Made by a program: the position numbers and the translations under genes. This document shows, piece after piece, positions 1 to 64,000 of a stretch of 64,000 nt of DNA. The notes under the pieces are model-generated. The model was not told the origin of the DNA. It ran no database searches and saw nothing but the letters and a program-made list of their open reading frames with translations. This stretch comes from Pseudomonas mucidolens (GTDB taxonomy: Bacteria; Pseudomonadota; Gammaproteobacteria; Pseudomonadales; Pseudomonadaceae): the NCBI RefSeq assembly GCF_900106045.1, contig NZ_LT629802.1, positions 744,001-808,000 on the forward strand, written 5' to 3'. Positions within the stretch are counted from its first letter, which is position 1, and each line of letters opens with the position of its first letter.

Positions 1-75
1 CGCGTGTTCTTCAGGCGGGTAGTGGATAAAACCTTGCGCGTCGGGCTCGCGGGCCACGTACTGCGTCTGCTTCAT
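1..75 (-). CDS. phhA: Phenylalanine 4-hydroxylase, N-terminal fragment (cut by window edge)
   Basis: Only the first 25 codons lie in the window, read leftwards from an ATG at 73-75 with a GGAGAG ribosome site just upstream. The peptide begins MKQTQYVAREPDAQGF, the characteristic start of Pseudomonas phenylalanine 4-hydroxylase. That enzyme is a cytoplasmic, iron- and pterin-dependent monooxygenase that converts phenylalanine to tyrosine. The identification rests on this short tag and on the divergently transcribed regulator phhR next door. No catalytic residue can be checked here because the iron-binding domain lies outside the window. Confidence 0.75.
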   Translation of the reverse strand, partial: MKQTQYVAREPDAQGFIHYPPEEHA

Positions 76-142
76 ACGGCTCTCCTGCTAGGCATTCGTT
101 CTTGTTATATCCTGCTATGAGCCTATTGATACCTCTCCCGCA

Positions 143-157
143 GCTGGATTCCAGCCA
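143..157 (-). promoter_or_regulatory. Candidate sigma54 (-24/-12) site for phhA
   Basis: On the minus strand the sequence TGGCTGGAATCCAGC has GG and GC separated by exactly ten bases, the invariant sigma54 spacing. It lies about 70 bases upstream of the phhA start. phhA of P. aeruginosa has been reported to need both PhhR and RpoN, which fits. The site is also a near-palindrome (CTGGATTCCAG), so it could be an operator or a chance match. The -12 part (CAGC) is weaker than the TTGC consensus. Confidence 0.35.
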
Positions 158-194
158 CCTGTTGTCCAGGTAAGTAGGAAAAGTCTGCATGTTT

Positions 195-212
195 TGTAAA
201 CTATTCGTTACG
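195..212. promoter_or_regulatory. Candidate TyrR/PhhR box between phhA and phhR
   Basis: TGTAAACTATTCGTTACG matches the TyrR/PhhR consensus TGTAAA-N6-TTTACA perfectly in the left half and at four of six positions in the right half. It lies in the 277-base divergent gap, upstream of both genes. A weak sigma70-like pair for phhR (TTTAAA at 250-255 and CATAAT at 273-278, 17 bases apart) is also present. Nothing else recognisable was seen in this gap. Confidence 0.35.
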
Positions 213-352
213 TCTTGTGCGTCGAGTGCTGGGGATTGCGATTTGCAGGTTTAAAAAGGCCGATGGCTGTCACATAATCTTGACAATTATCTGCGTCCGG
301 CGGCAAAAAGACGCAGTCCGATCAGCCCTTCTCTAACCCATCGGGCCTTTTC

Positions 353-1913
353 ATGCGTATCAAAGTGCATTGCCAGAACCGTATCGGCATCCTGCGGGAC
401 ATCCTCAATCTGCTGGTCGAGTACGGGGTCAACGTCGCCAAAGGCGAAGTCGGTGGCGAGCATGGCAACGCCATTTACCTGTACTGCCCGAATCTGGTGA
501 ACATGCAATTCCAGGCGTTGCGCCCGCAGTTCGCGGCGATTGCCGGGGTATTTGGGGTCAAGCGCGTAGGGTTGATGCCGAGCGAGCGTAGGCATATGGA
601 ACTCAACGCCTTGTTGGGGGGCGCTGGAGTTCCCGGTGTTGTCCATCGACATGGGCGGCTCGATTGTCGCGGCCAACCGGGCTGCGGCGCAATTGCTCGG
701 GGTGCGGGTGGACGAAGTCCCCGGGATTCCCTTGTCGCGCTACGCCGAAGACTTCGACTTGCCGGAGCTGGTGCGTGCCAGTAAATCGCGGATCAATGGC
801 TTGCGGGTCAAGGTCAAGGGCGACGTATTCCTCGCCGACATCGCACCGCTGCAGTCTGCGGAACACGATGACAGCGAAGCCATGGCGGGTGCCGTGCTGA
901 CCCTGCACCGCGCCGACCGGGTCGGAGAACGCATCTACAACGTGCGCAAACAAGAGTTGCGCGGCTTCGACAGTATTTTCCAAAGCTCCAAAGTCATGGC
1001 CGCCGTGGTCCGTGAAGCCCGGCGCATGGCGCCGCTGGATGCGCCGCTATTAATAGAAGGTGAAACCGGCACCGGCAAGGAACTGCTGGCCCGTGCCTGT
1101 CACCTCGCCAGCCCGCGCGGGCAATCGCCATTGATGGCGCTTAATTGCGCGGGCTTGCCGGAGTCCATGGCTGAAACCGAGCTGTTCGGCTACGGGCCTG
1201 GCGCCTTTGAAGGGGCCAGGGCCGAGGGCAAGCTGGGCCTGCTGGAGTTGACCGCCGGCGGCACATTGTTTCTCGACGGCGTCGGGGAAATGAGCGCGCG
1301 GTTGCAGGCGAAGCTGCTGCGTTTTTTGCAGGACGGTTGTTTTCGCCGAGTAGGCAGTGATGAAGAGGTTTACCTGGATGTCCGGGTGATCTGCGCGACC
1401 CAGGTGGATTTGTCGGAGCTGTGTGCCCGTGGCGAGTTTCGGCAGGATTTGTATCATCGGTTAAACGTGCTGTCGCTGCATATCCCGCCGCTGCGTGAAT
1501 GCCTGGATGGCTTGCCACCGCTGGTGGAGCATTTTCTCGATCAGGCCAGCCGGTTGATTGGCTGCCCGTTGCCGAAGCTGGCGCCGGCGGCGATGGAGCG
1601 GCTCAGTCATTATCATTGGCCGGGCAATGTACGGCAGTTGGAGAACGTGTTGTTTCAGGCGGTTTCTCTGTGTGACGGAGGGACGGTCAAGGCCGAGCAT
1701 ATTCGCTTGCCGGATTACGGCGTGCGTCAGCCGCTTGGCGATTTCTCTCTTGAGGGCGACCTGGAAGAGATTGTCGGGCGGTTTGAAAAGGCGGTGCTGG
1801 AGCGATTGTATGTGGATCATCCGAGTAGTCGGCTGCTGGGCAAGCGGTTGGGGGTTTCGCATACGACCATTGCCAATAAGTTGCGCGCGCATGAGGTAGT
1901 CAAGGTCCTGTAG
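353..1913 (+). pseudogene. phhR: PhhR, TyrR-family regulator of aromatic amino acid catabolism, split by a +1 frameshift
   Basis: Read through the break, the product is about 519 residues, the usual PhhR length. It has an N-terminal ACT domain (starting MRIKVHCQNRIGILRD), a PAS-like middle, an AAA+ domain with Walker A GETGTGKE, and a C-terminal Fis-type helix-turn-helix (SHTTIANKL). The first frame covers 353 to about 615 and the second continues to 1913. The shift is in a run of six G at 616-621; five G would restore LNALLGALEFPVLSIDMGG. The sigma54-contact loop reads GAFEGA instead of GAFTGA, as expected for TyrR/PhhR proteins that do not act as classical sigma54 activators. It is divergent from phhA, which it is known to activate in Pseudomonas. 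Either it is a real pseudogene or the extra G is a sequencing error. Confidence 0.85.
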
Positions 1914-2009
1914 GAGCGAGCTTGCTCGCGAAAAACCTGAATTCGCCTCGGGGGGGCCAGATTTCCCCCGTCATCGTTAACTATTTTCGCGAGCAGGCTC
2001 GCTCCTACA
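1910..2009. repeat. REPIN (pair of inverted REP sequences)
   Basis: Two REP units face each other: one at 1910-1934 (GTAGGAGCGAGCTTGCTCGC then GAAAA) and its near-reverse-complement at 1984-2009, separated by about 50 bases. The unit is the common fluorescent-pseudomonad REP with an internal GCGAGC/GCTCGC hairpin. The phhR stop codon (1911-1913) lies inside the left unit, so the REP may also end that transcript. REPINs are thought to be non-autonomous elements mobilised by RAYT transposases; none is encoded here. Confidence 0.85.
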
Positions 2010-2190
2010 GGTAGGGAGCTTGCTCACAAAAAGCCGGCCACCCCACAGGTTGCGTTGCTTAACTGGGACTCGCGCGCATTGCCGCAACCGGCACAATCCC
2101 GCCGTTTTTCCGTCTCCCCTCAATCCCCACTCCACCCAGGTCACCCCGCAACCCCTTGCTCTGCCTGCCTTTGCGAAGATTTCAAAAAGT

Positions 2191-2206
2191 TGGTGCGTAA
2201 ATTGCT
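2191..2206 (+). promoter_or_regulatory. Sigma54 promoter of the flgF operon
   Basis: TGGTGCGTAAATTGCT matches the sigma54 consensus TGGCACG-N4-TTGCW at all key positions, with the ten-base GG-to-GC spacing. Transcription would start near 2218, about 40 bases before the flgF ATG at 2257. It is the only strong promoter-like site in the 2010-2256 gap. In the Pseudomonas flagellar cascade the FleR-dependent genes use such promoters. No upstream activator site could be assigned. Confidence 0.75.
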
Positions 2207-2256
2207 AAAGACTCTTCAGTGCAACGGTGGGCGGCAAACGTCCGTCAGGAAGAGGA

Positions 2257-3003
2257 ATGAGCGTGGACAAGTACCTTTATGTGGCAATGACCGGCGCCAG
2301 CCAGAACGCACTGGCGCAAAAGGCTCATGCCAACAATCTGGCGAACATTTCCACCAACGGCTTTCAGCGAGACTTGGAACAGGCCCGCTCAATGCCGGTG
2401 TTTGGTGACAGCTTTCCGGCGCGGGCGTTTGCCTTGACCGAGCGGCCGGGCACCGATTTTTCTCCGGGTTCCATGGTCGAGACCGGTCGCGACCTTGACG
2501 TCGCCGTCGGCGGTGATGGTTGGATCGCGGTGCAAACCCCGGATGGCGGCGAAGCCTACGTGCGTACCGCCAGCATGAACATCGACGCACTGGGCGTTCT
2601 GCGGGCCGGCAACGGCATGCCGATCATGGGCAACGGCGGGCCGATCGCGGTGCCGCCCGAGCAGAAAGTCGAAGTCGGCGAAGACGGCACCATCAGCATC
2701 CGCGCCATGGGCGAAGACCCGCGGGTGATGGCTGAGGTGGATCGCATCAAGCTGGTCAAGCCGGACCTCGCCAACATGACCAAAGGGCTGGACGGCGCGA
2801 TCCATACCAAGGACGGCCAGCCAGCACCGGTCGATGCCAGCGTCAAGGTGGTCTCGGGTTTTCTGCAGTCAAGCAACGTCAATGCCGTCGAAGAAATGAC
2901 CGCGGTGCTGGCCCTGTCCAAGCAATTCGAGCTGCACATCAAAATGATGAACAGCGCCAAAGAAGACGATCAGGCCATGACCCGTGTCATGCAGATGAGC
3001 TGA
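2257..3003 (+). CDS. flgF: Flagellar proximal-rod protein FlgF
   Basis: The 248-residue protein begins MSVDKYLYVAMTGASQNALA and carries the rod/hook signature NNLANISTNGFQRD near residues 27-40, plus a C-terminal helical end typical of axial proteins. FlgF is a structural subunit of the proximal rod, exported by the flagellar type III system. The ATG at 2257 was chosen over an in-frame start 30 bases upstream because it has a strong GGAAGAGG ribosome site and gives the usual family length. It is the first gene of a same-strand run continuing to flgL. Confidence 0.95.
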   Translation: MSVDKYLYVAMTGASQNALAQKAHANNLANISTNGFQRDLEQARSMPVFGDSFPARAFALTERPGTDFSPGSMVETGRDLDVAVGGDGWIAVQTPDGGEAYVRTASMNIDALGVLRAGNGMPIMGNGGPIAVPPEQKVEVGEDGTISIRAMGEDPRVMAEVDRIKLVKPDLANMTKGLDGAIHTKDGQPAPVDASVKVVSGFLQSSNVNAVEEMTAVLALSKQFELHIKMMNSAKEDDQAMTRVMQMS

Positions 3004-3078
3004 TAGCCGCCTCACTACCTGCTTTTAAATAAATAGCGCAACGCGGCGCCAACAAACAGGCGCACGAAGGAGAACAGC

Positions 3079-3864
3079 ATGCTTCCGGCTCTATGGGTTG
3101 CCAAAACCGGCTTGTCCGCTCAGGACACCAACCTGACCGTTATTTCCAACAACCTGGCGAACGTGTCGACCACGGGCTTCAAGCGTGATCGCGCCGAGTT
3201 CCAGGACTTGCTCTATCAGATCAAGCGTCAGCCTGGTGCCCAGTCGACCCAGGACAGCGAATTGCCGTCTGGCCTGCAAGTCGGTACCGGTGTGTCGATT
3301 GTCGGCACCCAGAAAAATTTCAGCGCCGGCAACCTGCAGCAGACCGGTCAGCCGCTGGACATGGCGATCAACGGCCGCGGTTTCTTCCAGATCCTGCAAC
3401 CGGATGGGACTACGTCCTATACCCGTGACGGTACCTTCCACCTGGACGCCGACGGTCAGGTCGTGACCGCCAACGGTTTTGCCCTGGAGCCGGCGATTGT
3501 CGTGCCCAACGACGCACAGACCTTTACCGTCGGCGCTGACGGCACCGTGTCGGTCACTATCGCTGGTAACCCGGCGTCGCAAGTGATCGGCAACCTGCAG
3601 ACCGCCGATTTCATCAACCCGGCCGGCCTGCAAGCCACCGGTAACAACCTGTTCCTGGAAACCGCCGCCAGTGGCGCGCCGCAAGTCGGCACCCCAGGCC
3701 TCAATGGCTTTGGTACCACTCTGCAAAGCACCCTGGAAACCTCCAACGTCAGCACCGTTGAAGAGATGGTCAACATGATCACCACGCAACGCGCCTACGA
3801 AATGAATTCCAAGGTGATTTCCACCGCCGATCAGATGCTTTCGTTCGTAACGCAGAATCTGTAA
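3079..3864 (+). CDS. flgG: Flagellar distal-rod protein FlgG
   Basis: The 261-residue protein starts [20 protein letters not shown] and has the axial-protein signature [19 protein letters not shown] near residues 23-41. It ends in the coiled-coil-forming [18 protein letters not shown] segment typical of FlgG. FlgG polymerises into the distal rod that passes through the P and L rings. An AAGGAGAA ribosome site precedes the ATG. The 75-base gap after flgF shows no terminator, so the two are probably cotranscribed. Confidence 0.97.
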
Positions 3865-3917
3865 CCAAGTCCATGACGCGTCGTTTGGGGCGTCTGCAAC
3901 ACCGTGAGGTAAGGGTC

Positions 3918-4613
3918 ATGAGTCGCTTTGTTTCTGTTCTGGCATTGAGTGGGATTGCCGTGCTCGCGGGCTGCGTTGCCCCGACGCCAAAACCCAATGA
4001 CCCGTACTACGCGCCGGTGTTGCCACGCACGCCGCTGCCTGCCGCCGCCAACAACGGTTCGATCTATCAGGCCGGTTTCGAACAGAACCTGTACAGCGAC
4101 CGCAAGGCGTTCCGGGTCGGTGACATCATCACCATCACCCTCAATGAGCGCACCACGGCGAGCAAGAACGCCAACTCCCAGGTGGCCAAGAACAGCAAGA
4201 CCGGGATTGGCCTGACCTCGCTGTTCGGCGGCGGCTTGAATACCAATAACCCGTTGGGTGGGGGTGACTTGAGCCTGGACGTCGGCTACAGCGGCGATCG
4301 CGCCACCAACGGCAGCAGCAAGGCGGGGCAGGGCAACAGCTTGGTGGGTTCGATCACAGTGACCGTTGCTGATGTATTGCCCAACGGCATCATTGCCATC
4401 CGCGGCGAGAAGTGGATGACGCTCAACACCGGTGACGAACTGGTGCGCATTGCCGGCATGGTGCGTGCGGATGACATTGCCACTGACAACACCGTGCCTT
4501 CCACGCGGATTGCCGATGCACGCATTACCTATTCGGGGACGGGTTCGTTTGCCGACGCCAGTCAGCCGGGCTGGTTTGACCGTTTCTTCCTTAGCCCGCT
4601 GTTCCCTTTCTAG
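3918..4613 (+). CDS. flgH: Flagellar L-ring lipoprotein FlgH
   Basis: The 231-residue protein begins with a lipoprotein signal ending in the lipobox LAGC, and the mature protein has the FlgH pattern [21 protein letters not shown] followed by a Gly/Asn-rich middle. FlgH forms the outer-membrane L ring, the bushing for the rod. I chose the ATG at 3918 because an in-frame start 45 bases upstream would place extra residues before the signal peptide. A GAGGTAAG ribosome-like stretch precedes it. The stop is directly followed by the flgI start. Confidence 0.96.
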
Positions 4614-5729
4614 GTGATCACTTTGACATTCAAACAGCTGATGGCGGCGGTGTTGTTGCTTTCCCTGAGCGTCGCCGCCCAGGCCGAACGCCTGAAGGAC
4701 ATCGCGAGCATTTCCGGGGTGCGCAGCAACCAGCTGATCGGCTACGGGCTGGTGGTGGGGCTTAACGGCACGGGCGACCAGACCACCCAGACGCCGTTCA
4801 CCTTGCAGACCTTCAACAACATGCTCTCGCAGTTCGGGATCAAGGTGCCGCCCGGCTCGGGCAACGTGCAGTTGAAAAACGTCGCGGCGGTGTCCATCAG
4901 TGCCGATTTGCCGGCGTTTGCCAAGCCGGGGCAGGTGGTGGACATCACCGTGTCGTCCATCGGTAACTCGAAAAGCCTGCGCGGCGGGACCCTGCTGATG
5001 ACCCCGCTCAAGGGCATCGACGGCAATGTCTACGCCATTGCCCAGGGTAACCTGGTGGTAGGCGGCTTCGATGCCGAGGGCCGTGACGGCTCGAAGATCA
5101 CCGTCAACGTACCGTCCGCCGGCCGGATTCCCGGTGGCGCCACGGTAGAACGTACCGTGCCCAGTGGTTTCAATCAGGGCAACAGCCTGACCCTGAACCT
5201 CAACCGTTCGGACTTCACCACCGCCAAACGTGTGGTGGACAAGATCAACGATCTGCTTGGCCCTGGTGTGGCCCAGGCCATCGATGGCGGTTCGGTGCGG
5301 GTGACGGCACCGCTGGACCCGAGCCAGCGCGTGGATTACCTGTCGATCCTGGAAAACCTTGAAGTCGATCCGGGGCAGGCGGTGGCCAAGGTCATCATCA
5401 ATTCCCGCACCGGCACCATCGTGATCGGGCAGAACGTCAAGGTTTCGCCAGCCGCCGTGACCCACGGCAGTCTGACCGTGACCATTACCGAAGACCCGAT
5501 TGTCAGTCAGCCCGGGCCGTTTTCCAACGGCGAAACGGCTGTGGTTCCGCGCTCACGGGTGAATGCCCAGCAAGAAGCCAAGCCGATGTTCAAGTTCGGT
5601 CCGGGCACCACCCTGGATGAAATCGTCCGCGCGGTGAATCAGGTGGGCGCGGCGCCCGGCGACTTGATGGCAATCCTTGAAGCCCTGAAACAGGCCGGCG
5701 CCTTGCAAGCCGACCTGATTGTGATTTGA
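4614..5729 (+). CDS. flgI: Flagellar P-ring protein FlgI
   Basis: The 371-residue protein has a Sec signal peptide ending AAQA before the conserved mature start [21 protein letters not shown]. It is the periplasmic P-ring subunit that forms a sheath round the rod in the peptidoglycan layer. The GTG at 4614 directly follows the flgH stop, so translation is probably coupled. No clear ribosome site is visible, and an internal ATG at 4641 would still leave a short signal peptide, so the start is less certain than the identity. Confidence 0.95.
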
Positions 5730-5739
5730 GGTCTTGGTC

Positions 5740-6996
5740 ATGGACATGCGCAAGAGCGGTATCAGCAGTACGGCGGACTCGGGTTCTTACTCCGACCTCA
5801 ACCGGCTGAACCAGCTCAAATATGGCGACAAAAACAGCGAAGGCAACATGCGCAAGGTGGCGCAGGAGTTCGAGTCGCTGTTTCTCAACGAGATGCTCAA
5901 GTCGATGCGCTCGGCCACCGATGCGCTGGGCCAGGACAACCCGCTGAACACGCCGGCGGCCAAGCAGTATCAGGAAATGTACGACCAGCAACTGGCGGTG
6001 TCGTTGTCCCGAGAGGGCGGCGGCATCGGTCTGGCGGACGTGCTGATGCGCCAGATGCAAAAGAACCAGCCAGTGGAAGGGCAGGCCTCGACCTTGCAGG
6101 GGCCGGAGCAAGCGCCGAAGAAAGTCGATGTGCCGACCCCGATTGCCGCCGGTACCTTGGCGGATGGCCCGCTGGGTCGCTCCAACGGTCAGCGCCCATT
6201 GTGGGCATCGCGCGTGGCGGTGGCGCCGCGAGTGGATGACGGCGTGGTACATAACGACATGGCGCTGATGAATCAGCGGCGGATTTCCTTGCCGAGCACG
6301 TTGACGGATCGCCTGCTGGCCGGGATTGTGCCGGGCGTTGAAGCCGCGAGCAGCGCCAAGGCCGCGCCGCTGCGCAACAGTGCCCTGGAAGATGGCGTGA
6401 TCAACGGCGCCGCGCGTACCTTTGCGCTGCGCGACGCGAACATGCAGATTCACGGCCGTGCCGTGGCCCAGCCGCCGCTGGCGCCGGCGAAGAAAGCCTT
6501 CAGTTCGCAAGACCAGTTTGTCTCCACCATGCTGCCGATGGCCAAGCAGGCTGCCGAGCGCATTGGCATCGACCCGCGTTACCTGGTGGCCCAGGCCGCC
6601 CTGGAAACCGGCTGGGGCAAATCGGTGATGCGCCAGCAAGACGGCACCAGCAGCCATAACCTGTTCGGGATCAAGGCCGGGCAGAGCTGGCAGGGCCCTC
6701 AAGCCCGCGCAATCACCAGCGAGTTTCGCAACGGCGCGATGGTCAAGGAAACGGCGCAGTTCCGTTCCTACGATTCCTATCAGGACAGCTTCCATGACCT
6801 CGTGACGCTGCTGCAAAGCAATGAAAGATATAAAGAAGTTCTGAAGTCGGCCGATAACCCGGAACGATTTGTACGCGAGTTGCAGAAAGCCGGCTACGCC
6901 ACTGATCCGAACTATGCCAGCAAGATTTCGCAGATCGCCAAGACGATGAACAGCTACCAGAATTACGCTGCCGCGCAGGCGCCCACTCTTTTATAA
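5740..6996 (+). CDS. flgJ: FlgJ, rod-cap protein with peptidoglycan hydrolase domain
   Basis: The 418-residue protein has two parts. The N-terminal rod-binding domain (about residues 25-105, with KVAQEFESLFLNEMLKSMR) caps the growing rod. The C-terminal glucosaminidase/muramidase domain (about 255-400) contains LVAQAALETGWG with the likely catalytic Glu near residue 289. Together they let the rod penetrate the cell wall. The linker of about 130 residues is longer than in enteric FlgJ. The ATG at 5740, ten bases after the flgI stop, was chosen over an upstream TTG at 5734. Confidence 0.96.
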   Translation: MDMRKSGISSTADSGSYSDLNRLNQLKYGDKNSEGNMRKVAQEFESLFLNEMLKSMRSATDALGQDNPLNTPAAKQYQEMYDQQLAVSLSREGGGIGLADVLMRQMQKNQPVEGQASTLQGPEQAPKKVDVPTPIAAGTLADGPLGRSNGQRPLWASRVAVAPRVDDGVVHNDMALMNQRRISLPSTLTDRLLAGIVPGVEAASSAKAAPLRNSALEDGVINGAARTFALRDANMQIHGRAVAQPPLAPAKKAFSSQDQFVSTMLPMAKQAAERIGIDPRYLVAQAALETGWGKSVMRQQDGTSSHNLFGIKAGQSWQGPQARAITSEFRNGAMVKETAQFRSYDSYQDSFHDLVTLLQSNERYKEVLKSADNPERFVRELQKAGYATDPNYASKISQIAKTMNSYQNYAAAQAPTLL

Positions 6997-7006
6997 GGTC
7001 TGAACC

Positions 7007-9052
7007 ATGGGTTTGCTCAATATCGGGATGTCGGGGCTCAATGCCTCTCAAGGGGCGCTAGCGACCTTGAGTAACAACATTGCCAACGCCAAGACTGCGG
7101 GATACTCGCGTCAGCAGACCACCCAGGTAGCCAACGGCATGACCGGGTTCGATGGGGTGTTTGTCGGTACCGGCACGACCCTGGCGGATGTGCGCCGGGT
7201 CTACAACCAGTACCTGGACACCCAGTTGCAGACCACGACATCGCTCAATAGCGATGCCAAGGCTTATCTGGACCAGATCGGGTCGGTGGACAAGCTGCTG
7301 TCCGACCAGAGCACTGGCGTCAGCGCGGCGCTGAACAGTTTTTTTGCGGCGTTGCAGACGTCGTCCGCCAACCCCAGCGACAACTCGGCGCGCCAACTGG
7401 TGCTGACTATCGGCCAGACCTTGGCCAATCGATTCAACTCGATCGGCGCTGAGCTGAACAAGCAGAAGGAAGGCATCAACGGTCAGCTGGAAACCATCAC
7501 CGGCCAGGTCAATCAGTTGACCGCGTCCATCGCCGCCCTTAACCAGCAGATCAGCCAGGCGCGCGGCTCGGGCAATGCAGAGCCAGCGAACCTGCTGGAC
7601 TCGCGGAACGAAGCAGTGCGTGCGCTCAACGAATTGGTGGGCGTGAAGGTCACCGAAACCAACGGCCACTTCGAGGTCAGCCTCGGTACCGGGCAGTCGC
7701 TGGTGTCGGACGGTATTTCCAACCCGCTGTCGGCGGTGCCGAGTCGAAACGACAAGAGCCAGTACACGATCATGCTGGCCAGCGGTTCGCAACAGATGGA
7801 TGTAAGCTCGGTCATCAGTGGCGGTTCCATCGGCGGCCTGTTGCGCTACCGCAGTGATGTATTGATGCCCGCCATCAACGATCTGGGGCGTACGGCGCTG
7901 GTGGTTGCCGAGAGCATCAACACTCAACTGGGCCAGGGCCTGGACGCCAACGGTCAGTTTGGTGGCGCGCTGTTCAATGATATCAACAGCGCCACGGCCA
8001 TCAGCCAGCGCAGTGTCGGCGGTCCGAACAACAGCAGTGCGGGCAACCTGAACGTCAGTATCAAAAACGCCAGTGAGCTGACGACCTTTGACTATAAAGT
8101 GACCTTCACCGACGCCAACAATTACACGGTGATCCGTTCGGACGGCAAGTCCATGGGCGCGTTCGACATGACTCAGCCGGCGCCGGTCATCGATGGTTTT
8201 ACCCTGGTGCTCGACGGCCAGGGCGGCATGGCCCAGGGCGACACGTTCAAGGTCAGCCCGACCGCCAATGGCGCAACGAACCTCAAGGTGGTGATGAGCG
8301 ACCCGAACAAGTTGGCGTTCTCCGGGCCGTTGCTCGCCGAGGGTAACAAGAACAACAGCGGTACCGGCGTGTTTGGCGCACCGACTTTGTCGGTGCCCCT
8401 GGATATCCACGGCGGTGCCGACACCGCTCAGCTCGAAGCCGCCATCAAAGATTCTCTGCCGGTGAAGATGGTGTTCGGCAAGCCCGCCGCCGATGGCACT
8501 CAGAGCTACGTGATCAACGACGCCAAGGGCAACCCGATTGGTAACGGCACCATTATTCCGGGCCAGGACAATAAGTTGACCATCAACGTGCCGATGCTGG
8601 ACGCGGCCGGTAATGTGATCAATGACGCTGCCGGCAACCCCAGAACCTTTGGCGTTGACACGATGATTCGTGGTGAGCCGAAAGAGGGTGACAACTTCAG
8701 CGTGTCGTTCAACGCCGGCGGCACTCTGGACAACCGTAACGCCCTGAGCCTGCTTGAGCTGCAAACCAAAAAGACCGTGGGCGCGACCGACGGCAATGCC
8801 GGCGTCAGCATGACCACCGCCTACAGCCAGTTGGTGTCCTCCGTGGGCGGCAAGGCCAGCCAGGCGAATGTCGACAACTCCGCCACTGATGCCATGCTCG
8901 CTTCCGCCAAGTCCAGCCGCAGCTCCGTGTCCCAGGTCAACCTGGACGAAGAAGCGGGTGACATGATCCGGTTCCAGCAGTATTACACCGCGTCGTCGCA
9001 GATCATCAAGGCTGCGCAAGAAACCTTCAGCACGCTGATCAACAGTCTTTAA
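7007..9052 (+). CDS. flgK: Hook-filament junction protein FlgK (HAP1)
   Basis: The 681-residue protein begins MGLLNIGMSGLNASQGALAT with the axial signature SNNIANAKTAGYSRQQ, and ends with the conserved EEAGDMIRFQQYYTASSQ segment. FlgK joins the hook to the filament with FlgL. The length is normal for Pseudomonas, where the variable central region is larger than in enterics. It starts ten bases after flgJ and is followed by flgL after 14 bases, consistent with one transcript. Confidence 0.97.
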   Translation: MGLLNIGMSGLNASQGALATLSNNIANAKTAGYSRQQTTQVANGMTGFDGVFVGTGTTLADVRRVYNQYLDTQLQTTTSLNSDAKAYLDQIGSVDKLLSDQSTGVSAALNSFFAALQTSSANPSDNSARQLVLTIGQTLANRFNSIGAELNKQKEGINGQLETITGQVNQLTASIAALNQQISQARGSGNAEPANLLDSRNEAVRALNELVGVKVTETNGHFEVSLGTGQSLVSDGISNPLSAVPSRNDKSQYTIMLASGSQQMDVSSVISGGSIGGLLRYRSDVLMPAINDLGRTALVVAESINTQLGQGLDANGQFGGALFNDINSATAISQRSVGGPNNSSAGNLNVSIKNASELTTFDYKVTFTDANNYTVIRSDGKSMGAFDMTQPAPVIDGFTLVLDGQGGMAQGDTFKVSPTANGATNLKVVMSDPNKLAFSGPLLAEGNKNNSGTGVFGAPTLSVPLDIHGGADTAQLEAAIKDSLPVKMVFGKPAADGTQSYVINDAKGNPIGNGTIIPGQDNKLTINVPMLDAAGNVINDAAGNPRTFGVDTMIRGEPKEGDNFSVSFNAGGTLDNRNALSLLELQTKKTVGATDGNAGVSMTTAYSQLVSSVGGKASQANVDNSATDAMLASAKSSRSSVSQVNLDEEAGDMIRFQQYYTASSQIIKAAQETFSTLINSL

Positions 9053-9066
9053 GGGAGTTTGAGACG

Positions 9067-10686
9067 ATGCGTATCTCGACCGAACAGTATTTCGATACCA
9101 GTGCTTCGCGTTATTCGAACAACTTTTCCAATGTCACCAAGACTCAGCAGCAGATCGACTCCGGCGTGCGCATCCAGACAGCGGCGGACGATCCGGTCGG
9201 CGCCGCGCGTTTGTTGCTGTTGCAACAACAGCAAGACATGCTGGGTCAGTACGCGGGCAACATCAGCAGCATGAAAAACTCGCTCAACAGCGAGGAAAGT
9301 GTGCTGGAAAGTATCAATACCGCCTTGCAGCGTGCCGGCGAGCTGGCGATCAAGGTCGCGGGCAAGGGCGGCGGCGGTATCAGCGACGACGACCGCAAGG
9401 CCGTGGCCGCCGAGATCGGTGAAATCGAGAAGCAGGTACTGAGCCTGCTCAACAGCAAGGACTCGTCCGGTCACTATCTGTTTTCCGGCGGCAAGAGCGA
9501 CACGCCGCCTTATGCGCGCAACAGCGATGGCACCTACAGCTATCAGGGCGATGAAACTGCGCTGAGCCTGAAGGTCTCGGACACCTTGTCGATGGTGGTT
9601 AACGACACGGGCAAGAGCATTCTGGAAGGTACGCCTAACGCCGGTCGTACCCAGGCGACTCCCGAGGTCAACGATGGCAAGATCTGGGTCTCGGCGGGCA
9701 CGATTGAATCGCCGTCGGCCTATGACAAGAGTTTTACCGAGGGCCAGCCCTATAAGCTGACCTTTCTCAGCAGCACCCAGTACACCGTGACGGATTCGGC
9801 GGGCAACGACATCACCTCGGAGACGGCCGGCAATGGCGTGTTTGACGCGACCAAGGAAGGCAGCGCCTCCATCAGTCTGCGGGGCGTGACCTTCGATATC
9901 GACCAGAACTTCACCGACGTCAAGCCCGGTCCCGACACCGATGCGGTTTACCAGGATCGGGTGTATACCCTGGAAACCAAACCGGACAGCTTCAGCGTAT
10001 CGCGCACCCCGAGCAACGCCTCCACGGCGCAGTTGTCGGCGGGCAACGTGACCAGTCAGGCGGACTACTCCAGCACATTCCCGAACAAGGGCGCGGTGAT
10101 CAAGTTCACCTCGGCCACCGATTATGAGGTGTACGCCCAGCCGATCAACGCCGACAGCAAACCCGTGTCTGCCGGTTCGGTGACACCTGGCACACCGGCG
10201 TTGCCGGGGCCGCCACCGGTGCCGGCGACGCCGGACACCATCACCGCGGCAGGGGTGACCTTTAATGTGGCGGGCGCGCCGGGGGCCGGGGATCAGTTTT
10301 CGGTCGGTTCCAGCACCCACAAGTCGCAGAACGCCCTGGATACCCTCAGTCAGTTACGCCAGGCGCTGGAGACACCCTCCGATGGTGATCCGATTGCCCA
10401 GGGCAAACTGAGCGATGTGGTCAACGCGACCATCACCAATCTGCAGGCGTCCTATGCCCAGGTGGACAGCGTGCGTGGCTCGATTGGCGCGCGGCTGAAC
10501 TCGTTGCAGATCCAGGAGACGGAAAACACCAGCATGGTCCTGGCCAACAAATCGACGGTTTCGGCGATTGGCGACACCGATGTGGCGACGGCATCCATTG
10601 ATCTGGCGTTTCAGAAGGCGATGCTCGAGGCCTCACAGCTGGCGTTCGTGAAAATCTCGCAGTTGAGCCTGTTCAGCCGCATGTAA
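9067..10686 (+). CDS. flgL: Hook-filament junction protein FlgL (HAP3)
   Basis: The 539-residue protein starts MRISTEQYFDTSASRYSNNF and has flagellin-like N- and C-terminal helices (IQTAADDPVGAARLLLLQQQ near residue 38; ATASIDLAFQKAMLEAS at the end). It is the second junction protein between hook and filament. It is much longer than enteric FlgL (about 317 residues) because of an enlarged centre, which contains a proline-rich stretch at about residues 369-390 (TPGTPALPGPPPVPATPD). A good AGGGAGTTTGAG ribosome region precedes the ATG. Confidence 0.96.
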   Translation: MRISTEQYFDTSASRYSNNFSNVTKTQQQIDSGVRIQTAADDPVGAARLLLLQQQQDMLGQYAGNISSMKNSLNSEESVLESINTALQRAGELAIKVAGKGGGGISDDDRKAVAAEIGEIEKQVLSLLNSKDSSGHYLFSGGKSDTPPYARNSDGTYSYQGDETALSLKVSDTLSMVVNDTGKSILEGTPNAGRTQATPEVNDGKIWVSAGTIESPSAYDKSFTEGQPYKLTFLSSTQYTVTDSAGNDITSETAGNGVFDATKEGSASISLRGVTFDIDQNFTDVKPGPDTDAVYQDRVYTLETKPDSFSVSRTPSNASTAQLSAGNVTSQADYSSTFPNKGAVIKFTSATDYEVYAQPINADSKPVSAGSVTPGTPALPGPPPVPATPDTITAAGVTFNVAGAPGAGDQFSVGSSTHKSQNALDTLSQLRQALETPSDGDPIAQGKLSDVVNATITNLQASYAQVDSVRGSIGARLNSLQIQETENTSMVLANKSTVSAIGDTDVATASIDLAFQKAMLEASQLAFVKISQLSLFSRM

Positions 10687-10702
10687 TTCGCGGCAAGACC
10701 CG

Positions 10703-10740
10703 ACGGCCCAGCCTGGCAACAGGCTGGGCCGTTGTCGTTT
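10703..10740 (+). terminator. Terminator hairpin after flgL
   Basis: A perfect 13-bp stem, ACGGCCCAGCCTG at 10703-10715 paired with 10720-10732 across a GCAA tetraloop, lies 16 bases after the flgL stop. It is followed by TGTCGTTT, only moderately T-rich. It very likely ends the flgF-L transcript. The rest of the gap to 10974 shows no other clear element. Confidence 0.8.
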
Positions 10741-10974
10741 GCGGGCGCGAAGTTCTTCGTGCTTTTGTACAATGCGCACAAAAAATCAGTGACCTGTGAG
10801 TCATAAAGGGCATCTTCACTGTATCGTGTAAAAAGGACAGGTGGCTGCCGAGCCCGTTTCATTGGTGCCGGGTGGCGCTTTCGGCGGTTTTTCTGCGGGG
10901 TTATCCCCTTTATTGTCAGCGCTCCTGAATGCATTCAGGGGTGTTCTCCAGCTATTTAGTATTGGGAAGCCACA

Positions 10975-11904
10975 ATGATTGGCATAAAAAGCATCGCCAG
11001 CTATGTGCCGGCAGACGGGCTTGATAACTACGCCCAGGGTGCAAAATTCGCTAAGGATGAAGAATTCATCATTGGCAAGATCGGTTCGGCTTTTCTGCCG
11101 CGCAAGGATGCTGCGCAGGAAACTTCCGACCTGTGTGTCGAAGCAGTGAACGCCTTGTTTGCCAAAAACCCGGATCTGCAGCGCGACGCCATTGATGCGC
11201 TGATCGTCGTGACCCAGAACGGCGATGAAGAGGGCTTGCCGCATACCGCCGCCATCGTCCAGGACAAACTGGGCCTGCCGACCCACGTTGCCGCCTTCGA
11301 TATTTCCCTGGGCTGTTCCGGTTACGTCTACGGCATCTATGCGATGAAAGGCTTCATGGAAGCCGCGGGCCTGAAAAATGGCCTGCTGATCACCGCTGAC
11401 CCGTACTCGAAGATTGTCGACCCGCAAGACCGCAACACCACTATGCTGTTCGGCGATGCCGCCACCGCCACCTGGATGGGCGAAGATGCGCCATGGGTGC
11501 TGGGCAAAGCCAAGTTCGGCACCGACGGCTCCGGGGCGCCGCACTTGAAGGTCAGCGACGGCGTGTTCTTCATGAACGGGCGTCAGGTCTTCAACTTCGC
11601 CCTGATCAAAGTGCCGGCGCATTTGCACCAGTTGCTCGATGAGTCTGACCTCAAGGCGGACGATATCGACGCATTTTGCATCCACCAGGGCAGCGCGGCG
11701 ATTGTCGACGCCGTGGCCCGTCGCTTTGAAGACGCACCGGTGGACAAGTTCATCAAGGACATGGTCGAGACCGGCAATACGGTGTCGTCGAGCATTCCCC
11801 TGTTGCTGGAGAAGCACGTGATGGACGCCACCTGGAAACGCGTGGCGATCAGCGGTTTTGGTGTGGGCCTGTCCTGGGGCTCGGCGATCATCTATCGGCC
11901 GTGA
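10975..11904 (+). CDS. FabH-like 3-oxoacyl-ACP synthase III next to flagellin
   Basis: The 309-residue protein has the full thiolase-fold active site of ketoacyl synthase III: Cys114 in SLGCSGYVYG, His237 in FCIHQGSAA and Asn268 in ETGNTVSSS. Such enzymes condense an acyl-CoA with malonyl-ACP or acylate an amine or sugar. Its place between flgL and fliC matches orf3 of the P. syringae flagellin glycosylation island, where the glycan carries an acylated viosamine. No glycosyltransferase is present in this window, so the link to flagellin modification is inferred from position. A GGGAAG ribosome site precedes the ATG. Confidence 0.85.
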   Translation: MIGIKSIASYVPADGLDNYAQGAKFAKDEEFIIGKIGSAFLPRKDAAQETSDLCVEAVNALFAKNPDLQRDAIDALIVVTQNGDEEGLPHTAAIVQDKLGLPTHVAAFDISLGCSGYVYGIYAMKGFMEAAGLKNGLLITADPYSKIVDPQDRNTTMLFGDAATATWMGEDAPWVLGKAKFGTDGSGAPHLKVSDGVFFMNGRQVFNFALIKVPAHLHQLLDESDLKADDIDAFCIHQGSAAIVDAVARRFEDAPVDKFIKDMVETGNTVSSSIPLLLEKHVMDATWKRVAISGFGVGLSWGSAIIYRP

Positions 11905-11923
11905 TGCGTTGATAGGCTGCATG

Positions 11924-11960
11924 AAAAACGCCGATGATCGAAAGATCATCGGCGTTTTTG
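11924..11960 (+). terminator. Terminator after the FabH-like gene
   Basis: A 15-bp perfect stem (AAAACGCCGATGATC at 11925-11939 with 11944-11958), a GAAA loop and a terminal run of T make a strong intrinsic terminator 20 bases after the stop. The A-tract on the other side would allow it to act in both directions. Confidence 0.92.
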
Positions 11961-11967
11961 TGTGTGT

Positions 11968-12050
11968 GGGAGTGGGCTTGCTCGCGATGGCGCTGGGTCA
12001 GTTACCGCATCTGTGCTTGATCCAGCGCCATCGCGAGCAAGCCTGCTCCC
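11968..12050. repeat. REPIN between the FabH-like gene and fliC
   Basis: A 29-base arm at 11968-11996 pairs with 12022-12050 with two mismatches. The core GGCTTGCTCGCGATGGCGCT is typical of Pseudomonas REP sequences. It sits directly after the terminator and before the fliC promoter, in the 330-base gap 11905-12234. Confidence 0.85.
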
Positions 12051-12127
12051 GCTTGGGGTTTTTGCGGGGCTAAGGCCTTGAAATACAAGGGATGGCACAG
12101 GGCTAGTAAAAAAAATCAAAAAAATCC

Positions 12128-12154
12128 TCAAGCAACCTGCATTCACGACGATAA
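12128..12154 (+). promoter_or_regulatory. Sigma28 (FliA) promoter of fliC
   Basis: TCAA at 12128-12131, fifteen bases, then GACGATAA at 12147-12154 match the flagellar sigma28 consensus TAAA-N15-GCCGATAA with one mismatch in each box. Transcription would start near 12162, leaving a leader of about 70 bases before fliC. Flagellin is the classic FliA-dependent gene in Pseudomonas, and fliA itself is at 42815-43555. Confidence 0.8.
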
Positions 12155-12234
12155 CTATTACGAAGGTTCTCTAGGCCACACCCGGCGGTTGCCAGGGCCG
12201 GAAGCCGCAGTATCCAACTCACGAGGATTTCGTC

Positions 12235-13938
12235 ATGGCAATGTCCGTAAACACCAACATTACTTCCCTGGGCGTCCAGAAGAACCTGAACAAAGCATCC
12301 GACGCTTTGAGCCAGTCGATGAACCGCTTGTCTTCGGGCCTGAAAATCAACAGCGCCAAAGACGACGCTGCTGGCATGCAGATCGCCAACCGTCTGAACA
12401 ACCAGGTCAAAGGCCTGAACGTTGCAATCTCCAACGCCAACAACGGTGTTTCGATTGCCCAGACCGCTGAAGGCGCAATGCAAGAATCCACCAACACCCT
12501 GCAGCGTCTGCGTGAACTCGCCCTGCAAGCGGCCAACGGTGATAAAAGCGACGCTGACCGTGTTTCCCTGCAACAAGAATTCACCGCTAAAGTCGGCGAG
12601 CTGAACCGTATCGCCAGCACCACCACCTTCGGTGGTCGTAACCTGCTCGACGGCTCGTTCAACAACGTAGCGTTCCAGATCGGCGCCAACGCCAACGAAA
12701 CTATCTCGTTCGGCATGACCGACATCAGCTCTACCGCTCTGAAAGGCAACTTCAGCGAAGCGGCTGTAGACGGTACTGCAATGACTGGCCTGGCGGCTAC
12801 CGCTACTGGTTCGGTATTGACCAAGGCTACTGTGACCGGTACCGCGGACGCCACCATTCTCGCTGGCGAAGCGATCAACATCAACGGCCTTGATATCACG
12901 CTGGGCGCGGGTGCTGCTGGTGTTCCTGCCGCTACCGCTGCCATTGCCGCTATCAACGCTCAGTCGGACATCACAGGTGTGACTGCCACTGCCGATGCTA
13001 CCGGTACAGTGAGCCTGATATCGACCAAGGCCATTGTTCTCGCGGCACCAACCACTGGTACTGATGGCTTGGCCGCTCTCGGCATGACTGCTGGTAGCAA
13101 CGCTGCTGTAACTCCCACTGGCGCGTCTATCATGGGCGCTGCCGGTGGTATCTCGGTCAACGGAGTCGCTGTTGATTGGGTTGATACCGACGACATGACA
13201 ACCGTTCTGGCCGCCATCGCTGCTGAGGCCGGTACTGGCGCTACCGCGGAACTGGTAGGCGGTCGTGTCAAGGTGACCTCGGGTGATGGTGCAGAGATCA
13301 AGCTGGCCAACACCGATAGCGGTTCGCTGTCGCAGTTGGGCCTCTCGGCTGGCACTACTCAGGCCAAGTTGACCGCTGACACCTCGATCGACGTAAACGG
13401 CGTTGAAGTCAAGTTCAAGAAGGGTGACACCGCTGACGCGATCGTAGCTTCGATCAACAGCGCCAGCACCGGTGTTCAAGCCAGCAAAAACGCTGACGGT
13501 ACCCTGAACCTGTTCGCTGACAAAGACATCACCATCAAGGACGGTAGCGCCGGTACGGGTCTGGCTGCCCTGGGTCTGACCACTGTTGCTGGTAACGGCA
13601 CCAAAACTGCCGTGACCATGGAAACCAGCGTTTCCGACCTGAGCGTCCTGACTGCCGCTTCTTCGCAGCAGGCCATCCAGGCGCTGGACGATGCCATGCA
13701 GCAGATCGACAGCCAGCGTTCGCAGCTGGGTGCGGTGCAAAACCGTTTCGCCAGCACCGTGGCCAACCTGCAGAGCATTTCGCAGAACTCCTCGGCCGCC
13801 AAAGGCCGCGTAGAAGACGCTGACTTCGCTGCTGAAGCCGCTGAACTGACCAAGCAACAAACCCTGCAACAGGCTTCCACCGCGATCCTGTCCCAGGCCA
13901 ACCAGCTGCCATCCGCTGTACTGAAGCTGCTTCAGTAA
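12235..13938 (+). CDS. fliC: Flagellin FliC
   Basis: The 567-residue protein has the conserved flagellin N terminus (residues 1 to about 170, with [20 protein letters not shown]) and C terminus (about 465-567, ending [12 protein letters not shown]). These form the D0/D1 filament core. The surface-exposed centre, residues 206-455, is made of three divergent repeats of about 80 residues, each with a hook-IN-like fold signature (ISVNGVAV / IDVNGVEV) and ending in a G-x-L-x-x-LG motif. There is no cysteine. A GAGGATTT ribosome region precedes the ATG. The preceding sigma28 site and the following terminator make it a single-gene transcript. Confidence 0.97.
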
Positions 13939-13956
13939 TATCGGTAGCGGTCAGTC

Positions 13957-13992
13957 AACGGAAGGGCGCGTCTACGTGCCCTTCCGTTTTTT
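13957..13992 (+). terminator. Terminator after fliC
   Basis: An 11-bp perfect stem (AACGGAAGGGC at 13957-13967 with 13978-13988) is followed by a run of six T at 13987-13992, 18 bases after the fliC stop. It is a textbook intrinsic terminator, and readthrough would feed flaG. Confidence 0.93.
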
Positions 13993-14010
13993 CAGTTTTG
14001 AGGTGATGAC

Positions 14011-14355
14011 ATGGACATGAGTATCAAGCTGAACGCGTCTTACCCGGCTGGCGTAACCCAGACTAGTAACGCAACCCCGGCCCAGAACCCGCCCACGGCC
14101 AATACCGAGTCGACCTCTGACGAGGAGCCGCAGCGGGTAGCGCTGGAAAAAGCGGTAACCGATATTCGTGAATACGTGCAGGCTACTCAACGTAACCTGG
14201 ACTTTTCCATCGATGACACCACCGGCAAAGTGGTCGTCAAGGTGATCGCCACCGACAGTGGCGAAGTGATTCGACAGATACCATCGGAGACCGCGCTGAA
14301 GTTGGCGCAGAATCTGAGCGATGTCAGCAGCCTGTTGTTTGATACCCGGGCTTGA
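14011..14355 (+). CDS. flaG: FlaG family flagellar protein
   Basis: The 114-residue protein has a variable, Thr/Pro-rich first 40 residues and the FlaG domain after that (LDFSIDDTTGKVVVKVIATDSG, then EVIRQIPSE). FlaG proteins sit beside flagellin genes in polar flagellates and influence filament length; the mechanism is not settled. The ATG at 14011 follows a TGAGGTGATGAC ribosome region; an ATG at 14017 is also possible. No promoter was seen between the fliC terminator and this gene, so it probably depends on readthrough. Confidence 0.92.
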   Translation: MDMSIKLNASYPAGVTQTSNATPAQNPPTANTESTSDEEPQRVALEKAVTDIREYVQATQRNLDFSIDDTTGKVVVKVIATDSGEVIRQIPSETALKLAQNLSDVSSLLFDTRA

Positions 14356-14357
14356 GT

Positions 14358-14373
14358 TGGCACGAAACATGTT
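14358..14373 (+). promoter_or_regulatory. Sigma54-type promoter upstream of fliD
   Basis: TGGCACGAAACATGTT has a perfect -24 box (TGGCACG) and ATGTT as the -12 box, so the GC is replaced by GT at the correct ten-base spacing. It lies 65 bases upstream of the fliD ATG. In P. aeruginosa fliD belongs to the FleQ/RpoN-dependent class, which supports the call despite the weak -12. Confidence 0.5.
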
Positions 14374-14437
14374 TCTGATTGCTGCTTGGGCGCGTTGCGC
14401 CAATAAAGCGGCAGCCGCAGGACAAGGAGAATAGCAA

Positions 14438-15805
14438 ATGGCTAGTTCAACGATTTCCGGCCCAGGTTCGGGCTACGACACCCAAGCCATCGTCAGCGCG
14501 TTGGTGGGGGCCGAAAAGGCGCCTAAACAGGCGCAGATTACCGATCAGCAAAAACAGACGACCGTCAAGTTGTCGGCTGTCGGTACTATTAAGACGGCAT
14601 TGGAAGCCTACCAGTCGGCAATCACCAAGTTGAACAATGTCTCCGCGTTCAATGGACTGGCGGCCAGTACCTCCGAAGAAAAAAACGTCAAGGTCACCCT
14701 GGGTGATGGCGCGTCCGCCGGTAAATACACCGTTGTGGTCCAGAACCTCGCCACCGCGTCGAAAGTCACCAGCAAGGTGATCGAAGACGGCGCGTCGGGC
14801 AAGGCCAATACCAGTGATGAAGACCAGACACTGACGATCAACCAGTCGGGCAAAAGCTACGACGTGGTGATTCCTGGTGGCGCGACCCTGCAACAGGTGC
14901 GGGAGTCGATCAATACCCAGCTGTCTTCCCAAGGCATCAGCGCCAACGTGTTGAGCGATGCCAACGGTGCGCGACTGGTACTCACCTCGACCACCAGCGG
15001 CGAAGGCACCGATATCACCCTCAGCGGTGATTCGGAGCTGGCCGTCGGTTATGACGCGGGTGAACCGGCGAGGAACGCCAAATACACCATCGACGGCATC
15101 TCGATGGAGTCCACCAGCAACAAGGTGACGTCCGCGATCAGTGGTGTGACGTTGGATCTGGTGGCTGCCGAAGATCCCGCCAAGCCGGTCACTATCACCG
15201 TTGCCAGCAATACCGAGACCTTGAAGACCTCGGTGCAATCGTTCGTCACCGCCTACAACGCGCTGATGACTGCGATCAACACCCAGACCAAAGTCACCGC
15301 CACCGGCGATGCTTCGACGACCACGGCGGGCGCCTTGACCGGTGATTCGTCGATGCGTCAATTGGTCGCCAGTCTGCGCAGTGAGTTGGTCAACGGTTCT
15401 GGTGCCGGAACCATCAGCAGCCTGTCCCAGGCGGGCATTACCACCGACCAGAAAACCGGGCTGTTGAGCCTGGACGACAAGGCGTGGGACAAGGCCGTGG
15501 TCAAAGGTGCGGGTGACATCGCCAAGCTGTTCACCGGTGACACCGGTTTGATCTCCCGCATGAACAAGGCGACCTCCAGCTATGTGGGCTCCACAGGGAC
15601 GCTGGCGACCCGCGCCACGGACCTCAATACCAAGCTGACCGACTTGACCACCGAACAGGCAAACCTGGACCGACGGATGGAATCCCTGCAGAAATCCTTG
15701 TCCGCCAAGTACACGGCGATGGATACGATGATCGCGCAGATTAACGCCAGCAGCTCCAGCATCATGACCACCCTCAACTCACTGAACAATCCGAAGTCGA
15801 ACTGA
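14438..15805 (+). CDS. fliD: Flagellar filament cap protein FliD (HAP2)
   Basis: The 455-residue protein begins MASSTISGPGSGYDTQAIVS, the conserved FliD start, followed by helical D0/D1 segments and a C-terminal coiled region (ATDLNTKLTDLTTEQANLDR and YTAMDTMIAQINASSSSI). FliD forms the cap that folds and inserts flagellin at the filament tip; in Pseudomonas it can also bind mucin. An ACAAGGAGAATAG ribosome site precedes the ATG. It is followed by its partner genes fliS and fliT. Confidence 0.97.
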   Translation: MASSTISGPGSGYDTQAIVSALVGAEKAPKQAQITDQQKQTTVKLSAVGTIKTALEAYQSAITKLNNVSAFNGLAASTSEEKNVKVTLGDGASAGKYTVVVQNLATASKVTSKVIEDGASGKANTSDEDQTLTINQSGKSYDVVIPGGATLQQVRESINTQLSSQGISANVLSDANGARLVLTSTTSGEGTDITLSGDSELAVGYDAGEPARNAKYTIDGISMESTSNKVTSAISGVTLDLVAAEDPAKPVTITVASNTETLKTSVQSFVTAYNALMTAINTQTKVTATGDASTTTAGALTGDSSMRQLVASLRSELVNGSGAGTISSLSQAGITTDQKTGLLSLDDKAWDKAVVKGAGDIAKLFTGDTGLISRMNKATSSYVGSTGTLATRATDLNTKLTDLTTEQANLDRRMESLQKSLSAKYTAMDTMIAQINASSSSIMTTLNSLNNPKSN

Positions 15806-15855
15806 CCGGCGGGCGTCCGGAACCGGTAAAAGGGCCTGGACGCACAGTTCCCGAT

Positions 15856-15882
15856 TAAAGTTTTTCTCGGCACAGTCGAAAA
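15856..15882 (+). promoter_or_regulatory. Candidate sigma28 promoter of fliS
   Basis: TAAAGTTT at 15856-15863, eleven bases, then GTCGAAAA at 15875-15882 match the extended sigma28 consensus TAAAGTTT-N11-GCCGATAA with a perfect -35 and six of eight -10 positions. It would start fliS transcription about 40 bases before its ATG. The -10 overlaps one arm of the inverted repeat listed next. Confidence 0.5.
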
Positions 15883-15910
15883 ACTGGTTAAGCAAATTTA
15901 TTCGACTGTG
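15871..15910. repeat. 10-bp perfect inverted repeat upstream of fliS
   Basis: CACAGTCGAA at 15871-15880 and TTCGACTGTG at 15901-15910 are exact reverse complements separated by 20 bases, ending 20 bases before the fliS ATG. It could be an RNA hairpin, a weak terminator after fliD, or an operator over the candidate fliS promoter. No T-run follows, which argues against a standard terminator. Confidence 0.6.
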
Positions 15911-15930
15911 GCCTGTAACGAGGTAGCAAC

Positions 15931-16320
15931 ATGAACCCTATGAGAGCCCTTCGCCAATACCAGAAGGTCAATTCCCACGCTCAGGTCTCTGAAGCCAGCC
16001 CGCACCGCCTGGTGCAGATGCTGATGGAAGGTGGGCTTGATCGCATGGCTCAGGCCAAGGGCGCATTGAGCCGTGGTGACATCGCCCAGAAGGGGCTGAT
16101 GCTGGGCAAGGCGATTGAGATTATTTCCGGTCTGCGCGATGGCCTGGAGCCGGAGAAAGCCGAAGATCCGGCCGCCGTGCAGCAGTTGGATGCGTTGTAC
16201 GATTACATGGGTAACCGCTTGGTCGAAGCCAATCGCGTGAACGATGCCGACATGATCGACGAAGTCGCCCGTTTGCTGATCACAGTCAAAACCGGCTGGG
16301 ATGCCATCGCTCCGCAATAA
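15931..16320 (+). CDS. fliS: Flagellin export chaperone FliS
   Basis: The 129-residue protein matches FliS along its length: MNPMRALRQYQKVNSHAQV followed by EASPHRLVQMLMEGGLDRMA, then a four-helix bundle, normal for the family. FliS binds the C terminus of newly made flagellin and keeps it unfolded for export. It lies between fliD and fliT, the usual Pseudomonas order. A GAGGTAGC ribosome site precedes the ATG. Confidence 0.95.
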   Translation: MNPMRALRQYQKVNSHAQVSEASPHRLVQMLMEGGLDRMAQAKGALSRGDIAQKGLMLGKAIEIISGLRDGLEPEKAEDPAAVQQLDALYDYMGNRLVEANRVNDADMIDEVARLLITVKTGWDAIAPQ

Positions 16321-16345
16321 GGCCACCGGCCTTGAGGAACACGTC

Positions 16346-16642
16346 ATGAGCCATGCACTGCAACGGATTGACGACACCCGCGATGCCCTGATCGGCGCGT
16401 TGGCGGAGCGTGACTGGGATACCATCGGCGAGCTGGATCTGGGCTGCCGCGCGGCGATCGACGAGGTGCTGAGCGAAGTGCCGGTCGACGAAAGCGTGCT
16501 GCGCGAAAAGCTGGAGAGCCTGCTGGTGGTTTATCAACAGTTGCTGGAAGTGACGACCGGCGAGCGCCAGGCGATTTTTGAAGAGATGTCGCAGATCAAC
16601 CAAGCTAAAAATGCGTCAAAGGTTTACCATCTGTTCGGCTGA
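16346..16642 (+). CDS. fliT: FliT-like flagellar chaperone
   Basis: The 98-residue, mostly helical protein (DDTRDALIGALAERDWDTIG; EKLESLLVVYQQLLEVTTGE) has the size and position of the gene between fliS and fleQ in P. aeruginosa, called fliT or fleP. FliT proteins bind the cap protein FliD before export. The ATG at 16346 was preferred over an in-frame upstream start because of its TTGAGGAACACG ribosome region. Sequence conservation in this family is low, so the functional call leans on context. Confidence 0.85.
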   Translation: MSHALQRIDDTRDALIGALAERDWDTIGELDLGCRAAIDEVLSEVPVDESVLREKLESLLVVYQQLLEVTTGERQAIFEEMSQINQAKNASKVYHLFG

Positions 16643-16815
16643 TCTGGCTCAGTTAATCCGAACAAAGCGCGTCATAAATTTGACCGTGCAGTTTTTTTTG
16701 ACTTAACTAGTGCTATTTTCAGACGTCAGATAGCCGTAGCGCAGAAAATGCCTACCGCTATCTAGATTGCCCCGACTCAAGGGCATTTGAGTTTTACTAG
16801 GGAAGTTGCTATTGC

Positions 16816-18291
16816 ATGTGGCGTGAAACCAAAATTCTGCTAATTGATGACGATAGCGTTCGTCGCCGCGATCTGGCGGTGATTTTGAATTTTCTTGGTG
16901 AAGAAAATTTGCCCTGCGGCAGCCACGATTGGCAGCAGGCTGTCAGCTCGTTGTCGTCGAGCCGTGAAGTCATTTGTGTGCTGATCGGGACGGTAAACGC
17001 TCCTGGCGCGGTTCTTGGCCTCCTAAAGACACTCTCAACCTGGGATGAGTTCCTTCCGGTGTTGCTAATGGGTGATATTTCTTCCGTGGAGCTTCCGGAA
17101 GACCAGCGCCGCCGCGTGCTTTCCACCCTGGAAATGCCTCCCAGCTACAGCAAATTGCTCGATTCCCTGCACCGTGCCCAGGTTTACCGCGAGATGTATG
17201 ACCAGGCCCGCGAGCGCGGCCGTCACCGCGAACCCAATCTGTTCCGCAGCCTGGTCGGCACCAGTCGTGCCATCCAGCACGTGCGCCAGATGATGCAGCA
17301 AGTGGCCGATACCGATGCCAGCGTACTGATCCTTGGCGAATCCGGTACCGGCAAGGAAGTGGTCGCGCGCAACCTGCATTACCACTCCAAGCGCCGTGAC
17401 GGGCCATTTGTGCCGGTCAACTGTGGGGCGATTCCCGCAGAGCTGCTGGAAAGCGAACTGTTCGGCCACGAGAAGGGCGCCTTTACCGGGGCGATCACCA
17501 GCCGTGCCGGACGCTTTGAACTGGCCAATGGCGGCACGCTGTTCCTCGACGAAATCGGCGACATGCCGTTGCCGATGCAGGTCAAGTTGTTGCGCGTGTT
17601 GCAGGAGCGCACTTTCGAGCGGGTGGGCAGCAACAAGACCCAAAGCGCCGACGTGCGCATCATTGCCGCGACCCACAAGAACCTCGAAAGCATGATCGAG
17701 GTCGGCAGCTTCCGCGAAGACCTCTATTACCGCCTCAATGTATTCCCAATCGAGATGGCGCCGCTGCGTGAGCGCGTGGAAGACATCCCGTTGCTGATGA
17801 ACGAACTGATCTCGCGCATGGAGCACGAAAAGCGCGGCTCGATCCGTTTCAACTCGGCGGCGATCATGTCCCTGTGCCGTCACGGCTGGCCGGGCAACGT
17901 CCGCGAGCTGGCCAATCTGGTGGAACGCATGGCGATCATGCACCCATACGGGGTGATTGGCGTGGTCGAATTGCCGAAGAAGTTCCGTTATGTCGATGAC
18001 GAAGACGAGCAGTTAGTAAACAGCCTGCGCAGCGACCTGGAAGAGCGGGTAGCCATCAACGGGCATGCCCCGGACTTTAGCGCCAGCGCCCTGTTGCCCC
18101 CCGAAGGCCTGGACTTGAAGGACTACCTCGGCAGTCTGGAGCAAGGGTTGATCCAGCAGGCTCTGGATGACGCCGGCGGTATCGTCGCCCGTGCCGCCGA
18201 GCGTTTGCGTATCCGTCGTACCACCCTGGTCGAGAAGATGCGCAAGTACGGCATGAGCCGTCGTGAAGGTGATGAACAGGCGGATGATTGA
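16816..18291 (+). CDS. fleQ: FleQ, master sigma54-dependent activator of flagellar genes
   Basis: The 491-residue protein has an atypical receiver domain (residues 1-120) whose usual phospho-Asp position reads VLIGTVN, so it is not a phosphorylation switch. An AAA+ domain follows (Walker A GESGTGK at 174-180, sigma54-contact GAFTGA at 221-226), then a Fis-type DNA-binding end ([17 protein letters not shown]). FleQ drives the top of the flagellar cascade and, in Pseudomonas, also senses cyclic-di-GMP to control exopolysaccharide genes. FleN, at 41985, restrains it. The 173-base upstream gap contains a TTGACT hexamer at 16698 without a convincing -10 partner. Confidence 0.97.
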
Positions 18292-18332
18292 CGCCTGTTT
18301 TTCAAGTCATTCATTAATAAGCGTTTTTTTTT

Positions 18333-18348
18333 AGGCACGGGTATTGCT
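18333..18348 (+). promoter_or_regulatory. Sigma54 promoter of fleSR
   Basis: AGGCACGGGTATTGCT matches the sigma54 consensus at all but the first base (GGCACG-N4-TTGCT) with correct spacing. It lies 55 bases upstream of the fleS ATG, in the 110-base gap after fleQ. FleQ/RpoN control of fleSR is established in P. aeruginosa. Confidence 0.88.
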
Positions 18349-18401
18349 ACAGCACTCGCAACGTTCCGTTTAACTGACGGTCAGCCAAGCGAGAGAGCAC
18401 A

Positions 18402-19613
18402 ATGCCCCACGCCGCCCAACTATCTTCCGTCCCTGGCACTCAGGGGCTCGTCCCGTCCGTAGAGCAGATGAGCCGGAAAGGGCTTGAACAGGCGTTTTCG
18501 CTGTTCAGCCAGATGTCCAGCCAGTTGACTGACTCTTACAGCCTGCTGGAAGCCCGGGTCTCGGAGCTCAAGGGCGAGTTGGCGGTGGTCAGTGCCCAGC
18601 GCATGCAAGAGTTGGCCGAGAAAGAGCGTCTGGCCAACCGCCTGCAAAATCTCCTCGATCTGTTGCCTGGTGGCGTGATTGTCATCGACGACCAGGGCCG
18701 CGTGCGCGAAGCCAACCCCGCCGCGTGCGATCTGCTGGGTTTGCCGCTGGAAGGTGAGTTGTGGCGCCAGGTAATCACCCGTTGTTTTGCGCCCCGGGAA
18801 GATGACGGTCACGAGATCTCCCTCAAGGATGGTCGTCGCCTGTCCATTGCTACCCGCTCGCTCGACGCGGAGCCTGGTCAATTGGTGTTGCTCAACGACC
18901 TGACTGAAACCCGTCACTTGCAAGATCAACTGGCGCGCCATGAGCGCCTGTCGTCCCTGGGGCGGATGGTCGCTTCTCTGGCGCATCAGATTCGCACGCC
19001 GCTTTCGGCTGCGCTGATTTATGCCAGTCATTTGACTGACGAACAGTTGCCGACGGCGACTCACCAGCGTTTTGCCGGGCGGCTCAAGGAGCGCCTGCAT
19101 GAGCTGGAGCATCAGGTGCGCGACATGCTGGTGTTTGCCCGTGGCGAATTGCCGCTGACTGACCGGGTCACGCCCGCGGCGTTGATGCAAGCCCTGCAAG
19201 CGGCCGCGGCCCCGCATATTCAAGAGGCGTCAGTCCGTTGGCAGTGCGATAGCCATCAGGGCGAATTGCTGTGCAACCGCGATACGTTGGTGGGCGCGCT
19301 GCTCAACCTGATTGAAAACGCCACCCAGGCCAGCGGTGTCGGTGCGCGCCTCAAGGTTCACTTGTACCGTCGCGCCGACACCCTGCGCCTGTGCGTCAGC
19401 GACTACGGCAGTGGGATTGACCCGGCGGTGTTGCAACGTCTGGGCGAACCTTTCTTTACCACCAAGACCAACGGCACCGGTCTCGGACTGACGGTGGTCA
19501 AGGCGGTCGCTCGTGCGCATCAGGGAGAATTGCGCTTGTCTTCCCGATTGGGGCGCGGCACCTGTGCATTGATAACGCTGCCGTTGTTTTCTGGCGCGGC
19601 AAGCGCGGAGTAA
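18402..19613 (+). CDS. fleS: FleS, histidine kinase of the flagellar two-component system
   Basis: The 403-residue protein has no membrane segment. It has an N-terminal coiled region, a PAS domain (about 85-170, GGVIVIDDQGRVREANPAA), a HisKA domain with the phospho-accepting His195 in LAHQIRTPLS, and an HATPase_c domain (NLIENATQAS; GTGLGLTVVKA). It is the cytoplasmic sensor that phosphorylates FleR once the early basal body is built. A GCGAGAGAGC ribosome region precedes the ATG. fleR follows after six bases. Confidence 0.96.
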   Translation: MPHAAQLSSVPGTQGLVPSVEQMSRKGLEQAFSLFSQMSSQLTDSYSLLEARVSELKGELAVVSAQRMQELAEKERLANRLQNLLDLLPGGVIVIDDQGRVREANPAACDLLGLPLEGELWRQVITRCFAPREDDGHEISLKDGRRLSIATRSLDAEPGQLVLLNDLTETRHLQDQLARHERLSSLGRMVASLAHQIRTPLSAALIYASHLTDEQLPTATHQRFAGRLKERLHELEHQVRDMLVFARGELPLTDRVTPAALMQALQAAAAPHIQEASVRWQCDSHQGELLCNRDTLVGALLNLIENATQASGVGARLKVHLYRRADTLRLCVSDYGSGIDPAVLQRLGEPFFTTKTNGTGLGLTVVKAVARAHQGELRLSSRLGRGTCALITLPLFSGAASAE

Positions 19614-19619
19614 AGGTAA

Positions 19620-21005
19620 ATGGCTATCAAGGTTTTATTGGTTGAAGACGATCGCGCCCTGCGTGAAGCATTGGCTGACACGCTGTTGCTGGCGGGTCAT
19701 GACTATCGGGCGGTCGGCTCGGCCGAGGAAGCTTTGCAGGCGGTGGAGCAGGAATCTTTCAGTCTGGTGGTCAGTGACGTCAATATGCCCGGCATGGACG
19801 GGCACCAGTTACTGGGCCTGTTGCGTGCGCGACAACCGCAACTGCCGGTGTTGCTGATGACGGCGCATGGCGCCGTGGAGCGGGCGGTCGACGCCATGCG
19901 CCAGGGCGCGGCGGACTATCTGGTCAAGCCGTTCGAGCCCAAGGCGCTGATCGAACTGGTCGCTCGCCATGCCCTCGGTGTCGTGGCGCTGGCGGACGGC
20001 GAGGGGCCGATTGCCGTCGAGCCGGCCAGTGCGCAACTGCTGGAGTTGGCGGCGCGGGTCGCGCGCAGCGATTCCACGGTGCTGATCTCTGGTGAGTCGG
20101 GTACCGGCAAGGAGGTGTTGGCGCGTTACATTCACCAGCAGTCCCATCGTGCCAACCAGCCGTTTATCGCCATCAACTGCGCCGCGATCCCTGACAACAT
20201 GCTCGAAGCTACTTTGTTTGGTCATGAAAAAGGCTCGTTTACCGGTGCCATCGCGGCCCAGGCGGGCAAGTTCGAGCAGGCCGATGGCGGCACCATCTTG
20301 CTCGATGAAATCTCCGAAATGCCTCTCGGCCTGCAAGCCAAGTTGCTGCGGGTGCTGCAAGAGCGCGAGGTGGAGCGGGTCGGTGCACGTAAGCCGATCC
20401 AGCTGGACATCCGTGTGGTTGCCACCACCAACCGCGATCTGGCGGGCGACGTGGCGGCGGGGCGCTTTCGTGAAGACTTGTTCTACCGTCTTTCGGTGTT
20501 CCCGCTGGCCTGGCGCCCGCTGCGTGAGCGCCCGGCCGATATCGTCCCGCTGGCCGAGCGCTTGCTGAACAAGCACGTCAATAAAATGAAGCATGCTCAG
20601 GCGCGGTTGTCGGCCGAAGCCCAGGCGTGCCTGATCAATTACCCATGGCCGGGTAATGTGCGAGAGCTGGACAATGCGATTCAGCGCGCGTTGATTTTGC
20701 AGCAGGGTGGCTTGATCCAGCCCCAGGATTTCTGCCTGGCGATGGGCGCCGGCAGTGTGCCGATACCGAGTCTGGCGATACCGACGGTGGTCGCCGAAAG
20801 CGCGCCCGCCGAGGTGGCCGGAGGGTTGGGGGACGACCTGCGCCGCCGCGAATTCCAGATGATCATCGACACCCTGCGTGCCGAGCGGGGCCGTCGCAAA
20901 GAAGCTGCGGAGCGTCTGGGCATCAGTCCACGCACGCTGCGCTATAAGCTGGCGCAAATGCGCGATGCCGGGATGGACGTGGAAGCGTATCTTTTCGCTA
21001 GCTGA
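19620..21005 (+). CDS. fleR: FleR, sigma54-dependent response regulator
   Basis: The 461-residue NtrC-type regulator has a receiver domain with phospho-acceptor Asp53 (VSDVNMPGMDG), an AAA+ domain ([13 protein letters not shown]) and a C-terminal Fis helix-turn-helix (EAAERLGISPRTLRYKL). It activates the third tier of flagellar genes, such as the rod and hook-junction operon, with sigma54. The sigma54-contact loop at residues 205-210 is GSFTGA rather than GAFTGA. It is cotranscribed with fleS. Confidence 0.96.
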   Translation: MAIKVLLVEDDRALREALADTLLLAGHDYRAVGSAEEALQAVEQESFSLVVSDVNMPGMDGHQLLGLLRARQPQLPVLLMTAHGAVERAVDAMRQGAADYLVKPFEPKALIELVARHALGVVALADGEGPIAVEPASAQLLELAARVARSDSTVLISGESGTGKEVLARYIHQQSHRANQPFIAINCAAIPDNMLEATLFGHEKGSFTGAIAAQAGKFEQADGGTILLDEISEMPLGLQAKLLRVLQEREVERVGARKPIQLDIRVVATTNRDLAGDVAAGRFREDLFYRLSVFPLAWRPLRERPADIVPLAERLLNKHVNKMKHAQARLSAEAQACLINYPWPGNVRELDNAIQRALILQQGGLIQPQDFCLAMGAGSVPIPSLAIPTVVAESAPAEVAGGLGDDLRRREFQMIIDTLRAERGRRKEAAERLGISPRTLRYKLAQMRDAGMDVEAYLFAS

Positions 21006-21016
21006 CATACATATAT

Positions 21017-21042
21017 GCTGACAAGCTTTGTCGGCTTTTCTT
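21017..21042 (+). terminator. Terminator after fleR
   Basis: GCTGACAA at 21017-21024 pairs with TTGTCGGC at 21028-21035 (8 bp with one G-T pair, 3-base loop), followed by TTTTCTT. It lies 12 bases after the fleR stop and before the fliE promoter. Confidence 0.75.
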
Positions 21043-21059
21043 ACAAGTAGCCATGGAGC

Positions 21060-21075
21060 TGGCACCCTTGTTGCT
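21060..21075 (+). promoter_or_regulatory. Sigma54 promoter of fliEFGHIJ
   Basis: TGGCACCCTTGTTGCT is a near-perfect sigma54 site (one mismatch in the -24 box, full TTGCT -12). It lies 62 bases before the fliE ATG and after the fleR terminator. FleQ/RpoN control of fliE is known in P. aeruginosa. Confidence 0.9.
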
Positions 21076-21136
21076 ACCGTTCCTACTAACCGCAGCGTAG
21101 TGTCAAAAATTTGCGGGTCGTCGGAGAGAGAAGTTC

Positions 21137-21466
21137 ATGAGCCAAGGTGTTGAGTTCAATCGGTTGATGTTGGATATGCGATCCATGCAAATGGACGCGA
21201 TGGCTCAGCCAAAATCCGTCGTCCAGGCGCCGGAACTGAGCCAAAGCAGCTTTTCCGACATGCTCGGTCAAGCCATCAACAAAGTCAGCGACACCCAGCA
21301 GGCGTCCAGTCAGCTGTCCACTGCCTTCGAAATTGGCAAGAGCGGCGTGGATCTCACCGACGTGATGATTGCCTCGCAGAAGGCCAGCGTTTCCTTCCAG
21401 GCCTTGACCCAGGTGCGTAACAAGCTGGTTCAGGCCTATCAAGACATCATGCAGATGCCGGTTTAA
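21137..21466 (+). CDS. fliE: Flagellar MS-ring/rod junction protein FliE
   Basis: The 109-residue protein has the FliE C-terminal signature [19 protein letters not shown] followed by [19 protein letters not shown], and a Met/Gln-rich N terminus. FliE links the MS ring (FliF) to the proximal rod and is among the first substrates exported. A GGAGAGAGAAG ribosome site precedes the ATG. It heads the fliEFGHIJ operon. Confidence 0.96.
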
Positions 21467-21482
21467 GGACGAGATTTAAGTC

Positions 21483-23261
21483 ATGGCAGAAGCAGTCGTG
21501 GATAACGCACCCGCCAAGACAGACGGCAAACCGCCGCTGTTTGGCCTGTCGTTCCTGGAAAACCTTTCGGAAATGACCATGTTGCGTCAGGTGGGCCTGA
21601 TGGTCGGCCTGGCTGCCAGCGTGGCGATTGGTTTTGCCGTGGTGCTGTGGTCGCAGCAACCTGATTACCGGCCGCTCTATGGCAGCCTGGCCGGTATGGA
21701 CGCCAAGCAGGTCATGGAAACCCTGGCCACCGCCGATATCGCCTACACCGTTGAACCGAATTCTGGCGCCTTGCTGGTCAAGGCTGACGACGTCGCCCGT
21801 GCCCGCTTGAAGCTGGCCGCGGCCGGCGTTGCGCCTACCGACGGCAATATCGGTTTTGAGATCCTCGACAAGGACCAGGGCCTGGGGACCAGTCAGTTCA
21901 TGGAAGCCACCCGCTATCGTCGCGGCCTGGAAGGTGAACTGGCGCGTACCATCGCCAGCCTGAACAATGTCAAAGGTGCGCGCGTGCACCTGGCAATTCC
22001 GAAAAGCTCAGTGTTTGTGCGCGATGAGCGCAAGCCTAGCGCTTCGGTATTGGTCGAACTGTTTTCCGGTCGTTCGCTGGAGCCGGGCCAGGTCTTGGCG
22101 ATCGTCAATCTTGTGGCCACCAGCGTTCCTGAATTGAGCAAGTCGCAAATCACCGTCGTCGATCAAAAGGGCAACCTGCTTTCCGATCAAGCGGAAAATT
22201 CAGCGCTGACCATGGCTGGCAAACAGTTCGACTACAGCCGGCGCATGGAAAGCATGCTGACCCAGCGGGTGCATAACATCCTGCAACCGGTGCTGGGTAA
22301 TGACCGCTACAAGGCCGAAGTGTCCGCCGATGTCGACTTCAGTGCTGTCGAATCCACGTCCGAGCAGTTCAACCCGGACCAGCCGGCCCTGCGCAGTGAA
22401 CAATCGACCAGTGAGCAACGCACCGCCTCCAACGGCCCCCAAGGTGTGCCGGGAGCCCTGAGCAACCAGCCTCCGACTCCGGCGACGGCTCCGCAAGTCG
22501 CTGGTGGCGCCGCCGCCGCCGTCGCCGCGATCCCGCCCGGCCAACCCCTGCTGGACGCCAACGGCCAGCAAATCATGGACCCGGCCACCGGCCAGCCGAT
22601 GCTCGCGCCATACCCTGCGGACAAGCGTCAGCAGTCCACCAAAAACTTCGAACTGGACCGTTCCATCAGTCACACCAAGCAGCAACAAGGCCGCTTGAAC
22701 CGCTTGTCGGTGTCGGTGGTGGTGGATGATCAGGTCAAGGTCGATGCCGCCAACGGCGAAACCACCCGTGCACCCTGGAGCGCCGACGAATTGGCGCGCT
22801 TTACCCGCCTGGTCCAGGACGCCGTGGGCTTTGACGCCAGCCGTGGCGACAGCGTGAGCGTGATCAACATGCCGTTCTCCCAGGAGCGCAGCGAGGTGAT
22901 TGCCGAAATCCCGTTCTACTCGCAACCCTGGTTCTGGGACGTGGTCAAACAAGTGCTGGGTGTGTTGTTCATCCTGGTGCTGGTGTTCGGTGTGCTGCGT
23001 CCGGTACTCAACAACATTACCGGTAACGGTAAGAAACAGTTGGCGCCGTTCGGTGGCAGCGATGTCGAGTTGGGCGGCATGGGCGGCCTGGATGGCGAAC
23101 TGGCCAACGACCGCGTCAGCCTCGGCGGGCCGCAGAGCATTCTGTTGCCAAGCCCGAGCGAAGGCTATGACGCACAGTTGAACGCAATCAAAAGTCTGGT
23201 GGCAGAAGATCCGGGTCGTGTGGCCCAGGTCGTGAAAGAGTGGATCAACGCAGATGAGTGA
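21483..23261 (+). CDS. fliF: Flagellar MS-ring protein FliF
   Basis: The 592-residue inner-membrane protein has two transmembrane segments (about residues 37-57, GLMVGLAASVAIGFAVVLW, and near 480-500, VLGVLFILVLVFGVLRPVL). Between them lie the periplasmic ring-building domains, with a Pro/Ala-rich loop at about 315-350. The C-terminal tail (VAQVVKEWINADE) is the FliG-binding peptide. FliF forms the MS ring on which the whole basal body assembles. Its end overlaps the fliG start by eight bases. Confidence 0.97.
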   Translation: MAEAVVDNAPAKTDGKPPLFGLSFLENLSEMTMLRQVGLMVGLAASVAIGFAVVLWSQQPDYRPLYGSLAGMDAKQVMETLATADIAYTVEPNSGALLVKADDVARARLKLAAAGVAPTDGNIGFEILDKDQGLGTSQFMEATRYRRGLEGELARTIASLNNVKGARVHLAIPKSSVFVRDERKPSASVLVELFSGRSLEPGQVLAIVNLVATSVPELSKSQITVVDQKGNLLSDQAENSALTMAGKQFDYSRRMESMLTQRVHNILQPVLGNDRYKAEVSADVDFSAVESTSEQFNPDQPALRSEQSTSEQRTASNGPQGVPGALSNQPPTPATAPQVAGGAAAAVAAIPPGQPLLDANGQQIMDPATGQPMLAPYPADKRQQSTKNFELDRSISHTKQQQGRLNRLSVSVVVDDQVKVDAANGETTRAPWSADELARFTRLVQDAVGFDASRGDSVSVINMPFSQERSEVIAEIPFYSQPWFWDVVKQVLGVLFILVLVFGVLRPVLNNITGNGKKQLAPFGGSDVELGGMGGLDGELANDRVSLGGPQSILLPSPSEGYDAQLNAIKSLVAEDPGRVAQVVKEWINADE

Positions 23262-24273
23262 TAATCGAGCCTCTGTTGCCAAGCTGTCCCGGGTCGACAA
23301 GGCAGCTGTCCTGCTGCTGTCCCTGGGAGAGACCGACGCGGCCCAAGTGTTGCGGCATATGGGGCCCAAGGAAGTGCAGCGGGTCGGCGTGGCCATGGCG
23401 CAAATGCGCAATGTGCACCGTGAGCAAGTTGAGCAGGTGATGAGTGAGTTCGTCGAAATTGTCGGCGACCAGACCAGCCTGGGCGTCGGTTCCGACAATT
23501 ACATCCGCAAAATGCTGACCTCGGCCCTGGGCGAAGACAAGGCCAACGGCCTGATCGACCGTATCCTGCTGGGCGGCAACACCAGCGGCCTCGACAGCTT
23601 GAAGTGGATGGAGCCGCGTGCGGTGGCGGACGTGATTCGTTACGAGCACCCGCAGATCCAGGCGATTGTCGTGGCTTACCTGGACCCGGACCAGGCGGGC
23701 GAAGTGCTCGGCCATTTCGACCACAAGGTGCGCCTGGACATCATCCTGCGCGTCTCGTCGCTGAACACCGTACAGCCAGCGGCGCTGAAGGAATTGAACA
23801 CCATTCTGGAGAGGCAGTTCTCCGGCAACTCCAACGCCGCGCGCACCACCCTGGGCGGCATCAAGCGCGCAGCGGATATCATGAACTTCCTCGACAGCTC
23901 GGTGGAAGGTCAGTTGATGGACTCGATCCGCGAGATCGACGACACGCTGTCGGTGCAGATCGAAGACCTTATGTTTGTCTTCAATAACCTGTCCGATGTC
24001 GACGACCGTGGCATCCAGGCGTTGCTGCGTGAAGTCTCCTCCGACGTGCTGGTGCTTGCCCTCAAGGGCTCGGATGAGGGCGTCAAGGAGAAGATCTTCA
24101 AGAACATGTCCAAGCGTGCCTCGGAACTGTTGCGCGACGACCTGGAAGCCAAGGGACCGGTGCGCGTCAGCGACGTGGAAACCGCACAGAAGGAAATCCT
24201 CACCATTGCCCGCCGTATGGCCGAAGCCGGAGAAATCGTTCTCGGCGGGAAGGGCGGCGAAGAAATGATCTAA
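23254..24273 (+). CDS. fliG: Flagellar motor switch protein FliG
   Basis: The 339-residue protein has the full FliG architecture: N-terminal FliF-binding domain ([17 protein letters not shown]), middle domain with the EHPQ motif (RYEHPQIQAIVVAYL), and C-terminal torque domain with the charged helix around IQALLREVSSDVLVLALKG. It is the C-ring subunit that contacts the stator. It overlaps fliF by eight bases, so translation is coupled. Confidence 0.97.
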   Translation: MSDNRASVAKLSRVDKAAVLLLSLGETDAAQVLRHMGPKEVQRVGVAMAQMRNVHREQVEQVMSEFVEIVGDQTSLGVGSDNYIRKMLTSALGEDKANGLIDRILLGGNTSGLDSLKWMEPRAVADVIRYEHPQIQAIVVAYLDPDQAGEVLGHFDHKVRLDIILRVSSLNTVQPAALKELNTILERQFSGNSNAARTTLGGIKRAADIMNFLDSSVEGQLMDSIREIDDTLSVQIEDLMFVFNNLSDVDDRGIQALLREVSSDVLVLALKGSDEGVKEKIFKNMSKRASELLRDDLEAKGPVRVSDVETAQKEILTIARRMAEAGEIVLGGKGGEEMI

Positions 24274-24283
24274 GGCGCAGCGC

Positions 24284-25048
24284 ATGTCGACCAATGATGA
24301 GACGCCCAGCGATCTGATTCGCGCCCGGGATGTCGGCGGGTTCGACGTCTGGTCGCTGCCCAGCTTCGACCCGTACCAGCCCGAACCCGAGCCGGAACCT
24401 GTAGAAGAACCTCCCGTTGAGATGGAAGAAGTCCCGCTGGAGGAAGTCCAGCCGCTGACCCTGGAAGAGCTGGAAAGCATCCGTCAGGAAGCTTACAACG
24501 AGGGGTTTGCCATCGGCGAAAAGGAAGGCTTCCACAGCACCACCCTCAAGGTTCGCCAAGAAGCCGAGGCCGCCCTGAATATCCGCCTGAACAGCCTGGA
24601 GCGGCTGATGGGCAACCTGTTCGCACCGATTGCCGAACAGGACGCACAGCTGGAAAAAGCCATGGTTGGCTTGGTCGAGCACATCGTCCGCCAAGTGATC
24701 CAGCGTGAACTGGTGCTGGACTCCAGCCAGATCGAAAGTGTGATGCGCGAAGCCCTGATGTTGCTGCCCTTGGGCGTTGGCAATGTGCGTTTGTACATCA
24801 ATCCGCAGGATTTCGAGCAGGTCAAGGCCTTGCGCGAACGCCATGAGGAAACCTGGCGCATTGTCGAAGATGCGGCATTGCAGCCCGGCGGTTGTCGGGT
24901 CGAGACCGAGCACAGCCGTATTGATGCCACGGTCGAGACCCGTATCACGCAGATCATGGCCAAGCTCTTCGACCAGTTGCACGAGCAGGTGCTGCACCCG
25001 GCGGCGCCGGATGTGAGTGTTGACCTGGACGCGCCTGATGCGCCTTGA
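24284..25048 (+). CDS. fliH: Flagellar export ATPase regulator FliH
   Basis: The 254-residue protein has a Pro/Glu-rich acidic N terminus ([20 protein letters not shown]), a coiled-coil middle with small-residue spacing ([13 protein letters not shown]), and a C-terminal domain related to V/F-ATPase stator subunits ([20 protein letters not shown]). It is the peripheral-stalk-like partner of FliI that brings the ATPase to the export gate. Its last 11 bases overlap the fliI start. Confidence 0.93.
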
Positions 25049-26396
25049 TCGCACCAGCTTCGCCAAACGCCTGGGCGGCTACATCGAAGCCACCCAGTTA
25101 CCCGGCCAGCCGATTCTTGAAGGCCGGCTGCTGCGCATGGTCGGCCTGACCCTGGAAGCCGAAGGCCTGCGCGCCGCCATGGGCAGCCGCTGCCTGGTGA
25201 TCAACGATGACAGCTATCACCCGATGCAGGTCGAAGCGGAAGTCATGGGCTTCTCCGGCAGCAAGATTTTCCTGATGCCCGTCGGCAGCCTTGCCGGCAT
25301 CGCCCCCGGCGCGCGTGTCGTACCGCTGGCCGACACCGGCCGCTTGCCCATGGGCATGAGCATGCTCGGCCGCGTACTGGATGGCGCCGGCCGCGCGCTC
25401 GACGGCAAGGGCGGGATGAAAGCCGAAGACTGGGTGCCGATGGACGGCCCGACTATCAACCCGCTCAAACGCAACCCGATCAGCCAGCCGCTGGACGTGG
25501 GCATTCGTTGCATCAACGGTTTATTGACGGTCGGACGCGGCCAGCGCCTGGGCCTGTTCGCCGGTACCGGCGTGGGCAAGAGTGTACTGTTGGGCATGAT
25601 GACGCGTTTTACCGAGGCCGACATCATTGTGGTCGGGTTGATCGGGGAGCGCGGCCGTGAGGTCAAGGAGTTCATCGAACACATCCTGGGCGAAGAAGGC
25701 CTCAAGCGTTCCGTGGTGGTCGCGTCCCCAGCGGACGACGCGCCGCTGATGCGTCTGCGCGCGGCCATGTATTGCACGCGGATCGCCGAGTATTTTCGCG
25801 ACAAGGGCAAGAATGTCCTGTTGTTGATGGACTCCCTCACGCGTTTCGCCCAGGCCCAGCGGGAAATTGCCCTGGCCATCGGCGAGCCGCCCGCGACCAA
25901 GGGGTATCCACCCTCGGTGTTCGCCAAACTGCCGAAACTGGTGGAACGCGCCGGTAATGCTGAAGCCGGTGGCGGCTCGATCACCGCGTTCTACACCGTA
26001 TTGTCCGAAGGTGATGACCAACAGGACCCGATTGCCGACTCGGCCCGAGGCGTACTCGACGGACACATCGTGCTGTCGCGACGTTTGGCCGAGGAAGGGC
26101 ATTACCCGGCCATCGACATCGAAGCGTCCATCAGCCGGGTCATGCCGTCGGTGGTCAGCCCCGAGCACATGGCCCGCGCCCAGCAGTTCAAACAGTTGTG
26201 GTCGCGTTATCAGCAGAGTCGCGACCTGATCAGCGTTGGCGCCTATGTAGCCGGTGGCGATCGCGAAACCGACCTGGCGATTGCCCTGCAACCGCAACTG
26301 GTGACTTACCTGCGCCAGGGCCTGAACGACAACATCAGCCTGGCCGAAAGCGAAGGACACCTGGCGTCGGTGTTCGCGCCCGCGCCTGGCGGTTAA
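25038..26396 (+). CDS. fliI: Flagellar export ATPase FliI
   Basis: The 452-residue protein is an F1-beta-like ATPase with Walker A GTGVGKS at residues 176-182, Walker [16 protein letters not shown] and the family signature [15 protein letters not shown]. It is the hexameric ATPase that feeds substrates into the flagellar export gate. The ATG at 25038 was chosen over an in-frame GTG 21 bases upstream because the protein then starts [12 protein letters not shown], as in relatives, and overlaps fliH by 11 bases. Confidence 0.97.
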
Positions 26397-26402
26397 CGCA
26401 AC

Positions 26403-26852
26403 ATGGCAACCAGTCGCGCCGCCCGCCTGGCGCCCGTGGTGGAAATGGCCGAAAGCGCCGAACGTACCGCCGCCCAGCGTCTCGGGCACTTTCAAGGTCA
26501 AGTGCGCTTGGCCGAAAGCAAGCTGGGGGACCTGGAACGCTTTCGCGGCGAATACCAGCAACAATGGATTGCGCGCGGCAGCCAGGGTGTTTCCGGGCAG
26601 TGGCTGATGAATTACCAGCACTTCCTCAATCAACTGGAAACCGCCGTGGGTCAGCAGCGCCAGAGCCTGGCCTGGCACCAGAATAATCTCGACCAGGCTC
26701 GCGAAGGCTGGCAACAGGCTTATGCACGGGTCGAAGGCTTGCGCAAGTTGGTGCAGCGTTATCGTGATGAGGCGCGGGCGCTGGAAGACAAGCGTGAGCA
26801 AAAGCTGCTGGATGAGTTGTCCCAACGCTTGCCGCGTCAGGATTCGGACTGA
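26403..26852 (+). CDS. fliJ: Flagellar export chaperone FliJ
   Basis: The 149-residue protein is almost entirely coiled coil, rich in Gln, Arg and Glu (ESAERTAAQRLGHFQGQVRL; YRDEARALEDKREQKLLDEL), and has FliJ length. FliJ is the central-stalk-like rotor of the FliI hexamer and a chaperone-escort factor. It starts six bases after fliI and is the last gene before a repeat-rich gap. Confidence 0.93.
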   Translation: MATSRAARLAPVVEMAESAERTAAQRLGHFQGQVRLAESKLGDLERFRGEYQQQWIARGSQGVSGQWLMNYQHFLNQLETAVGQQRQSLAWHQNNLDQAREGWQQAYARVEGLRKLVQRYRDEARALEDKREQKLLDELSQRLPRQDSD

Positions 26853-26898
26853 TTCGGGGCGGTTGGGCTGGGGCCAGGTAGGAGATTTTGCGAGCCAC

Positions 26899-27162
26899 CC
26901 CCTCGTCCCTTTGGGCATGGGTATCTACACAACTTTCAGAAACTGACGAATTTCCTTGTGGCGAGCGGGCTTGTCCCGCATTGGGCTGCGAAGCAGCCCC
27001 AAAATCAGCCGCTACGGAGTACCTGATACACCGCATTCGGCTTACTGGGGCTGCTTCGCAGCCCAACGCGGGACAAGCCCGCTCGCCACAACAGCCCTAT
27101 CTGCTTTGATTTTAGTGTTGAGGCAAAATTGTGTAGATACCCATGCCCAAAGGGGCGAGGGG
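26899..27162. mobile_element. MITE-like element with 34-bp terminal inverted repeats, containing a nested REPIN
   Basis: The left end at 26899-26932 (from CCCCTCGTCCC to CTACACAA) and the right end at 27129-27162 are inverted copies with one mismatch in 34 bases. The 264-base element encodes nothing, so it looks like a non-autonomous transposable element. No target-site duplication is obvious. A 17-base copy of the terminal sequence, CCCCTCGCCCCTTTGGG, recurs outside at 27259-27275, followed by GAGAGGGTTAGGGTGGGG. The gap 26853-27364 otherwise holds no gene. Confidence 0.75.
26958..27089. repeat. REPIN nested inside the MITE-like element
   Basis: Two long arms, 26958-27000 and about 27047-27089, are near-perfect inverted copies with the core GTGGCGAGCGGGCTTGTCCC plus a GCTGCGAAGCAGC hairpin. 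This REP class (GCGGGCTTG type) is common in fluorescent pseudomonads and differs from the one at 1910. It sits wholly within the 34-bp inverted-repeat element. Confidence 0.85.
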
Positions 27163-27324
27163 ATATTTCAGATATTTTTCGACGTGAAAGATTGACGTTG
27201 AATGCGCAATCGAAACGATTTTCCAGGTCGCAAATTTTCTCAGCACCCTTCGGTCAGTCCCCTCGCCCCTTTGGGGAGAGGGTTAGGGTGGGGCGTATCA
27301 TTTGCCCACATCCCGATCACCTGC

Positions 27325-27352
27325 TAAACCTTTTTGCACATGCCCCCGACAA
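27325..27352 (+). promoter_or_regulatory. Possible sigma28 promoter before the STAS gene
   Basis: TAAA at 27325-27328, sixteen bases, then CCCGACAA at 27345-27352 resemble TAAA-N15-GCCGATAA with six of eight -10 matches and one extra spacer base. It is placed right upstream of the STAS gene start at 27365. The match is weak; readthrough from fliJ is an alternative. Confidence 0.3.
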
Positions 27353-27364
27353 GGAAGCAGTCGT

Positions 27365-27670
27365 ATGTCAGTCGAATCGGAAGTGTCCCTGGATGGGAAA
27401 AAGTTGACGATCGCCGTCAAGGGCCGCTTTGATTTCGGCAGTCACCAGCTGTTTCGCGAAGCCTATGAGCGGTTTTACCAGGCTCCCGACACCTACGTAG
27501 TGGACTTGAAAGAAGCCACCTACCTCGACAGCTCCGCCCTCGGCATGCTGTTGTTGCTGCGCGATTACGCCGGAGGCGATGCCGCTGATATCCGCGTGAT
27601 CAACTGCAGCGCCGACGTACGCAAGATCCTCGCTATCTCCAATTTCGACAAACTGTTCGACATTCCTTGA
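27365..27670 (+). CDS. STAS-domain anti-anti-sigma factor, HsbA-like
   Basis: The 101-residue protein is a single STAS domain with the phosphorylatable serine motif YLDSSALGMLLLL (Ser56/57) and the C-terminal ILAISNFDKLFDI helix. Such proteins toggle between phosphorylated and free forms to bind an anti-sigma partner. Size and neighbours resemble HsbA of P. aeruginosa, which binds the anti-FliA factor FlgM. The ATG at 27365 has an AAGGAAG ribosome site. The role as a FlgM-binding switch is inferred. Confidence 0.85.
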   Translation: MSVESEVSLDGKKLTIAVKGRFDFGSHQLFREAYERFYQAPDTYVVDLKEATYLDSSALGMLLLLRDYAGGDAADIRVINCSADVRKILAISNFDKLFDIP

Positions 27671-27681
27671 GCGGCCTGGAC

Positions 27682-29385
27682 ATGGCTGCCGATGCGTTGA
27701 CTGTGCTGATCGCCGAAGACAGTCCCGCCGACCGTCTTTTGCTGTCAACCATCGTTCATCGCCAGGGACACCGCGTACTGACCGCGGCAAACGGCCAGGA
27801 GGCGGTGGAGGTGTTCGTGCGCGAACGCCCACAGTTGGTGTTGATGGACGCCCTGATGCCCGTGGTGGACGGCTTCGAGGCTGCCCGGCAGATCAAGCGA
27901 TTGGCGGGGGAGGCGCTGGTGCCGATCATCTTTCTCACCTCTCTGCGCGAGAGTGAAGCGCTGGCCCGCTGCCTGGAGGCGGGTGGCGACGATTTCCTGG
28001 CCAAGCCCTACAACCAAGTAATTCTGGCCGCGAAGATCAACGCCATGGACCGGCTGCGGCGTTTACACGCCACCGTCCTGCAGCAGCGTGATCTGATCGC
28101 CCGGCACCATGAATACCTGCTCCATGAGCAGCGGGTGGCCAAGGCCGTATTCGACAAGGTCGCCCATTCCGGTTGCCTTAACGAGGCGCGCAATATTCGC
28201 TATCTGCAATCGCCCTATGCCTTGTTCAATGGCGACCTGCTGCTGGCCGCCTACACCCCTTCGGGAGACATGCACCTGCTGCTGGGGGATTTCACCGGGC
28301 ATGGCTTGCCGGCGGCGGTGGGCGCCATGCCGCTGGCCGAAGTGTTCTATGGCATGACCGCCAAGGGATATGGCCTGGCGCAAACCCTGCGGGAAATGAA
28401 CGCCAAGCTCAAACGCATCCTGCCGGTGGATATGTTCTGTTGCGCCACGTTACTGTGCCTGAGTACCCAGCGACGCGTGGTCGAAGTGTGGAATGGCGGT
28501 ATGCCGGATGGCTACATACAGGAAGTGGTCACGGGCAAGTACACGCCGTTGGTGTCGCGGCATTTGCCCTTGGGAGTGTTGTCGGCCGAGGCGTTTGATG
28601 AGCGTACCGAGGTCTGGCCGATGGGGGTGGGCAACCGCGTGTTCCTGCTGTCCGATGGCGTGCTGGATACGGTGGACGGTGATGATCGGTTGTTCGGTGT
28701 CGAGCGGCTGCAGCAGGTATTCGCCGCCAATCGCGCGCCTGAACGATTGTTTGAAGAAATAGAACAGGCACTCGCCGGGTTCCGCGGCGAAGTGCGTGAC
28801 GATGTGAGTATGGTCGAAATCAGCCTGCGCCCCGACCCACCTACGTGCTCACCCGGCATCCTGTATACCGACAGCGGCCAGTCGTGCCCACTGGATTGGT
28901 CAGTCAGCTTCGAGTTTCGTGCCGAGACGCTCAAGCGCCACAACCCATTGCCGCATATGCTGCAATTGTTGCTAGAGATCCACGGTCTGCGCGGGCAGAG
29001 CGGGGCGCTGTACACCGTGATGGCCGAGCTGTACGCCAACGCCCTGGAACATGGTGTGCTGGGATTGGACTCGCGGCTAAAGCGCGATGCCCAGGGGTTT
29101 GCCAGTTATTACCGCCAGCGCAATGAGCGCTTGATGCAATTGAAGAGTGGTTATATTCGCGTGCATATGGATGTGGTGCCGACCGTTGCCGGCGGCTGCC
29201 TGACCCTGCGAATCGAAGACAGCGGCCAGGGCTTTGATGTGGCACAGGTCCTGGCGCAGCCCTTGGAGGTCGACCGTTTGTCTGGCCGGGGCTTGAATCT
29301 GGTCCGGCATTTGGCCAGCGATGTACGCTGGTCGGACGGTGGGCGCAGCGTCCGCGTGGAGTTTTCCTGGGCGGTTCAGGCATAA
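27682..29385 (+). CDS. Response regulator with PP2C phosphatase and HATPase domains, HsbR-like
   Basis: The 567-residue protein has a receiver domain with Asp56 (LVLMDALMPVVDG), a coiled linker, a PP2C/SpoIIE phosphatase domain (about 170-380, LLLGDFTGHGLPAAVGAMPL; VFLLSDGVLDTVDGDD) and a C-terminal HATPase anti-sigma kinase-like domain (RIEDSGQGFDVAQ; LSGRGLNLVRHLA). This is the layout of HsbR, which phosphorylates or dephosphorylates the STAS partner HsbA under control of HptB. The upstream TTG at 27667 would overlap the STAS stop and is an alternative start. Confidence 0.88.
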   Translation: MAADALTVLIAEDSPADRLLLSTIVHRQGHRVLTAANGQEAVEVFVRERPQLVLMDALMPVVDGFEAARQIKRLAGEALVPIIFLTSLRESEALARCLEAGGDDFLAKPYNQVILAAKINAMDRLRRLHATVLQQRDLIARHHEYLLHEQRVAKAVFDKVAHSGCLNEARNIRYLQSPYALFNGDLLLAAYTPSGDMHLLLGDFTGHGLPAAVGAMPLAEVFYGMTAKGYGLAQTLREMNAKLKRILPVDMFCCATLLCLSTQRRVVEVWNGGMPDGYIQEVVTGKYTPLVSRHLPLGVLSAEAFDERTEVWPMGVGNRVFLLSDGVLDTVDGDDRLFGVERLQQVFAANRAPERLFEEIEQALAGFRGEVRDDVSMVEISLRPDPPTCSPGILYTDSGQSCPLDWSVSFEFRAETLKRHNPLPHMLQLLLEIHGLRGQSGALYTVMAELYANALEHGVLGLDSRLKRDAQGFASYYRQRNERLMQLKSGYIRVHMDVVPTVAGGCLTLRIEDSGQGFDVAQVLAQPLEVDRLSGRGLNLVRHLASDVRWSDGGRSVRVEFSWAVQA

Positions 29386-29415
29386 TCCGCCGATTCTTGA
29401 TCAAGGAGAGAGCAA

Positions 29416-29763
29416 GTGACTGAAGTTCATCTGGACCCTGAAGTGTTATCGGGTTTGCAGGAAGTGATGGAGGACGAGTACTCCAAGTTGCTCGATACCT
29501 TCCTGGATGATTCGCAAAAACGTGTCGAAGCCCTGCGCAAGGCGCGCGATGATGCCAAAGCCCTGGGCCGTATTGCCCATAGCTTCAAAGGCAGCAGTGG
29601 CAACCTCGGTGCGGTGCACCTGGCACAGTTGTGTCAACGCTTGGAGGCCGAGTCGGCGAAACCCGCGGTCGCAGATCTTGGGGAGCTGGTGGATCAGATT
29701 GATCATGAGTTTGCCTTGGTGAAACCGCTGTATGAATCGGAGCGGCAACGGTTTTCGATTTGA
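29416..29763 (+). CDS. Histidine phosphotransfer protein, HptB-like
   Basis: The 115-residue Hpt domain carries the phospho-accepting histidine, His55, in AHSFKGSSGNLGA. It would relay phosphate from hybrid kinases to the adjacent response regulator. In P. aeruginosa HptB does this for HsbR and thereby links flagellar control to surface-behaviour kinases. It starts with GTG after a clear AAGGAGAGAG ribosome site. Gene order here is STAS, regulator, Hpt, the reverse of the P. aeruginosa module. Confidence 0.88.
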   Translation: MTEVHLDPEVLSGLQEVMEDEYSKLLDTFLDDSQKRVEALRKARDDAKALGRIAHSFKGSSGNLGAVHLAQLCQRLEAESAKPAVADLGELVDQIDHEFALVKPLYESERQRFSI

Positions 29764-29781
29764 TCGGTCTGTTTGGAAAGC

Positions 29782-29797
29782 TGGCCCGACTCTTGCT
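29782..29797 (+). promoter_or_regulatory. Sigma54 promoter of fliK
   Basis: TGGCCCGACTCTTGCT matches the sigma54 consensus with a single -24 mismatch and a perfect TTGCT. It is 50 bases upstream of the fliK ATG and 19 bases after the Hpt gene stop. It implies that fliK has its own RpoN-dependent start. Confidence 0.85.
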
Positions 29798-29846
29798 CTA
29801 TCTCTTCCCACTGCGTCCTCGACCCTGCGCAGCGGAGACCTGACTT

Positions 29847-31193
29847 ATGCCTCTCGCCCCACACTCGCTCCTTCAGGCTGCCCCCGCGGCCAAGCCTCAG
29901 GCTTCGTCCGCCACTGCTCCGGCAATGGCCGCGAACACGCGGACTAAAGCGCCAGGCTTCGCCCAGGTATTCGCCAAGGAAGCGCAGGTGGCACCCGCCA
30001 AATCCACCGACATGACGCCCAGGCCGAGTCGCGACAAATCGGCCGACATCAGCGCCAGGAAGGATGTGAGCAACGACAAGCCTGCCGCTGCCACCCCCGC
30101 GGTTGCCGATAGCGGCAAGACCTTGCCTGCCCAGCCGGCGGACAAGAACGATGCGGTCTCAAGTAAAGAGGATGACAGCGCCAGCGATACGACGTTGGTT
30201 CAGCAACCGCCGGCCGATCCGGTGGCCGATCCGGTGGCCGATCCGGTGGTTGATCCTGCCTTGGTCGCCGCTGTAGCACCTGCCCCGGCACCGGCAGCCG
30301 CGGTGGATGAGGTGGTGACCCCGGTCGTCGTGACGGCGCCACCGGTTGTCGCAGAAGAGGTCAAGCCCTTCGATCCAGAAGCCGATCCGCTGGATGCATT
30401 GCCGGCGGTGCGCCTGGCCATGGAGCAGGGCGGTCATGTGTCCGCCGCCAGCCAGGCTGCGCAAAAAGCCGCCCCGGCGCCGTTGCTGACGCAGGCTGAA
30501 CCCACGGCCGCACAGAGTTTCGCCAACGGCCTCGCGGCCATGGTTGACCAGCAGGCCTCCAAGGACAGTACTGATCAAGGTGGTGACAATGCCTTCAGCG
30601 GCCTGATCGATGACGGTCTCAAAGATTTGAAAAACGCCAGCAGCGATACCCGCGTCGACGATTTCGCCAATCGCCTGGCGGCGCTGACCCAGGCCACGAC
30701 ACCCAAGACCGCCAATGCCTTGCCCATCACCCAGCAGCCATTGGCCATGCATCAGAGCGGCTGGACCGAAGAAGTGGTGAATCGGGTCATGTACCTCTCC
30801 AGCGCCAATTTGAAATCCGCCGAGATTCAGTTGCAGCCGGCCGAGTTGGGGCGTCTGGACATTCGCGTGAACATGACGGCGGAGCAGCAGGCCCAAGTGA
30901 GCTTCATGAGCGGTCATGCCGTGGTGCGTGAAGCACTGGAAAGCCAGTCGGGTCGCTTGCGAGAAATGTTCGCCCAGCAGGGCATGGGCCAGGTGGACGT
31001 CAACGTCTCCGATCAGTCCCGTGGTTGGCAGGGCCAAGGCCAGGAGCAACAACAGCATCAGGCCCGTGGCGTGGGCGCCGGCGGCGGGCGCGCTGACGGC
31101 ATGGACGCGGGCATTGCAGGCGATACGCCGGAAACCGTTGCCCCGATTGTCAGCAGTGTGATTGGATCCAGCGCTGTGGACTACTACGCCTGA
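29847..31193 (+). CDS. fliK: Flagellar hook-length control protein FliK
   Basis: The 448-residue protein has a disordered, Ala/Pro/Asp-rich N-terminal half (ruler region) and the globular FliK C-terminal domain at about residues 300-390 (ASLKS-type signature ANLKSAEIQLQPAELGRLD, then VRVNM-like IRVNMTAEQQAQVSF). It measures the hook and switches export specificity by contacting FlhB. A tandem 12-bp repeat encodes repeated ADPV units. A GCGGAGACC ribosome site precedes the ATG. A second FliK-like gene is at 52997-54586. Confidence 0.93.
   Translation: MPLAPHSLLQAAPAAKPQASSATAPAMAANTRTKAPGFAQVFAKEAQVAPAKSTDMTPRPSRDKSADISARKDVSNDKPAAATPAVADSGKTLPAQPADKNDAVSSKEDDSASDTTLVQQPPADPVADPVADPVVDPALVAAVAPAPAPAAAVDEVVTPVVVTAPPVVAEEVKPFDPEADPLDALPAVRLAMEQGGHVSAASQAAQKAAPAPLLTQAEPTAAQSFANGLAAMVDQQASKDSTDQGGDNAFSGLIDDGLKDLKNASSDTRVDDFANRLAALTQATTPKTANALPITQQPLAMHQSGWTEEVVNRVMYLSSANLKSAEIQLQPAELGRLDIRVNMTAEQQAQVSFMSGHAVVREALESQSGRLREMFAQQGMGQVDVNVSDQSRGWQGQGQEQQQHQARGVGAGGGRADGMDAGIAGDTPETVAPIVSSVIGSSAVDYYA
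30213..30248 (+). repeat. Three tandem 12-bp repeats inside fliK
   Basis: GCCGATCCGGTG occurs three times in a row without mismatch, encoding ADPV repeats in the FliK ruler region. A degenerate fourth copy follows. The unit is a multiple of three, so copy-number change would lengthen or shorten the linker without a frameshift. Confidence 0.9.
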
Positions 31194-31244
31194 CAGTGAG
31201 GCCCTTCCTCGCCCTGGGTGCAAACCTTTTTCTCCAGACAACTC

Positions 31245-31260
31245 TGGCATAACACTTGCT
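31245..31260 (+). promoter_or_regulatory. Sigma54 promoter of fliLMNOPQR-flhB
   Basis: TGGCATAACACTTGCT has the correct GG-N10-GC spacing, a good -24 and perfect TTGCT. It lies 50 bases upstream of the fliL ATG. FleQ/RpoN control of the fliL operon is known in P. aeruginosa. Confidence 0.88.
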
Positions 31261-31310
31261 CTTGCCTTCCCGTGGATCTATGAAACCCCGAATAGTGACG
31301 GATTATTGGC

Positions 31311-31811
31311 ATGGCGAAGAGTGACGACGCAGCAACAGCACCCGCAGGCAAAGGCAAGCTCAAGCTTATCCTGTTGATTGTCCTGGCCTTGCTACTGGCT
31401 ATCGGCGTGTCGGTGGGCGCTACCTGGTACTTCATGCAGGGCGCCCAGAGCACGCCGCAGGCCGCGTCGCAAGCAGCCAGTGACGTCAAGCAACCGGCAA
31501 TCTTCGAGCAGTTGCTCCCGGCCTTTGTCGCCAACTTCAATCAGAACGGACGTCAGCGCTACTTGCAGGTGAGCATTACCCTGATGGCGCGTAACCAGGC
31601 GGACCTGGATGCCCTCAAGGTGCATATGCCGGTTATCCGCAACAACCTGGTGATGCTGTTCTCCGCGCAAAACTTCGACAGTCTGGCTACTCCGGTGGGC
31701 CAGGAAATGCTGCGCCAGAAAGCCACCGCCAGTGTGCAGGAAGTGGCCCAGAAGGAAGTCGGCAAAGTCGTGATCGAGCAATTGCTCTTCACTAATTTCG
31801 TATTGCAGTAG
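31311..31811 (+). CDS. fliL: Flagellar basal body-associated protein FliL
   Basis: The 166-residue protein has a basic N terminus, one transmembrane segment (about 18-40, LKLILLIVLALLLAIGVSVG) and a periplasmic stomatin/prohibitin-like domain ending in EQLLFTNFVLQ. FliL surrounds the stator units and supports torque under load. The gene heads the export-apparatus operon. Its ribosome site is weak. Confidence 0.95.
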   Translation: MAKSDDAATAPAGKGKLKLILLIVLALLLAIGVSVGATWYFMQGAQSTPQAASQAASDVKQPAIFEQLLPAFVANFNQNGRQRYLQVSITLMARNQADLDALKVHMPVIRNNLVMLFSAQNFDSLATPVGQEMLRQKATASVQEVAQKEVGKVVIEQLLFTNFVLQ

Positions 31812-31820
31812 GATCACGAC

Positions 31821-32789
31821 ATGGCCGTGCAAGACCTGCTGTCCCAGGATGAAATCGATGCGCTGTTGCATGGCGTCGACGACGGTCTGGTACAGACCGA
31901 AATGAATGCCGAGCCCGGCACCGTCAAAAGTTATGACCTGACCAGCCAGGATCGCATCGTCCGTGGACGCATGCCGACCCTGGAGATGATCAACGAGCGT
32001 TTCGCCCGTTACACCCGCATCAGTATGTTCAATATGCTGCGCCGCTCGGCGGATGTGGCGGTGGGAGGCGTGCAGGTGATGAAATTCGGTGAGTACGTGC
32101 ACTCGCTGTACGTGCCTACCAGTCTCAACCTGGTGAAAATCAAGCCGTTGCGCGGTACCGCGTTGTTCATCCTCGATGCCAAGCTGGTGTTCAAGCTGGT
32201 GGACAACTTCTTCGGCGGTGACGGTCGCCACGCCAAGATCGAAGGCCGTGAGTTCACGCCCACCGAGCTGCGAGTAGTACGCATGGTGCTGGAACAGGCT
32301 TTTATCGACTTGAAGGAAGCCTGGCAGGCGATCATGGAAGTCAATTTCGAGTACATCAACTCGGAAGTGAACCCAGCCATGGCCAACATCGTCGGTCCCA
32401 GTGAAGCGATTGTTGTCTCCACGTTCCACATCGAACTCGATGGCGGTGGCGGCGACCTGCACGTGACCATGCCGTACTCGATGATCGAGCCCGTGCGGGA
32501 AATGCTCGACGCCGGCTTTCAGTCAGACCTGGACGACCAGGACGAGCGCTGGGTCAAGGCCCTGCGCGAAGATTTGCTGGATGTTGATGTGCCATTGAAC
32601 GCTACGGTGGCCCGCCGCCAATTGCGCCTGCGTGACATCTTGCACATGCAGCCGGGAGACGTGATTCCCGTCGAGCTGCCGGAAGAGTTGATCATGCGCG
32701 CCAGCGGCGTGCCGTCATTCAAGGTCAAGCTCGGTTCCCACAAAGGCAACCTGGCGTTGCAAGTGATCGAACCGATCAACCGTCGCTGA
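31821..32789 (+). CDS. fliM: Flagellar motor switch protein FliM
   Basis: The 322-residue protein begins with the CheY-binding peptide LLSQDEIDALLHGV (residues 6-19). The middle domain follows (MPTLEMINERFARYTRISMF), then the C-terminal SpoA domain (DILHMQPGDVIPVELPEELI). It is the C-ring protein that receives CheY-P and flips rotation direction. It starts nine bases after fliL. Confidence 0.97.
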   Translation: MAVQDLLSQDEIDALLHGVDDGLVQTEMNAEPGTVKSYDLTSQDRIVRGRMPTLEMINERFARYTRISMFNMLRRSADVAVGGVQVMKFGEYVHSLYVPTSLNLVKIKPLRGTALFILDAKLVFKLVDNFFGGDGRHAKIEGREFTPTELRVVRMVLEQAFIDLKEAWQAIMEVNFEYINSEVNPAMANIVGPSEAIVVSTFHIELDGGGGDLHVTMPYSMIEPVREMLDAGFQSDLDDQDERWVKALREDLLDVDVPLNATVARRQLRLRDILHMQPGDVIPVELPEELIMRASGVPSFKVKLGSHKGNLALQVIEPINRR

Positions 32790-32829
32790 TCCCCTAATTC
32801 ATGATTGTTTGCTTCGCCGAGGACATGTA

Positions 32830-33297
32830 ATGGCTACCGAACACGAAAACACTTCCGCCGAAGACCAGGCGCTGGCTGACGAATGGGCGGCTGCCCTGGA
32901 AGAAACCGGCGATGCCAGCCAGGCCGACATCGACGCCTTGCTCGCGGCTGACGCCGCCACTGCACCGGCGGGCAAGCGCCTGCCGATGGAAGAGTTCGGC
33001 AGCGTGCCGAAGAACAACGAACCGGTGTCACTGGACGGGCCGAACCTGGACGTGATCCTCGACATTCCGGTGTCGATTTCCATGGAAGTGGGCAGTACCG
33101 AGATCAATATCCGCAACCTGTTGCAGCTCAACCAGGGCTCGGTCATCGAACTTGATCGCCTGGCCGGCGAGCCGCTGGATGTGCTGGTCAACGGAACGCT
33201 GATCGCCCATGGCGAAGTGGTGGTGGTCAACGAGAAGTTCGGTATTCGCCTGACTGACGTGATCAGCCCCAGCGAACGCATCAAGAAGCTGCGCTGA
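32830..33297 (+). CDS. fliN: Flagellar motor switch protein FliN
   Basis: The 155-residue protein has an extended N terminus and a C-terminal SpoA domain (VSISMEVGSTEINIRNLLQL; VVVNEKFGIRLTDVISPSER). FliN forms the base of the C ring and helps dock FliH-FliI. The N terminus contains SQADIDALL (residues 30-38), closely resembling the CheY-binding peptide of FliM. The ATG at 32830 was preferred to an in-frame upstream start because a GAGGACATG ribosome region precedes it. Confidence 0.96.
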   Translation: MATEHENTSAEDQALADEWAAALEETGDASQADIDALLAADAATAPAGKRLPMEEFGSVPKNNEPVSLDGPNLDVILDIPVSISMEVGSTEINIRNLLQLNQGSVIELDRLAGEPLDVLVNGTLIAHGEVVVVNEKFGIRLTDVISPSERIKKLR

Positions 33298-33298
33298 T

Positions 33299-33736
33299 AT
33301 GTGGCGCCAGGTGGTGGGAGTGTTGGCGGCGTTGCCATTGGGCGCGCTGGCGGCTGAAACGCTGGCGCCTGCTGCCGCCGCACCGGCGGCCAGCAGCGGC
33401 GTGGCCGGGCAGTTGACCCAGTTGGTCCTGGGCTTGCTGCTGGTGGTGGGGCTGATTTTTGCCCTGGCCTGGCTGTTGCGGCGGATGCAGCGCATCGGTC
33501 CGGGCAATGCCCAGGTCATCGAGCTGATCGGCTCGCGCGCCCTCGGGCCGCGTGATCGGCTGGTGCTGGTGCAGGTGGGTGAAGAGCAGATCCTGCTCGG
33601 CCTCACTCCCGGGCGCATCACCCCGTTGCACGTGCTCAAGCAGCCTGTGGACGTCACCCAGACTCAAACCCCCACGCCAGAGTTCGCCCAGCGTCTGATG
33701 GAGTTGATGGGTAAGGACCAGAAGGATAAGAAGTAA
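33299..33736 (+). CDS. fliO: Flagellar export-apparatus assembly protein FliO
   Basis: The 145-residue protein has a signal-like N terminus, one strong transmembrane segment (about residues 42-62, [19 protein letters not shown]) and a small cytoplasmic domain ([20 protein letters not shown]). FliO is a membrane scaffold for assembling the FliP-FliR core of the export gate. It starts two bases after fliN and its stop overlaps the fliP start. Confidence 0.93.
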
Positions 33737-34479
33737 TGCGCGTTTTATTGGCGCTCATGCTGTTGCTGGTCACGCCGCTGGCCTTGGGCGCCGACCCGCT
33801 GTCGGTCCCCGCCATTACCCTGGGCACTAACGCCGACGGGGCGCAGGAATATTCGGTCAGCCTGCAGATTCTGCTGATCATGACCGCGCTGAGTTTTATT
33901 CCGGCGTTTGTCATGCTGATGACCAGCTTCACCCGCATCATCATTGTCTTCTCGATCCTGCGTCAGGCCCTGGGCCTGCAGCAGACGCCGTCGAACCAGA
34001 TCCTCACCGGCATGGCGCTGTTCCTGACGCTGTTCATCATGGCGCCGGTGTTCGACAAGGTGAATCAGCAAGCACTGCAACCCTACCTGGCGGAGACGCT
34101 TTCGGCTCAGGATGCGGTGGACAGGGCGCAAGGGCCGATCAAGGACTTCATGCTGTCGCAGACCCGTTCCAGCGATCTTGAACTGTTTGTGCGGCTGTCC
34201 AAGCGCACCGATATCGCCTCGCCGGATCAAGCGCCACTGACTATCCTGGTTCCTGCGTTCGTCACCTCTGAATTGAAGACGGCGTTCCAGATCGGGTTCA
34301 TGATCTTCATTCCGTTCCTGATCATCGACCTGGTGGTGGCCAGTGTGCTGATGGCGATGGGTATGATGATGCTGTCGCCGCTGATCATCTCTCTGCCGTT
34401 CAAGATCATGCTGTTTGTACTGGTGGATGGTTGGGCGCTGATTATCGGCACGCTCGCGGGCAGTTTCGGTGGGGTTTAG
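33736..34479 (+). CDS. fliP: Flagellar export-gate protein FliP
   Basis: The 247-residue protein has a cleavable signal peptide ([20 protein letters not shown]) and four membrane segments, with the FliP signatures [24 protein letters not shown] ([20 protein letters not shown]) and [20 protein letters not shown]. It forms the pentameric core of the export gate with FliQ and FliR. Its ATG overlaps the fliO stop (TAATG). Confidence 0.97.
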
Positions 34480-34482
34480 CGT

Positions 34483-34752
34483 ATGACGCCAGAAGTCGCA
34501 GTCGACCTGTTTCGCGAAGCCCTGTGGCTGACCACGGTGATGGTGGCCGTGCTGGTGGTGCCCAGCCTGCTGGTGGGCCTGTTGGTGGCCATGTTCCAGG
34601 CCGCGACCCAGATCAACGAACAGACCCTGAGCTTTCTCCCGCGTCTGCTGGTGATGCTGGTCACCCTGATTGTCGCAGGTCCCTGGCTGGTGCAAAGCTT
34701 CATGGAATACATCCTGCAGTTGTACGGCAGTATTCCGCAGTTGATCGGCTGA
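34483..34752 (+). CDS. fliQ: Flagellar export-gate protein FliQ
   Basis: The 89-residue protein is two transmembrane hairpin helices (TTVMVAVLVVPSLLVGLLVA and LVMLVTLIVAGPWLVQSFM) joined by the conserved loop FQAATQINEQTLSFLPR. It packs around FliP in the export gate. It lies three bases after the fliP stop and four bases before fliR. Confidence 0.97.
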   Translation: MTPEVAVDLFREALWLTTVMVAVLVVPSLLVGLLVAMFQAATQINEQTLSFLPRLLVMLVTLIVAGPWLVQSFMEYILQLYGSIPQLIG

Positions 34753-34756
34753 CCTG

Positions 34757-35542
34757 ATGCAGCCCTTACTGGCGTTGACCGACACCCAGATCAGCACGTG
34801 GGTGGCTTCGTTCATCCTGCCGCTGTTTCGCGTGGCCGCGCTGCTGATGACCATGCCGGTATTCGGTACAACACTGGTGCCGCAGCGGATTCGTCTGTAT
34901 TTCGCGGTGGCGATTACCGTGGTCATTGTGCCTGCCTTGCCACCGATGCCGGCGGTCAATGCGCTGGACCTCAGTGCGCTACTGCTGATCGCCGAGCAAA
35001 TCCTCATCGGCGCCTTGATGGGCTTCTCGCTGACCCTGTTTTTCCAGGCTTTTGTGATCGCCGGGCAAATTGTCTCGATTCAGATGGGCATGGGCTTTGC
35101 CTCCATGGTCGACCCCACCAACGGCGTATCCGTGGCGGTGATCGGGCAGTTCCTGACCATGTTGGTGACGCTATTGTTTTTGGCAATGAACGGCCATCTG
35201 GTGGCATTTGAAGTGCTCATCGAGAGCTTCACCACCTTGCCGGTGGGCGAGGGGTTGGTGGTCAATCAGTTCTGGGAACTGGCCGGCCGACTTTCATGGG
35301 TGCTGGGAGCTTCATTGTTGCTGGTGCTGCCGGCGATTACCGCGTTGCTGGTGGTCAACATTGCCTTTGGCGTGATGACCCGCGCGGCTCCGCAACTGAA
35401 CATCTTCGCCATTGGTTTCCCCTTGACCCTGGTATTGGGCATGGGGATTTTCTGGATCGGCCTGGCCGATATTCTCAATCAGTATCAACCGCTGGCCAGT
35501 GATGCCTTGCAGTTTTTACGTGATCTGGCACGGGCGCGCTGA
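34757..35542 (+). CDS. fliR: Flagellar export-gate protein FliR
   Basis: The 261-residue integral membrane protein has about six transmembrane segments and the FliR patterns FRVAALLMTMPVFGTTLVPQ and QMGMGFASMVDPTNGVSV. It completes the FliPQR gate complex. Its last codons and the following flhB start are duplicated at 37413-37458. It is separated from flhB by three bases. Confidence 0.96.
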   Translation: MQPLLALTDTQISTWVASFILPLFRVAALLMTMPVFGTTLVPQRIRLYFAVAITVVIVPALPPMPAVNALDLSALLLIAEQILIGALMGFSLTLFFQAFVIAGQIVSIQMGMGFASMVDPTNGVSVAVIGQFLTMLVTLLFLAMNGHLVAFEVLIESFTTLPVGEGLVVNQFWELAGRLSWVLGASLLLVLPAITALLVVNIAFGVMTRAAPQLNIFAIGFPLTLVLGMGIFWIGLADILNQYQPLASDALQFLRDLARAR

Positions 35543-35545
35543 GCC

Positions 35546-36682
35546 ATGGCCGAGAGCGAGAGTGGTCAGGACAAAACAGAAGACCCCACGGAGAAACGTA
35601 AAAAGGACTCCAGGGAAAAGGGCGAGATTGCCCGATCCAAAGAGCTCAACACCCTGGCAGTGATGCTGGCTGGCGCCGGTGGCCTGCTGATCTATGGCGG
35701 CGGCCTGGCGCATGACCTGATGGAGCTGATGAAGCATAACTTCTCCCTGCCACGGGAAGTGTTGCTGGATCCGCGCGCCATGGGAATTTACCTGCTGCAT
35801 TCAGGAAAAATCGCAATCCTGGCCGCGCAACCGGTACTGATCACCTTGCTTCTGGCCGCGTTGATCGGACCGATCTCCCTTGGCGGCTGGTTGTTCGCCG
35901 CCGGTAGCATGGCGCCTAAATTCAGTCGATTGAACCCGGGGGCGGGGATCAAGCGGATGTTTTCCACCAAGGCCTTGGTGGAGTTGCTTAAAGCCCTGGC
36001 AAAGTTCTTCATCATTTTGTTCGTGGCATTGGCGGTATTGCGCGCCGACGTTGACGATTTGCAGCGCATCGCCCACGAGCCTCTGGAGTCGGCGATCATC
36101 CACAGCGTGCAATTGGTGGCTTGGAGCGCGTTGTGGATGGCCTGCGGGCTGATCCTGATCGCGGCGGTGGATGCCCCGATCCAGCTGTGGGAAAGCCACA
36201 AGAAACTGCTGATGACCAAGCAGGAAGTGCGTGACGAACACAAGGACCAGGAAGGTCGTCCCGAGGTGAAGCAGCGAATTCGCCAACTGCAACGCGAAAT
36301 GTCCCAGCGCAAGATGATGGCGTCGGTCCCGGATGCCGATGTGGTCATTACCAACCCGACCCACTACGCCGTAGCGCTCAAGTACGATCCGGAGAAGGGT
36401 GGGGCGCCGATGCTGCTGGCCAAGGGCAGCGACTTTACGGCATTGAAAATCCGCGAAATCGCCCAGGCCAACGACATCCTGCTGCTGGAGTCGCCGGCGT
36501 TGGCACGCTCGATCTTCTACTCCACGGACCTCGACCAGGAGATTCCCGCCGGACTGTACCTGGCCGTGGCCCAGGTCCTGGCCTACGTCTACCAGATCCG
36601 CCAGTACCGCGCGGGCAAGGGCAAGCGCCCCGACCCGCTCAAAGACCTGCCCATCCCGCCCGACCTTCGCCGCGACGACTGA
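35546..36682 (+). CDS. flhB: Flagellar export switch protein FlhB
   Basis: The 378-residue protein has the conserved start (GQDKTEDPTEKRKKDSREKG), four membrane segments between about 30 and 210, and a cytoplasmic domain with the self-cleaving NPTH motif at residues 270-273. Cleavage there lets FliK switch export from hook to filament proteins. The end of the reading frame is followed by REP fragments. A shorter FlhB-like paralog is encoded at 52671-53000. Confidence 0.97.
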   Translation: MAESESGQDKTEDPTEKRKKDSREKGEIARSKELNTLAVMLAGAGGLLIYGGGLAHDLMELMKHNFSLPREVLLDPRAMGIYLLHSGKIAILAAQPVLITLLLAALIGPISLGGWLFAAGSMAPKFSRLNPGAGIKRMFSTKALVELLKALAKFFIILFVALAVLRADVDDLQRIAHEPLESAIIHSVQLVAWSALWMACGLILIAAVDAPIQLWESHKKLLMTKQEVRDEHKDQEGRPEVKQRIRQLQREMSQRKMMASVPDADVVITNPTHYAVALKYDPEKGGAPMLLAKGSDFTALKIREIAQANDILLLESPALARSIFYSTDLDQEIPAGLYLAVAQVLAYVYQIRQYRAGKGKRPDPLKDLPIPPDLRRDD

Positions 36683-36714
36683 CCTGTGGCGAGGGGCCAA
36701 GCCTTAATGCTGAT

Positions 36715-36826
36715 GTAGGAGCGAGCTTGCTCGCGAAAATCGTCAACGATGACGCGCGCATTCCGCATAAACCCAGTGCCTTGGAGTTCCTCGCGAGCAA
36801 GGGCTAGGCCACTCCCGCGCGCCTAC
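36715..36826. repeat. REPIN with one degenerate arm downstream of flhB
   Basis: The left unit at 36715-36739 is identical over 25 bases to the REP at 1910-1934. The right unit (about 36790-36826, TCGCGAGCAAGGGC then TAGGCC) is a decayed inverted copy. A further REP-like scrap (GTGGCGAGGGGCCAAGCC) is at 36686. The rest of the 341-base gap 36683-37023 holds the palindromic region listed below and no gene. Confidence 0.75.
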
Positions 36827-36919
36827 AGCAACGGCTTGACTGATCGGCATGAGGACCTGCCCTCTGGCCGCCGGAAAGTTGCACTCGGGACAGCGTGCCC
36901 TTCGTCTTGAATTCGGTCG

Positions 36920-36958
36920 TACCTGTCAACTCTCACAGTAGCTGCCGCCGTGCTTTCG
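36920..36958. promoter_or_regulatory. Upstream region of the FKBP gene, paralogous to that of the CSD gene
   Basis: The 39 bases here (TACCTGTCAACTCTCACAGT onward) are identical at 30 positions to 37573-37611, upstream of the first cold-shock-domain gene. The core is an imperfect CTGTCAA-N2-TTGACAG palindrome. Being shared upstream of two genes in one insert suggests an operator or promoter; which protein binds is unknown. Confidence 0.45.
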
Positions 36959-37023
36959 TAGTTTGATGACCCGTGAGGCGCGTGTTGCGCGATTCAGGAC
37001 TCTCAGGGTCAAAGGAGCATCAA

Positions 37024-37365
37024 ATGAGCGTTATCGCCACTGAAAGCGGTCTTCAATATGAGGACGAAAGGGAAGGTACTGGTGCAGTAGCAAAAGCTGG
37101 CCAGACCGTTCGTGTGCACTACTCCGGTTGGCTGACGGATGGTCAGAGGTTCGATTCGAGTAGGGATAGTGGCGACCCATTGAAATTCAGACTGGGTCTG
37201 GGGATGGTCATTAGCGGATGGGACGAGGGAGTGCAAGGAATGAAGGTCGGCGGGATTCGCAAGCTGACGATCCCGCCCGAACTTGGCTATGGCGCAAGGG
37301 GGGCAGGTGGGGTGATTCCTCCGAATGCGACGCTCGTGTTTGAAATAGAGTTGCTCGAGGTCTGA
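37024..37365 (+). CDS. FKBP-type peptidyl-prolyl cis-trans isomerase
   Basis: The 113-residue protein is a complete single FKBP domain with VRVHYSGWLTDGQRFDSS, GWDEGVQGMKVGGIRKLTIP, ELGYGARG and IPPNATLVFEIELLEV. It has no signal peptide, so it would act in the cytoplasm on proline-containing clients. The ATG at 37024 has an AAAGGAGCATCA ribosome site. It sits between flhB and flhA, where Pseudomonas flagellar clusters normally have nothing; its client and any link to flagella are unknown. Confidence 0.92.
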   Translation: MSVIATESGLQYEDEREGTGAVAKAGQTVRVHYSGWLTDGQRFDSSRDSGDPLKFRLGLGMVISGWDEGVQGMKVGGIRKLTIPPELGYGARGAGGVIPPNATLVFEIELLEV

Positions 37366-37412
37366 TCATTCCCAACCAGTAGCAACCGCTGACCAATGAC
37401 AAACACAGGTTA

Positions 37413-37458
37413 CAGTTTTTACCTGATCTGGCATGGGCGCGCTGAGCGATGGCCGAGA
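37413..37458. repeat. 46-bp duplicate of the fliR/flhB junction
   Basis: This stretch matches 35510-35555 (end of fliR, stop codon, flhB ATG and first codons) at 43 of 46 positions in the same orientation. Flanking sequence on both sides is unrelated. The copy even keeps the TGA stop and the ATGGCCGAGA start, but no open flhB frame follows. It marks a past duplication or recombination at this locus. Confidence 0.9.
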
Positions 37459-37575
37459 CCCACCAGTCCTGCCTCGCGACCCTACTTGTGGCAAGCCCCT
37501 CGCCACCGAAAGCGCGATGCCCACAGCGAAGTTGCAGCCATACCTCCCCGCCATTCGTCTAGAAACTCGCGCTAC

Positions 37576-37591
37576 CTGTCAACTTTGACAG
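37576..37591. promoter_or_regulatory. Palindromic operator-like site upstream of the first CSD gene
   Basis: CTGTCAACTTTGACAG is a perfect inverted repeat (7-bp arms, 2-base centre), extendable to CTAC(C)TGTCAA / TTGACAGTAG. It lies 73 bases upstream of the ATG at 37664 and has a related copy upstream of the FKBP gene. The TTGACA half also resembles a -35 box. The remainder of the 37366-37663 gap shows a REP scrap and the fliR/flhB copy only. Confidence 0.5.
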
Positions 37592-37663
37592 TAGTCACCG
37601 TCGCGTTCTCGCGGTTCTATTGGCTTACGCACCGCGCAGCGAGGTGCAGGGAGGGTGGTAATT

Positions 37664-37870
37664 ATGGTGTTTAGAGGCAGGGTTAAATCCTATGACCAGA
37701 AGACTGGCGTAGGATCGATTGCGCTGGATGAAAGGGAAGAGGAGGTGTGGGTGGATCTGCACGGTTCGGGCGGGGTCCGGCTTTCAGTTGACCTCGAAGT
37801 GCGGTTTCAAATGATCCATCGACCCGATGGCATCTATGCGTCAGGTGTCCAATCGATCAATGCCACCTGA
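37664..37870 (+). CDS. Small degenerate cold-shock-domain protein
   Basis: The 68-residue protein (MVFRGRVKSYDQKTGVGSIA) follows the cold-shock-domain layout, but its nucleic-acid motifs are altered: the RNP1 region KGFGFI is TGVGSI and the RNP2 region VFVHFS is VWVDLH. It may bind RNA weakly or have lost binding. A GAGGG ribosome site eight bases before the ATG at 37664 supports this start. It is followed 34 bases later by an intact CSD gene. The function is unknown. Confidence 0.7.
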   Translation: MVFRGRVKSYDQKTGVGSIALDEREEEVWVDLHGSGGVRLSVDLEVRFQMIHRPDGIYASGVQSINAT

Positions 37871-37904
37871 GCGGGTGCTCGGGTGAAGGTGCAGGAGAAC
37901 GACA

Positions 37905-38111
37905 ATGAAAACGGGTACGGTCAAGTGGTACAACGATTCAAAAGGGTTTGGGTTCATTACGCAGGATGGCGGAGGCGATGACTTGTTTGTTCACTTCTCG
38001 AGTATTCAAGTCGAAGGTTTCAAAACACTTCAGGAGAATCAAAAGGTGCAGTACGTTGTTGTCCAAGGACCCAAAGGCGCCCAGGCAGCTGAGGTTCGGC
38101 CTATCCCATGA
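37905..38111 (+). CDS. Cold-shock protein (CspA family)
   Basis: The 68-residue protein is an intact cold-shock domain with [20 protein letters not shown] (RNP1 KGFGFI) and [10 protein letters not shown] (RNP2). Such proteins are single-stranded RNA/DNA chaperones. A GCAGGAGAACG ribosome site precedes the ATG. Its C terminus ([15 protein letters not shown]) is normal. It forms a small accessory group with the FKBP and degenerate CSD genes between flhB and flhA. Confidence 0.92.
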
Positions 38112-38343
38112 GCGTTCTCGCGCATTGGCACGAGCGGCATTCAGATGCCTGGCTTGAGGTTTGTTGGCCTCCATCGACATGGCTATTCCACATGCCGGCA
38201 TCCGATCAGTCGTCAACTGGGCAAACTTGATTGATTATCTGACGCCAAATGCGTCATCTGCACGCTGGCAATAGGCCGGAGGGTAACGCACCAAGCCCGT
38301 TTTCCGGCACACCGCAACGTTTCCGAAATCCTCAAGCAAAAGT
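38112..38343. other. Intergenic region between the CSD gene and the flhA promoter
   Basis: No gene is supported here. A short inverted repeat TGACGC-CAAAT-GCGTCA lies at 38240-38256. Base composition is closer to 50% GC than the surrounding genes. Nothing else was recognised. Confidence 0.5.
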
Positions 38344-38359
38344 TGGACGGCTTCTTGCA
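38344..38359 (+). promoter_or_regulatory. Sigma54 promoter of flhA
   Basis: TGGACGGCTTCTTGCA has the GG-N10-GC spacing and a perfect TTGCA -12 box, with a divergent -24 (TGGACGG). It lies 62 bases upstream of the flhA GTG. flhA-flhF-fleN are FleQ/RpoN-dependent in P. aeruginosa. The accessory insert thus ends just upstream of an intact flagellar promoter. Confidence 0.75.
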
Positions 38360-38420
38360 ATAGCGCCTCCAGGTCGCCAAACGGCGTCAAAAGTTTGCTT
38401 CAAGGAAACGAGGAATACCG

Positions 38421-40550
38421 GTGGATCGTTCTCAAATGCTCAACACTGCCCGTGGCTCCGTGGCTGACCTCTCGCGAGGCAATCTGGGCGTGCCGCTGTT
38501 GCTGTTGGTCATGCTGGCAATGATGATGTTGCCGATTCCGCCGTTTCTGCTGGACGTGTTTTTTACCTTCAACATTGCCCTGTCCATCGTGGTGCTGCTG
38601 GTGTGTGTCTACGCCCTGCGGCCTCTGGATTTTGCGGTGTTCCCGACCATCTTGCTGGTTGCCACGCTGTTGCGCCTGGCCCTTAACGTGGCGTCCACGC
38701 GGGTGGTGATGCTCCACGGTCAGGATGGTCACGCCGCGGCCGGCAAGGTGATCCAGGCCTTCGGCGAGGTGGTGATCGGCGGCAACTACGTGGTCGGTAT
38801 CGTGGTGTTCGCGATCCTGATGATCATCAACTTCGTGGTGGTCACCAAGGGCGCCGGGCGTATTTCCGAGGTGAGCGCGCGTTTCACGCTTGACGCGATG
38901 CCCGGCAAGCAAATGGCGATCGACGCCGACCTCAACGCCGGCCTGATCGATCAGAATCAAGCCAAGGCGCGCCGCTCCGAAGTGGCCCAGGAGGCCGAGT
39001 TCTACGGCTCCATGGACGGCGCGAGCAAGTTCGTGCGCGGCGATGCGATTGCCGGACTGCTGATTCTGTTTATCAACCTGATCGGTGGCATTGCGGTCGG
39101 TATCTTCCAGCACGGCATGACGTTCGGCGACGCGGGCAAGGTGTACGCCTTGCTGACCATCGGTGACGGTTTGGTGGCGCAATTGCCATCACTGCTGTTG
39201 TCCACCGCCGCGGCGATCATGGTGACCCGTGCGTCCGGCTCCGAGGACATGGGCAAGCAGATCAACCGTCAGATGTTTGCCTCGCCCAAGGCCCTGGCTG
39301 TGGCCGCCGGCATCATGGCGATCATGGGCATTGTGCCGGGTATGCCCCACGTGTCGTTCCTGACCATGGCAGCGTTGGCGGCGGGCGGTGCGTATCTGTT
39401 CTGGAAAAAGCAGAACGCGGTCAAGGTCCAGGCCTTGCAAGAAGTGGAGCGCCAGCAGGAATTGCTGCCGTCGCCGGCCCGCGCCCAGGAAACCAAGGAG
39501 CTTGGCTGGGATGATGTCACTCCGATCGACATGATCGGCCTGGAAGTGGGCTATCGCCTGATTCCCCTGGTAGACCGTAATCAGGGCGGCCAATTGCTGG
39601 CGCGGATCAAGGGTGTGCGCAAGAAGCTGTCCCAGGACCTGGGCTTTCTGATGCCCACCGTACACATTCGCGACAACCTTGACCTGGCCCCCAGCGCGTA
39701 CCGCCTGACCTTGATGGGCGTGACCCTGGCGGAAGCGGAGATCTATCCGGACCGCGAGCTGGCGATCAACCCCGGCCAGGTGTTTGGCAGCCTCAGTGGC
39801 ATTACCGCCAAAGATCCGGCTTTTGGCCTGGATGCGGTGTGGATCGAAGTCAGCCAACGCAGTCAGGCGCAGTCGTTGGGTTACACCGTGGTGGACGCCA
39901 GTACGGTGGTCGCGACTCACCTCAACCAGATTCTCTACAAACACTCCCACGAGCTGATTGGTCACGAAGAAGTCCAGCAACTCATGCAATTGCTGGCCAA
40001 GGCTTCGCCAAAACTCGCCGAAGAGCTGGTGCCGGGCGTGTTGTCGTTGTCGCAGTTGCTCAAAGTGCTGCAAGCGTTGCTGGCCGAGCAGGTGCCGGTA
40101 AGGGACATTCGCAGCATTGCCGAGGCTATCGCCAACAACGCCGCCAAGAGTCAAGATACCGCCGCTCTGGTGGCTGCGGTACGCGTCGGGTTGTCGCGTG
40201 CCATCGTCCAAAGCATTGTAGGGCTTGACTCCGAGCTGCCTGTGATTACCTTGGAACCCAGGTTGGAACAAATATTGCTCAATAGTATCCAGAAGGCAGG
40301 ACAAGGCCAGGAAGAGGGCGTTCTGCTGGAGCCAAGCATGGCTGAAAAACTCCAGCGTTCGTTAATTGACGCCGCGCAGCGCCAGGAAATGCAGGGCCAA
40401 CCGGTGATTTTGCTGGTGGCCGGCCCGGTTCGGGCGATGTTGTCGCGGTTTGGACGTCTGGCAGTACCGAATTTGCACGTTTTGGCTTACCAGGAAATTC
40501 CTGACAATAAGCAAGTGACTATCGTCGCGACAGTAGGGCCCAACGGCTGA
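38421..40550 (+). CDS. flhA: Flagellar export-gate protein FlhA
   Basis: The 709-residue protein has about eight transmembrane segments in the first 330 residues, the conserved FHIPEP-type loop (RFTLDAMPGKQMAIDADLNA), and a large cytoplasmic domain that forms the nonameric docking ring for chaperone-substrate complexes. It starts with GTG at 38421 after a CGAGGAATACC ribosome region. It begins the flhA-flhF-fleN-fliA run. Confidence 0.97.
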   Translation: MDRSQMLNTARGSVADLSRGNLGVPLLLLVMLAMMMLPIPPFLLDVFFTFNIALSIVVLLVCVYALRPLDFAVFPTILLVATLLRLALNVASTRVVMLHGQDGHAAAGKVIQAFGEVVIGGNYVVGIVVFAILMIINFVVVTKGAGRISEVSARFTLDAMPGKQMAIDADLNAGLIDQNQAKARRSEVAQEAEFYGSMDGASKFVRGDAIAGLLILFINLIGGIAVGIFQHGMTFGDAGKVYALLTIGDGLVAQLPSLLLSTAAAIMVTRASGSEDMGKQINRQMFASPKALAVAAGIMAIMGIVPGMPHVSFLTMAALAAGGAYLFWKKQNAVKVQALQEVERQQELLPSPARAQETKELGWDDVTPIDMIGLEVGYRLIPLVDRNQGGQLLARIKGVRKKLSQDLGFLMPTVHIRDNLDLAPSAYRLTLMGVTLAEAEIYPDRELAINPGQVFGSLSGITAKDPAFGLDAVWIEVSQRSQAQSLGYTVVDASTVVATHLNQILYKHSHELIGHEEVQQLMQLLAKASPKLAEELVPGVLSLSQLLKVLQALLAEQVPVRDIRSIAEAIANNAAKSQDTAALVAAVRVGLSRAIVQSIVGLDSELPVITLEPRLEQILLNSIQKAGQGQEEGVLLEPSMAEKLQRSLIDAAQRQEMQGQPVILLVAGPVRAMLSRFGRLAVPNLHVLAYQEIPDNKQVTIVATVGPNG

Positions 40551-40561
40551 GGTAGTGGGTT

Positions 40562-41878
40562 ATGCAAGTGAAGCGTTTTTTCGCCGCCGATATGCGTCAG
40601 GCCATGAAACTGGTTCGTGATGAGCTGGGCGCCGATGCTGCGATTATCGGTAACCGGCGTATTGCCGGCGGTGTCGAGCTGACGGCTGCCCTGGATTACA
40701 CACCCTCGGCGCTGACGCCACGTGTGCCGAACATGGAACTGGAAGACGAGCTGCGCAAGACGGCCTCGCGCATTGTCTCGGCCCAGGCCGAGTTGAGCAT
40801 GCGCGGTGACAGCGATGCGACCACCAATCGCCAATTGTTCGCCGGTCTGCCACTGACCGCGGCCGAGCCGTTGGTGGAACCGACTTTTGTCGAGCCGCCA
40901 CGTCCTGCGGCGCCAGCACCGGCCGCCGCAGTCGACCAGCGGGTTTTCGACTCGATGCGCTTTGAACTCAATGGTCTGCGCGAGCTGCTGGAAGTCCAAT
41001 TGGGCTCCCTGGCCTGGAATCAGTTGCAGGGCAGCAAGCCGCAACAGGCCAACCTCTGGCGTCGCCTGCAACGCATTGGCCTGTCCGGCCCGTTGTCCCG
41101 CGACCTGCTGGAACTCACCACCGGCATTGAAGAACCTCGCCAGGCCTGGCGCATGCTCCTGGCGCATCTGGCGCGGATGATCGTCACTCCGGAAATCGAA
41201 CCCCTGGAAGAGGGTGGCGTGATTGCCATGGTGGGGCCTGCCGGCATGGGCAAGACCACCACTCTGGCCAAACTGGCAGCGCGTTATGTGCTCAAGTACG
41301 GTGCGAACAACATCGCGCTGGTGAGCATGGACAGCTATCGGATTGGCGCTCAGGAGCAGCTCAAGACCCTGGGACGTATCCTCAATGTGCCCGTGACCCA
41401 TGTCGATCCGGGCCAATCGCTGGCCAACGCCCTTGATCCGCTGCTGCGCAAGCGCGTCGTGTTGATCGATACGGCCGGCCTGCAAGCCAGCGATCCGGCC
41501 TTGCGCATGCAGCTGGAAAGTCTGGCCGGGCGCGGGATCAAGTCAAGAAATTACCTGGTCCTTGCAACCACCAGCCAAAAACAGGTTCTGACTGCTGCGT
41601 ACCACAGCTACAAACGTTGTGGGCTGGCGGGCTGCATTCTGACTAAACTCGATGAAACAGCTAGCCTTGGCGAAGTGTTGAGCCTGGCCATCAGTCATGC
41701 ATTGCCGGTCGCCTACCTGACCGACGGGCCGCGGATTCCAGATGATTTGCATCTGCCGCGCCGCCATCAGTTGGTCAGCCGGGCCGTCAGCGTACAAATG
41801 CAGGAAGAACCGAGTGAGGAAGCGATGGCCGACATGTTCGCTGACCTCTACCACAGTCCGGCCAAGCGGGTCGGCTGA
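40562..41878 (+). CDS. flhF: FlhF, SRP-type GTPase for polar flagellar placement
   Basis: The 438-residue protein has an N-terminal B domain (MQVKRFFAADMRQAMKLVRD), a Pro/Ala-rich linker near residue 115-125, and the NG GTPase domain with P-loop GPAGMGK at 225-231, VSMDSYRIGAQEQL and TKLDETASLGEVLSLA. FlhF recruits the first basal-body proteins to the pole. It works with FleN, encoded next. It starts 11 bases after flhA. Confidence 0.96.
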   Translation: MQVKRFFAADMRQAMKLVRDELGADAAIIGNRRIAGGVELTAALDYTPSALTPRVPNMELEDELRKTASRIVSAQAELSMRGDSDATTNRQLFAGLPLTAAEPLVEPTFVEPPRPAAPAPAAAVDQRVFDSMRFELNGLRELLEVQLGSLAWNQLQGSKPQQANLWRRLQRIGLSGPLSRDLLELTTGIEEPRQAWRMLLAHLARMIVTPEIEPLEEGGVIAMVGPAGMGKTTTLAKLAARYVLKYGANNIALVSMDSYRIGAQEQLKTLGRILNVPVTHVDPGQSLANALDPLLRKRVVLIDTAGLQASDPALRMQLESLAGRGIKSRNYLVLATTSQKQVLTAAYHSYKRCGLAGCILTKLDETASLGEVLSLAISHALPVAYLTDGPRIPDDLHLPRRHQLVSRAVSVQMQEEPSEEAMADMFADLYHSPAKRVG

Positions 41879-41984
41879 GGGCTATATGAACATAGTGAAA
41901 TGTACCTACATCGATGGTCAGCAAGCGGTTAGCGCGACCACCTTATGTAGCCTGCGTCTAAGCAAGACAAGGTAAAGAAAGCAC

Positions 41985-42818
41985 ATGGGCAGCATGCATC
42001 CCGTACAGGTGATCGCGGTGACCGGCGGCAAAGGTGGCGTCGGCAAGACTAACGTGTCAGTGAATTTGTCCCTGGCCCTGGCAGAGCTTGGCCGCCGCGT
42101 CATGCTGCTGGATGCCGACCTGGGACTGGCGAACGTCGACGTTCTGCTGGGACTGACGCCCAAACATACCCTGGCTGATGTGATTGAAGGCCGCTGTGAG
42201 CTGCGCGATGTGCTGTTGCAGGGGCCGGGCGGGATTCGCATCGTACCGGCCGCCTCGGGCACCCAGAGCATGGTTCATCTGAGTCCGGCGCAGCATGCCG
42301 GGCTGATCCAGGCCTTCAGTGATATCGGCGACAACCTCGACGTGCTGGTGATCGACACCGCCGCCGGGATCGGCGAGTCAGTGGTCAGCTTCGTGCGTGC
42401 AGCCCAGGAAGTGTTACTGGTGGTGTGCGACGAGCCGACCTCGATCACCGACGCTTATGCGCTGATCAAGCTACTCAACCGCGACTACGGCATGAACCGT
42501 TTCCGGGTCTTGGCGAACATGGCCCAGAGCCCGCAAGAAGGGCGCAACCTGTTCGCCAAGTTGACCAAGGTCACCGATCGTTTCCTCGATGTCGCTTTAC
42601 AATACGTCGGCGCAGTGCCCTATGACGAGTGTGTGCGCAAGGCTGTGCAAAAGCAGCGTGCAGTCTATGAAGCGTTCCCTCGTTCCAAGTGCGCGTTGGC
42701 GTTCAAGGCTATCGCCCAGAAAGTCGATACCTGGCCACTGCCCGCCAATCCTCGGGGGCATCTGGAGTTTTTCGTCGAGCGCTTGGTGCATCAGACGAGC
42801 GCAGGACCGGTGCTATGA
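41985..42818 (+). CDS. fleN: FleN (FlhG), MinD-type ATPase controlling flagellar number
   Basis: The 277-residue protein is a deviant-Walker ATPase: KGGVGKT at residues 16-22, LLDADLGLANVDVLLGL and a C-terminal membrane-targeting helix. FleN binds FleQ and lowers its activity, limiting the cell to its normal flagellar number. The ATG at 41985 has an ACAAGGTAAAG ribosome region. The 106-base gap after flhF shows no terminator. Its stop overlaps the fliA start (ATGA). Confidence 0.96.
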   Translation: MGSMHPVQVIAVTGGKGGVGKTNVSVNLSLALAELGRRVMLLDADLGLANVDVLLGLTPKHTLADVIEGRCELRDVLLQGPGGIRIVPAASGTQSMVHLSPAQHAGLIQAFSDIGDNLDVLVIDTAAGIGESVVSFVRAAQEVLLVVCDEPTSITDAYALIKLLNRDYGMNRFRVLANMAQSPQEGRNLFAKLTKVTDRFLDVALQYVGAVPYDECVRKAVQKQRAVYEAFPRSKCALAFKAIAQKVDTWPLPANPRGHLEFFVERLVHQTSAGPVL

Positions 42819-43555
42819 CATCAAGCGGCTACAACCTTTACAAAAATTCGGCACGTGACAGTCAGGGGGAGTTGATCGAGCGCTATGCGCCTCTGGTCAA
42901 GCGCATTGCCTATCACCTGCTGGCACGCCTGCCCGCCAGCGTCCAGGTCGAAGACCTGATCCAGGCGGGCATGATCGGCCTGCTCGAGGTGTCGACCAAG
43001 TACGACGCGAGCAAAGGCGCGAGTTTCGAGACGTATGCGGGGATTCGCATCCGTGGAGCAATGCTCGATGAAGTGCGTAAGGGGGATTGGGCGCCGCGTT
43101 CGGTACACCGCAATACTCGGATGGTGAGTGACGCAATTCGCTCAATTGAAGCAAAAACCGGTCGTGACGCTAAAGATCATGAAGTTGCGGCCGAACTCCA
43201 ATTGAGTCTCGACGATTACTACGGGATTTTGAACGATACCTTGGGCAGCCGCTTGTTCAGTTTCGACGACCTGTTACAGGATGGCGAGCATGAAGGGCTG
43301 CACGAGGACGGCGCGAGTGGTCATCTCGAACCGTCGCGCGATCTGGAAGATGAGCGTTTCCAGAGCGCGCTGGCGGACGCAATCGCCAATCTGCCGGAGC
43401 GTGAGCGGCTGGTGTTGGCGCTGTACTACGACGAAGAGCTGAACCTCAAGGAAATCGGTGAGGTCCTGGGTGTCAGCGAATCGCGGGTCAGCCAATTGCA
43501 CAGCCAATGCGCCGCCCGCTTGCGGGGGCGTTTGGGAGAGTGGCGCACGCGCTGA
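42815..43555 (+). CDS. fliA: FliA, sigma28 factor for late flagellar genes
   Basis: The 246-residue protein has sigma region 2 (YAPLVKRIAYHLLARLPASV; FETYAGIRIRGAMLDEVRKG), region 3 and region 4 (LNLKEIGEVLGVSESRVSQL). It directs RNA polymerase to fliC and other late genes, with candidate sites at 12128 and 15856. The anti-sigma factor flgM is not in the window. The start at 42815 overlaps the fleN stop; a longer in-frame extension into fleN was rejected. Confidence 0.97.
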   Translation: MTSSGYNLYKNSARDSQGELIERYAPLVKRIAYHLLARLPASVQVEDLIQAGMIGLLEVSTKYDASKGASFETYAGIRIRGAMLDEVRKGDWAPRSVHRNTRMVSDAIRSIEAKTGRDAKDHEVAAELQLSLDDYYGILNDTLGSRLFSFDDLLQDGEHEGLHEDGASGHLEPSRDLEDERFQSALADAIANLPERERLVLALYYDEELNLKEIGEVLGVSESRVSQLHSQCAARLRGRLGEWRTR

Positions 43556-43725
43556 CAGGCAGTGTGGGGACACTGTGAACGACACCGCCCGGGCGCTTGG
43601 CCTGGGCGGGAGCGGCCCGTGGTGCGACCCCTGCAATCCTTTTTGTGTAATGCCTGTTGAATGAAATGGCGCGGCCAGGTGCTGGACGCGTTTAAGACTG
43701 CTTGGAGGTCGAATTGGACAAGAAC

Positions 43726-44100
43726 ATGAAAATCCTCATCGTTGATGACTTCTCAACGATGCGGCGGATCATAAAAAACCTGTTGCGTGACCTTGGGTTC
43801 ACTAACACGGTCGAGGCGGACGACGGTCTTACGGCGATTCCGATTCTCAACAGCGGCAGTATCGACTTTCTGGTAACCGACTGGAACATGCCAGGCATGA
43901 CCGGTATCGAGTTGCTGCGCCACGTGCGCGCTGATGAAAAACTGCGCAGCCTCCCGGTGTTGATGGTGACCGCCGAAGCCAAGCGCGAACAGATCATCGA
44001 AGCCGCCCAGGCCGGGGTCAATGGTTACGTGGTCAAGCCATTCACAGCATTGGCCTTGAAAGAGAAGATCGAAAAGATCTTCGAACGTATCCACGGTTGA
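43726..44100 (+). CDS. cheY: Chemotaxis response regulator CheY
   Basis: The 124-residue single receiver domain ([20 protein letters not shown]) has acid residues at 7-8, phospho-Asp52 in [11 protein letters not shown], and the conserved Thr and Lys (VTAEAK; VVKPF). CheY-P binds FliM to change rotation. The ATG at 43726 gives the usual Pseudomonas length. The GGAGGT ribosome site at 43704-43709 is 16 bases away, so a TTG at 43714 adding MDKN is an alternative. No clear promoter was found in the gap after fliA. Confidence 0.96.
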
Positions 44101-44118
44101 TACCGCCACGGGGGAGCT

Positions 44119-44907
44119 ATGGAGCATAACGAACTATCGCAGGACGATTTTGAATCGACCCTGAAAAAACACGCCCGCGAGTTGGTCGAATGTCTGGAAA
44201 AAGGCAAGTTCGGCGACGCGGTGCAGTTGATCCATGAGCTCAATCAGACCCGAGACCGCGGCCTGTATCAGGAAGTGGGCAAGCTCACCCGTGAGCTGCA
44301 CAGTGCAATCGTCAATTTCCAGATTGACCCGCGCATGCCCCAGGCCGAAGAAATTTCGCAGATCACCGATGCCACCGAACGCCTGTCCTATGTGGTCAGG
44401 CTGACCGAGGCGGCGGCCAACCGCACCATGGACCTGGTGGAAAGCGCCACGCCCCTGGTCAACGGCATGGCCAGCGAGGCCCAGGCGCTGAGCGCTGACT
44501 GGGGTCGCTTCATGCGTCGGGAAGTGGGGGCCGAGGAGTTTCGTGAACTCGCCCGTCGGGTCGACGGCTTTCTGTCGCGCAGCGAGCAGGAGAACCGCAC
44601 GGTCTCCAGCAACCTCAACGATATTTTACTGGCCCAGGATTACCAGGACCTCACCGGTCAGGTGATCAAGCGCGTGACCCAACTGGTCACCGAAGTGGAG
44701 AGCAACTTGCTCAAATTGGTGTTGATGGCGGGTCAGGTTGATCGTTTTGCCGGCATCGAACATGACCGTGAAGCGATCCTCTCGGAAAAAGATCCACAAA
44801 AACATCTCGCCAAGGGTGAAGGTCCGCAGATTCATGCCGATAAACGTGAAGACGTTGTGTCAGGTCAGGATGACGTAGATGACCTGTTATCCAGTTTAGG
44901 CTTCTAA
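44119..44907 (+). CDS. cheZ: CheY-P phosphatase CheZ
   Basis: The 262-residue helical protein has the CheZ active segment AQDYQDLTGQVIKRV, with Asp177 and the catalytic Gln181, and a C-terminal CheY-binding peptide (GQDDVDDLLSSLGF, the last residues). It removes phosphate from CheY-P. A GGGGGAGCT ribosome site precedes the ATG. It lies between cheY and cheA in the standard Pseudomonas order. Confidence 0.97.
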   Translation: MEHNELSQDDFESTLKKHARELVECLEKGKFGDAVQLIHELNQTRDRGLYQEVGKLTRELHSAIVNFQIDPRMPQAEEISQITDATERLSYVVRLTEAAANRTMDLVESATPLVNGMASEAQALSADWGRFMRREVGAEEFRELARRVDGFLSRSEQENRTVSSNLNDILLAQDYQDLTGQVIKRVTQLVTEVESNLLKLVLMAGQVDRFAGIEHDREAILSEKDPQKHLAKGEGPQIHADKREDVVSGQDDVDDLLSSLGF

Positions 44908-44920
44908 GGAGCACGCACCC

Positions 44921-47140
44921 ATGAGCTTCGGCGCCGATGAAGAGATCCTTCAGGATTTCCTTGTAGAGGCCGGCGAAATTTTAGAGCAACTGTCCGAACA
45001 ACTGGTCGAGCTGGAAAGCCGGCCAGAAGATGCGAACCTGCTCAATGCAATTTTTCGCGGTTTTCACACTGTAAAAGGGGGCGCCGGCTTCCTCCAGCTG
45101 CATGAGCTGGTGGAATGCTGTCACATCGCCGAGAACGTGTTCGACATCCTGCGCAAGGGTGAGCGACACGTCGACTCGGAATTGATGGACGTGATCCTGG
45201 AGGCCCTGGATGCGGTCAACGGCATGTTCAATGAAGTGCGTGAACGCGCACCGATCACTGCTGCGACCCCGGAACTGCTGGCCGCTCTAGCGCGCCTGGC
45301 AGAACCAGCCGACCTGACGGCGGCGCCGCTGGTCGAGGCGGCGTCGGAGCCGGTTGCCGAACCCGAAGTAGATGTCACTGACAGTGAGTTCGAGCAACTG
45401 CTGGACTCCCTCAATACAGTCAAGGCCGAGGCCGAAGCTTCCCAGGCTTGCGCACCAGCAGCGGCCCCCAGCACGGAAGACATCACCGACGCCGAGTTCG
45501 AGTCGTTGCTCGATCAGTTGCACGGTAAAGGCCAGTTTGCCCCTGACGCGGTGGCGGCCTCACCTGCACCGGTCGAACCCGCGGCCCCCGTCAGCACCGA
45601 CATCACCGACGATGAATTCGAAGCGCTGCTCGATCAGTTGCATGGCAAAGGCTCATTCGCGGTTGACGCCTTGCCGGCGGTCGCCGCGGCCGCTGCACCT
45701 GCGACACCGACTGCCGCACCGGCCGCTGACGGCCTGATCAGCGATCACGAATTCGAATCCCTGCTGGACGAGTTGCACGGCAAGGGCAAGTTTTCCGAAG
45801 TGCCACCGGCCGCGGCTGCTTCGGCACCGGTTGCCGCCAAGGCCGCCGTAGTTGCCGCGCCAGCACCCGCTGTCGCCAAGGCTGCGGCGCCCGCGCCCGC
45901 AAAATCGGCCCCGGCCCCGGCTCCCTCCCGAGCACCCGCGCCAGCCGGCGACAAAGCCCCCGCCAGTGAAGCCGAAACCACCGTGCGCGTTGATACCGCC
46001 CGGTTGGACGACATCATGAACATGGTTGGCGAGCTGGTGCTGGTGCGTAACCGCCTGGTGCGCTTGGGCCTCAACAGCGGCGACGAAGCCATGTCCAAGG
46101 CGGTGTCGAACCTTGACGTGGTCACCGCCGACCTGCAAACCGCGGTGATGAAAACGCGGATGCAGCCGATCAAGAAAGTCTTCGGCCGCTTCCCGCGCCT
46201 GGTTCGCGACCTGGCTCGGCAGTTGAAGAAAGAGATCAACCTGGAGTTGGTCGGCGAAGAGACCGACCTCGACAAAAACCTGGTCGAAGCCCTGGCGGAC
46301 CCGCTGGTCCACTTGGTGCGCAACGCCGTCGACCACGGCGTGGAAACCCCGGAAGAACGTGAGGCCGCGGGCAAGTCCCGGGGCGGCAAGGTGATCCTGG
46401 CGGCCGAACAGGAAGGCGACCATATCCTGCTGTCCATCACCGACGACGGCAAAGGCATGGACCCGAATATCCTGCGCGGTATCGCGGTCACGCGCGGCGT
46501 GATGGACAAGGATGCCGCCGATCGCCTGACCGACACCGAATGCTACAACCTGATCTTTGCGCCGGGCTTCTCGACCAAGACCGAGATTTCCGACGTGTCT
46601 GGACGTGGCGTCGGCATGGACGTGGTGAAGACCAAGATCAGCCAGCTTAACGGTTCGATCAACATCTATTCGACCAAGGGCCTGGGCTCGAAGATCGTCA
46701 TCAAGGTGCCGTTGACCCTGGCGATCATGCCGACCCTGATGGTAATGCTGGGTAATCAGGCGTTTGCCTTCCCGCTGGTCAACGTCAACGAGATTTTCCA
46801 CCTCGACCTGTCGCGTACCAATGTGGTGGACGGCCAGGAAGTGGTCATCGTGCGCGACAAGGCGCTGCCACTGTTCTACCTCAAACGCTGGCTGGTGGCT
46901 TCGGCCAAGCATGAGGAGCAGCGTGAAGGCCATGTGGTGATCCTCTCCGTGGGTACTCAGCGCATCGGCTTTGTGGTCGATCAACTGGTAGGCCAGGAAG
47001 AAGTCGTGATCAAGCCTTTGGGCAAGATGCTGCAGGGAACCCCGGGCATGTCGGGTGCGACCATTACCGGTGACGGTCGGATCGCGCTGATTCTCGATGT
47101 TCCGAGCATGCTCAAGCGTTACGCCGCGCGGCGTATTTGA
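44921..47140 (+). CDS. cheA: Chemotaxis histidine kinase CheA
   Basis: The 739-residue protein has the P1 Hpt domain with His49 ([15 protein letters not shown]), a long middle region, the P3 dimerisation domain (about 350-410, [18 protein letters not shown]), the P4 kinase domain ([33 protein letters not shown] G boxes) and the C-terminal P5 CheW-like domain. In the middle, where a P2 CheY-docking domain is expected, there are four short repeats starting at residues 152, 188, 228 and 273, consensus ITDxEFExLLDxLHGKG, then an Ala/Pro linker. It phosphorylates CheY and CheB in response to receptors. Confidence 0.97.
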
Positions 47141-47189
47141 TTCTGGTGGGGCAGGGCGGCAGTCCCTCGCCCCGCCTAACGGAGTGGTT

Positions 47190-48334
<1,145 letters not shown>

Positions 48335-48335
<1 letters not shown>

Positions 48336-49075
48336 TGGATGTGTTGAGTCTGATTGGCATCATCTTGGCGTTTGTCGCCATTATCGGCGGCAACTACCTC
48401 GAAGGAGGGCATCTCGGTGCCCTGGCCAACGGTCCGGCGGCGTTGATCGTGATTGGCGGTACGGTGGGCGCGGCGCTGTTGCAGTCGCCCTTGAGTTCGT
48501 TCAAGCGCGCGATGCAGATTCTGGTGTGGATCATTTTTCCACCCCGCGTGGATTTGGCCGGTGGCGTTGACCGCGTGGTCAACTGGAGCCTCACAGCGCG
48601 CAAGGAAGGCCTGCTTGGCCTCGAAGGCGTGGCCGATGCGGAACCCGACAGCTATGCGCGCAAAGGTCTGCAATTGCTGGTCGACGGCGCCGAGCCGGAA
48701 GCCATTCGCAGCATCCTGGAGGTGGATTTCTACACCCAGGAAAGTCGCGATATCAACGCCGCCAAAGTCTTTGAAAGCATGGGTGGCTATGCGCCGACCA
48801 TCGGCATCATCGGCGCGGTCATGGGCTTGATCCACGTGATGGGCAACCTGGCCGATCCTTCGCAATTGGGCAGCGGTATTGCCGTGGCGTTCGTCGCCAC
48901 CATCTACGGCGTGGCCAGTGCCAACCTGTTGCTGCTACCGATCGCCAGCAAGCTCAAGTCCATTGCCCTACGCCAGTCACGTTATCGTGAAATGCTGCTT
49001 GAAGGCATTCTGTCGATTGCCGAGGGCGAGAACCCGCGCTCCATCGAATTGAAGCTCCAGGGCTTCATGGATTGA
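48335..49075 (+). CDS. motC: Flagellar motor stator protein MotC (MotA family)
   Basis: The 246-residue membrane protein has four transmembrane segments and a cytoplasmic loop, with MotA/TolQ/ExbB signatures (GGYAPTIGIIGAVMGLIHVM; VAFVATIYGVASANLLLLPI). With MotD it forms one of the two stator sets found in Pseudomonas. Its ATG overlaps the cheB stop (TGATG). It lies inside the chemotaxis operon, as in P. aeruginosa. Confidence 0.95.
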
Positions 49076-49090
49076 TGGGGAGTATTGCCT

Positions 49091-49978
49091 GTGAGCCGTC
49101 GTCGCCGCGAACCTGAAGAGCACGTCAACCATGAACGCTGGTTGGTGTCCTACGCCGACTTCATCACTTTGCTGTTCGCTTTTTTCGTGGTGATGTACTC
49201 CATTTCTTCGATCAACGAAGGCAAGTACAAGGTCATCTCCGAGGCGCTGGTGGGTGTGTTTACCGACTCCGACCGCGCCCTCAAGCCGATTCCGATTGGT
49301 GACGAACGCCCCAAGAGCGTGACGCCGGCCAAACCGTTGGTCAAAGACAGCGATGAGACCGACGCCGGCATCAGTGGCGGCAGCGATCCGCTCAAGAGTA
49401 TCGCCGACGACATCAGCGCGGCGTTTGGCGACTTGATCAGTTCCAACCAGATGACGATTCGTGGCAATGAGCTGTGGGTGGAAATCGAACTCAACTCCAG
49501 TCTGCTGTTTGCCAGCGCCGATGCCCTCCCCAGCGACATGGCGTTCAGCATCATCGATAAGGTCGCAGCGATCTTGAAACCTTTCGACAACCCGATTCAC
49601 GTCGAGGGCTTTACCGACAATCTGCCGATCCACACGGCGCTGTACCCCACCAACTGGGAATTGTCGTCGGCGCGTTCGGCGAGCATCGTGCGCATGTTGG
49701 CGATGCAGGGCGTTAATCCCGAGCGCCTGGCTTCCGTGGGGTACGGCGAATTCCAGCCCGTGGCCAATAATGCGACCGCCGAAGGCCGGGCGCGTAACCG
49801 CCGGGTCGTGCTGGTGGTCTCGCGCAACCTGGATGTGCGCCGCAGCCTGACCGCCACCGGGGCCGCCAATGCACGACCGGATGCAGCATTGAAGCGGGCT
49901 GGCACACAAACTGCACCGACGCCCGTAAAGCCGCCGGTTCGTGCGAACGCCGTCAATTCTCCGTCACCGGCTCTATAA
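49091..49978 (+). CDS. motD: Flagellar motor stator protein MotD (MotB family)
   Basis: The 295-residue protein has one transmembrane segment with the proton-binding aspartate Asp23 (VSYADFITLLFAFFVVMYSI) and a C-terminal OmpA-like peptidoglycan-binding domain (VEGFTDNLPIHTALYPTNWE; SVGYGEFQPVANNATAEGRA). It anchors the MotC/MotD stator to the wall. The GTG at 49091, eight bases after a GGGGAG ribosome site, was preferred to a TTG at 49085. Confidence 0.95.
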   Translation: MSRRRREPEEHVNHERWLVSYADFITLLFAFFVVMYSISSINEGKYKVISEALVGVFTDSDRALKPIPIGDERPKSVTPAKPLVKDSDETDAGISGGSDPLKSIADDISAAFGDLISSNQMTIRGNELWVEIELNSSLLFASADALPSDMAFSIIDKVAAILKPFDNPIHVEGFTDNLPIHTALYPTNWELSSARSASIVRMLAMQGVNPERLASVGYGEFQPVANNATAEGRARNRRVVLVVSRNLDVRRSLTATGAANARPDAALKRAGTQTAPTPVKPPVRANAVNSPSPAL

Positions 49979-50029
49979 CCTCGTGCTATTTCTCGGTCGA
50001 GCCAGTGCCCACCGGGAGGAACAATCCGA

Positions 50030-50818
50030 ATGAGAGTCTGGGCAGTTTCCAGTCAAAAGGGTGGGGTCGGCAAGACCACCACGTCCATCGCCTTAGCCGG
50101 CTTGCTGGCCGAGGCGGGCAAACGTGTGGTCATTGTCGACCTCGATCCCCACGGCTCGATGACCAGCTATTTTGGTTACGACCCGGATGCGCTGGAACAC
50201 AGTTGCTACGACCTGTTCCTGCACAAGGGCAGCGTGCCTGACGGGTTGCCGGGGCAACTGCTGCTGTCCACCAGCAATGAGAGCATTTCGTTACTGCCCT
50301 CCAGCACGGCCTTGGCCACCCTTGAGCGACAATCGCCAGGGCAAAGCGGCCTGGGCCTGGTGATCGCCAAGACCCTGGCGCAGCTGTGGCAGGACTTCGA
50401 CTACGCGATCATCGACAGCCCGCCGTTGCTCGGTGTGCTGATGGTCAACGCTTTGGCGGCTAGCCAGCAGTTGGTGATCCCGGTACAGACCGAGCACCTG
50501 GCGGTCAAGGGCCTGGAACGCATGGTCAGCACCCTCGCCATGATCAACCGTTCGCGCAAGCAGGCGCTGCCGTTCAGCATCGTCCCGACCTTATTCGATC
50601 GCCGTACCCAAGCCTCGCTTGGCACGTTGCGCGTCTTGCGTGACGCCTATCCGGACACTATCTGGCAAGGCTACATCCCGGTCGACACACGCTTGCGCGA
50701 TGCCAGCCGCGCCGGTCTGACACCGTCGCAATTCGATGGCAAAAGCCGCGGCGTACTGGCTTATCGGGCATTGCTCAAGCATCTGCTGGCGCAGCAGCTT
50801 GTAGCGCAGGTGGCGTGA
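50030..50818 (+). CDS. ParA-family ATPase of the chemotaxis operon (ParC type)
   Basis: The 262-residue protein is a deviant-Walker ATPase with KGGVGKTTT, VIVDLDPHGSMTSYFGYDP and DYAIIDSPPLLG. ParA-type proteins in polar chemotaxis operons place the sensory arrays at the cell pole and segregate them at division. It resembles the gene downstream of motD in P. aeruginosa and Vibrio ParC rather than a chromosome-partition ParA. A GGGAGGAAC ribosome site precedes the ATG. Confidence 0.92.
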   Translation: MRVWAVSSQKGGVGKTTTSIALAGLLAEAGKRVVIVDLDPHGSMTSYFGYDPDALEHSCYDLFLHKGSVPDGLPGQLLLSTSNESISLLPSSTALATLERQSPGQSGLGLVIAKTLAQLWQDFDYAIIDSPPLLGVLMVNALAASQQLVIPVQTEHLAVKGLERMVSTLAMINRSRKQALPFSIVPTLFDRRTQASLGTLRVLRDAYPDTIWQGYIPVDTRLRDASRAGLTPSQFDGKSRGVLAYRALLKHLLAQQLVAQVA

Positions 50819-50902
50819 GATGAGAGTTTATTCAAGTCAGTGGGCCATCGAGCCGATAACCTCTCAAGACAGGGGTAACAGGACTTGCGCGTGGGCATAC
50901 AG

Positions 50903-51691
50903 ATGAATCGTCCTGTGGATACCAAGAGCCCGCCGCAACTGGCGTTGCAGTCTTATCTGGATGCGTTGCTGCAAGAGGCCACAGAGGACGCGCTGCCCGC
51001 ACCGATTCTGGTGCTGGATGAAGTGATTGTTGCGCAAAGCGTCGAGCCTGAGGCCAGCCTGGATGAGTTTCAATTGGCGGTACTGGAAGAGCAGGCCCGC
51101 GATGCCTTGGTTGAGTCGGTTCCGGTAGCTGCAGTACCTCTGGTGCTGGTGCCGCCGGTGGCGGAGGTTCATCTTGCGCCAAGCATTACACCGCCGCCGA
51201 AGGAACCCGAAGGTCGACCTGCGTGGGCCGCCGAACCGTTCGAATGCCTGCTGTTCGACGTGGCCGGGCTGACACTGGCAGTGCCGCTGGTGTGCCTGGG
51301 ATCGATTTACTCCCTGGAAGGCCAGGAGTTGACGCCGTTGTTTGGCCAGCCGGATTGGTTCCTCGGAATCCTGCCGAGCCAGGCAGGCAACCTCAAGGTG
51401 CTGGATACGGCGCGCTGGGTCATGCCCGACCGCTACCGCGATGATTTTCGTCAGGGCCTGCAGTATGTGATTTCGGTTCAGGGTTACGAGTGGGGGTTGG
51501 CGGTGCATCAAGTCAGCCGCTCGTTGCGCCTGGACCCCAATGAAATCAAATGGCGCAGCCAGAGAGGCCAGCGGCCTTGGCTGGCGGGCACGGTGATTGA
51601 GCACATGTGCGCACTGCTGGATGTCGCGGAACTGGCGGAACTGATCGCCAGCGGTGGGGTGAAAGATATGCAAGGCAACAAACGTACTTGA
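50903..51691 (+). CDS. CheW-domain array-anchoring protein (ParP-like)
   Basis: The 262-residue protein has a disordered, Pro/Val-rich N-terminal half and a C-terminal CheW-like domain (FECLLFDVAGLTLAVPLVCL; GQPDWFLGILPSQAGNLKVL). ParP proteins tie CheA arrays to the pole-localising ParA ATPase. Its place between the ParA gene and cheW fits. The N terminus contains LQSYLDALLQE. An in-frame GTG at 50891, eight bases after AGGA, is an alternative start. Confidence 0.88.
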   Translation: MNRPVDTKSPPQLALQSYLDALLQEATEDALPAPILVLDEVIVAQSVEPEASLDEFQLAVLEEQARDALVESVPVAAVPLVLVPPVAEVHLAPSITPPPKEPEGRPAWAAEPFECLLFDVAGLTLAVPLVCLGSIYSLEGQELTPLFGQPDWFLGILPSQAGNLKVLDTARWVMPDRYRDDFRQGLQYVISVQGYEWGLAVHQVSRSLRLDPNEIKWRSQRGQRPWLAGTVIEHMCALLDVAELAELIASGGVKDMQGNKRT

Positions 51692-51762
51692 AGCGACGCA
51701 GCACGGTTGTGCTGCCTAAAAAGAACACGCCGTCATCAACGGTATTTGAAGGGGTCAGGGGT

Positions 51763-52245
51763 ATGAACAAGTCAGCGTCCGCACAGGGTTTGGATGATCC
51801 GATCCTGCAATGGGTTACCTTCAAGCTGGACAACGAGTCTTACGGCATCAACGTGATGCGCGTGCAAGAAGTGCTGCGCTACACCGAAATCGCACCGGTG
51901 CCGGGTGCGCCCAGCTACGTGCTGGGTATCATCAACCTGCGCGGTAATGTCGTCACCGTGATCGACACGCGCCAGCGCTTTGGCCTGGCATCCGCCGAGG
52001 TCAACGACAATACTCGTATCGTCATCATCGAAGCCGACAAGCAAGTGGTCGGGATCATGGTCGACAGCGTGGCCGAAGTGGTTTACCTGCGTCAGTCGGA
52101 AGTCGAGACCGCGCCGAATGTCGGCAACGAAGAATCAGCCAAGTTCATCCAGGGCGTGTGCAACAAGAACGGCGAGCTGCTGATTCTGGTTGAGCTGGAC
52201 AAGATGATGAGCGAAGAAGAGTGGTCGGATCTGGAGAACATCTGA
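51763..52245 (+). CDS. cheW: Chemotaxis coupling protein CheW
   Basis: The 160-residue protein is a full CheW domain (QWVTFKLDNESYGINVMRVQ; YVLGIINLRGNVVTVIDTRQ; QVVGIMVDSVAEVVYL). CheW couples receptors to CheA. The ATG at 51763 was chosen because the upstream in-frame extension overlaps the ParP-like gene; a GGGGTCAGGGGT ribosome region precedes it. Confidence 0.97.
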   Translation: MNKSASAQGLDDPILQWVTFKLDNESYGINVMRVQEVLRYTEIAPVPGAPSYVLGIINLRGNVVTVIDTRQRFGLASAEVNDNTRIVIIEADKQVVGIMVDSVAEVVYLRQSEVETAPNVGNEESAKFIQGVCNKNGELLILVELDKMMSEEEWSDLENI

Positions 52246-52638
52246 TTGATCCTCGAGGTAGTGGTGATCGTCCTGGCCCTGCTGTGGGTTGGGACTCTCG
52301 GTTTCCTGCTGCGCTATATGCGCCAGCAGCGCGCGTTGGCGATGCAGCAGGCCGAGCGCGATGCGGTGCGTGATCAGCGCATCAAGGAGCTGGTGCGGCG
52401 GGTGGATAACTTCCAGCAGAGCGCGGTTCGGGTAGGCGATGACGTGCATGAGTTGCGTGCAATCCTCGCGCCCCTGCCGGACAAGTTGTCGGCGCTTGAG
52501 CAGCGTGATCCTTCAAGCCTGTCTTTCGCCCAGGCGGCGAAGCTGGTGGGTATGGGCGCCACGGTGGATGAACTGACCCAGTCCTGTGGCTTGACCCAGG
52601 CTGAGGCGCAGTTGATGAGCAAGTTGCACAAGGGCTGA
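52246..52638 (+). CDS. DUF2802 protein of the chemotaxis operon
   Basis: The 130-residue protein has one N-terminal transmembrane helix (VVVIVLALLWVGTLGFLL), a coiled-coil segment and a C-terminal DUF2802 region (SFAQAAKLVGMGATVDELTQ). It follows cheW in Pseudomonas flagellar chemotaxis operons; the function is not known. It starts with TTG at 52246, directly after the cheW stop, nine bases after a GGAGA ribosome site; no ATG lies nearby. Confidence 0.85.
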   Translation: MILEVVVIVLALLWVGTLGFLLRYMRQQRALAMQQAERDAVRDQRIKELVRRVDNFQQSAVRVGDDVHELRAILAPLPDKLSALEQRDPSSLSFAQAAKLVGMGATVDELTQSCGLTQAEAQLMSKLHKG

Positions 52639-52670
52639 ACAGCCGGGTTATCTCGCTGTGGCGCGGGGGC

Positions 52671-53000
52671 TCAGTAGTCTTCTCCCTGAGCTGTCACGTC
52701 ACGCTCCACCGGCCCCGCCTCCGGGTCGTAGTCCGCCGGGAACTTGCCTTTCAATGTCCAGGCAAACGCAATGATCTCGGCAATGGTGCGGTACAGCTCC
52801 TCGGGGATGCTGTCACCCAGCTCCATTCTCGCGAGCAATTTGACCAGCTCGGCATTTTCATAAATCGGCACTTCGTTTTCCCGCGCCAATTTGAGGATCG
52901 CTTCGGCCAAGGCGTCGTCGCCTTTGGCGCTCAAGGTGGGGGCGAGTTTGCCATCGTACTTGAGGGCGATGGCCTGGCGCGGCGGATTGGGGTTTTTCAT
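52671..53000 (-). CDS. FlhB C-terminal-domain paralog (EscU/YscU/HrcU family)
   Basis: The 109-residue soluble protein aligns with the part of FlhB after its cleavage site: here QAIALKYDGKLAPTLSAKG, in FlhB YAVALKYDPEKGGAPMLLAKG. The membrane domain is absent, and the NPTH tetrad is replaced by NPPR. Such free FlhB-C proteins (FlhX/FhlB type) can stand in for the cleaved domain in the export switch. The gene is convergent with the chemotaxis operon. Its start overlaps the stop of the FliK-like gene. Confidence 0.9.
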   Translation of the reverse strand: MKNPNPPRQAIALKYDGKLAPTLSAKGDDALAEAILKLARENEVPIYENAELVKLLARMELGDSIPEELYRTIAEIIAFAWTLKGKFPADYDPEAGPVERDVTAQGEDY

Positions 53001-54586
53001 GCGGTTTCATCCACCCAGCGTTGTTCAAGCCCGGTTTTTGGCCCGCGGGGCGGGGTGCCGAGGTGGCAGTCGAGATCGCCGACGTTCAGCCCCGAAGACA
53101 CCAGGCGCTCACGCAGACTGCCCAGGTGACTTTCGATCAGGCTGGCGGTGTAGGGGCGGATTGCCCATAACTGGCTGGAGAGTTTGCCTTGGTTCAATTG
53201 CGCCTGGACTTGCAATGGCCCCAGCGGCTCCATGTCAAAAGCCAGCTCGACGCGCCAGAGCATTTTTTTCGCGTCGCGTTCGATCTTGCGTTCAGGTTCA
53301 TCCTTGTCCGGCGTCGGCTCTTCACGCTGGAACTTGACCTGCAATGGCACGATGTCCTGCATCGTGCGCATAGGGATCTCCAGTTGCCAGGTGGTCAATA
53401 GTTTGCCATCGGCCGTGGTGCCGGTTTGTTCCAGGCTCGAAAGTTGATGGCTTTGCAAGCGCGAGATGGCAGCGGCGGCCAGGCGCAGCAGGTTTTCCAG
53501 GCTGCTTTCACCTTCCAGGCGTTGCATCAGCCGTTCCGGTAGCGGGAAGCTGTTGGCCGCGGTGCGAGCGCCGAGCTGACCCAGGGTCCCCAACGGGCTG
53601 CGCACGAAGCTGGGCAACATGTGCGCGAGGGTGTTGGCGGCGAGGATGGCATTGAGGTTGGTGTGGGCGGGCAGGGCCGGCGTGAGTTCGGCCACCAGGC
53701 GCAGCAGGCTGCCCTTCATGTCGAGGGGCGGTACTTGCGGGTTTTGCCCAGCCAGTAATTTGGCTTCAAGAAAGATGCCGCTGTTGTGCAGCGATTGCGC
53801 CAATGCCTTGGGGTTGCTGGCTTGAGCGAGGTCTGGCAAACCGGCCAGCAGGCGCTCTACGGCAACCCGCAGTTGCACCGGTGTGTCGGCGCTGCGGGGC
53901 ATGTTTTGCAACGCATTGAGCAGCCCCTCCAGGGAGCCCTGGCGGCTTTGCTGGGTGGCGAGTTGTTGACTGATCGCCAGTTGTTCCTGGCGCCCGCTCA
54001 GCGGTACGAAGTTCAGGGTCTGGGCACTCTGGACCACCGCGCTGAGCAAGCTGCCGACGCGCAAGGGCTGCGGACTTTCGAGCGTCAAGGTAGTGCCAAC
54101 CAGCGCGTTGTTGAGCACCGAAACCAACGAACGAAAGAGCGCCGGCTGCCCGGCGCCCTGAGGCAGCGCCTGGGACGTCAGAACCTTGGCTTGCAGCAAC
54201 GTGCCTATCGGCAATTGGGTGGTATCAATCCGGGTGAGGGCGGCGACGTTGGCGCTAAGCGCTTGTTGCAGAGTGATGGCCAGGTCACCCGATGCGGTCT
54301 GGCTCACCGCCACGTTGCTACCCAGCGGCAGCGGCTGGTTGCTGGCGGCCTGTACCAGGGTTTGTCGACCACCTTCCAGGGTCAGCTTGAGCAGCAACTG
54401 AAAGGCTTCACCGCCCTGCTTGAGAGCCAGCACCTCGGCATTCACGGTTTTTCCGGCATCGATCAATCCGGTCTGGGGCTCCAGCAGTTTCAACAGTTCA
54501 CCCACCGCAGGTGGGGGTCGAGGTCCGGTGGTCGTGGCCGGAGGAAGGGGTGGAAGGTTGATGTCACCGGTCATCGTGGTCGCCAT
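52997..54586 (-). CDS. Second FliK-like hook-length control protein
   Basis: The 529-residue protein ends in a FliK C-terminal-type domain (WRVELAFDMEPLGPLQVQAQ then LNQGKLSSQLWAI). It has a long helical and Leu/Gln-rich N-terminal part, unlike the Pro-rich FliK at 29847. It is paired with the FlhB-C paralog through an ATGA overlap, echoing the FliK-FlhB partnership. The start is uncertain: ATG at 54586 (MATTMTGDINLPP) or 54574; no strong ribosome site is seen. Confidence 0.82.
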   Translation of the reverse strand: MATTMTGDINLPPLPPATTTGPRPPPAVGELLKLLEPQTGLIDAGKTVNAEVLALKQGGEAFQLLLKLTLEGGRQTLVQAASNQPLPLGSNVAVSQTASGDLAITLQQALSANVAALTRIDTTQLPIGTLLQAKVLTSQALPQGAGQPALFRSLVSVLNNALVGTTLTLESPQPLRVGSLLSAVVQSAQTLNFVPLSGRQEQLAISQQLATQQSRQGSLEGLLNALQNMPRSADTPVQLRVAVERLLAGLPDLAQASNPKALAQSLHNSGIFLEAKLLAGQNPQVPPLDMKGSLLRLVAELTPALPAHTNLNAILAANTLAHMLPSFVRSPLGTLGQLGARTAANSFPLPERLMQRLEGESSLENLLRLAAAAISRLQSHQLSSLEQTGTTADGKLLTTWQLEIPMRTMQDIVPLQVKFQREEPTPDKDEPERKIERDAKKMLWRVELAFDMEPLGPLQVQAQLNQGKLSSQLWAIRPYTASLIESHLGSLRERLVSSGLNVGDLDCHLGTPPRGPKTGLEQRWVDETA

Positions 54587-54603
54587 CTCAAGGAAATTGC
54601 CCT

Positions 54604-54631
54604 CTTTAGAGTAGGGCATCGCATGTATAAT
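54604..54631 (+). promoter_or_regulatory. Candidate sigma70 promoter upstream of ccmA
   Basis: A perfect TATAAT lies at 54626-54631, with a poor -35 (CTTTAG-like) about 17 bases upstream. It points toward ccmA, whose TTG is 140 bases downstream. It is the only sigma70-like box noticed in the divergent gap 54587-54771. Confidence 0.35.
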
Positions 54632-54771
54632 GCCGCCCGTCTTCAAAGAGCGGGTCAAAAACATCACACCTGATTGATCCAGCTCTCTAAAACAGGCCGC
54701 CAATGGGTTTATTGTGCATCTCTTTAACGGCCGTTCCATTGCCGACTTGAACTGTAAAGGCCCGCGATCTC

Positions 54772-55407
54772 TTGACCAGTCCACTTTTAGAAGCCGTTGC
54801 GCTCACCTGTGAGCGAGACCTGCGGATGTTGTTCGATCACCTCGAACTGCGTCTGACGGGCGGCGACATGGTGCAGATCAGCGGACCTAACGGCAGCGGC
54901 AAGACCAGCCTGTTGCGCCTGTTGGCGGGCCTGATGCAGCCGACGGCGGGGCAGGTGCGGCTCAACGGCAAGCCGTTGACCGAGCAACGCACTGAGCTGG
55001 CGCGTAATCTGCTGTGGATCGGCCATGCCGCCGGGATCAAGGATGTGCTGACGCCTGAAGAGAACCTCGGTTGGCTTAGCGCCCTGCATCATCCGACGAA
55101 CCGCGAGTCGATTTGGCGGGCGTTGGCCGCCGTGGGCCTGAAGGGGTTTGAAGACGTGCCGTGTCACACCCTGTCTGCCGGCCAGCAGCGGCGGGTGGCC
55201 CTGGCCCGCTTGTATCTGCCGGGCCCGCCGTTGTGGATTCTCGACGAACCGTTCACCGCCCTCGATAAACAGGGCGTGGCGCAACTGGAAGAGCACTTGG
55301 CCAAACACTGTGAGCACGGTGGCATGGTGGTCCTGACCACTCACCATACGCTGGCCCGGATACCGCATGGTTACCGTGAGCTGGACCTGGGACGGTGGTC
55401 GGTATGA
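54772..55407 (+). CDS. ccmA: Heme exporter ATP-binding protein CcmA
   Basis: The 211-residue ABC ATPase has Walker [10 protein letters not shown], signature LSAGQQRR, Walker [13 protein letters not shown] and the H-loop TTHHTL. With CcmB, CcmC and CcmD it releases heme-loaded CcmE during cytochrome c maturation. It starts with TTG at 54772; the ribosome site (AAAGG) is weak. Its stop overlaps the ccmB start (ATGA). Confidence 0.95.
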
Positions 55408-56072
55408 GTGTATTTGCCCTGTTGGTGGCCCGTGAAGCGCGGTTGCTGTGTCGCCGTCCGGCTGAGTTGGCCAACCCGCTGGTGTTCTTTGCCATCGTCA
55501 TCGCGCTGTTTCCGTTGGCGGTCGGGCCCGAGACAAAACTGTTGCAAACCTTGTCGCCGGGGCTGGTCTGGGTGGCGGCACTTTTGTCCGTCCTGCTCTC
55601 GCTGGACGGGCTGTTTCGCAGTGATTTCGAAGATGGTTCCCTGGAGCAGTGGGTCCTTTCGTCGCACCCCTTGCCTCTTCTGGTTCTGGCCAAGGTGCTG
55701 GCACACTGGGCGTTTTCCGGGCTGGCGCTGGTGTTGCTCGCGCCGCTGCTGGCGATGATGCTGGGATTGCCTTCCGAATGCCTGCCAGTGCTACTCGCTT
55801 CGTTATTGCTCGGCACCCCGGTGTTGAGCCTGCTGGGCGCGGTGGGGGCGGCGCTGACTGTCGGTTTGAAACGTGGGGGACTGTTGCTGGCCCTGCTTAT
55901 TTTGCCTTTGTATATCCCGGTGTTGATCCTGGGCAGCGGTGCCTTGCAGGCCGCGCTCATGGGGATGCCGGCGACCGGTTACCTGTTGTGGCTTGGCAGC
56001 CTGACCGCCCTGGCGGTAACCCTGACACCCTTTGCTATAGCGGCTGGCCTGAAGATCAGCGTCGGCGAATAA
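55404..56072 (+). CDS. ccmB: Heme exporter membrane protein CcmB
   Basis: The 222-residue protein has six predicted transmembrane segments and the CcmB start ([20 protein letters not shown]). It is the membrane subunit paired with CcmA. The ATG at 55404 overlaps the ccmA stop; an in-frame start nine bases upstream was rejected. Confidence 0.95.
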
Positions 56073-56157
56073 TGAGGTCTGACCCGGTGTTTTCGCTGAG
56101 TCAGTAAAGACCCTAAGCTTCTTGCAATGACAAGAAGCAACCGTGATGGAAACAGCA

Positions 56158-56913
56158 ATGAACTGGACCTGGTTTCACAAGCTCGGCTCGCCCAAGTGGT
56201 TCTATGGCATCAGTGGCAAACTCCTGCCATGGCTCAGTGTCGCCGCTGTGTTGCTGATCGGCATCGGCCTGGTCTGGGGCCTGGCCTTCGCGCCGCCTGA
56301 CTACCAGCAAGGCAACAGCTTTCGCATCATCTATATCCACGTGCCCAGTGCGTTGCTGGCCCAGTCCATCTACGTGATGCTGGCGGTGTGCGGCATCGTC
56401 GGCCTGGTCTGGAAGATGAAACTGGCCGACGTTGCCCTGCAATGTGCTGCGCCCATCGGTGCCTGGATGACCGCGGTGGCGCTGATCACCGGGGCGATCT
56501 GGGGCAAGCCGACCTGGGGCTCGTGGTGGGTCTGGGATGCGCGACTAACGTCGATGCTGATTCTGCTGTTCCTGTACTTCGGTCTGATTGCCCTGGGCAA
56601 CGCCATCAGCAATCGTGAGAGTGCCGCCAAGGCCTGTGCGGTACTGGCGATTGTCGGCGTGATCAACATCCCGATCATCAAGTACTCGGTGGAGTGGTGG
56701 AACACCCTGCACCAGGGCGCGACCTTTACCCTGACTGAAAAACCGGCGATGCCCGTGGAAATGTGGGCGCCGCTGTTGCTGATGGTTCTGGGGTTCTACT
56801 GCTTCTTCGGTGCCGTATTGCTGATGCGCATGCGCCTCGAGGTGCTCAAGCGTGAAGCCCGCGCCAGTTGGGTGAAGGTCGAAGTGCAAAACAGCCTGGG
56901 AGCCCGAGGATGA
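56158..56913 (+). CDS. ccmC: Heme transporter CcmC
   Basis: The 251-residue membrane protein has six transmembrane segments and the tryptophan-rich WWD domain ([20 protein letters not shown]) that holds heme for transfer to CcmE. The ATG at 56158 ([16 protein letters not shown]) matches relatives; an ATG at 56146 is possible. Its stop overlaps the ccmD start. Confidence 0.95.
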
Positions 56914-57086
56914 GTTTCGCCTCTTTCAGTGATTTTCTCGCCATGGGCCATCACGGCCTGTTCGTTTGGACGGCCTATGGCATTTGCCTGGTGGTGCTGG
57001 CGCTCAACGTCGCTGCGCCGATCCTGGCCCGCAAGCGTTACCTGCAACAAGAGGCGCGTCGTCTGCGCCGGGAGACCGATAAGTGA
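56910..57086 (+). CDS. ccmD: Heme exporter small subunit CcmD
   Basis: The 58-residue protein has one transmembrane helix ([20 protein letters not shown]) followed by a basic tail ([15 protein letters not shown]), the CcmD pattern. It stabilises CcmC-CcmE. It overlaps ccmC upstream and ccmE downstream by four bases each. Confidence 0.92.
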
Positions 57087-57538
57087 ATCCGCTGCGTCGA
57101 AAACGTCTGTTGATCATCCTCGCCATTCTGCTCGGTGTCGGCCTCGCCGTGGGCCTGGCCTTGAGTGCCTTGCAGCAGAACATCAACCTGTTCTACACCC
57201 CGACCCAGATTGCCAACGGCGAAGCACCGCTGGACACGCGCATTCGCGCAGGCGGCATGGTCGAGGCCGGTTCCCTGAAACGTTCCGGTGACTCCCTGGA
57301 CGTCAGATTCGTGGTCACCGACTTCAATAAATCGGTGACCATCACCTACCGCGGCATCCTCCCGGACCTGTTCCGTGAAGGCCAGGGCATCGTCGCGCTC
57401 GGCAAGCTCAACGCTGATGGCGTGGTGGTCGCCGATGAAGTGCTGGCCAAGCACGATGAGAAGTACATGCCGCCGGAAGTGACCAAAGCCCTGAACGAAA
57501 GCGGTCAGTCGGCTCCCACACCTGCCAAGGAGGGCTAA
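57083..57538 (+). CDS. ccmE: Periplasmic heme chaperone CcmE
   Basis: The 151-residue protein has an N-terminal membrane anchor ([19 protein letters not shown]) and an OB-fold periplasmic domain with the heme-attaching His124 and Tyr128 ([12 protein letters not shown]). It carries heme from CcmC to CcmF. It starts with GTG at 57083 overlapping the ccmD stop. Confidence 0.96.
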
Positions 57539-57541
57539 CTG

Positions 57542-59530
57542 ATGACCTCTGCACTGTTTATTCCCGAACTGGGCCAGTTGGCGATGATCCTCGCCCTGTG
57601 CTTCGCTGTCGTCCAGGCGATTGTCCCGCTGCTGGGCGCCTGGCGCGGTGATCGCCTGTGGATGAGTCTGGCCCAGCCAGCCGCCTGGGGCCAGTTCGCG
57701 TTTCTCGGGTTCGCATTTGGCTGCCTGACCTACGCTTTCATGACTGACGATTTTTCTGTCGCTTACGTCGCGAGCAACTCCAACAGTGCCTTGCCCTGGT
57801 ACTACAAGTTCAGCGCGGTGTGGGGGGCCCACGAAGGCTCCCTGTTGCTGTGGGCTTTGATTCTCGGCGGCTGGACGTTCGCGGTATCGGTGTTCTCCCG
57901 GCAGTTGCCGCAAGTGATGCTGGCCCGAGTGCTGGCAGTGATGGGCATGATCAGCATTGGCTTCCTGCTGTTTTTGATCATGACCTCCAACCCGTTTGAG
58001 CGGATCCTGCCGCAAATCCCTACCGACGGTCGTGACCTCAACCCGTTGCTGCAGGACATCGGCCTGATCGTCCACCCGCCGATGTTGTACATGGGCTACG
58101 TCGGTTTCTCGGTGGCCTTTGCCTTCGCCATCGCCGCACTGTTGGGCGGGCGCCTCGATGCGGCCTGGGCGCGCTGGTCGCGGCCGTGGACCATCGTTGC
58201 CTGGGCCTTCCTCGGCATCGGCATCACCTTGGGTTCGTGGTGGGCCTACTACGAACTTGGCTGGGGTGGCTGGTGGTTCTGGGACCCGGTGGAAAACGCC
58301 TCGTTCATGCCGTGGCTGGTGGGCACCGCGCTGATTCACTCGTTGGCTGTTACCGAAAAACGCGGCGTGTTCAAGAGCTGGACCGTGTTGCTGGCCATCG
58401 CCGCATTTTCGCTGAGTCTGCTGGGTACGTTCCTGGTCCGTTCAGGCGTGCTGACCTCGGTTCACGCTTTTGCCTCCGACCCCGAGCGCGGGGTGTTCAT
58501 CCTGATCTTCCTGCTGCTGGTCGTGGGCGGTTCCCTGACGCTGTTCGCCTTGCGCGCGCCGGTGGTCAAGAGTCACGTTGGCTTCAACCTGTGGTCACGG
58601 GAAACCTTGCTGCTGGGCAATAACCTGGTGCTGGTGGTGGCTGCCTCGATGATCCTGCTGGGCACCTTGTATCCGCTGATGCTCGATGCGCTGACCGGCG
58701 CCAAGCTCTCGGTCGGGCCACCCTATTTCAATGCGTTGTTTATCCCGTTGATGGGTCTGCTGATGGTGGTGATGGCCATCGGCATGCTGGTGCGCTGGAA
58801 AGACACGCCGGTCAAATGGCTGGTGGGCATGTTGATCCCGGTACTGCTGGGCAGCGCTGCATTGTCGGTGGTCGCCGGAATCGCCTACGGTGACTTCAAT
58901 TGGGCGGTGCTTGCCACGTTCATGCTGGCGGCCTGGGTGTTGTTGGCTGGTGTGCGAGACATCGTCGACAAGACCCGCCATAAAGGCTTGATCAAGGGCC
59001 TGCCGAGCCTGACTCGCAGCTATTGGGGCATGCAGATCGCGCATATCGGTATCGCGGTTTGCGCGCTGGGCGTGGTGTTGTCCAGCCAGAACAGTGCCGA
59101 ACGCGATCTGCGCCTGGCGCCTGGCGAGTCCATGGACCTGGCCGGTTACCAGTTTGTCTTTGAAGGCGCGAAGCACTTCGAAGGGCCGAACTTCACGTCG
59201 GACAAAGGCACCGTGCGCGTGGTACGCAAGGGCAAGGAAATTGCCGTGCTGCACCCGGAAAAGCGCCTGTACACCGTGCAGAACTCGATGATGACCGAGG
59301 CCGGGATCGACGCCGGTTTCACCCGTGACCTCTACGTCGCCCTCGGCGAGCCATTGGGCGACGGCGCCTGGGCGGTACGGGTCCACGTCAAGCCGTTCGT
59401 GCGCTGGATCTGGTTCGGCGGCCTGCTCACAGGTTTCGGCGGTTTGCTGGCGGCGATGGATCGGCGTTATCGGGTCAAGGTCAAGAGCCGGGTGCGTGAA
59501 GCCCTCGGCCTGCAAGGAGCAGAGGTATGA
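57542..59530 (+). CDS. ccmF: Cytochrome c heme lyase CcmF
   Basis: The 662-residue multispanning membrane protein has the WWD heme-handling motif (GWGGWWFWDPVENASFMPWL) and conserved histidines (VHPPMLYMGYVG). It attaches heme to apocytochrome c with CcmH and CcmI. It starts after a three-base gap and its stop overlaps the ccmG start. Confidence 0.97.
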   Translation: MTSALFIPELGQLAMILALCFAVVQAIVPLLGAWRGDRLWMSLAQPAAWGQFAFLGFAFGCLTYAFMTDDFSVAYVASNSNSALPWYYKFSAVWGAHEGSLLLWALILGGWTFAVSVFSRQLPQVMLARVLAVMGMISIGFLLFLIMTSNPFERILPQIPTDGRDLNPLLQDIGLIVHPPMLYMGYVGFSVAFAFAIAALLGGRLDAAWARWSRPWTIVAWAFLGIGITLGSWWAYYELGWGGWWFWDPVENASFMPWLVGTALIHSLAVTEKRGVFKSWTVLLAIAAFSLSLLGTFLVRSGVLTSVHAFASDPERGVFILIFLLLVVGGSLTLFALRAPVVKSHVGFNLWSRETLLLGNNLVLVVAASMILLGTLYPLMLDALTGAKLSVGPPYFNALFIPLMGLLMVVMAIGMLVRWKDTPVKWLVGMLIPVLLGSAALSVVAGIAYGDFNWAVLATFMLAAWVLLAGVRDIVDKTRHKGLIKGLPSLTRSYWGMQIAHIGIAVCALGVVLSSQNSAERDLRLAPGESMDLAGYQFVFEGAKHFEGPNFTSDKGTVRVVRKGKEIAVLHPEKRLYTVQNSMMTEAGIDAGFTRDLYVALGEPLGDGAWAVRVHVKPFVRWIWFGGLLTGFGGLLAAMDRRYRVKVKSRVREALGLQGAEV

Positions 59531-60063
59531 AGCGTTGGTTGATGGTTGTGCCGCTGGCGCTGTTCCTGCTGGTGGCGGTGTTCTTGTATCGCGGCCTGTA
59601 CCTGGACCCGGCGGAGTTACCGTCGGCGATGATCGGCAAGCCATTCCCGGCCTTTTCCCTGCCTACCGTGCAGGGCGACAAGACCTTGACCCAGGCCGAC
59701 CTGCAGGGCAAGCCGGCGTTGGTCAACGTCTGGGCGACCTGGTGCATTTCCTGCCGCGTCGAGCATCCGGTATTGAACAAGCTGGCCGAAAAAGGTGTGG
59801 TGATCTACGGGGTCAACTACAAGGACGACAATGCGGCGGCCTTGAAGTGGCTGGCGGAGTTCCATAATCCTTATCAGTTGGATATCCGCGATGAAGACGG
59901 CAATCTTGGCCTGAACCTCGGCGTCTATGGTGCCCCGGAAACCTTCTTCATCGATGCCAAGGGCGTGATTCGCGACAAGTTCGTCGGTGTGATCGACGAA
60001 GTGGTCTGGCGTGAGCAACTGGCCGCCAAATACCAGGCGCTGGTGGATGAGGCCAGACCATGA
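59527..60063 (+). CDS. ccmG: Thiol:disulfide oxidoreductase CcmG (DsbE)
   Basis: The 178-residue thioredoxin-fold protein has an N-terminal membrane anchor (MVVPLALFLLVAVFLYRGL) and the redox motif WCISC with Cys73 and Cys76. It reduces the heme-binding cysteines of apocytochrome c in the periplasm. It overlaps ccmF and ccmH by four bases. Its first 16 bases are identical to those of ccmH (both encode MKRWL). Confidence 0.96.
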   Translation: MKRWLMVVPLALFLLVAVFLYRGLYLDPAELPSAMIGKPFPAFSLPTVQGDKTLTQADLQGKPALVNVWATWCISCRVEHPVLNKLAEKGVVIYGVNYKDDNAAALKWLAEFHNPYQLDIRDEDGNLGLNLGVYGAPETFFIDAKGVIRDKFVGVIDEVVWREQLAAKYQALVDEARP

Positions 60064-60533
60064 AGCGTTGGTTGACCGCTGCTGTATTGACGCTGGGATT
60101 GATGGGCGTGGCCCACGCCGCGATCGACACCTACGAGTTTGCCAATGACGGTGAGCGCGAGCGTTTCCGCGAATTGACCAAGGAACTGCGCTGTCCCAAG
60201 TGTCAGAACCAGGACATCGCCGACTCCAACGCGCCGATTGCTGCCGACCTGCGCAAAGAAATTTTCCGCATGTTGGGGGAGGGCAAGAACAATCAGCAGA
60301 TCATCGACTTCATGGTCGACCGCTACGGTGATTTCGTCCGCTACAAACCGGCCCTCACCGCCAAGACCGCGCTGCTCTGGTTTGGCCCCGCCGGCCTGCT
60401 GCTGGGTGGGCTGGTGATCATGGCGGTGATCGTCCGCCGTCGCCGCGTCGCTCCGACCGATGGTTCGGACACGCTATCCGCTTCCGAGCGTCAACGCCTC
60501 GACCAACTGCTGGACGAAAAAACCGATGATTGA
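60060..60533 (+). CDS. ccmH: Cytochrome c maturation protein CcmH
   Basis: The 157-residue protein has a signal peptide ([20 protein letters not shown]), the reactive LRCPKCQNQ motif (Cys45, Cys48), and a C-terminal transmembrane helix ([20 protein letters not shown]). It holds apocytochrome c for the heme lyase. It overlaps ccmI by eight bases. Confidence 0.96.
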
Positions 60534-61719
60534 TTTCTGGCTCGCAGCAGGCCTGCTGCTCCTGGTTGCCTTGAGTATCCTGCTGATCCCGGTATTGCGC
60601 GTGCGCCGTGCCCAGCGTGAGGAGGATCGCACCGCTCTGAACGTCGCGCTGTATCAGGAGCGCGTGGCCGAGCTGCAAACCCAGCAAAGCGAAGGTGTAC
60701 TTGACGCCGCGCAACTGGATGCAGGCCGCGCTGAGGCCGCTCGAGAATTGTTGGCCGATACCGAAGGCGTGGAAAAACCACGCGAGTCGCGACTGGGCAA
60801 GCCCTTGCCATTGCTCGCGGCGTTCCTGGTGCCGGTCCTGGGCCTTGGTTTGTACTTGCACTTCGGCGCCAGCGACAAGGTCGAACTGACCCGCGAATTT
60901 TCCCAACCGCCGGTGTCCATGGAAGACATGACCCAGCGCCTGGAACGTGCGGCGGCCGCGCAACCGGATTCGGCCGAAGGCCTGTATTTCCTCGGTCGGG
61001 CCTACATGGCTCAGGATCGGTCGGCGGACGCGGCGAAAGTCTTCGAACGCACCGTGAGCCTGGCCGGTCGTCAGCCTGAGTTGCTCGGGCAATGGGCGCA
61101 GGCGCAGTACTTCGCGGATAACAAACAATGGTCGCCGAAAATCCAGGCCTTGACCGATGAAGCGCTGAAGCTTGATCCGAAGGAAGTCACCAGCCTGGGT
61201 TTGCTCGGTATCGCCGCCTTTGAAGGCCAGCGTTACCAGCAAGCCATTGATTACTGGAACCGTCTGTTGGCCCAGTTGCCGGAGCAGGATAAATCCCGCG
61301 CGGCGCTGCAGGGCGGGATTGACCGGGCGGCCGAGAAGTTGAAAGAGGGTGGTGGTGCAGTCGCGCCGACCCAGGCTGCCGCGCGGCTCAAAGTCCGCGT
61401 CGAGGTGTCGGCTGAGGTAAAAGCCAAGGCTCGGCCGACCGACAGCGTATTCATTTTCGTGCGTGCGGTCGGCGGCCCGCCGGCACCGCTGGCCGCCAAG
61501 CGCGTGAGCGTGGCTGACCTGCCGATCAGTGTCGAACTGGGTGATGCTGACGCGATGATGCCGCAGTTGAAACTGTCCAACTTTCCCGAAGTCCAACTCG
61601 TTGCGCGCATCTCCCGGGCAGGTCAACCGACTGCCGGTGAGTGGATCGGCCGCAGCCAACCCTTGGCGAGCAGCACCACTGCGACGCAGCAATTGATCAT
61701 CGACAGTCCGGACAAGTAA
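60526..61719 (+). CDS. ccmI: Apocytochrome c chaperone CcmI
   Basis: The 397-residue protein has two N-terminal transmembrane helices ([39 protein letters not shown]), a TPR-containing periplasmic region (about 130-270, [20 protein letters not shown]) and a C-terminal beta domain ([20 protein letters not shown]). It delivers apocytochrome c to CcmF/H. The ATG at 60526 overlaps ccmH; the long upstream in-frame extension was rejected. Confidence 0.94.
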
Positions 61720-61734
61720 TTCGAGGAAACGCCC

Positions 61735-62139
61735 ATGACCGCCATCGCTCGTATCACCTTGCTTAGCCTGGTTCTGGGGTTGAGTGCCTGTGCGGTGCAT
61801 CGGCCGCCGGCGCAGACCGGCCCGACCATTCCGTCGTCAGGCCCGGCTACCCAACCCGGCACCCGGCCATCGACGCAACCGTCGACCCCGGCGACCCCCG
61901 CGCCACGGCCGATCCCCCGTACCTCGGCGACTTTCGCGCCACCACCGGGCGCCGAAAGTCACTGGGACGGCAAGATGGGCGTGTATGTGCTGGACGAACA
62001 GCCGGATACGTTCTATCGCCAGCGCACGTACTACCGCTGGAGCAATGGCTGGAGCCGTTCCATCAGCCCGAATGGGCCGTGGGAAGAAACCAATGTGCAG
62101 GGCGTGCCGCCGGGCTTGAGCAAGCACTACGCGAAGTAA
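61735..62139 (+). CDS. Small proline/threonine-rich lipoprotein after ccmI
   Basis: The 134-residue protein has a lipoprotein signal with lipobox LSAC (Cys19), a Pro/Thr/Ser-rich linker (about 25-75) and a compact C-terminal segment rich in Tyr and Trp (DTFYRQRTYYRWSNGWSRSI). It would be membrane-anchored in the envelope. A GAGGAAACG ribosome site precedes the ATG 15 bases after ccmI, so it is probably cotranscribed. I do not recognise a defined family. Confidence 0.8.
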   Translation: MTAIARITLLSLVLGLSACAVHRPPAQTGPTIPSSGPATQPGTRPSTQPSTPATPAPRPIPRTSATFAPPPGAESHWDGKMGVYVLDEQPDTFYRQRTYYRWSNGWSRSISPNGPWEETNVQGVPPGLSKHYAK

Positions 62140-62298
62140 GTAGCTGTAACGGTTGGCAATCGAAAATGGCCGTGCTCCAGGCCAAAGAACTGAAAAAGTT
62201 CGGGCGAAGGCGGACGTCCAACACTAGCAGGCCGTAGAGTTTCACCCGACATTCTTCGGGCATCACGCGTGACTCGGGGTTCAGGCGTAACAGGTTTT

Positions 62299-62325
62299 AG
62301 TGTGGTATTTATGAAATACCACACT
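62299..62325. terminator. Strong hairpin between convergent genes
   Basis: A 12-bp perfect stem (AGTGTGGTATTT with AAATACCACACT) closes on a three-base ATG loop. It lies between the lipoprotein gene and the minus-strand gene at 62331. No T-run follows on either strand, so it may be a weak bidirectional terminator. The remaining 62140-62298 sequence holds nothing recognised. Confidence 0.55.
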
Positions 62326-62330
62326 AGGGC

Positions 62331-62876
62331 TTACTTGATCGCAGTAGTCGATGCAGTTGTTATTTTGAAGTCGATTCTCATCTCCAGATCATCTCGGTTG
62401 TCCACCCATTTGACAAATTGATCGTGGGGTCCTGTGCAGGTCTGGTTGAACTGCTCGGGGATCGAGATACTGATCTGACTGGTACTGGGTTTGCCCAGGG
62501 TATTGCAGGACAGGCGCTGGGTCTTGGAACTCTCGCTGCTATTGTAGGTATAGCTGCCTGACCCCAGCAATTGGTACGCACGGCCGTTGGTGCCTACTTT
62601 GTACTCGATATCTGGCTTCTGATCGTCGGGTTTGGTCTCGATGAGAGAGACGAAGGTGAGCTCCTTGCTGGCATAGCTCGGCAATGTATAGACCAGCTGT
62701 CGGGTGGGGGGCAACATGCACCAGGCGCTGTTACCCGGGTGCGGTTCGCACGCTGGGTAAAGTTCCTTGTCGACAATCACGCCAGCGTTTGTGGATTGGT
62801 TTTCCACAGTTAGAGCGGCGCTGAACGCGGCGAATGGCACTATGGCCAGCGATACGAATAAAATGTTCTGGATCAC
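62331..62876 (-). CDS. Unrecognised secreted protein
   Basis: The 181-residue product starts with GTG at 62876 behind a GGAGAAC ribosome site and has a clear Sec signal (MIQNILFVSLAIVPFAAFSA before ALTVENQ). The mature part has four cysteines (43, 53, 124, 147) that could form two disulfides, many Ser/Thr, and a beta-rich look (YKVGTNGRAYQLLGSGSYTY). GC content is clearly lower than in the ccm and flagellar genes, suggesting more recent acquisition. No family was recognised; it may be a periplasmic or surface protein. Confidence 0.7.
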   Translation of the reverse strand: MIQNILFVSLAIVPFAAFSAALTVENQSTNAGVIVDKELYPACEPHPGNSAWCMLPPTRQLVYTLPSYASKELTFVSLIETKPDDQKPDIEYKVGTNGRAYQLLGSGSYTYNSSESSKTQRLSCNTLGKPSTSQISISIPEQFNQTCTGPHDQFVKWVDNRDDLEMRIDFKITTASTTAIK

Positions 62877-62963
62877 GATGTTCTCCTCGGCGGTATCAAC
62901 AAGGGGTGCCACACGAGGAGTCTGTAAACAGATCCATTGAGACATCGGCATCGGTAAATACAT

Positions 62964-63345
62964 GATGGCTGTGACGCAGGAGCGTCCCAGGGTTACATTA
63001 AACAGCGTAGTTCATGATTACCCAGCTGTTATAAAATCCACTTGAGCAAATATGATGTCATGCTCAGATAGTGCGTCAGCCACGTTGAATCAGGTCTTGT
63101 TGGGCATTCGTCCGCGCATCGGCGAGCGGCTCGGCGAGTTGAAAGGAGCTGTCTCTGCTTATTCTTCGGGTGAAGTTTGAGCGCAGTAATCAGCTTGCAA
63201 TAGTGTTCGAGCTCAACGTTCTGCGACGCTGCCTTTTCGATTGTAATTCGCCACAAGTAGCGGCGCCCTTCGAGTTTGATTCCAGGCAGTCAAACCCCTT
63301 GCCACAGACCCGTAATCCGGCAAGTCTGGCGAAAAACCACAGGGT
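62964..63345. other. Gene-poor, lower-GC gap with a possible HTH-gene relict
   Basis: No complete gene is supported in this stretch. On the minus strand, from about 63290 down to 63029, one frame reads IEKAASQNVELEHYCKLITA, which resembles the C-terminal half of an XRE-type helix-turn-helix domain. The frame lacks a start codon with a ribosome site and its upstream half is closed by a stop, so it may be a decayed regulator or chance. Confidence 0.3.
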
Positions 63346-63351
63346 ATGTTG

Positions 63352-63918
63352 ATGACAGGCAGGTTGATCTATCTCATCGGACCTTCCGGTTCGGGCAAGG
63401 ACAGCCTGTTGGATGCCGCGCGTGCGCGCTTGGCCGCGCGCGGCTGTCGCATTGTGCAACGGGTTATCACGCGCTCGGTGCAAGCGCTGGGCGAGGCGGC
63501 GCAAGGCGTGAGCCCGGCGCAATTCGCCGCGCTGCAGGCCTGCGGTGCGTTTGCCCTGTGCTGGCAGGCGAATGGCTTGTCCTATGGTATTCCCCGGGAG
63601 ATCGACGATTGGCTGGCGGTGGGGGAGGATGTGTTGGTCAACGGCTCCCGGGGCCACCTGGCGCAAGCCCGCCTGCGTTACCCGACGTTGCAGGTGGTGT
63701 TGCTGACGGTGGACGCTGGCGTATTGCGCCAACGCTTGTTGGCGCGGGGGCGGGAGTCGCCGAGCGAAATCGAGGCGCGCCTGGCGCGCAACGCGCAGTT
63801 CGGTGAGCGTCTGATGGCAACCGCCGGTGTACACCTGCTGGATAACTCCGGCCCGCTGGAGCATACCGTCGAACGCTTGCTTGCGGCGCTCGCCGACGGT
63901 CATTGTGCCCGCGCCTGA
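63352..63918 (+). CDS. phnN: Ribose 1,5-bisphosphate phosphokinase PhnN
   Basis: The 188-residue protein is a guanylate-kinase-like P-loop enzyme (MTGRLIYLIGPSGSGKDSLL, P-loop near residues 10-18). It has the PhnN middle (FALCWQANGLSYGIPREIDD), which distinguishes it from true guanylate kinases. It makes PRPP from ribose 1,5-bisphosphate, a step in phosphonate use and a bypass for PRPP synthesis. ATG 63352 is spaced seven bases from AGGG; ATG 63346 is only one base away from it. Confidence 0.88.
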   Translation: MTGRLIYLIGPSGSGKDSLLDAARARLAARGCRIVQRVITRSVQALGEAAQGVSPAQFAALQACGAFALCWQANGLSYGIPREIDDWLAVGEDVLVNGSRGHLAQARLRYPTLQVVLLTVDAGVLRQRLLARGRESPSEIEARLARNAQFGERLMATAGVHLLDNSGPLEHTVERLLAALADGHCARA

Positions 63919-63931
63919 GCGGGCGCTCAGG
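63914..63931. terminator. Small hairpin at the end of phnN
   Basis: CCTGAGC and GCTCAGG pair around a GGGC loop, overlapping the phnN stop codon and lying between two convergent frames. There is no T-run, so its terminator role is uncertain. Confidence 0.35.
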
Positions 63932-63932
63932 T

Positions 63933-64000
63933 TCAGGCATTCACCGCCGCGGCGGCCTTCGACACACTCATGAAGCGCAGCAGCGCTACTAACGGGAAGG
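63933..64000 (-). CDS. C-terminal tail of an unidentified minus-strand gene (cut by window edge)
   Basis: Read leftwards from the window end, a frame with strong G/C third positions gives FPLVALLRFMSVSKAAAAVNA and stops at 63933-63935. Coding composition and the convergent layout with phnN support a real gene end, but about 21 codons are too few to name it. Confidence 0.35.
   Translation of the reverse strand, partial: FPLVALLRFMSVSKAAAAVNA

Follow-up and report, generated by a model that had tools for sequence, protein, structure and literature searches.

Exchangeable cold-shock-type cargo between flhB and flhA of Pseudomonas, preceded by putative LuxR-type promoters

LuxR solos of subgroup A are encoded between fpr and rsmC and include the known solo PpoR; the portion of Bez 2021 available to us describes them as the solos found most widely in P. 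fluorescens species (PMC8546723). That portion holds no direct evidence for targets, and reports no effect on neighbour genes. The corresponding portion of the PpoR report of 2009 lists targets, direct or indirect, from a microarray, and the terms "lux box" and "palindrom" are absent from it (PMC2703642). Deletion of the PpoR-like PplR changed the tabulated genes mostly about two-fold, according to the available part of a further study (PMC11543582); its RNA-seq table was considered as a regulon test and set aside, the excerpt being too short and the changes too weak. Direct targets of PpoR-type solos are not established in the accessible sections of these three studies (PMC8546723, PMC2703642, PMC11543582). 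LuxR proteins of the same type as PpoR, PplR and Ppu16R occur in the genome analysed here and in 28 relatives, and the regulon that we propose below is absent from those sections.

The window is a 64-kb stretch (744,001–808,000) of a 5.85-Mb single-contig genome (G000). A first-pass annotation had described an FKBP isomerase, a degenerate cold-shock-domain protein (CSD') and an intact one (CSD) between flhB and flhA, together with common upstream palindromes and a duplicated junction. Pfam matches and open reading frames uphold this gene arrangement (Table 1), in which CSD starts 34 nt after the end of CSD'; fliR, like flhB and flhA, owes its name to reading and to matches in relatives. The palindromes were recovered as well: a search of the window allowing up to 3 mismatches found two, against 0 in 100 shuffles, and both lie inside a 67-nt direct repeat of 70% identity. 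The duplicated junction is equally real, the copy consisting of pieces 84% and 92% identical to the source, with an in-frame stop (seen by eye) and a 6-nt length difference. It was seen in this genome alone among 78 flhB–flhA spacers, and is therefore a private scar rather than a feature of the system. The scrap 3' of flhB is presumably REP-like.

Table 1 Features of the flhB–flhA insert, in window coordinates
Feature	Position	Strand	Basis or remark
fliR 3' end / flhB first codons, source of duplicated junction	35471–35555	+	repeat search
flhB	35546–36682	+	named by reading and match to relatives
REP-like scrap 3' of flhB	~36716–36742		by eye
Putative LuxR-type box 1, upstream of FKBP	36921–36941	+	1 mismatch to ACCTGTCAACTYTGACAGTAG
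Putative -10 hexamer TTTGAT	36962–36967	+	20 nt after box 1; spacing statistics
FKBP	37024–37365	+	Pfam FKBP_C, E 1.6e-37, 128.1 bits, above cut-off
Decayed copy of fliR/flhB junction	37368–37458	+	repeat search
Putative LuxR-type box 2, upstream of CSD'	37574–37594	+	exact match
Putative -10 hexamer TTCTAT	37615–37620	+	20 nt after box 2; spacing statistics
CSD' (degenerate cold-shock-domain protein, 68 aa)	37664–37870	+	sub-threshold Pfam CSD match; purifying selection
CSD (intact cold-shock protein, 68 aa)	37905–38111	+	Pfam CSD E 1.2e-28
Sigma-54-like promoter TGG-N8-TTGC of flhA	38344–38358	+	downstream of whole insert
flhA	38421–40550	+	named by reading and match to relatives

A profile built from two CSD' sequences, applied to 398 same-genus genomes, had matches at E ≤ 1e-6 in 44 of them, weaker matches merging with ordinary cold-shock proteins. 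Among the 30 best loci, the present one included, flhB and/or flhA adjoin CSD' in 29 (the thirtieth is a 2.2-kb stretch) and an intact CSD lies immediately 3' of CSD' in 28, while an FKBP is present in 3. When the contigs of named genomes were searched, a single CSD' protein as query gave no match and an alignment gave 25 loci, all from Pseudomonas. These include P. marginalis, P. simiae, P. veronii, P. grimontii, P. antarctica, P. costantinii and P. salomonii, and some carry the labels P. viridiflava or P. syringae. Here flhA or flhB stands beside CSD' in 24 loci, CSD lies downstream in 21 (22 if L295, with differing coordinates, is counted) and FKBP is found in 1; this set overlaps the first, at least two contigs agreeing in length with those of G295 and G317. 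The conserved unit is CSD'-CSD, with FKBP a rare Burkholderiaceae-like addition, and the pair is probably a bicistron of fluorescent Pseudomonas. Of the three-gene cassette put forward in the first-pass annotation, the CSD'-CSD pair thus stands and the FKBP as a fixed member does not, its position in the order varying too. The trio does recur in other genomes, for example in G004 as flhB-CSD'-CSD-FKBP-flhA, so one half of the outcome named beforehand as counting against the cassette, that the three genes never co-occur elsewhere, was not what was found. In G377 (L067), CSD'-CSD are accompanied by an FKBP, by another, third CSD and by a decayed fragment of a further CSD; the box pattern of our script had no match before this FKBP. 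The fragment separates the third CSD from FKBP, an arrangement suggestive of recombination among CSD copies. At another locus (L078:1495–1917), CSD' and CSD are fused in a single open frame of 140 codons.

The FKBP has 113 residues, with no signal peptide seen by eye. Its identity to a small Burkholderia FKBP is 80.5%, and that to the remaining FKBPs in the genus about 50%, a figure that leaves aside the copies of G004 (71%) and G377 (57%). The present and G004 proteins are 69% identical to each other, each being nearer to Burkholderia (80% and 75%, respectively). By E-value, the top entries among the 120 matches listed from 8000 scored candidates include longer proteins of other sources, at 61–69% identity. 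The FKBP tree is mostly without resolution, so relatedness rests on the identities, which suggest that the gene was acquired by transfer, perhaps more than once. In size and identity (74–81% to the named Burkholderiaceae sequences compared) it resembles the small cytoplasmic FKBPs of that family, but here it is found in Pseudomonas behind a putative LuxR-type box. Both in this genome and in G004 the FKBP has its own box, with one mismatch; a Burkholderiaceae-type gene may have been added here with its own copy of the CSD' promoter.

Such a foreign-looking FKBP, together with the variable content, the REP-like scrap and the private junction duplicate, would suit mobile or phage/bacteriocin cargo in transit. 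We consider this very improbable. CSD'-CSD occupies one locus in nearly every case examined, and this fixed location weakens the idea. No integrase-like ORF was noticed by eye in the insert, the 231-base promoter stretch had no plasmid match, and in PHROGs the FKBP and CSD' had no match and CSD fell in a generic cold-shock family. The suggestion of a phage or bacteriocin origin accordingly found no support in these comparisons.

The CSD' protein scores 18.7 bits against a Pfam CSD cut-off of 27 (24.8 for the G004 copy), and precomputed Pfam annotation does list the domain for some of its relatives. Selection on CSD' is evident from pN<pS in all 378 pairs of 28 sequences, with a median dN/dS of 0.33 (255 pairs with dS<1.5). 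For CSD the median is 0.155 (26 sequences, 83 pairs), again with pN<pS in all pairs; both sets omit L052 (the L022 gene), L078 (fused frame), L079 (one residue from L080) and loci lacking a usable match. Across 65 CSD' sequences G5, Y10, G17, I19, G56 and A59 never vary, and I51, H52 and P54 hardly do. An AlphaFold2 prediction gives a five-stranded OB fold of the CSD type (pLDDT 92.9), with TM scores of 0.84–0.86 to CspA and Bc-Csp, and the 21 solved chains matching this model at E ≤ 0.001 are all entitled cold-shock proteins or cold-shock domains. In alignments, CSD' is devoid of the residues GFGFI and FVH of the intact CSD, which we take to be the RNP1 and RNP2 motifs. Compared with CspA, CspE and CspD, the intact CSD lies above the Pfam cut-off, retains the RNP motifs and hits these NCBI families with scores under the equivalog cut-offs, whereas CSD' has the predicted fold, without RNP1/RNP2-type residues and below the Pfam cut-off. 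CSD' is thus a gene under selection, with a predicted CSD fold and without the usual nucleic-acid-binding motifs. CSD could act as an RNA chaperone and the FKBP as an extra folding helper, while CSD' could modulate CSD or be a relative that binds proteins and no longer binds RNA in the normal way. The intact CSD is also hit by one CSD model of a defence-system library. Elsewhere in this genome (L007, G000:C1:1,135,401) there is a cold-shock-domain match with an in-frame TGA.

The protein types, folding and RNA chaperones, recall the proposal of a cold-adaptation module, in which all three proteins would be made at low temperature and help to fold or export flagellar proteins; P. antarctica is among the named carriers. 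This seems to us quite improbable, as FKBP is missing from most loci, the promoter class is common to unlike genes, and different cargo sits at the site in other genomes. Furthermore, the sole match to the Rfam cspA thermoregulator is sub-threshold (29.3 versus 78 bits) and overlaps the coding region; two further Rfam matches are weak and at chance level.

CTGTCAACTTTGACAG is a palindrome that resembles a LuxR-type box, with its centre at about -43 before a -10 element. A TGTCA-N4-TGACA dyad stands upstream of CSD' in 27 of the 30 best loci, with variants in the other three, and a slightly degenerate box is present upstream of CSD' in all 25 named loci. The dyad extends to CT/AG, which makes it a CT-N12-AG palindrome as in LuxR-box promoters. 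A degenerate 21-mer (≤1 mismatch) had 422 matches in 68 of 119 genomes, a count in which a few dyads may figure on both strands, compared with 2 for the reversed control. Of 34 sites outside the flhB–flhA gap, 27 have flanks less than 75% alike, some of them belonging to related genes; in 13.8 of these 27 the best TATAAT-like hexamer lies 19–25 nt past the box, as opposed to a mean of 3.1 (sd 1.4) and a highest value of 8.2 in 500 shuffles. This -10-like hexamer at a fixed distance places the dyad centre near -43, close to the -42.5 of class II promoters, with the start position deduced from the -10 element. LuxR-type activators commonly sit at about -43. Likeness to the las, rhl and lux boxes extends to the CT-N12-AG dyad and to the centre at about -43 before the -10, and one copy of the box is a perfect 20-bp palindrome, ACCTGTCAGATCTGACAGGT. 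The present sites, which are putative, differ in their GTCA/TGAC core and, in most cases, an asymmetric 3' flank TAG. Both promoters of the insert would carry a LuxR-type operator (CTGTCAAC/TTTGACAG) centred at about -43, over the -35 region, from which a LuxR-family activator, with or without ligand, could recruit sigma-70 polymerase by class II activation. LuxR-family control of the boxes is probable.

Four autoinducer-binding LuxR proteins are encoded in this genome. One has a LuxI neighbour, a second lies beside a pip-like hydrolase (by eye), and a third, at G000:C1:5,844,511, has the autoinducer domain and the fpr and rsmC flanks of a PpoR-type solo, these gene labels coming from reading and the published description. 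The fourth, at 2,015,345, is located between two boxes. The fpr flank of the PpoR-type gene is present in 28/28 and the rsmC flank in 26/28 relatives examined. Of the 68 box-bearing genomes, 60 have a PpoR-like LuxR (E ≤ 1e-30, which denotes similarity and not orthology, some counted matches being only 28–35% identical), as do 18 of the 51 without a box (Fisher p = 1.6e-9, ignoring kinship). Nine threshold pairs gave p values from 1.6e-9 to 7e-16, likewise uncorrected for kinship. Phylogenetic regression (PGLS) over 78 genomes left a modest association, with p = 0.011 (lambda 0.88), or 0.04 with lambda fixed at 1, for a regulator type that had been chosen after part of the data was seen. Two counted matches (G103 and G087) have an in-frame stop. 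No box was found in 29 PpoR-type loci of about 3 kb each, which agrees with the absence of effect on neighbour genes in the literature. The likeliest regulator would be the PpoR-type LuxR solo between fpr and rsmC, a tentative assignment, a little short of even odds; the link is correlative. Such a solo would respond to acyl-homoserine lactones, including those of neighbours.

Some other LuxR-family protein, be it LuxI-paired, the pip-type solo, the solo at 2,015,345 or one with the HTH domain only, might be the regulator instead, and we regard this as unlikely though by no means negligible. The genome offers four autoinducer-binding candidates, one of them between two boxes, and further LuxR-HTH proteins, some HTH-only, are present and could bind the same box. 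Eight box-bearing genomes have no PpoR-like match at E ≤ 1e-30 (G020, G022, G069, G078 with a partial match, G079, G081, G098 and G101 with a split one); G020, G022, G069 and G079 have an HTH-only match 55–62% like the query HTH. The protein at 2,015,345 was rejected as a general regulator, since among 50 genomes only one other, G377, has an ortholog-like match (76%). The LuxI-paired protein was also rejected: LuxI, which 24 of the 119 genomes have, shows no association with the box (17/24 versus 51/95, p = 0.17). The solo at 2,015,345 adjoins a Rieske-like protein (by eye), a VpsR-domain sigma-54 regulator and small orphan proteins (L115, G000:C1:2,006,500–2,020,500), and the LuxI/LuxR pair (L081, G000:C1 ~1,878,000) lies beside a glycosyltransferase labelled RhlB-like by reading.

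The flhB–flhA gap was surveyed in 87 same-genus genomes (handles G000–G099), leaving aside G021, G024 (contig edge) and G093 (split match). With 80 stretches and 4 loci in hand, six stretches without flhB were left out, namely two short contigs and G019, G046, G059 and G075, where no flhB lies within 6 kb of flhA and box-like sites occur in all four. The 78 spacers counted span 110 nt to 5.1 kb. A box is present in 20 of the 43 spacers of at least 300 nt, 23 having none, and in 0 of 35 shorter ones; the 67.5 kb of spacer contain 26 boxes, against 0.04 in mononucleotide shuffles. Behind the gap box the cargo is CSD'-CSD in some spacers, and in others CSD on its own, a 222-aa protein with no Pfam match, or something else. 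A sigma-54-like promoter is found 71–85 nt before flhA in 78/78 spacers, against a mean of 0.8 and a maximum of 3 in shuffles, and in none of the 78 does a box follow it. As this promoter is kept throughout and no box lies beyond it, cargo is added between transcription units and leaves the flhA promoter untouched. In the available part of the FleQ article, FleQ controls flhA (PMC6120874).

It is improbable, in our view, that the box itself is a FleQ site, which would place the genes in the flagellar regulon and let the cassette act in flagellar assembly or biofilm control. The location in the flagellar cluster would fit, and the FleQ consensus GTCaNTAAAtTGAC given in the same part of that article has equal half-sites, GTCA/TGAC (PMC6120874). 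The two kinds of site have these half-sites in common but differ in spacing, promoter class and distribution. The box has an N4 spacing where FleQ has N6, and its dyad extends to CT/AG; it is accompanied by a sigma-70-like -10 at a fixed distance, whereas FleQ, again according to the available part, works together with sigma-54 at flagellar operons (PMC6120874). A FleQ-controlled promoter, GTCA-N6-TGAC with sigma-54, is not what is found at the box. A FleQ-family match (PF06490) occurs in 119/119 genomes while the box occurs in 68, and most box matches lie outside the gap (422 in 119 genomes as compared with 26 in 78 gaps). With boxes mostly elsewhere, differing cargo in the gap and a promoter of its own for flhA, the role in flagellar assembly that had been suggested for the insert is not indicated.

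The boundary between the flhB operon and the sigma-54-like promoter that flhA has to itself would be a permissive site, and the insert accessory cargo lodged there. Overall, we favour, with a probability of roughly 60%, the explanation that it is accessory CSD'-CSD cargo, here with FKBP added, transcribed from LuxR-type box promoters, with a PpoR-type solo as the likeliest activator. The insert is probably signal-controlled cargo, apart from the machinery of the flagellum.

Searches of the open-licence literature found nothing relevant on this gene set or on the palindrome letters, and no such regulon under the flhB–flhA gap, cold shock with quorum sensing, or LuxR-solo regulons. As far as these searches show, the CSD' subfamily is new, and so are the proposed regulon and the site, each part being of a known kind. 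A wider picture, which we think rather more apt to be wrong than right, would be a genus-wide regulon of fast-changing accessory genes under one LuxR-type box and run mainly by the PpoR-type solo, for which the flhB–flhA boundary is a main loading site exchanging cold-shock-type pairs, FKBPs and orphans, and in which CSD' has turned from RNA to partner binding. An operator with 422 matches in 119 genomes would make the targets of PpoR-type solos directly testable. A puzzling insert in a flagellar cluster is explained as cargo that can be exchanged and is probably under signal control, and a conserved relative of cold-shock proteins that no longer has their usual RNA-binding motifs is defined.

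Outside the gap, the ORFs behind boxes (20 stretches) are diverse and include a small secreted-looking protein, a thioredoxin, a DUF6252 protein, repeat-like proteins and orphans; two box sites in L120 have no downstream ORF of at least 40 aa. Within the gap, eight spacers (L196, L242, L189, L179, L229, L168, L194 and L241) have ORFs that look alike by eye behind the box, one example being of 222 aa. In L179, L214 and other spacers, a DUF6124 protein (one Pfam-confirmed) and similar-looking ORFs are found on the opposite strand.
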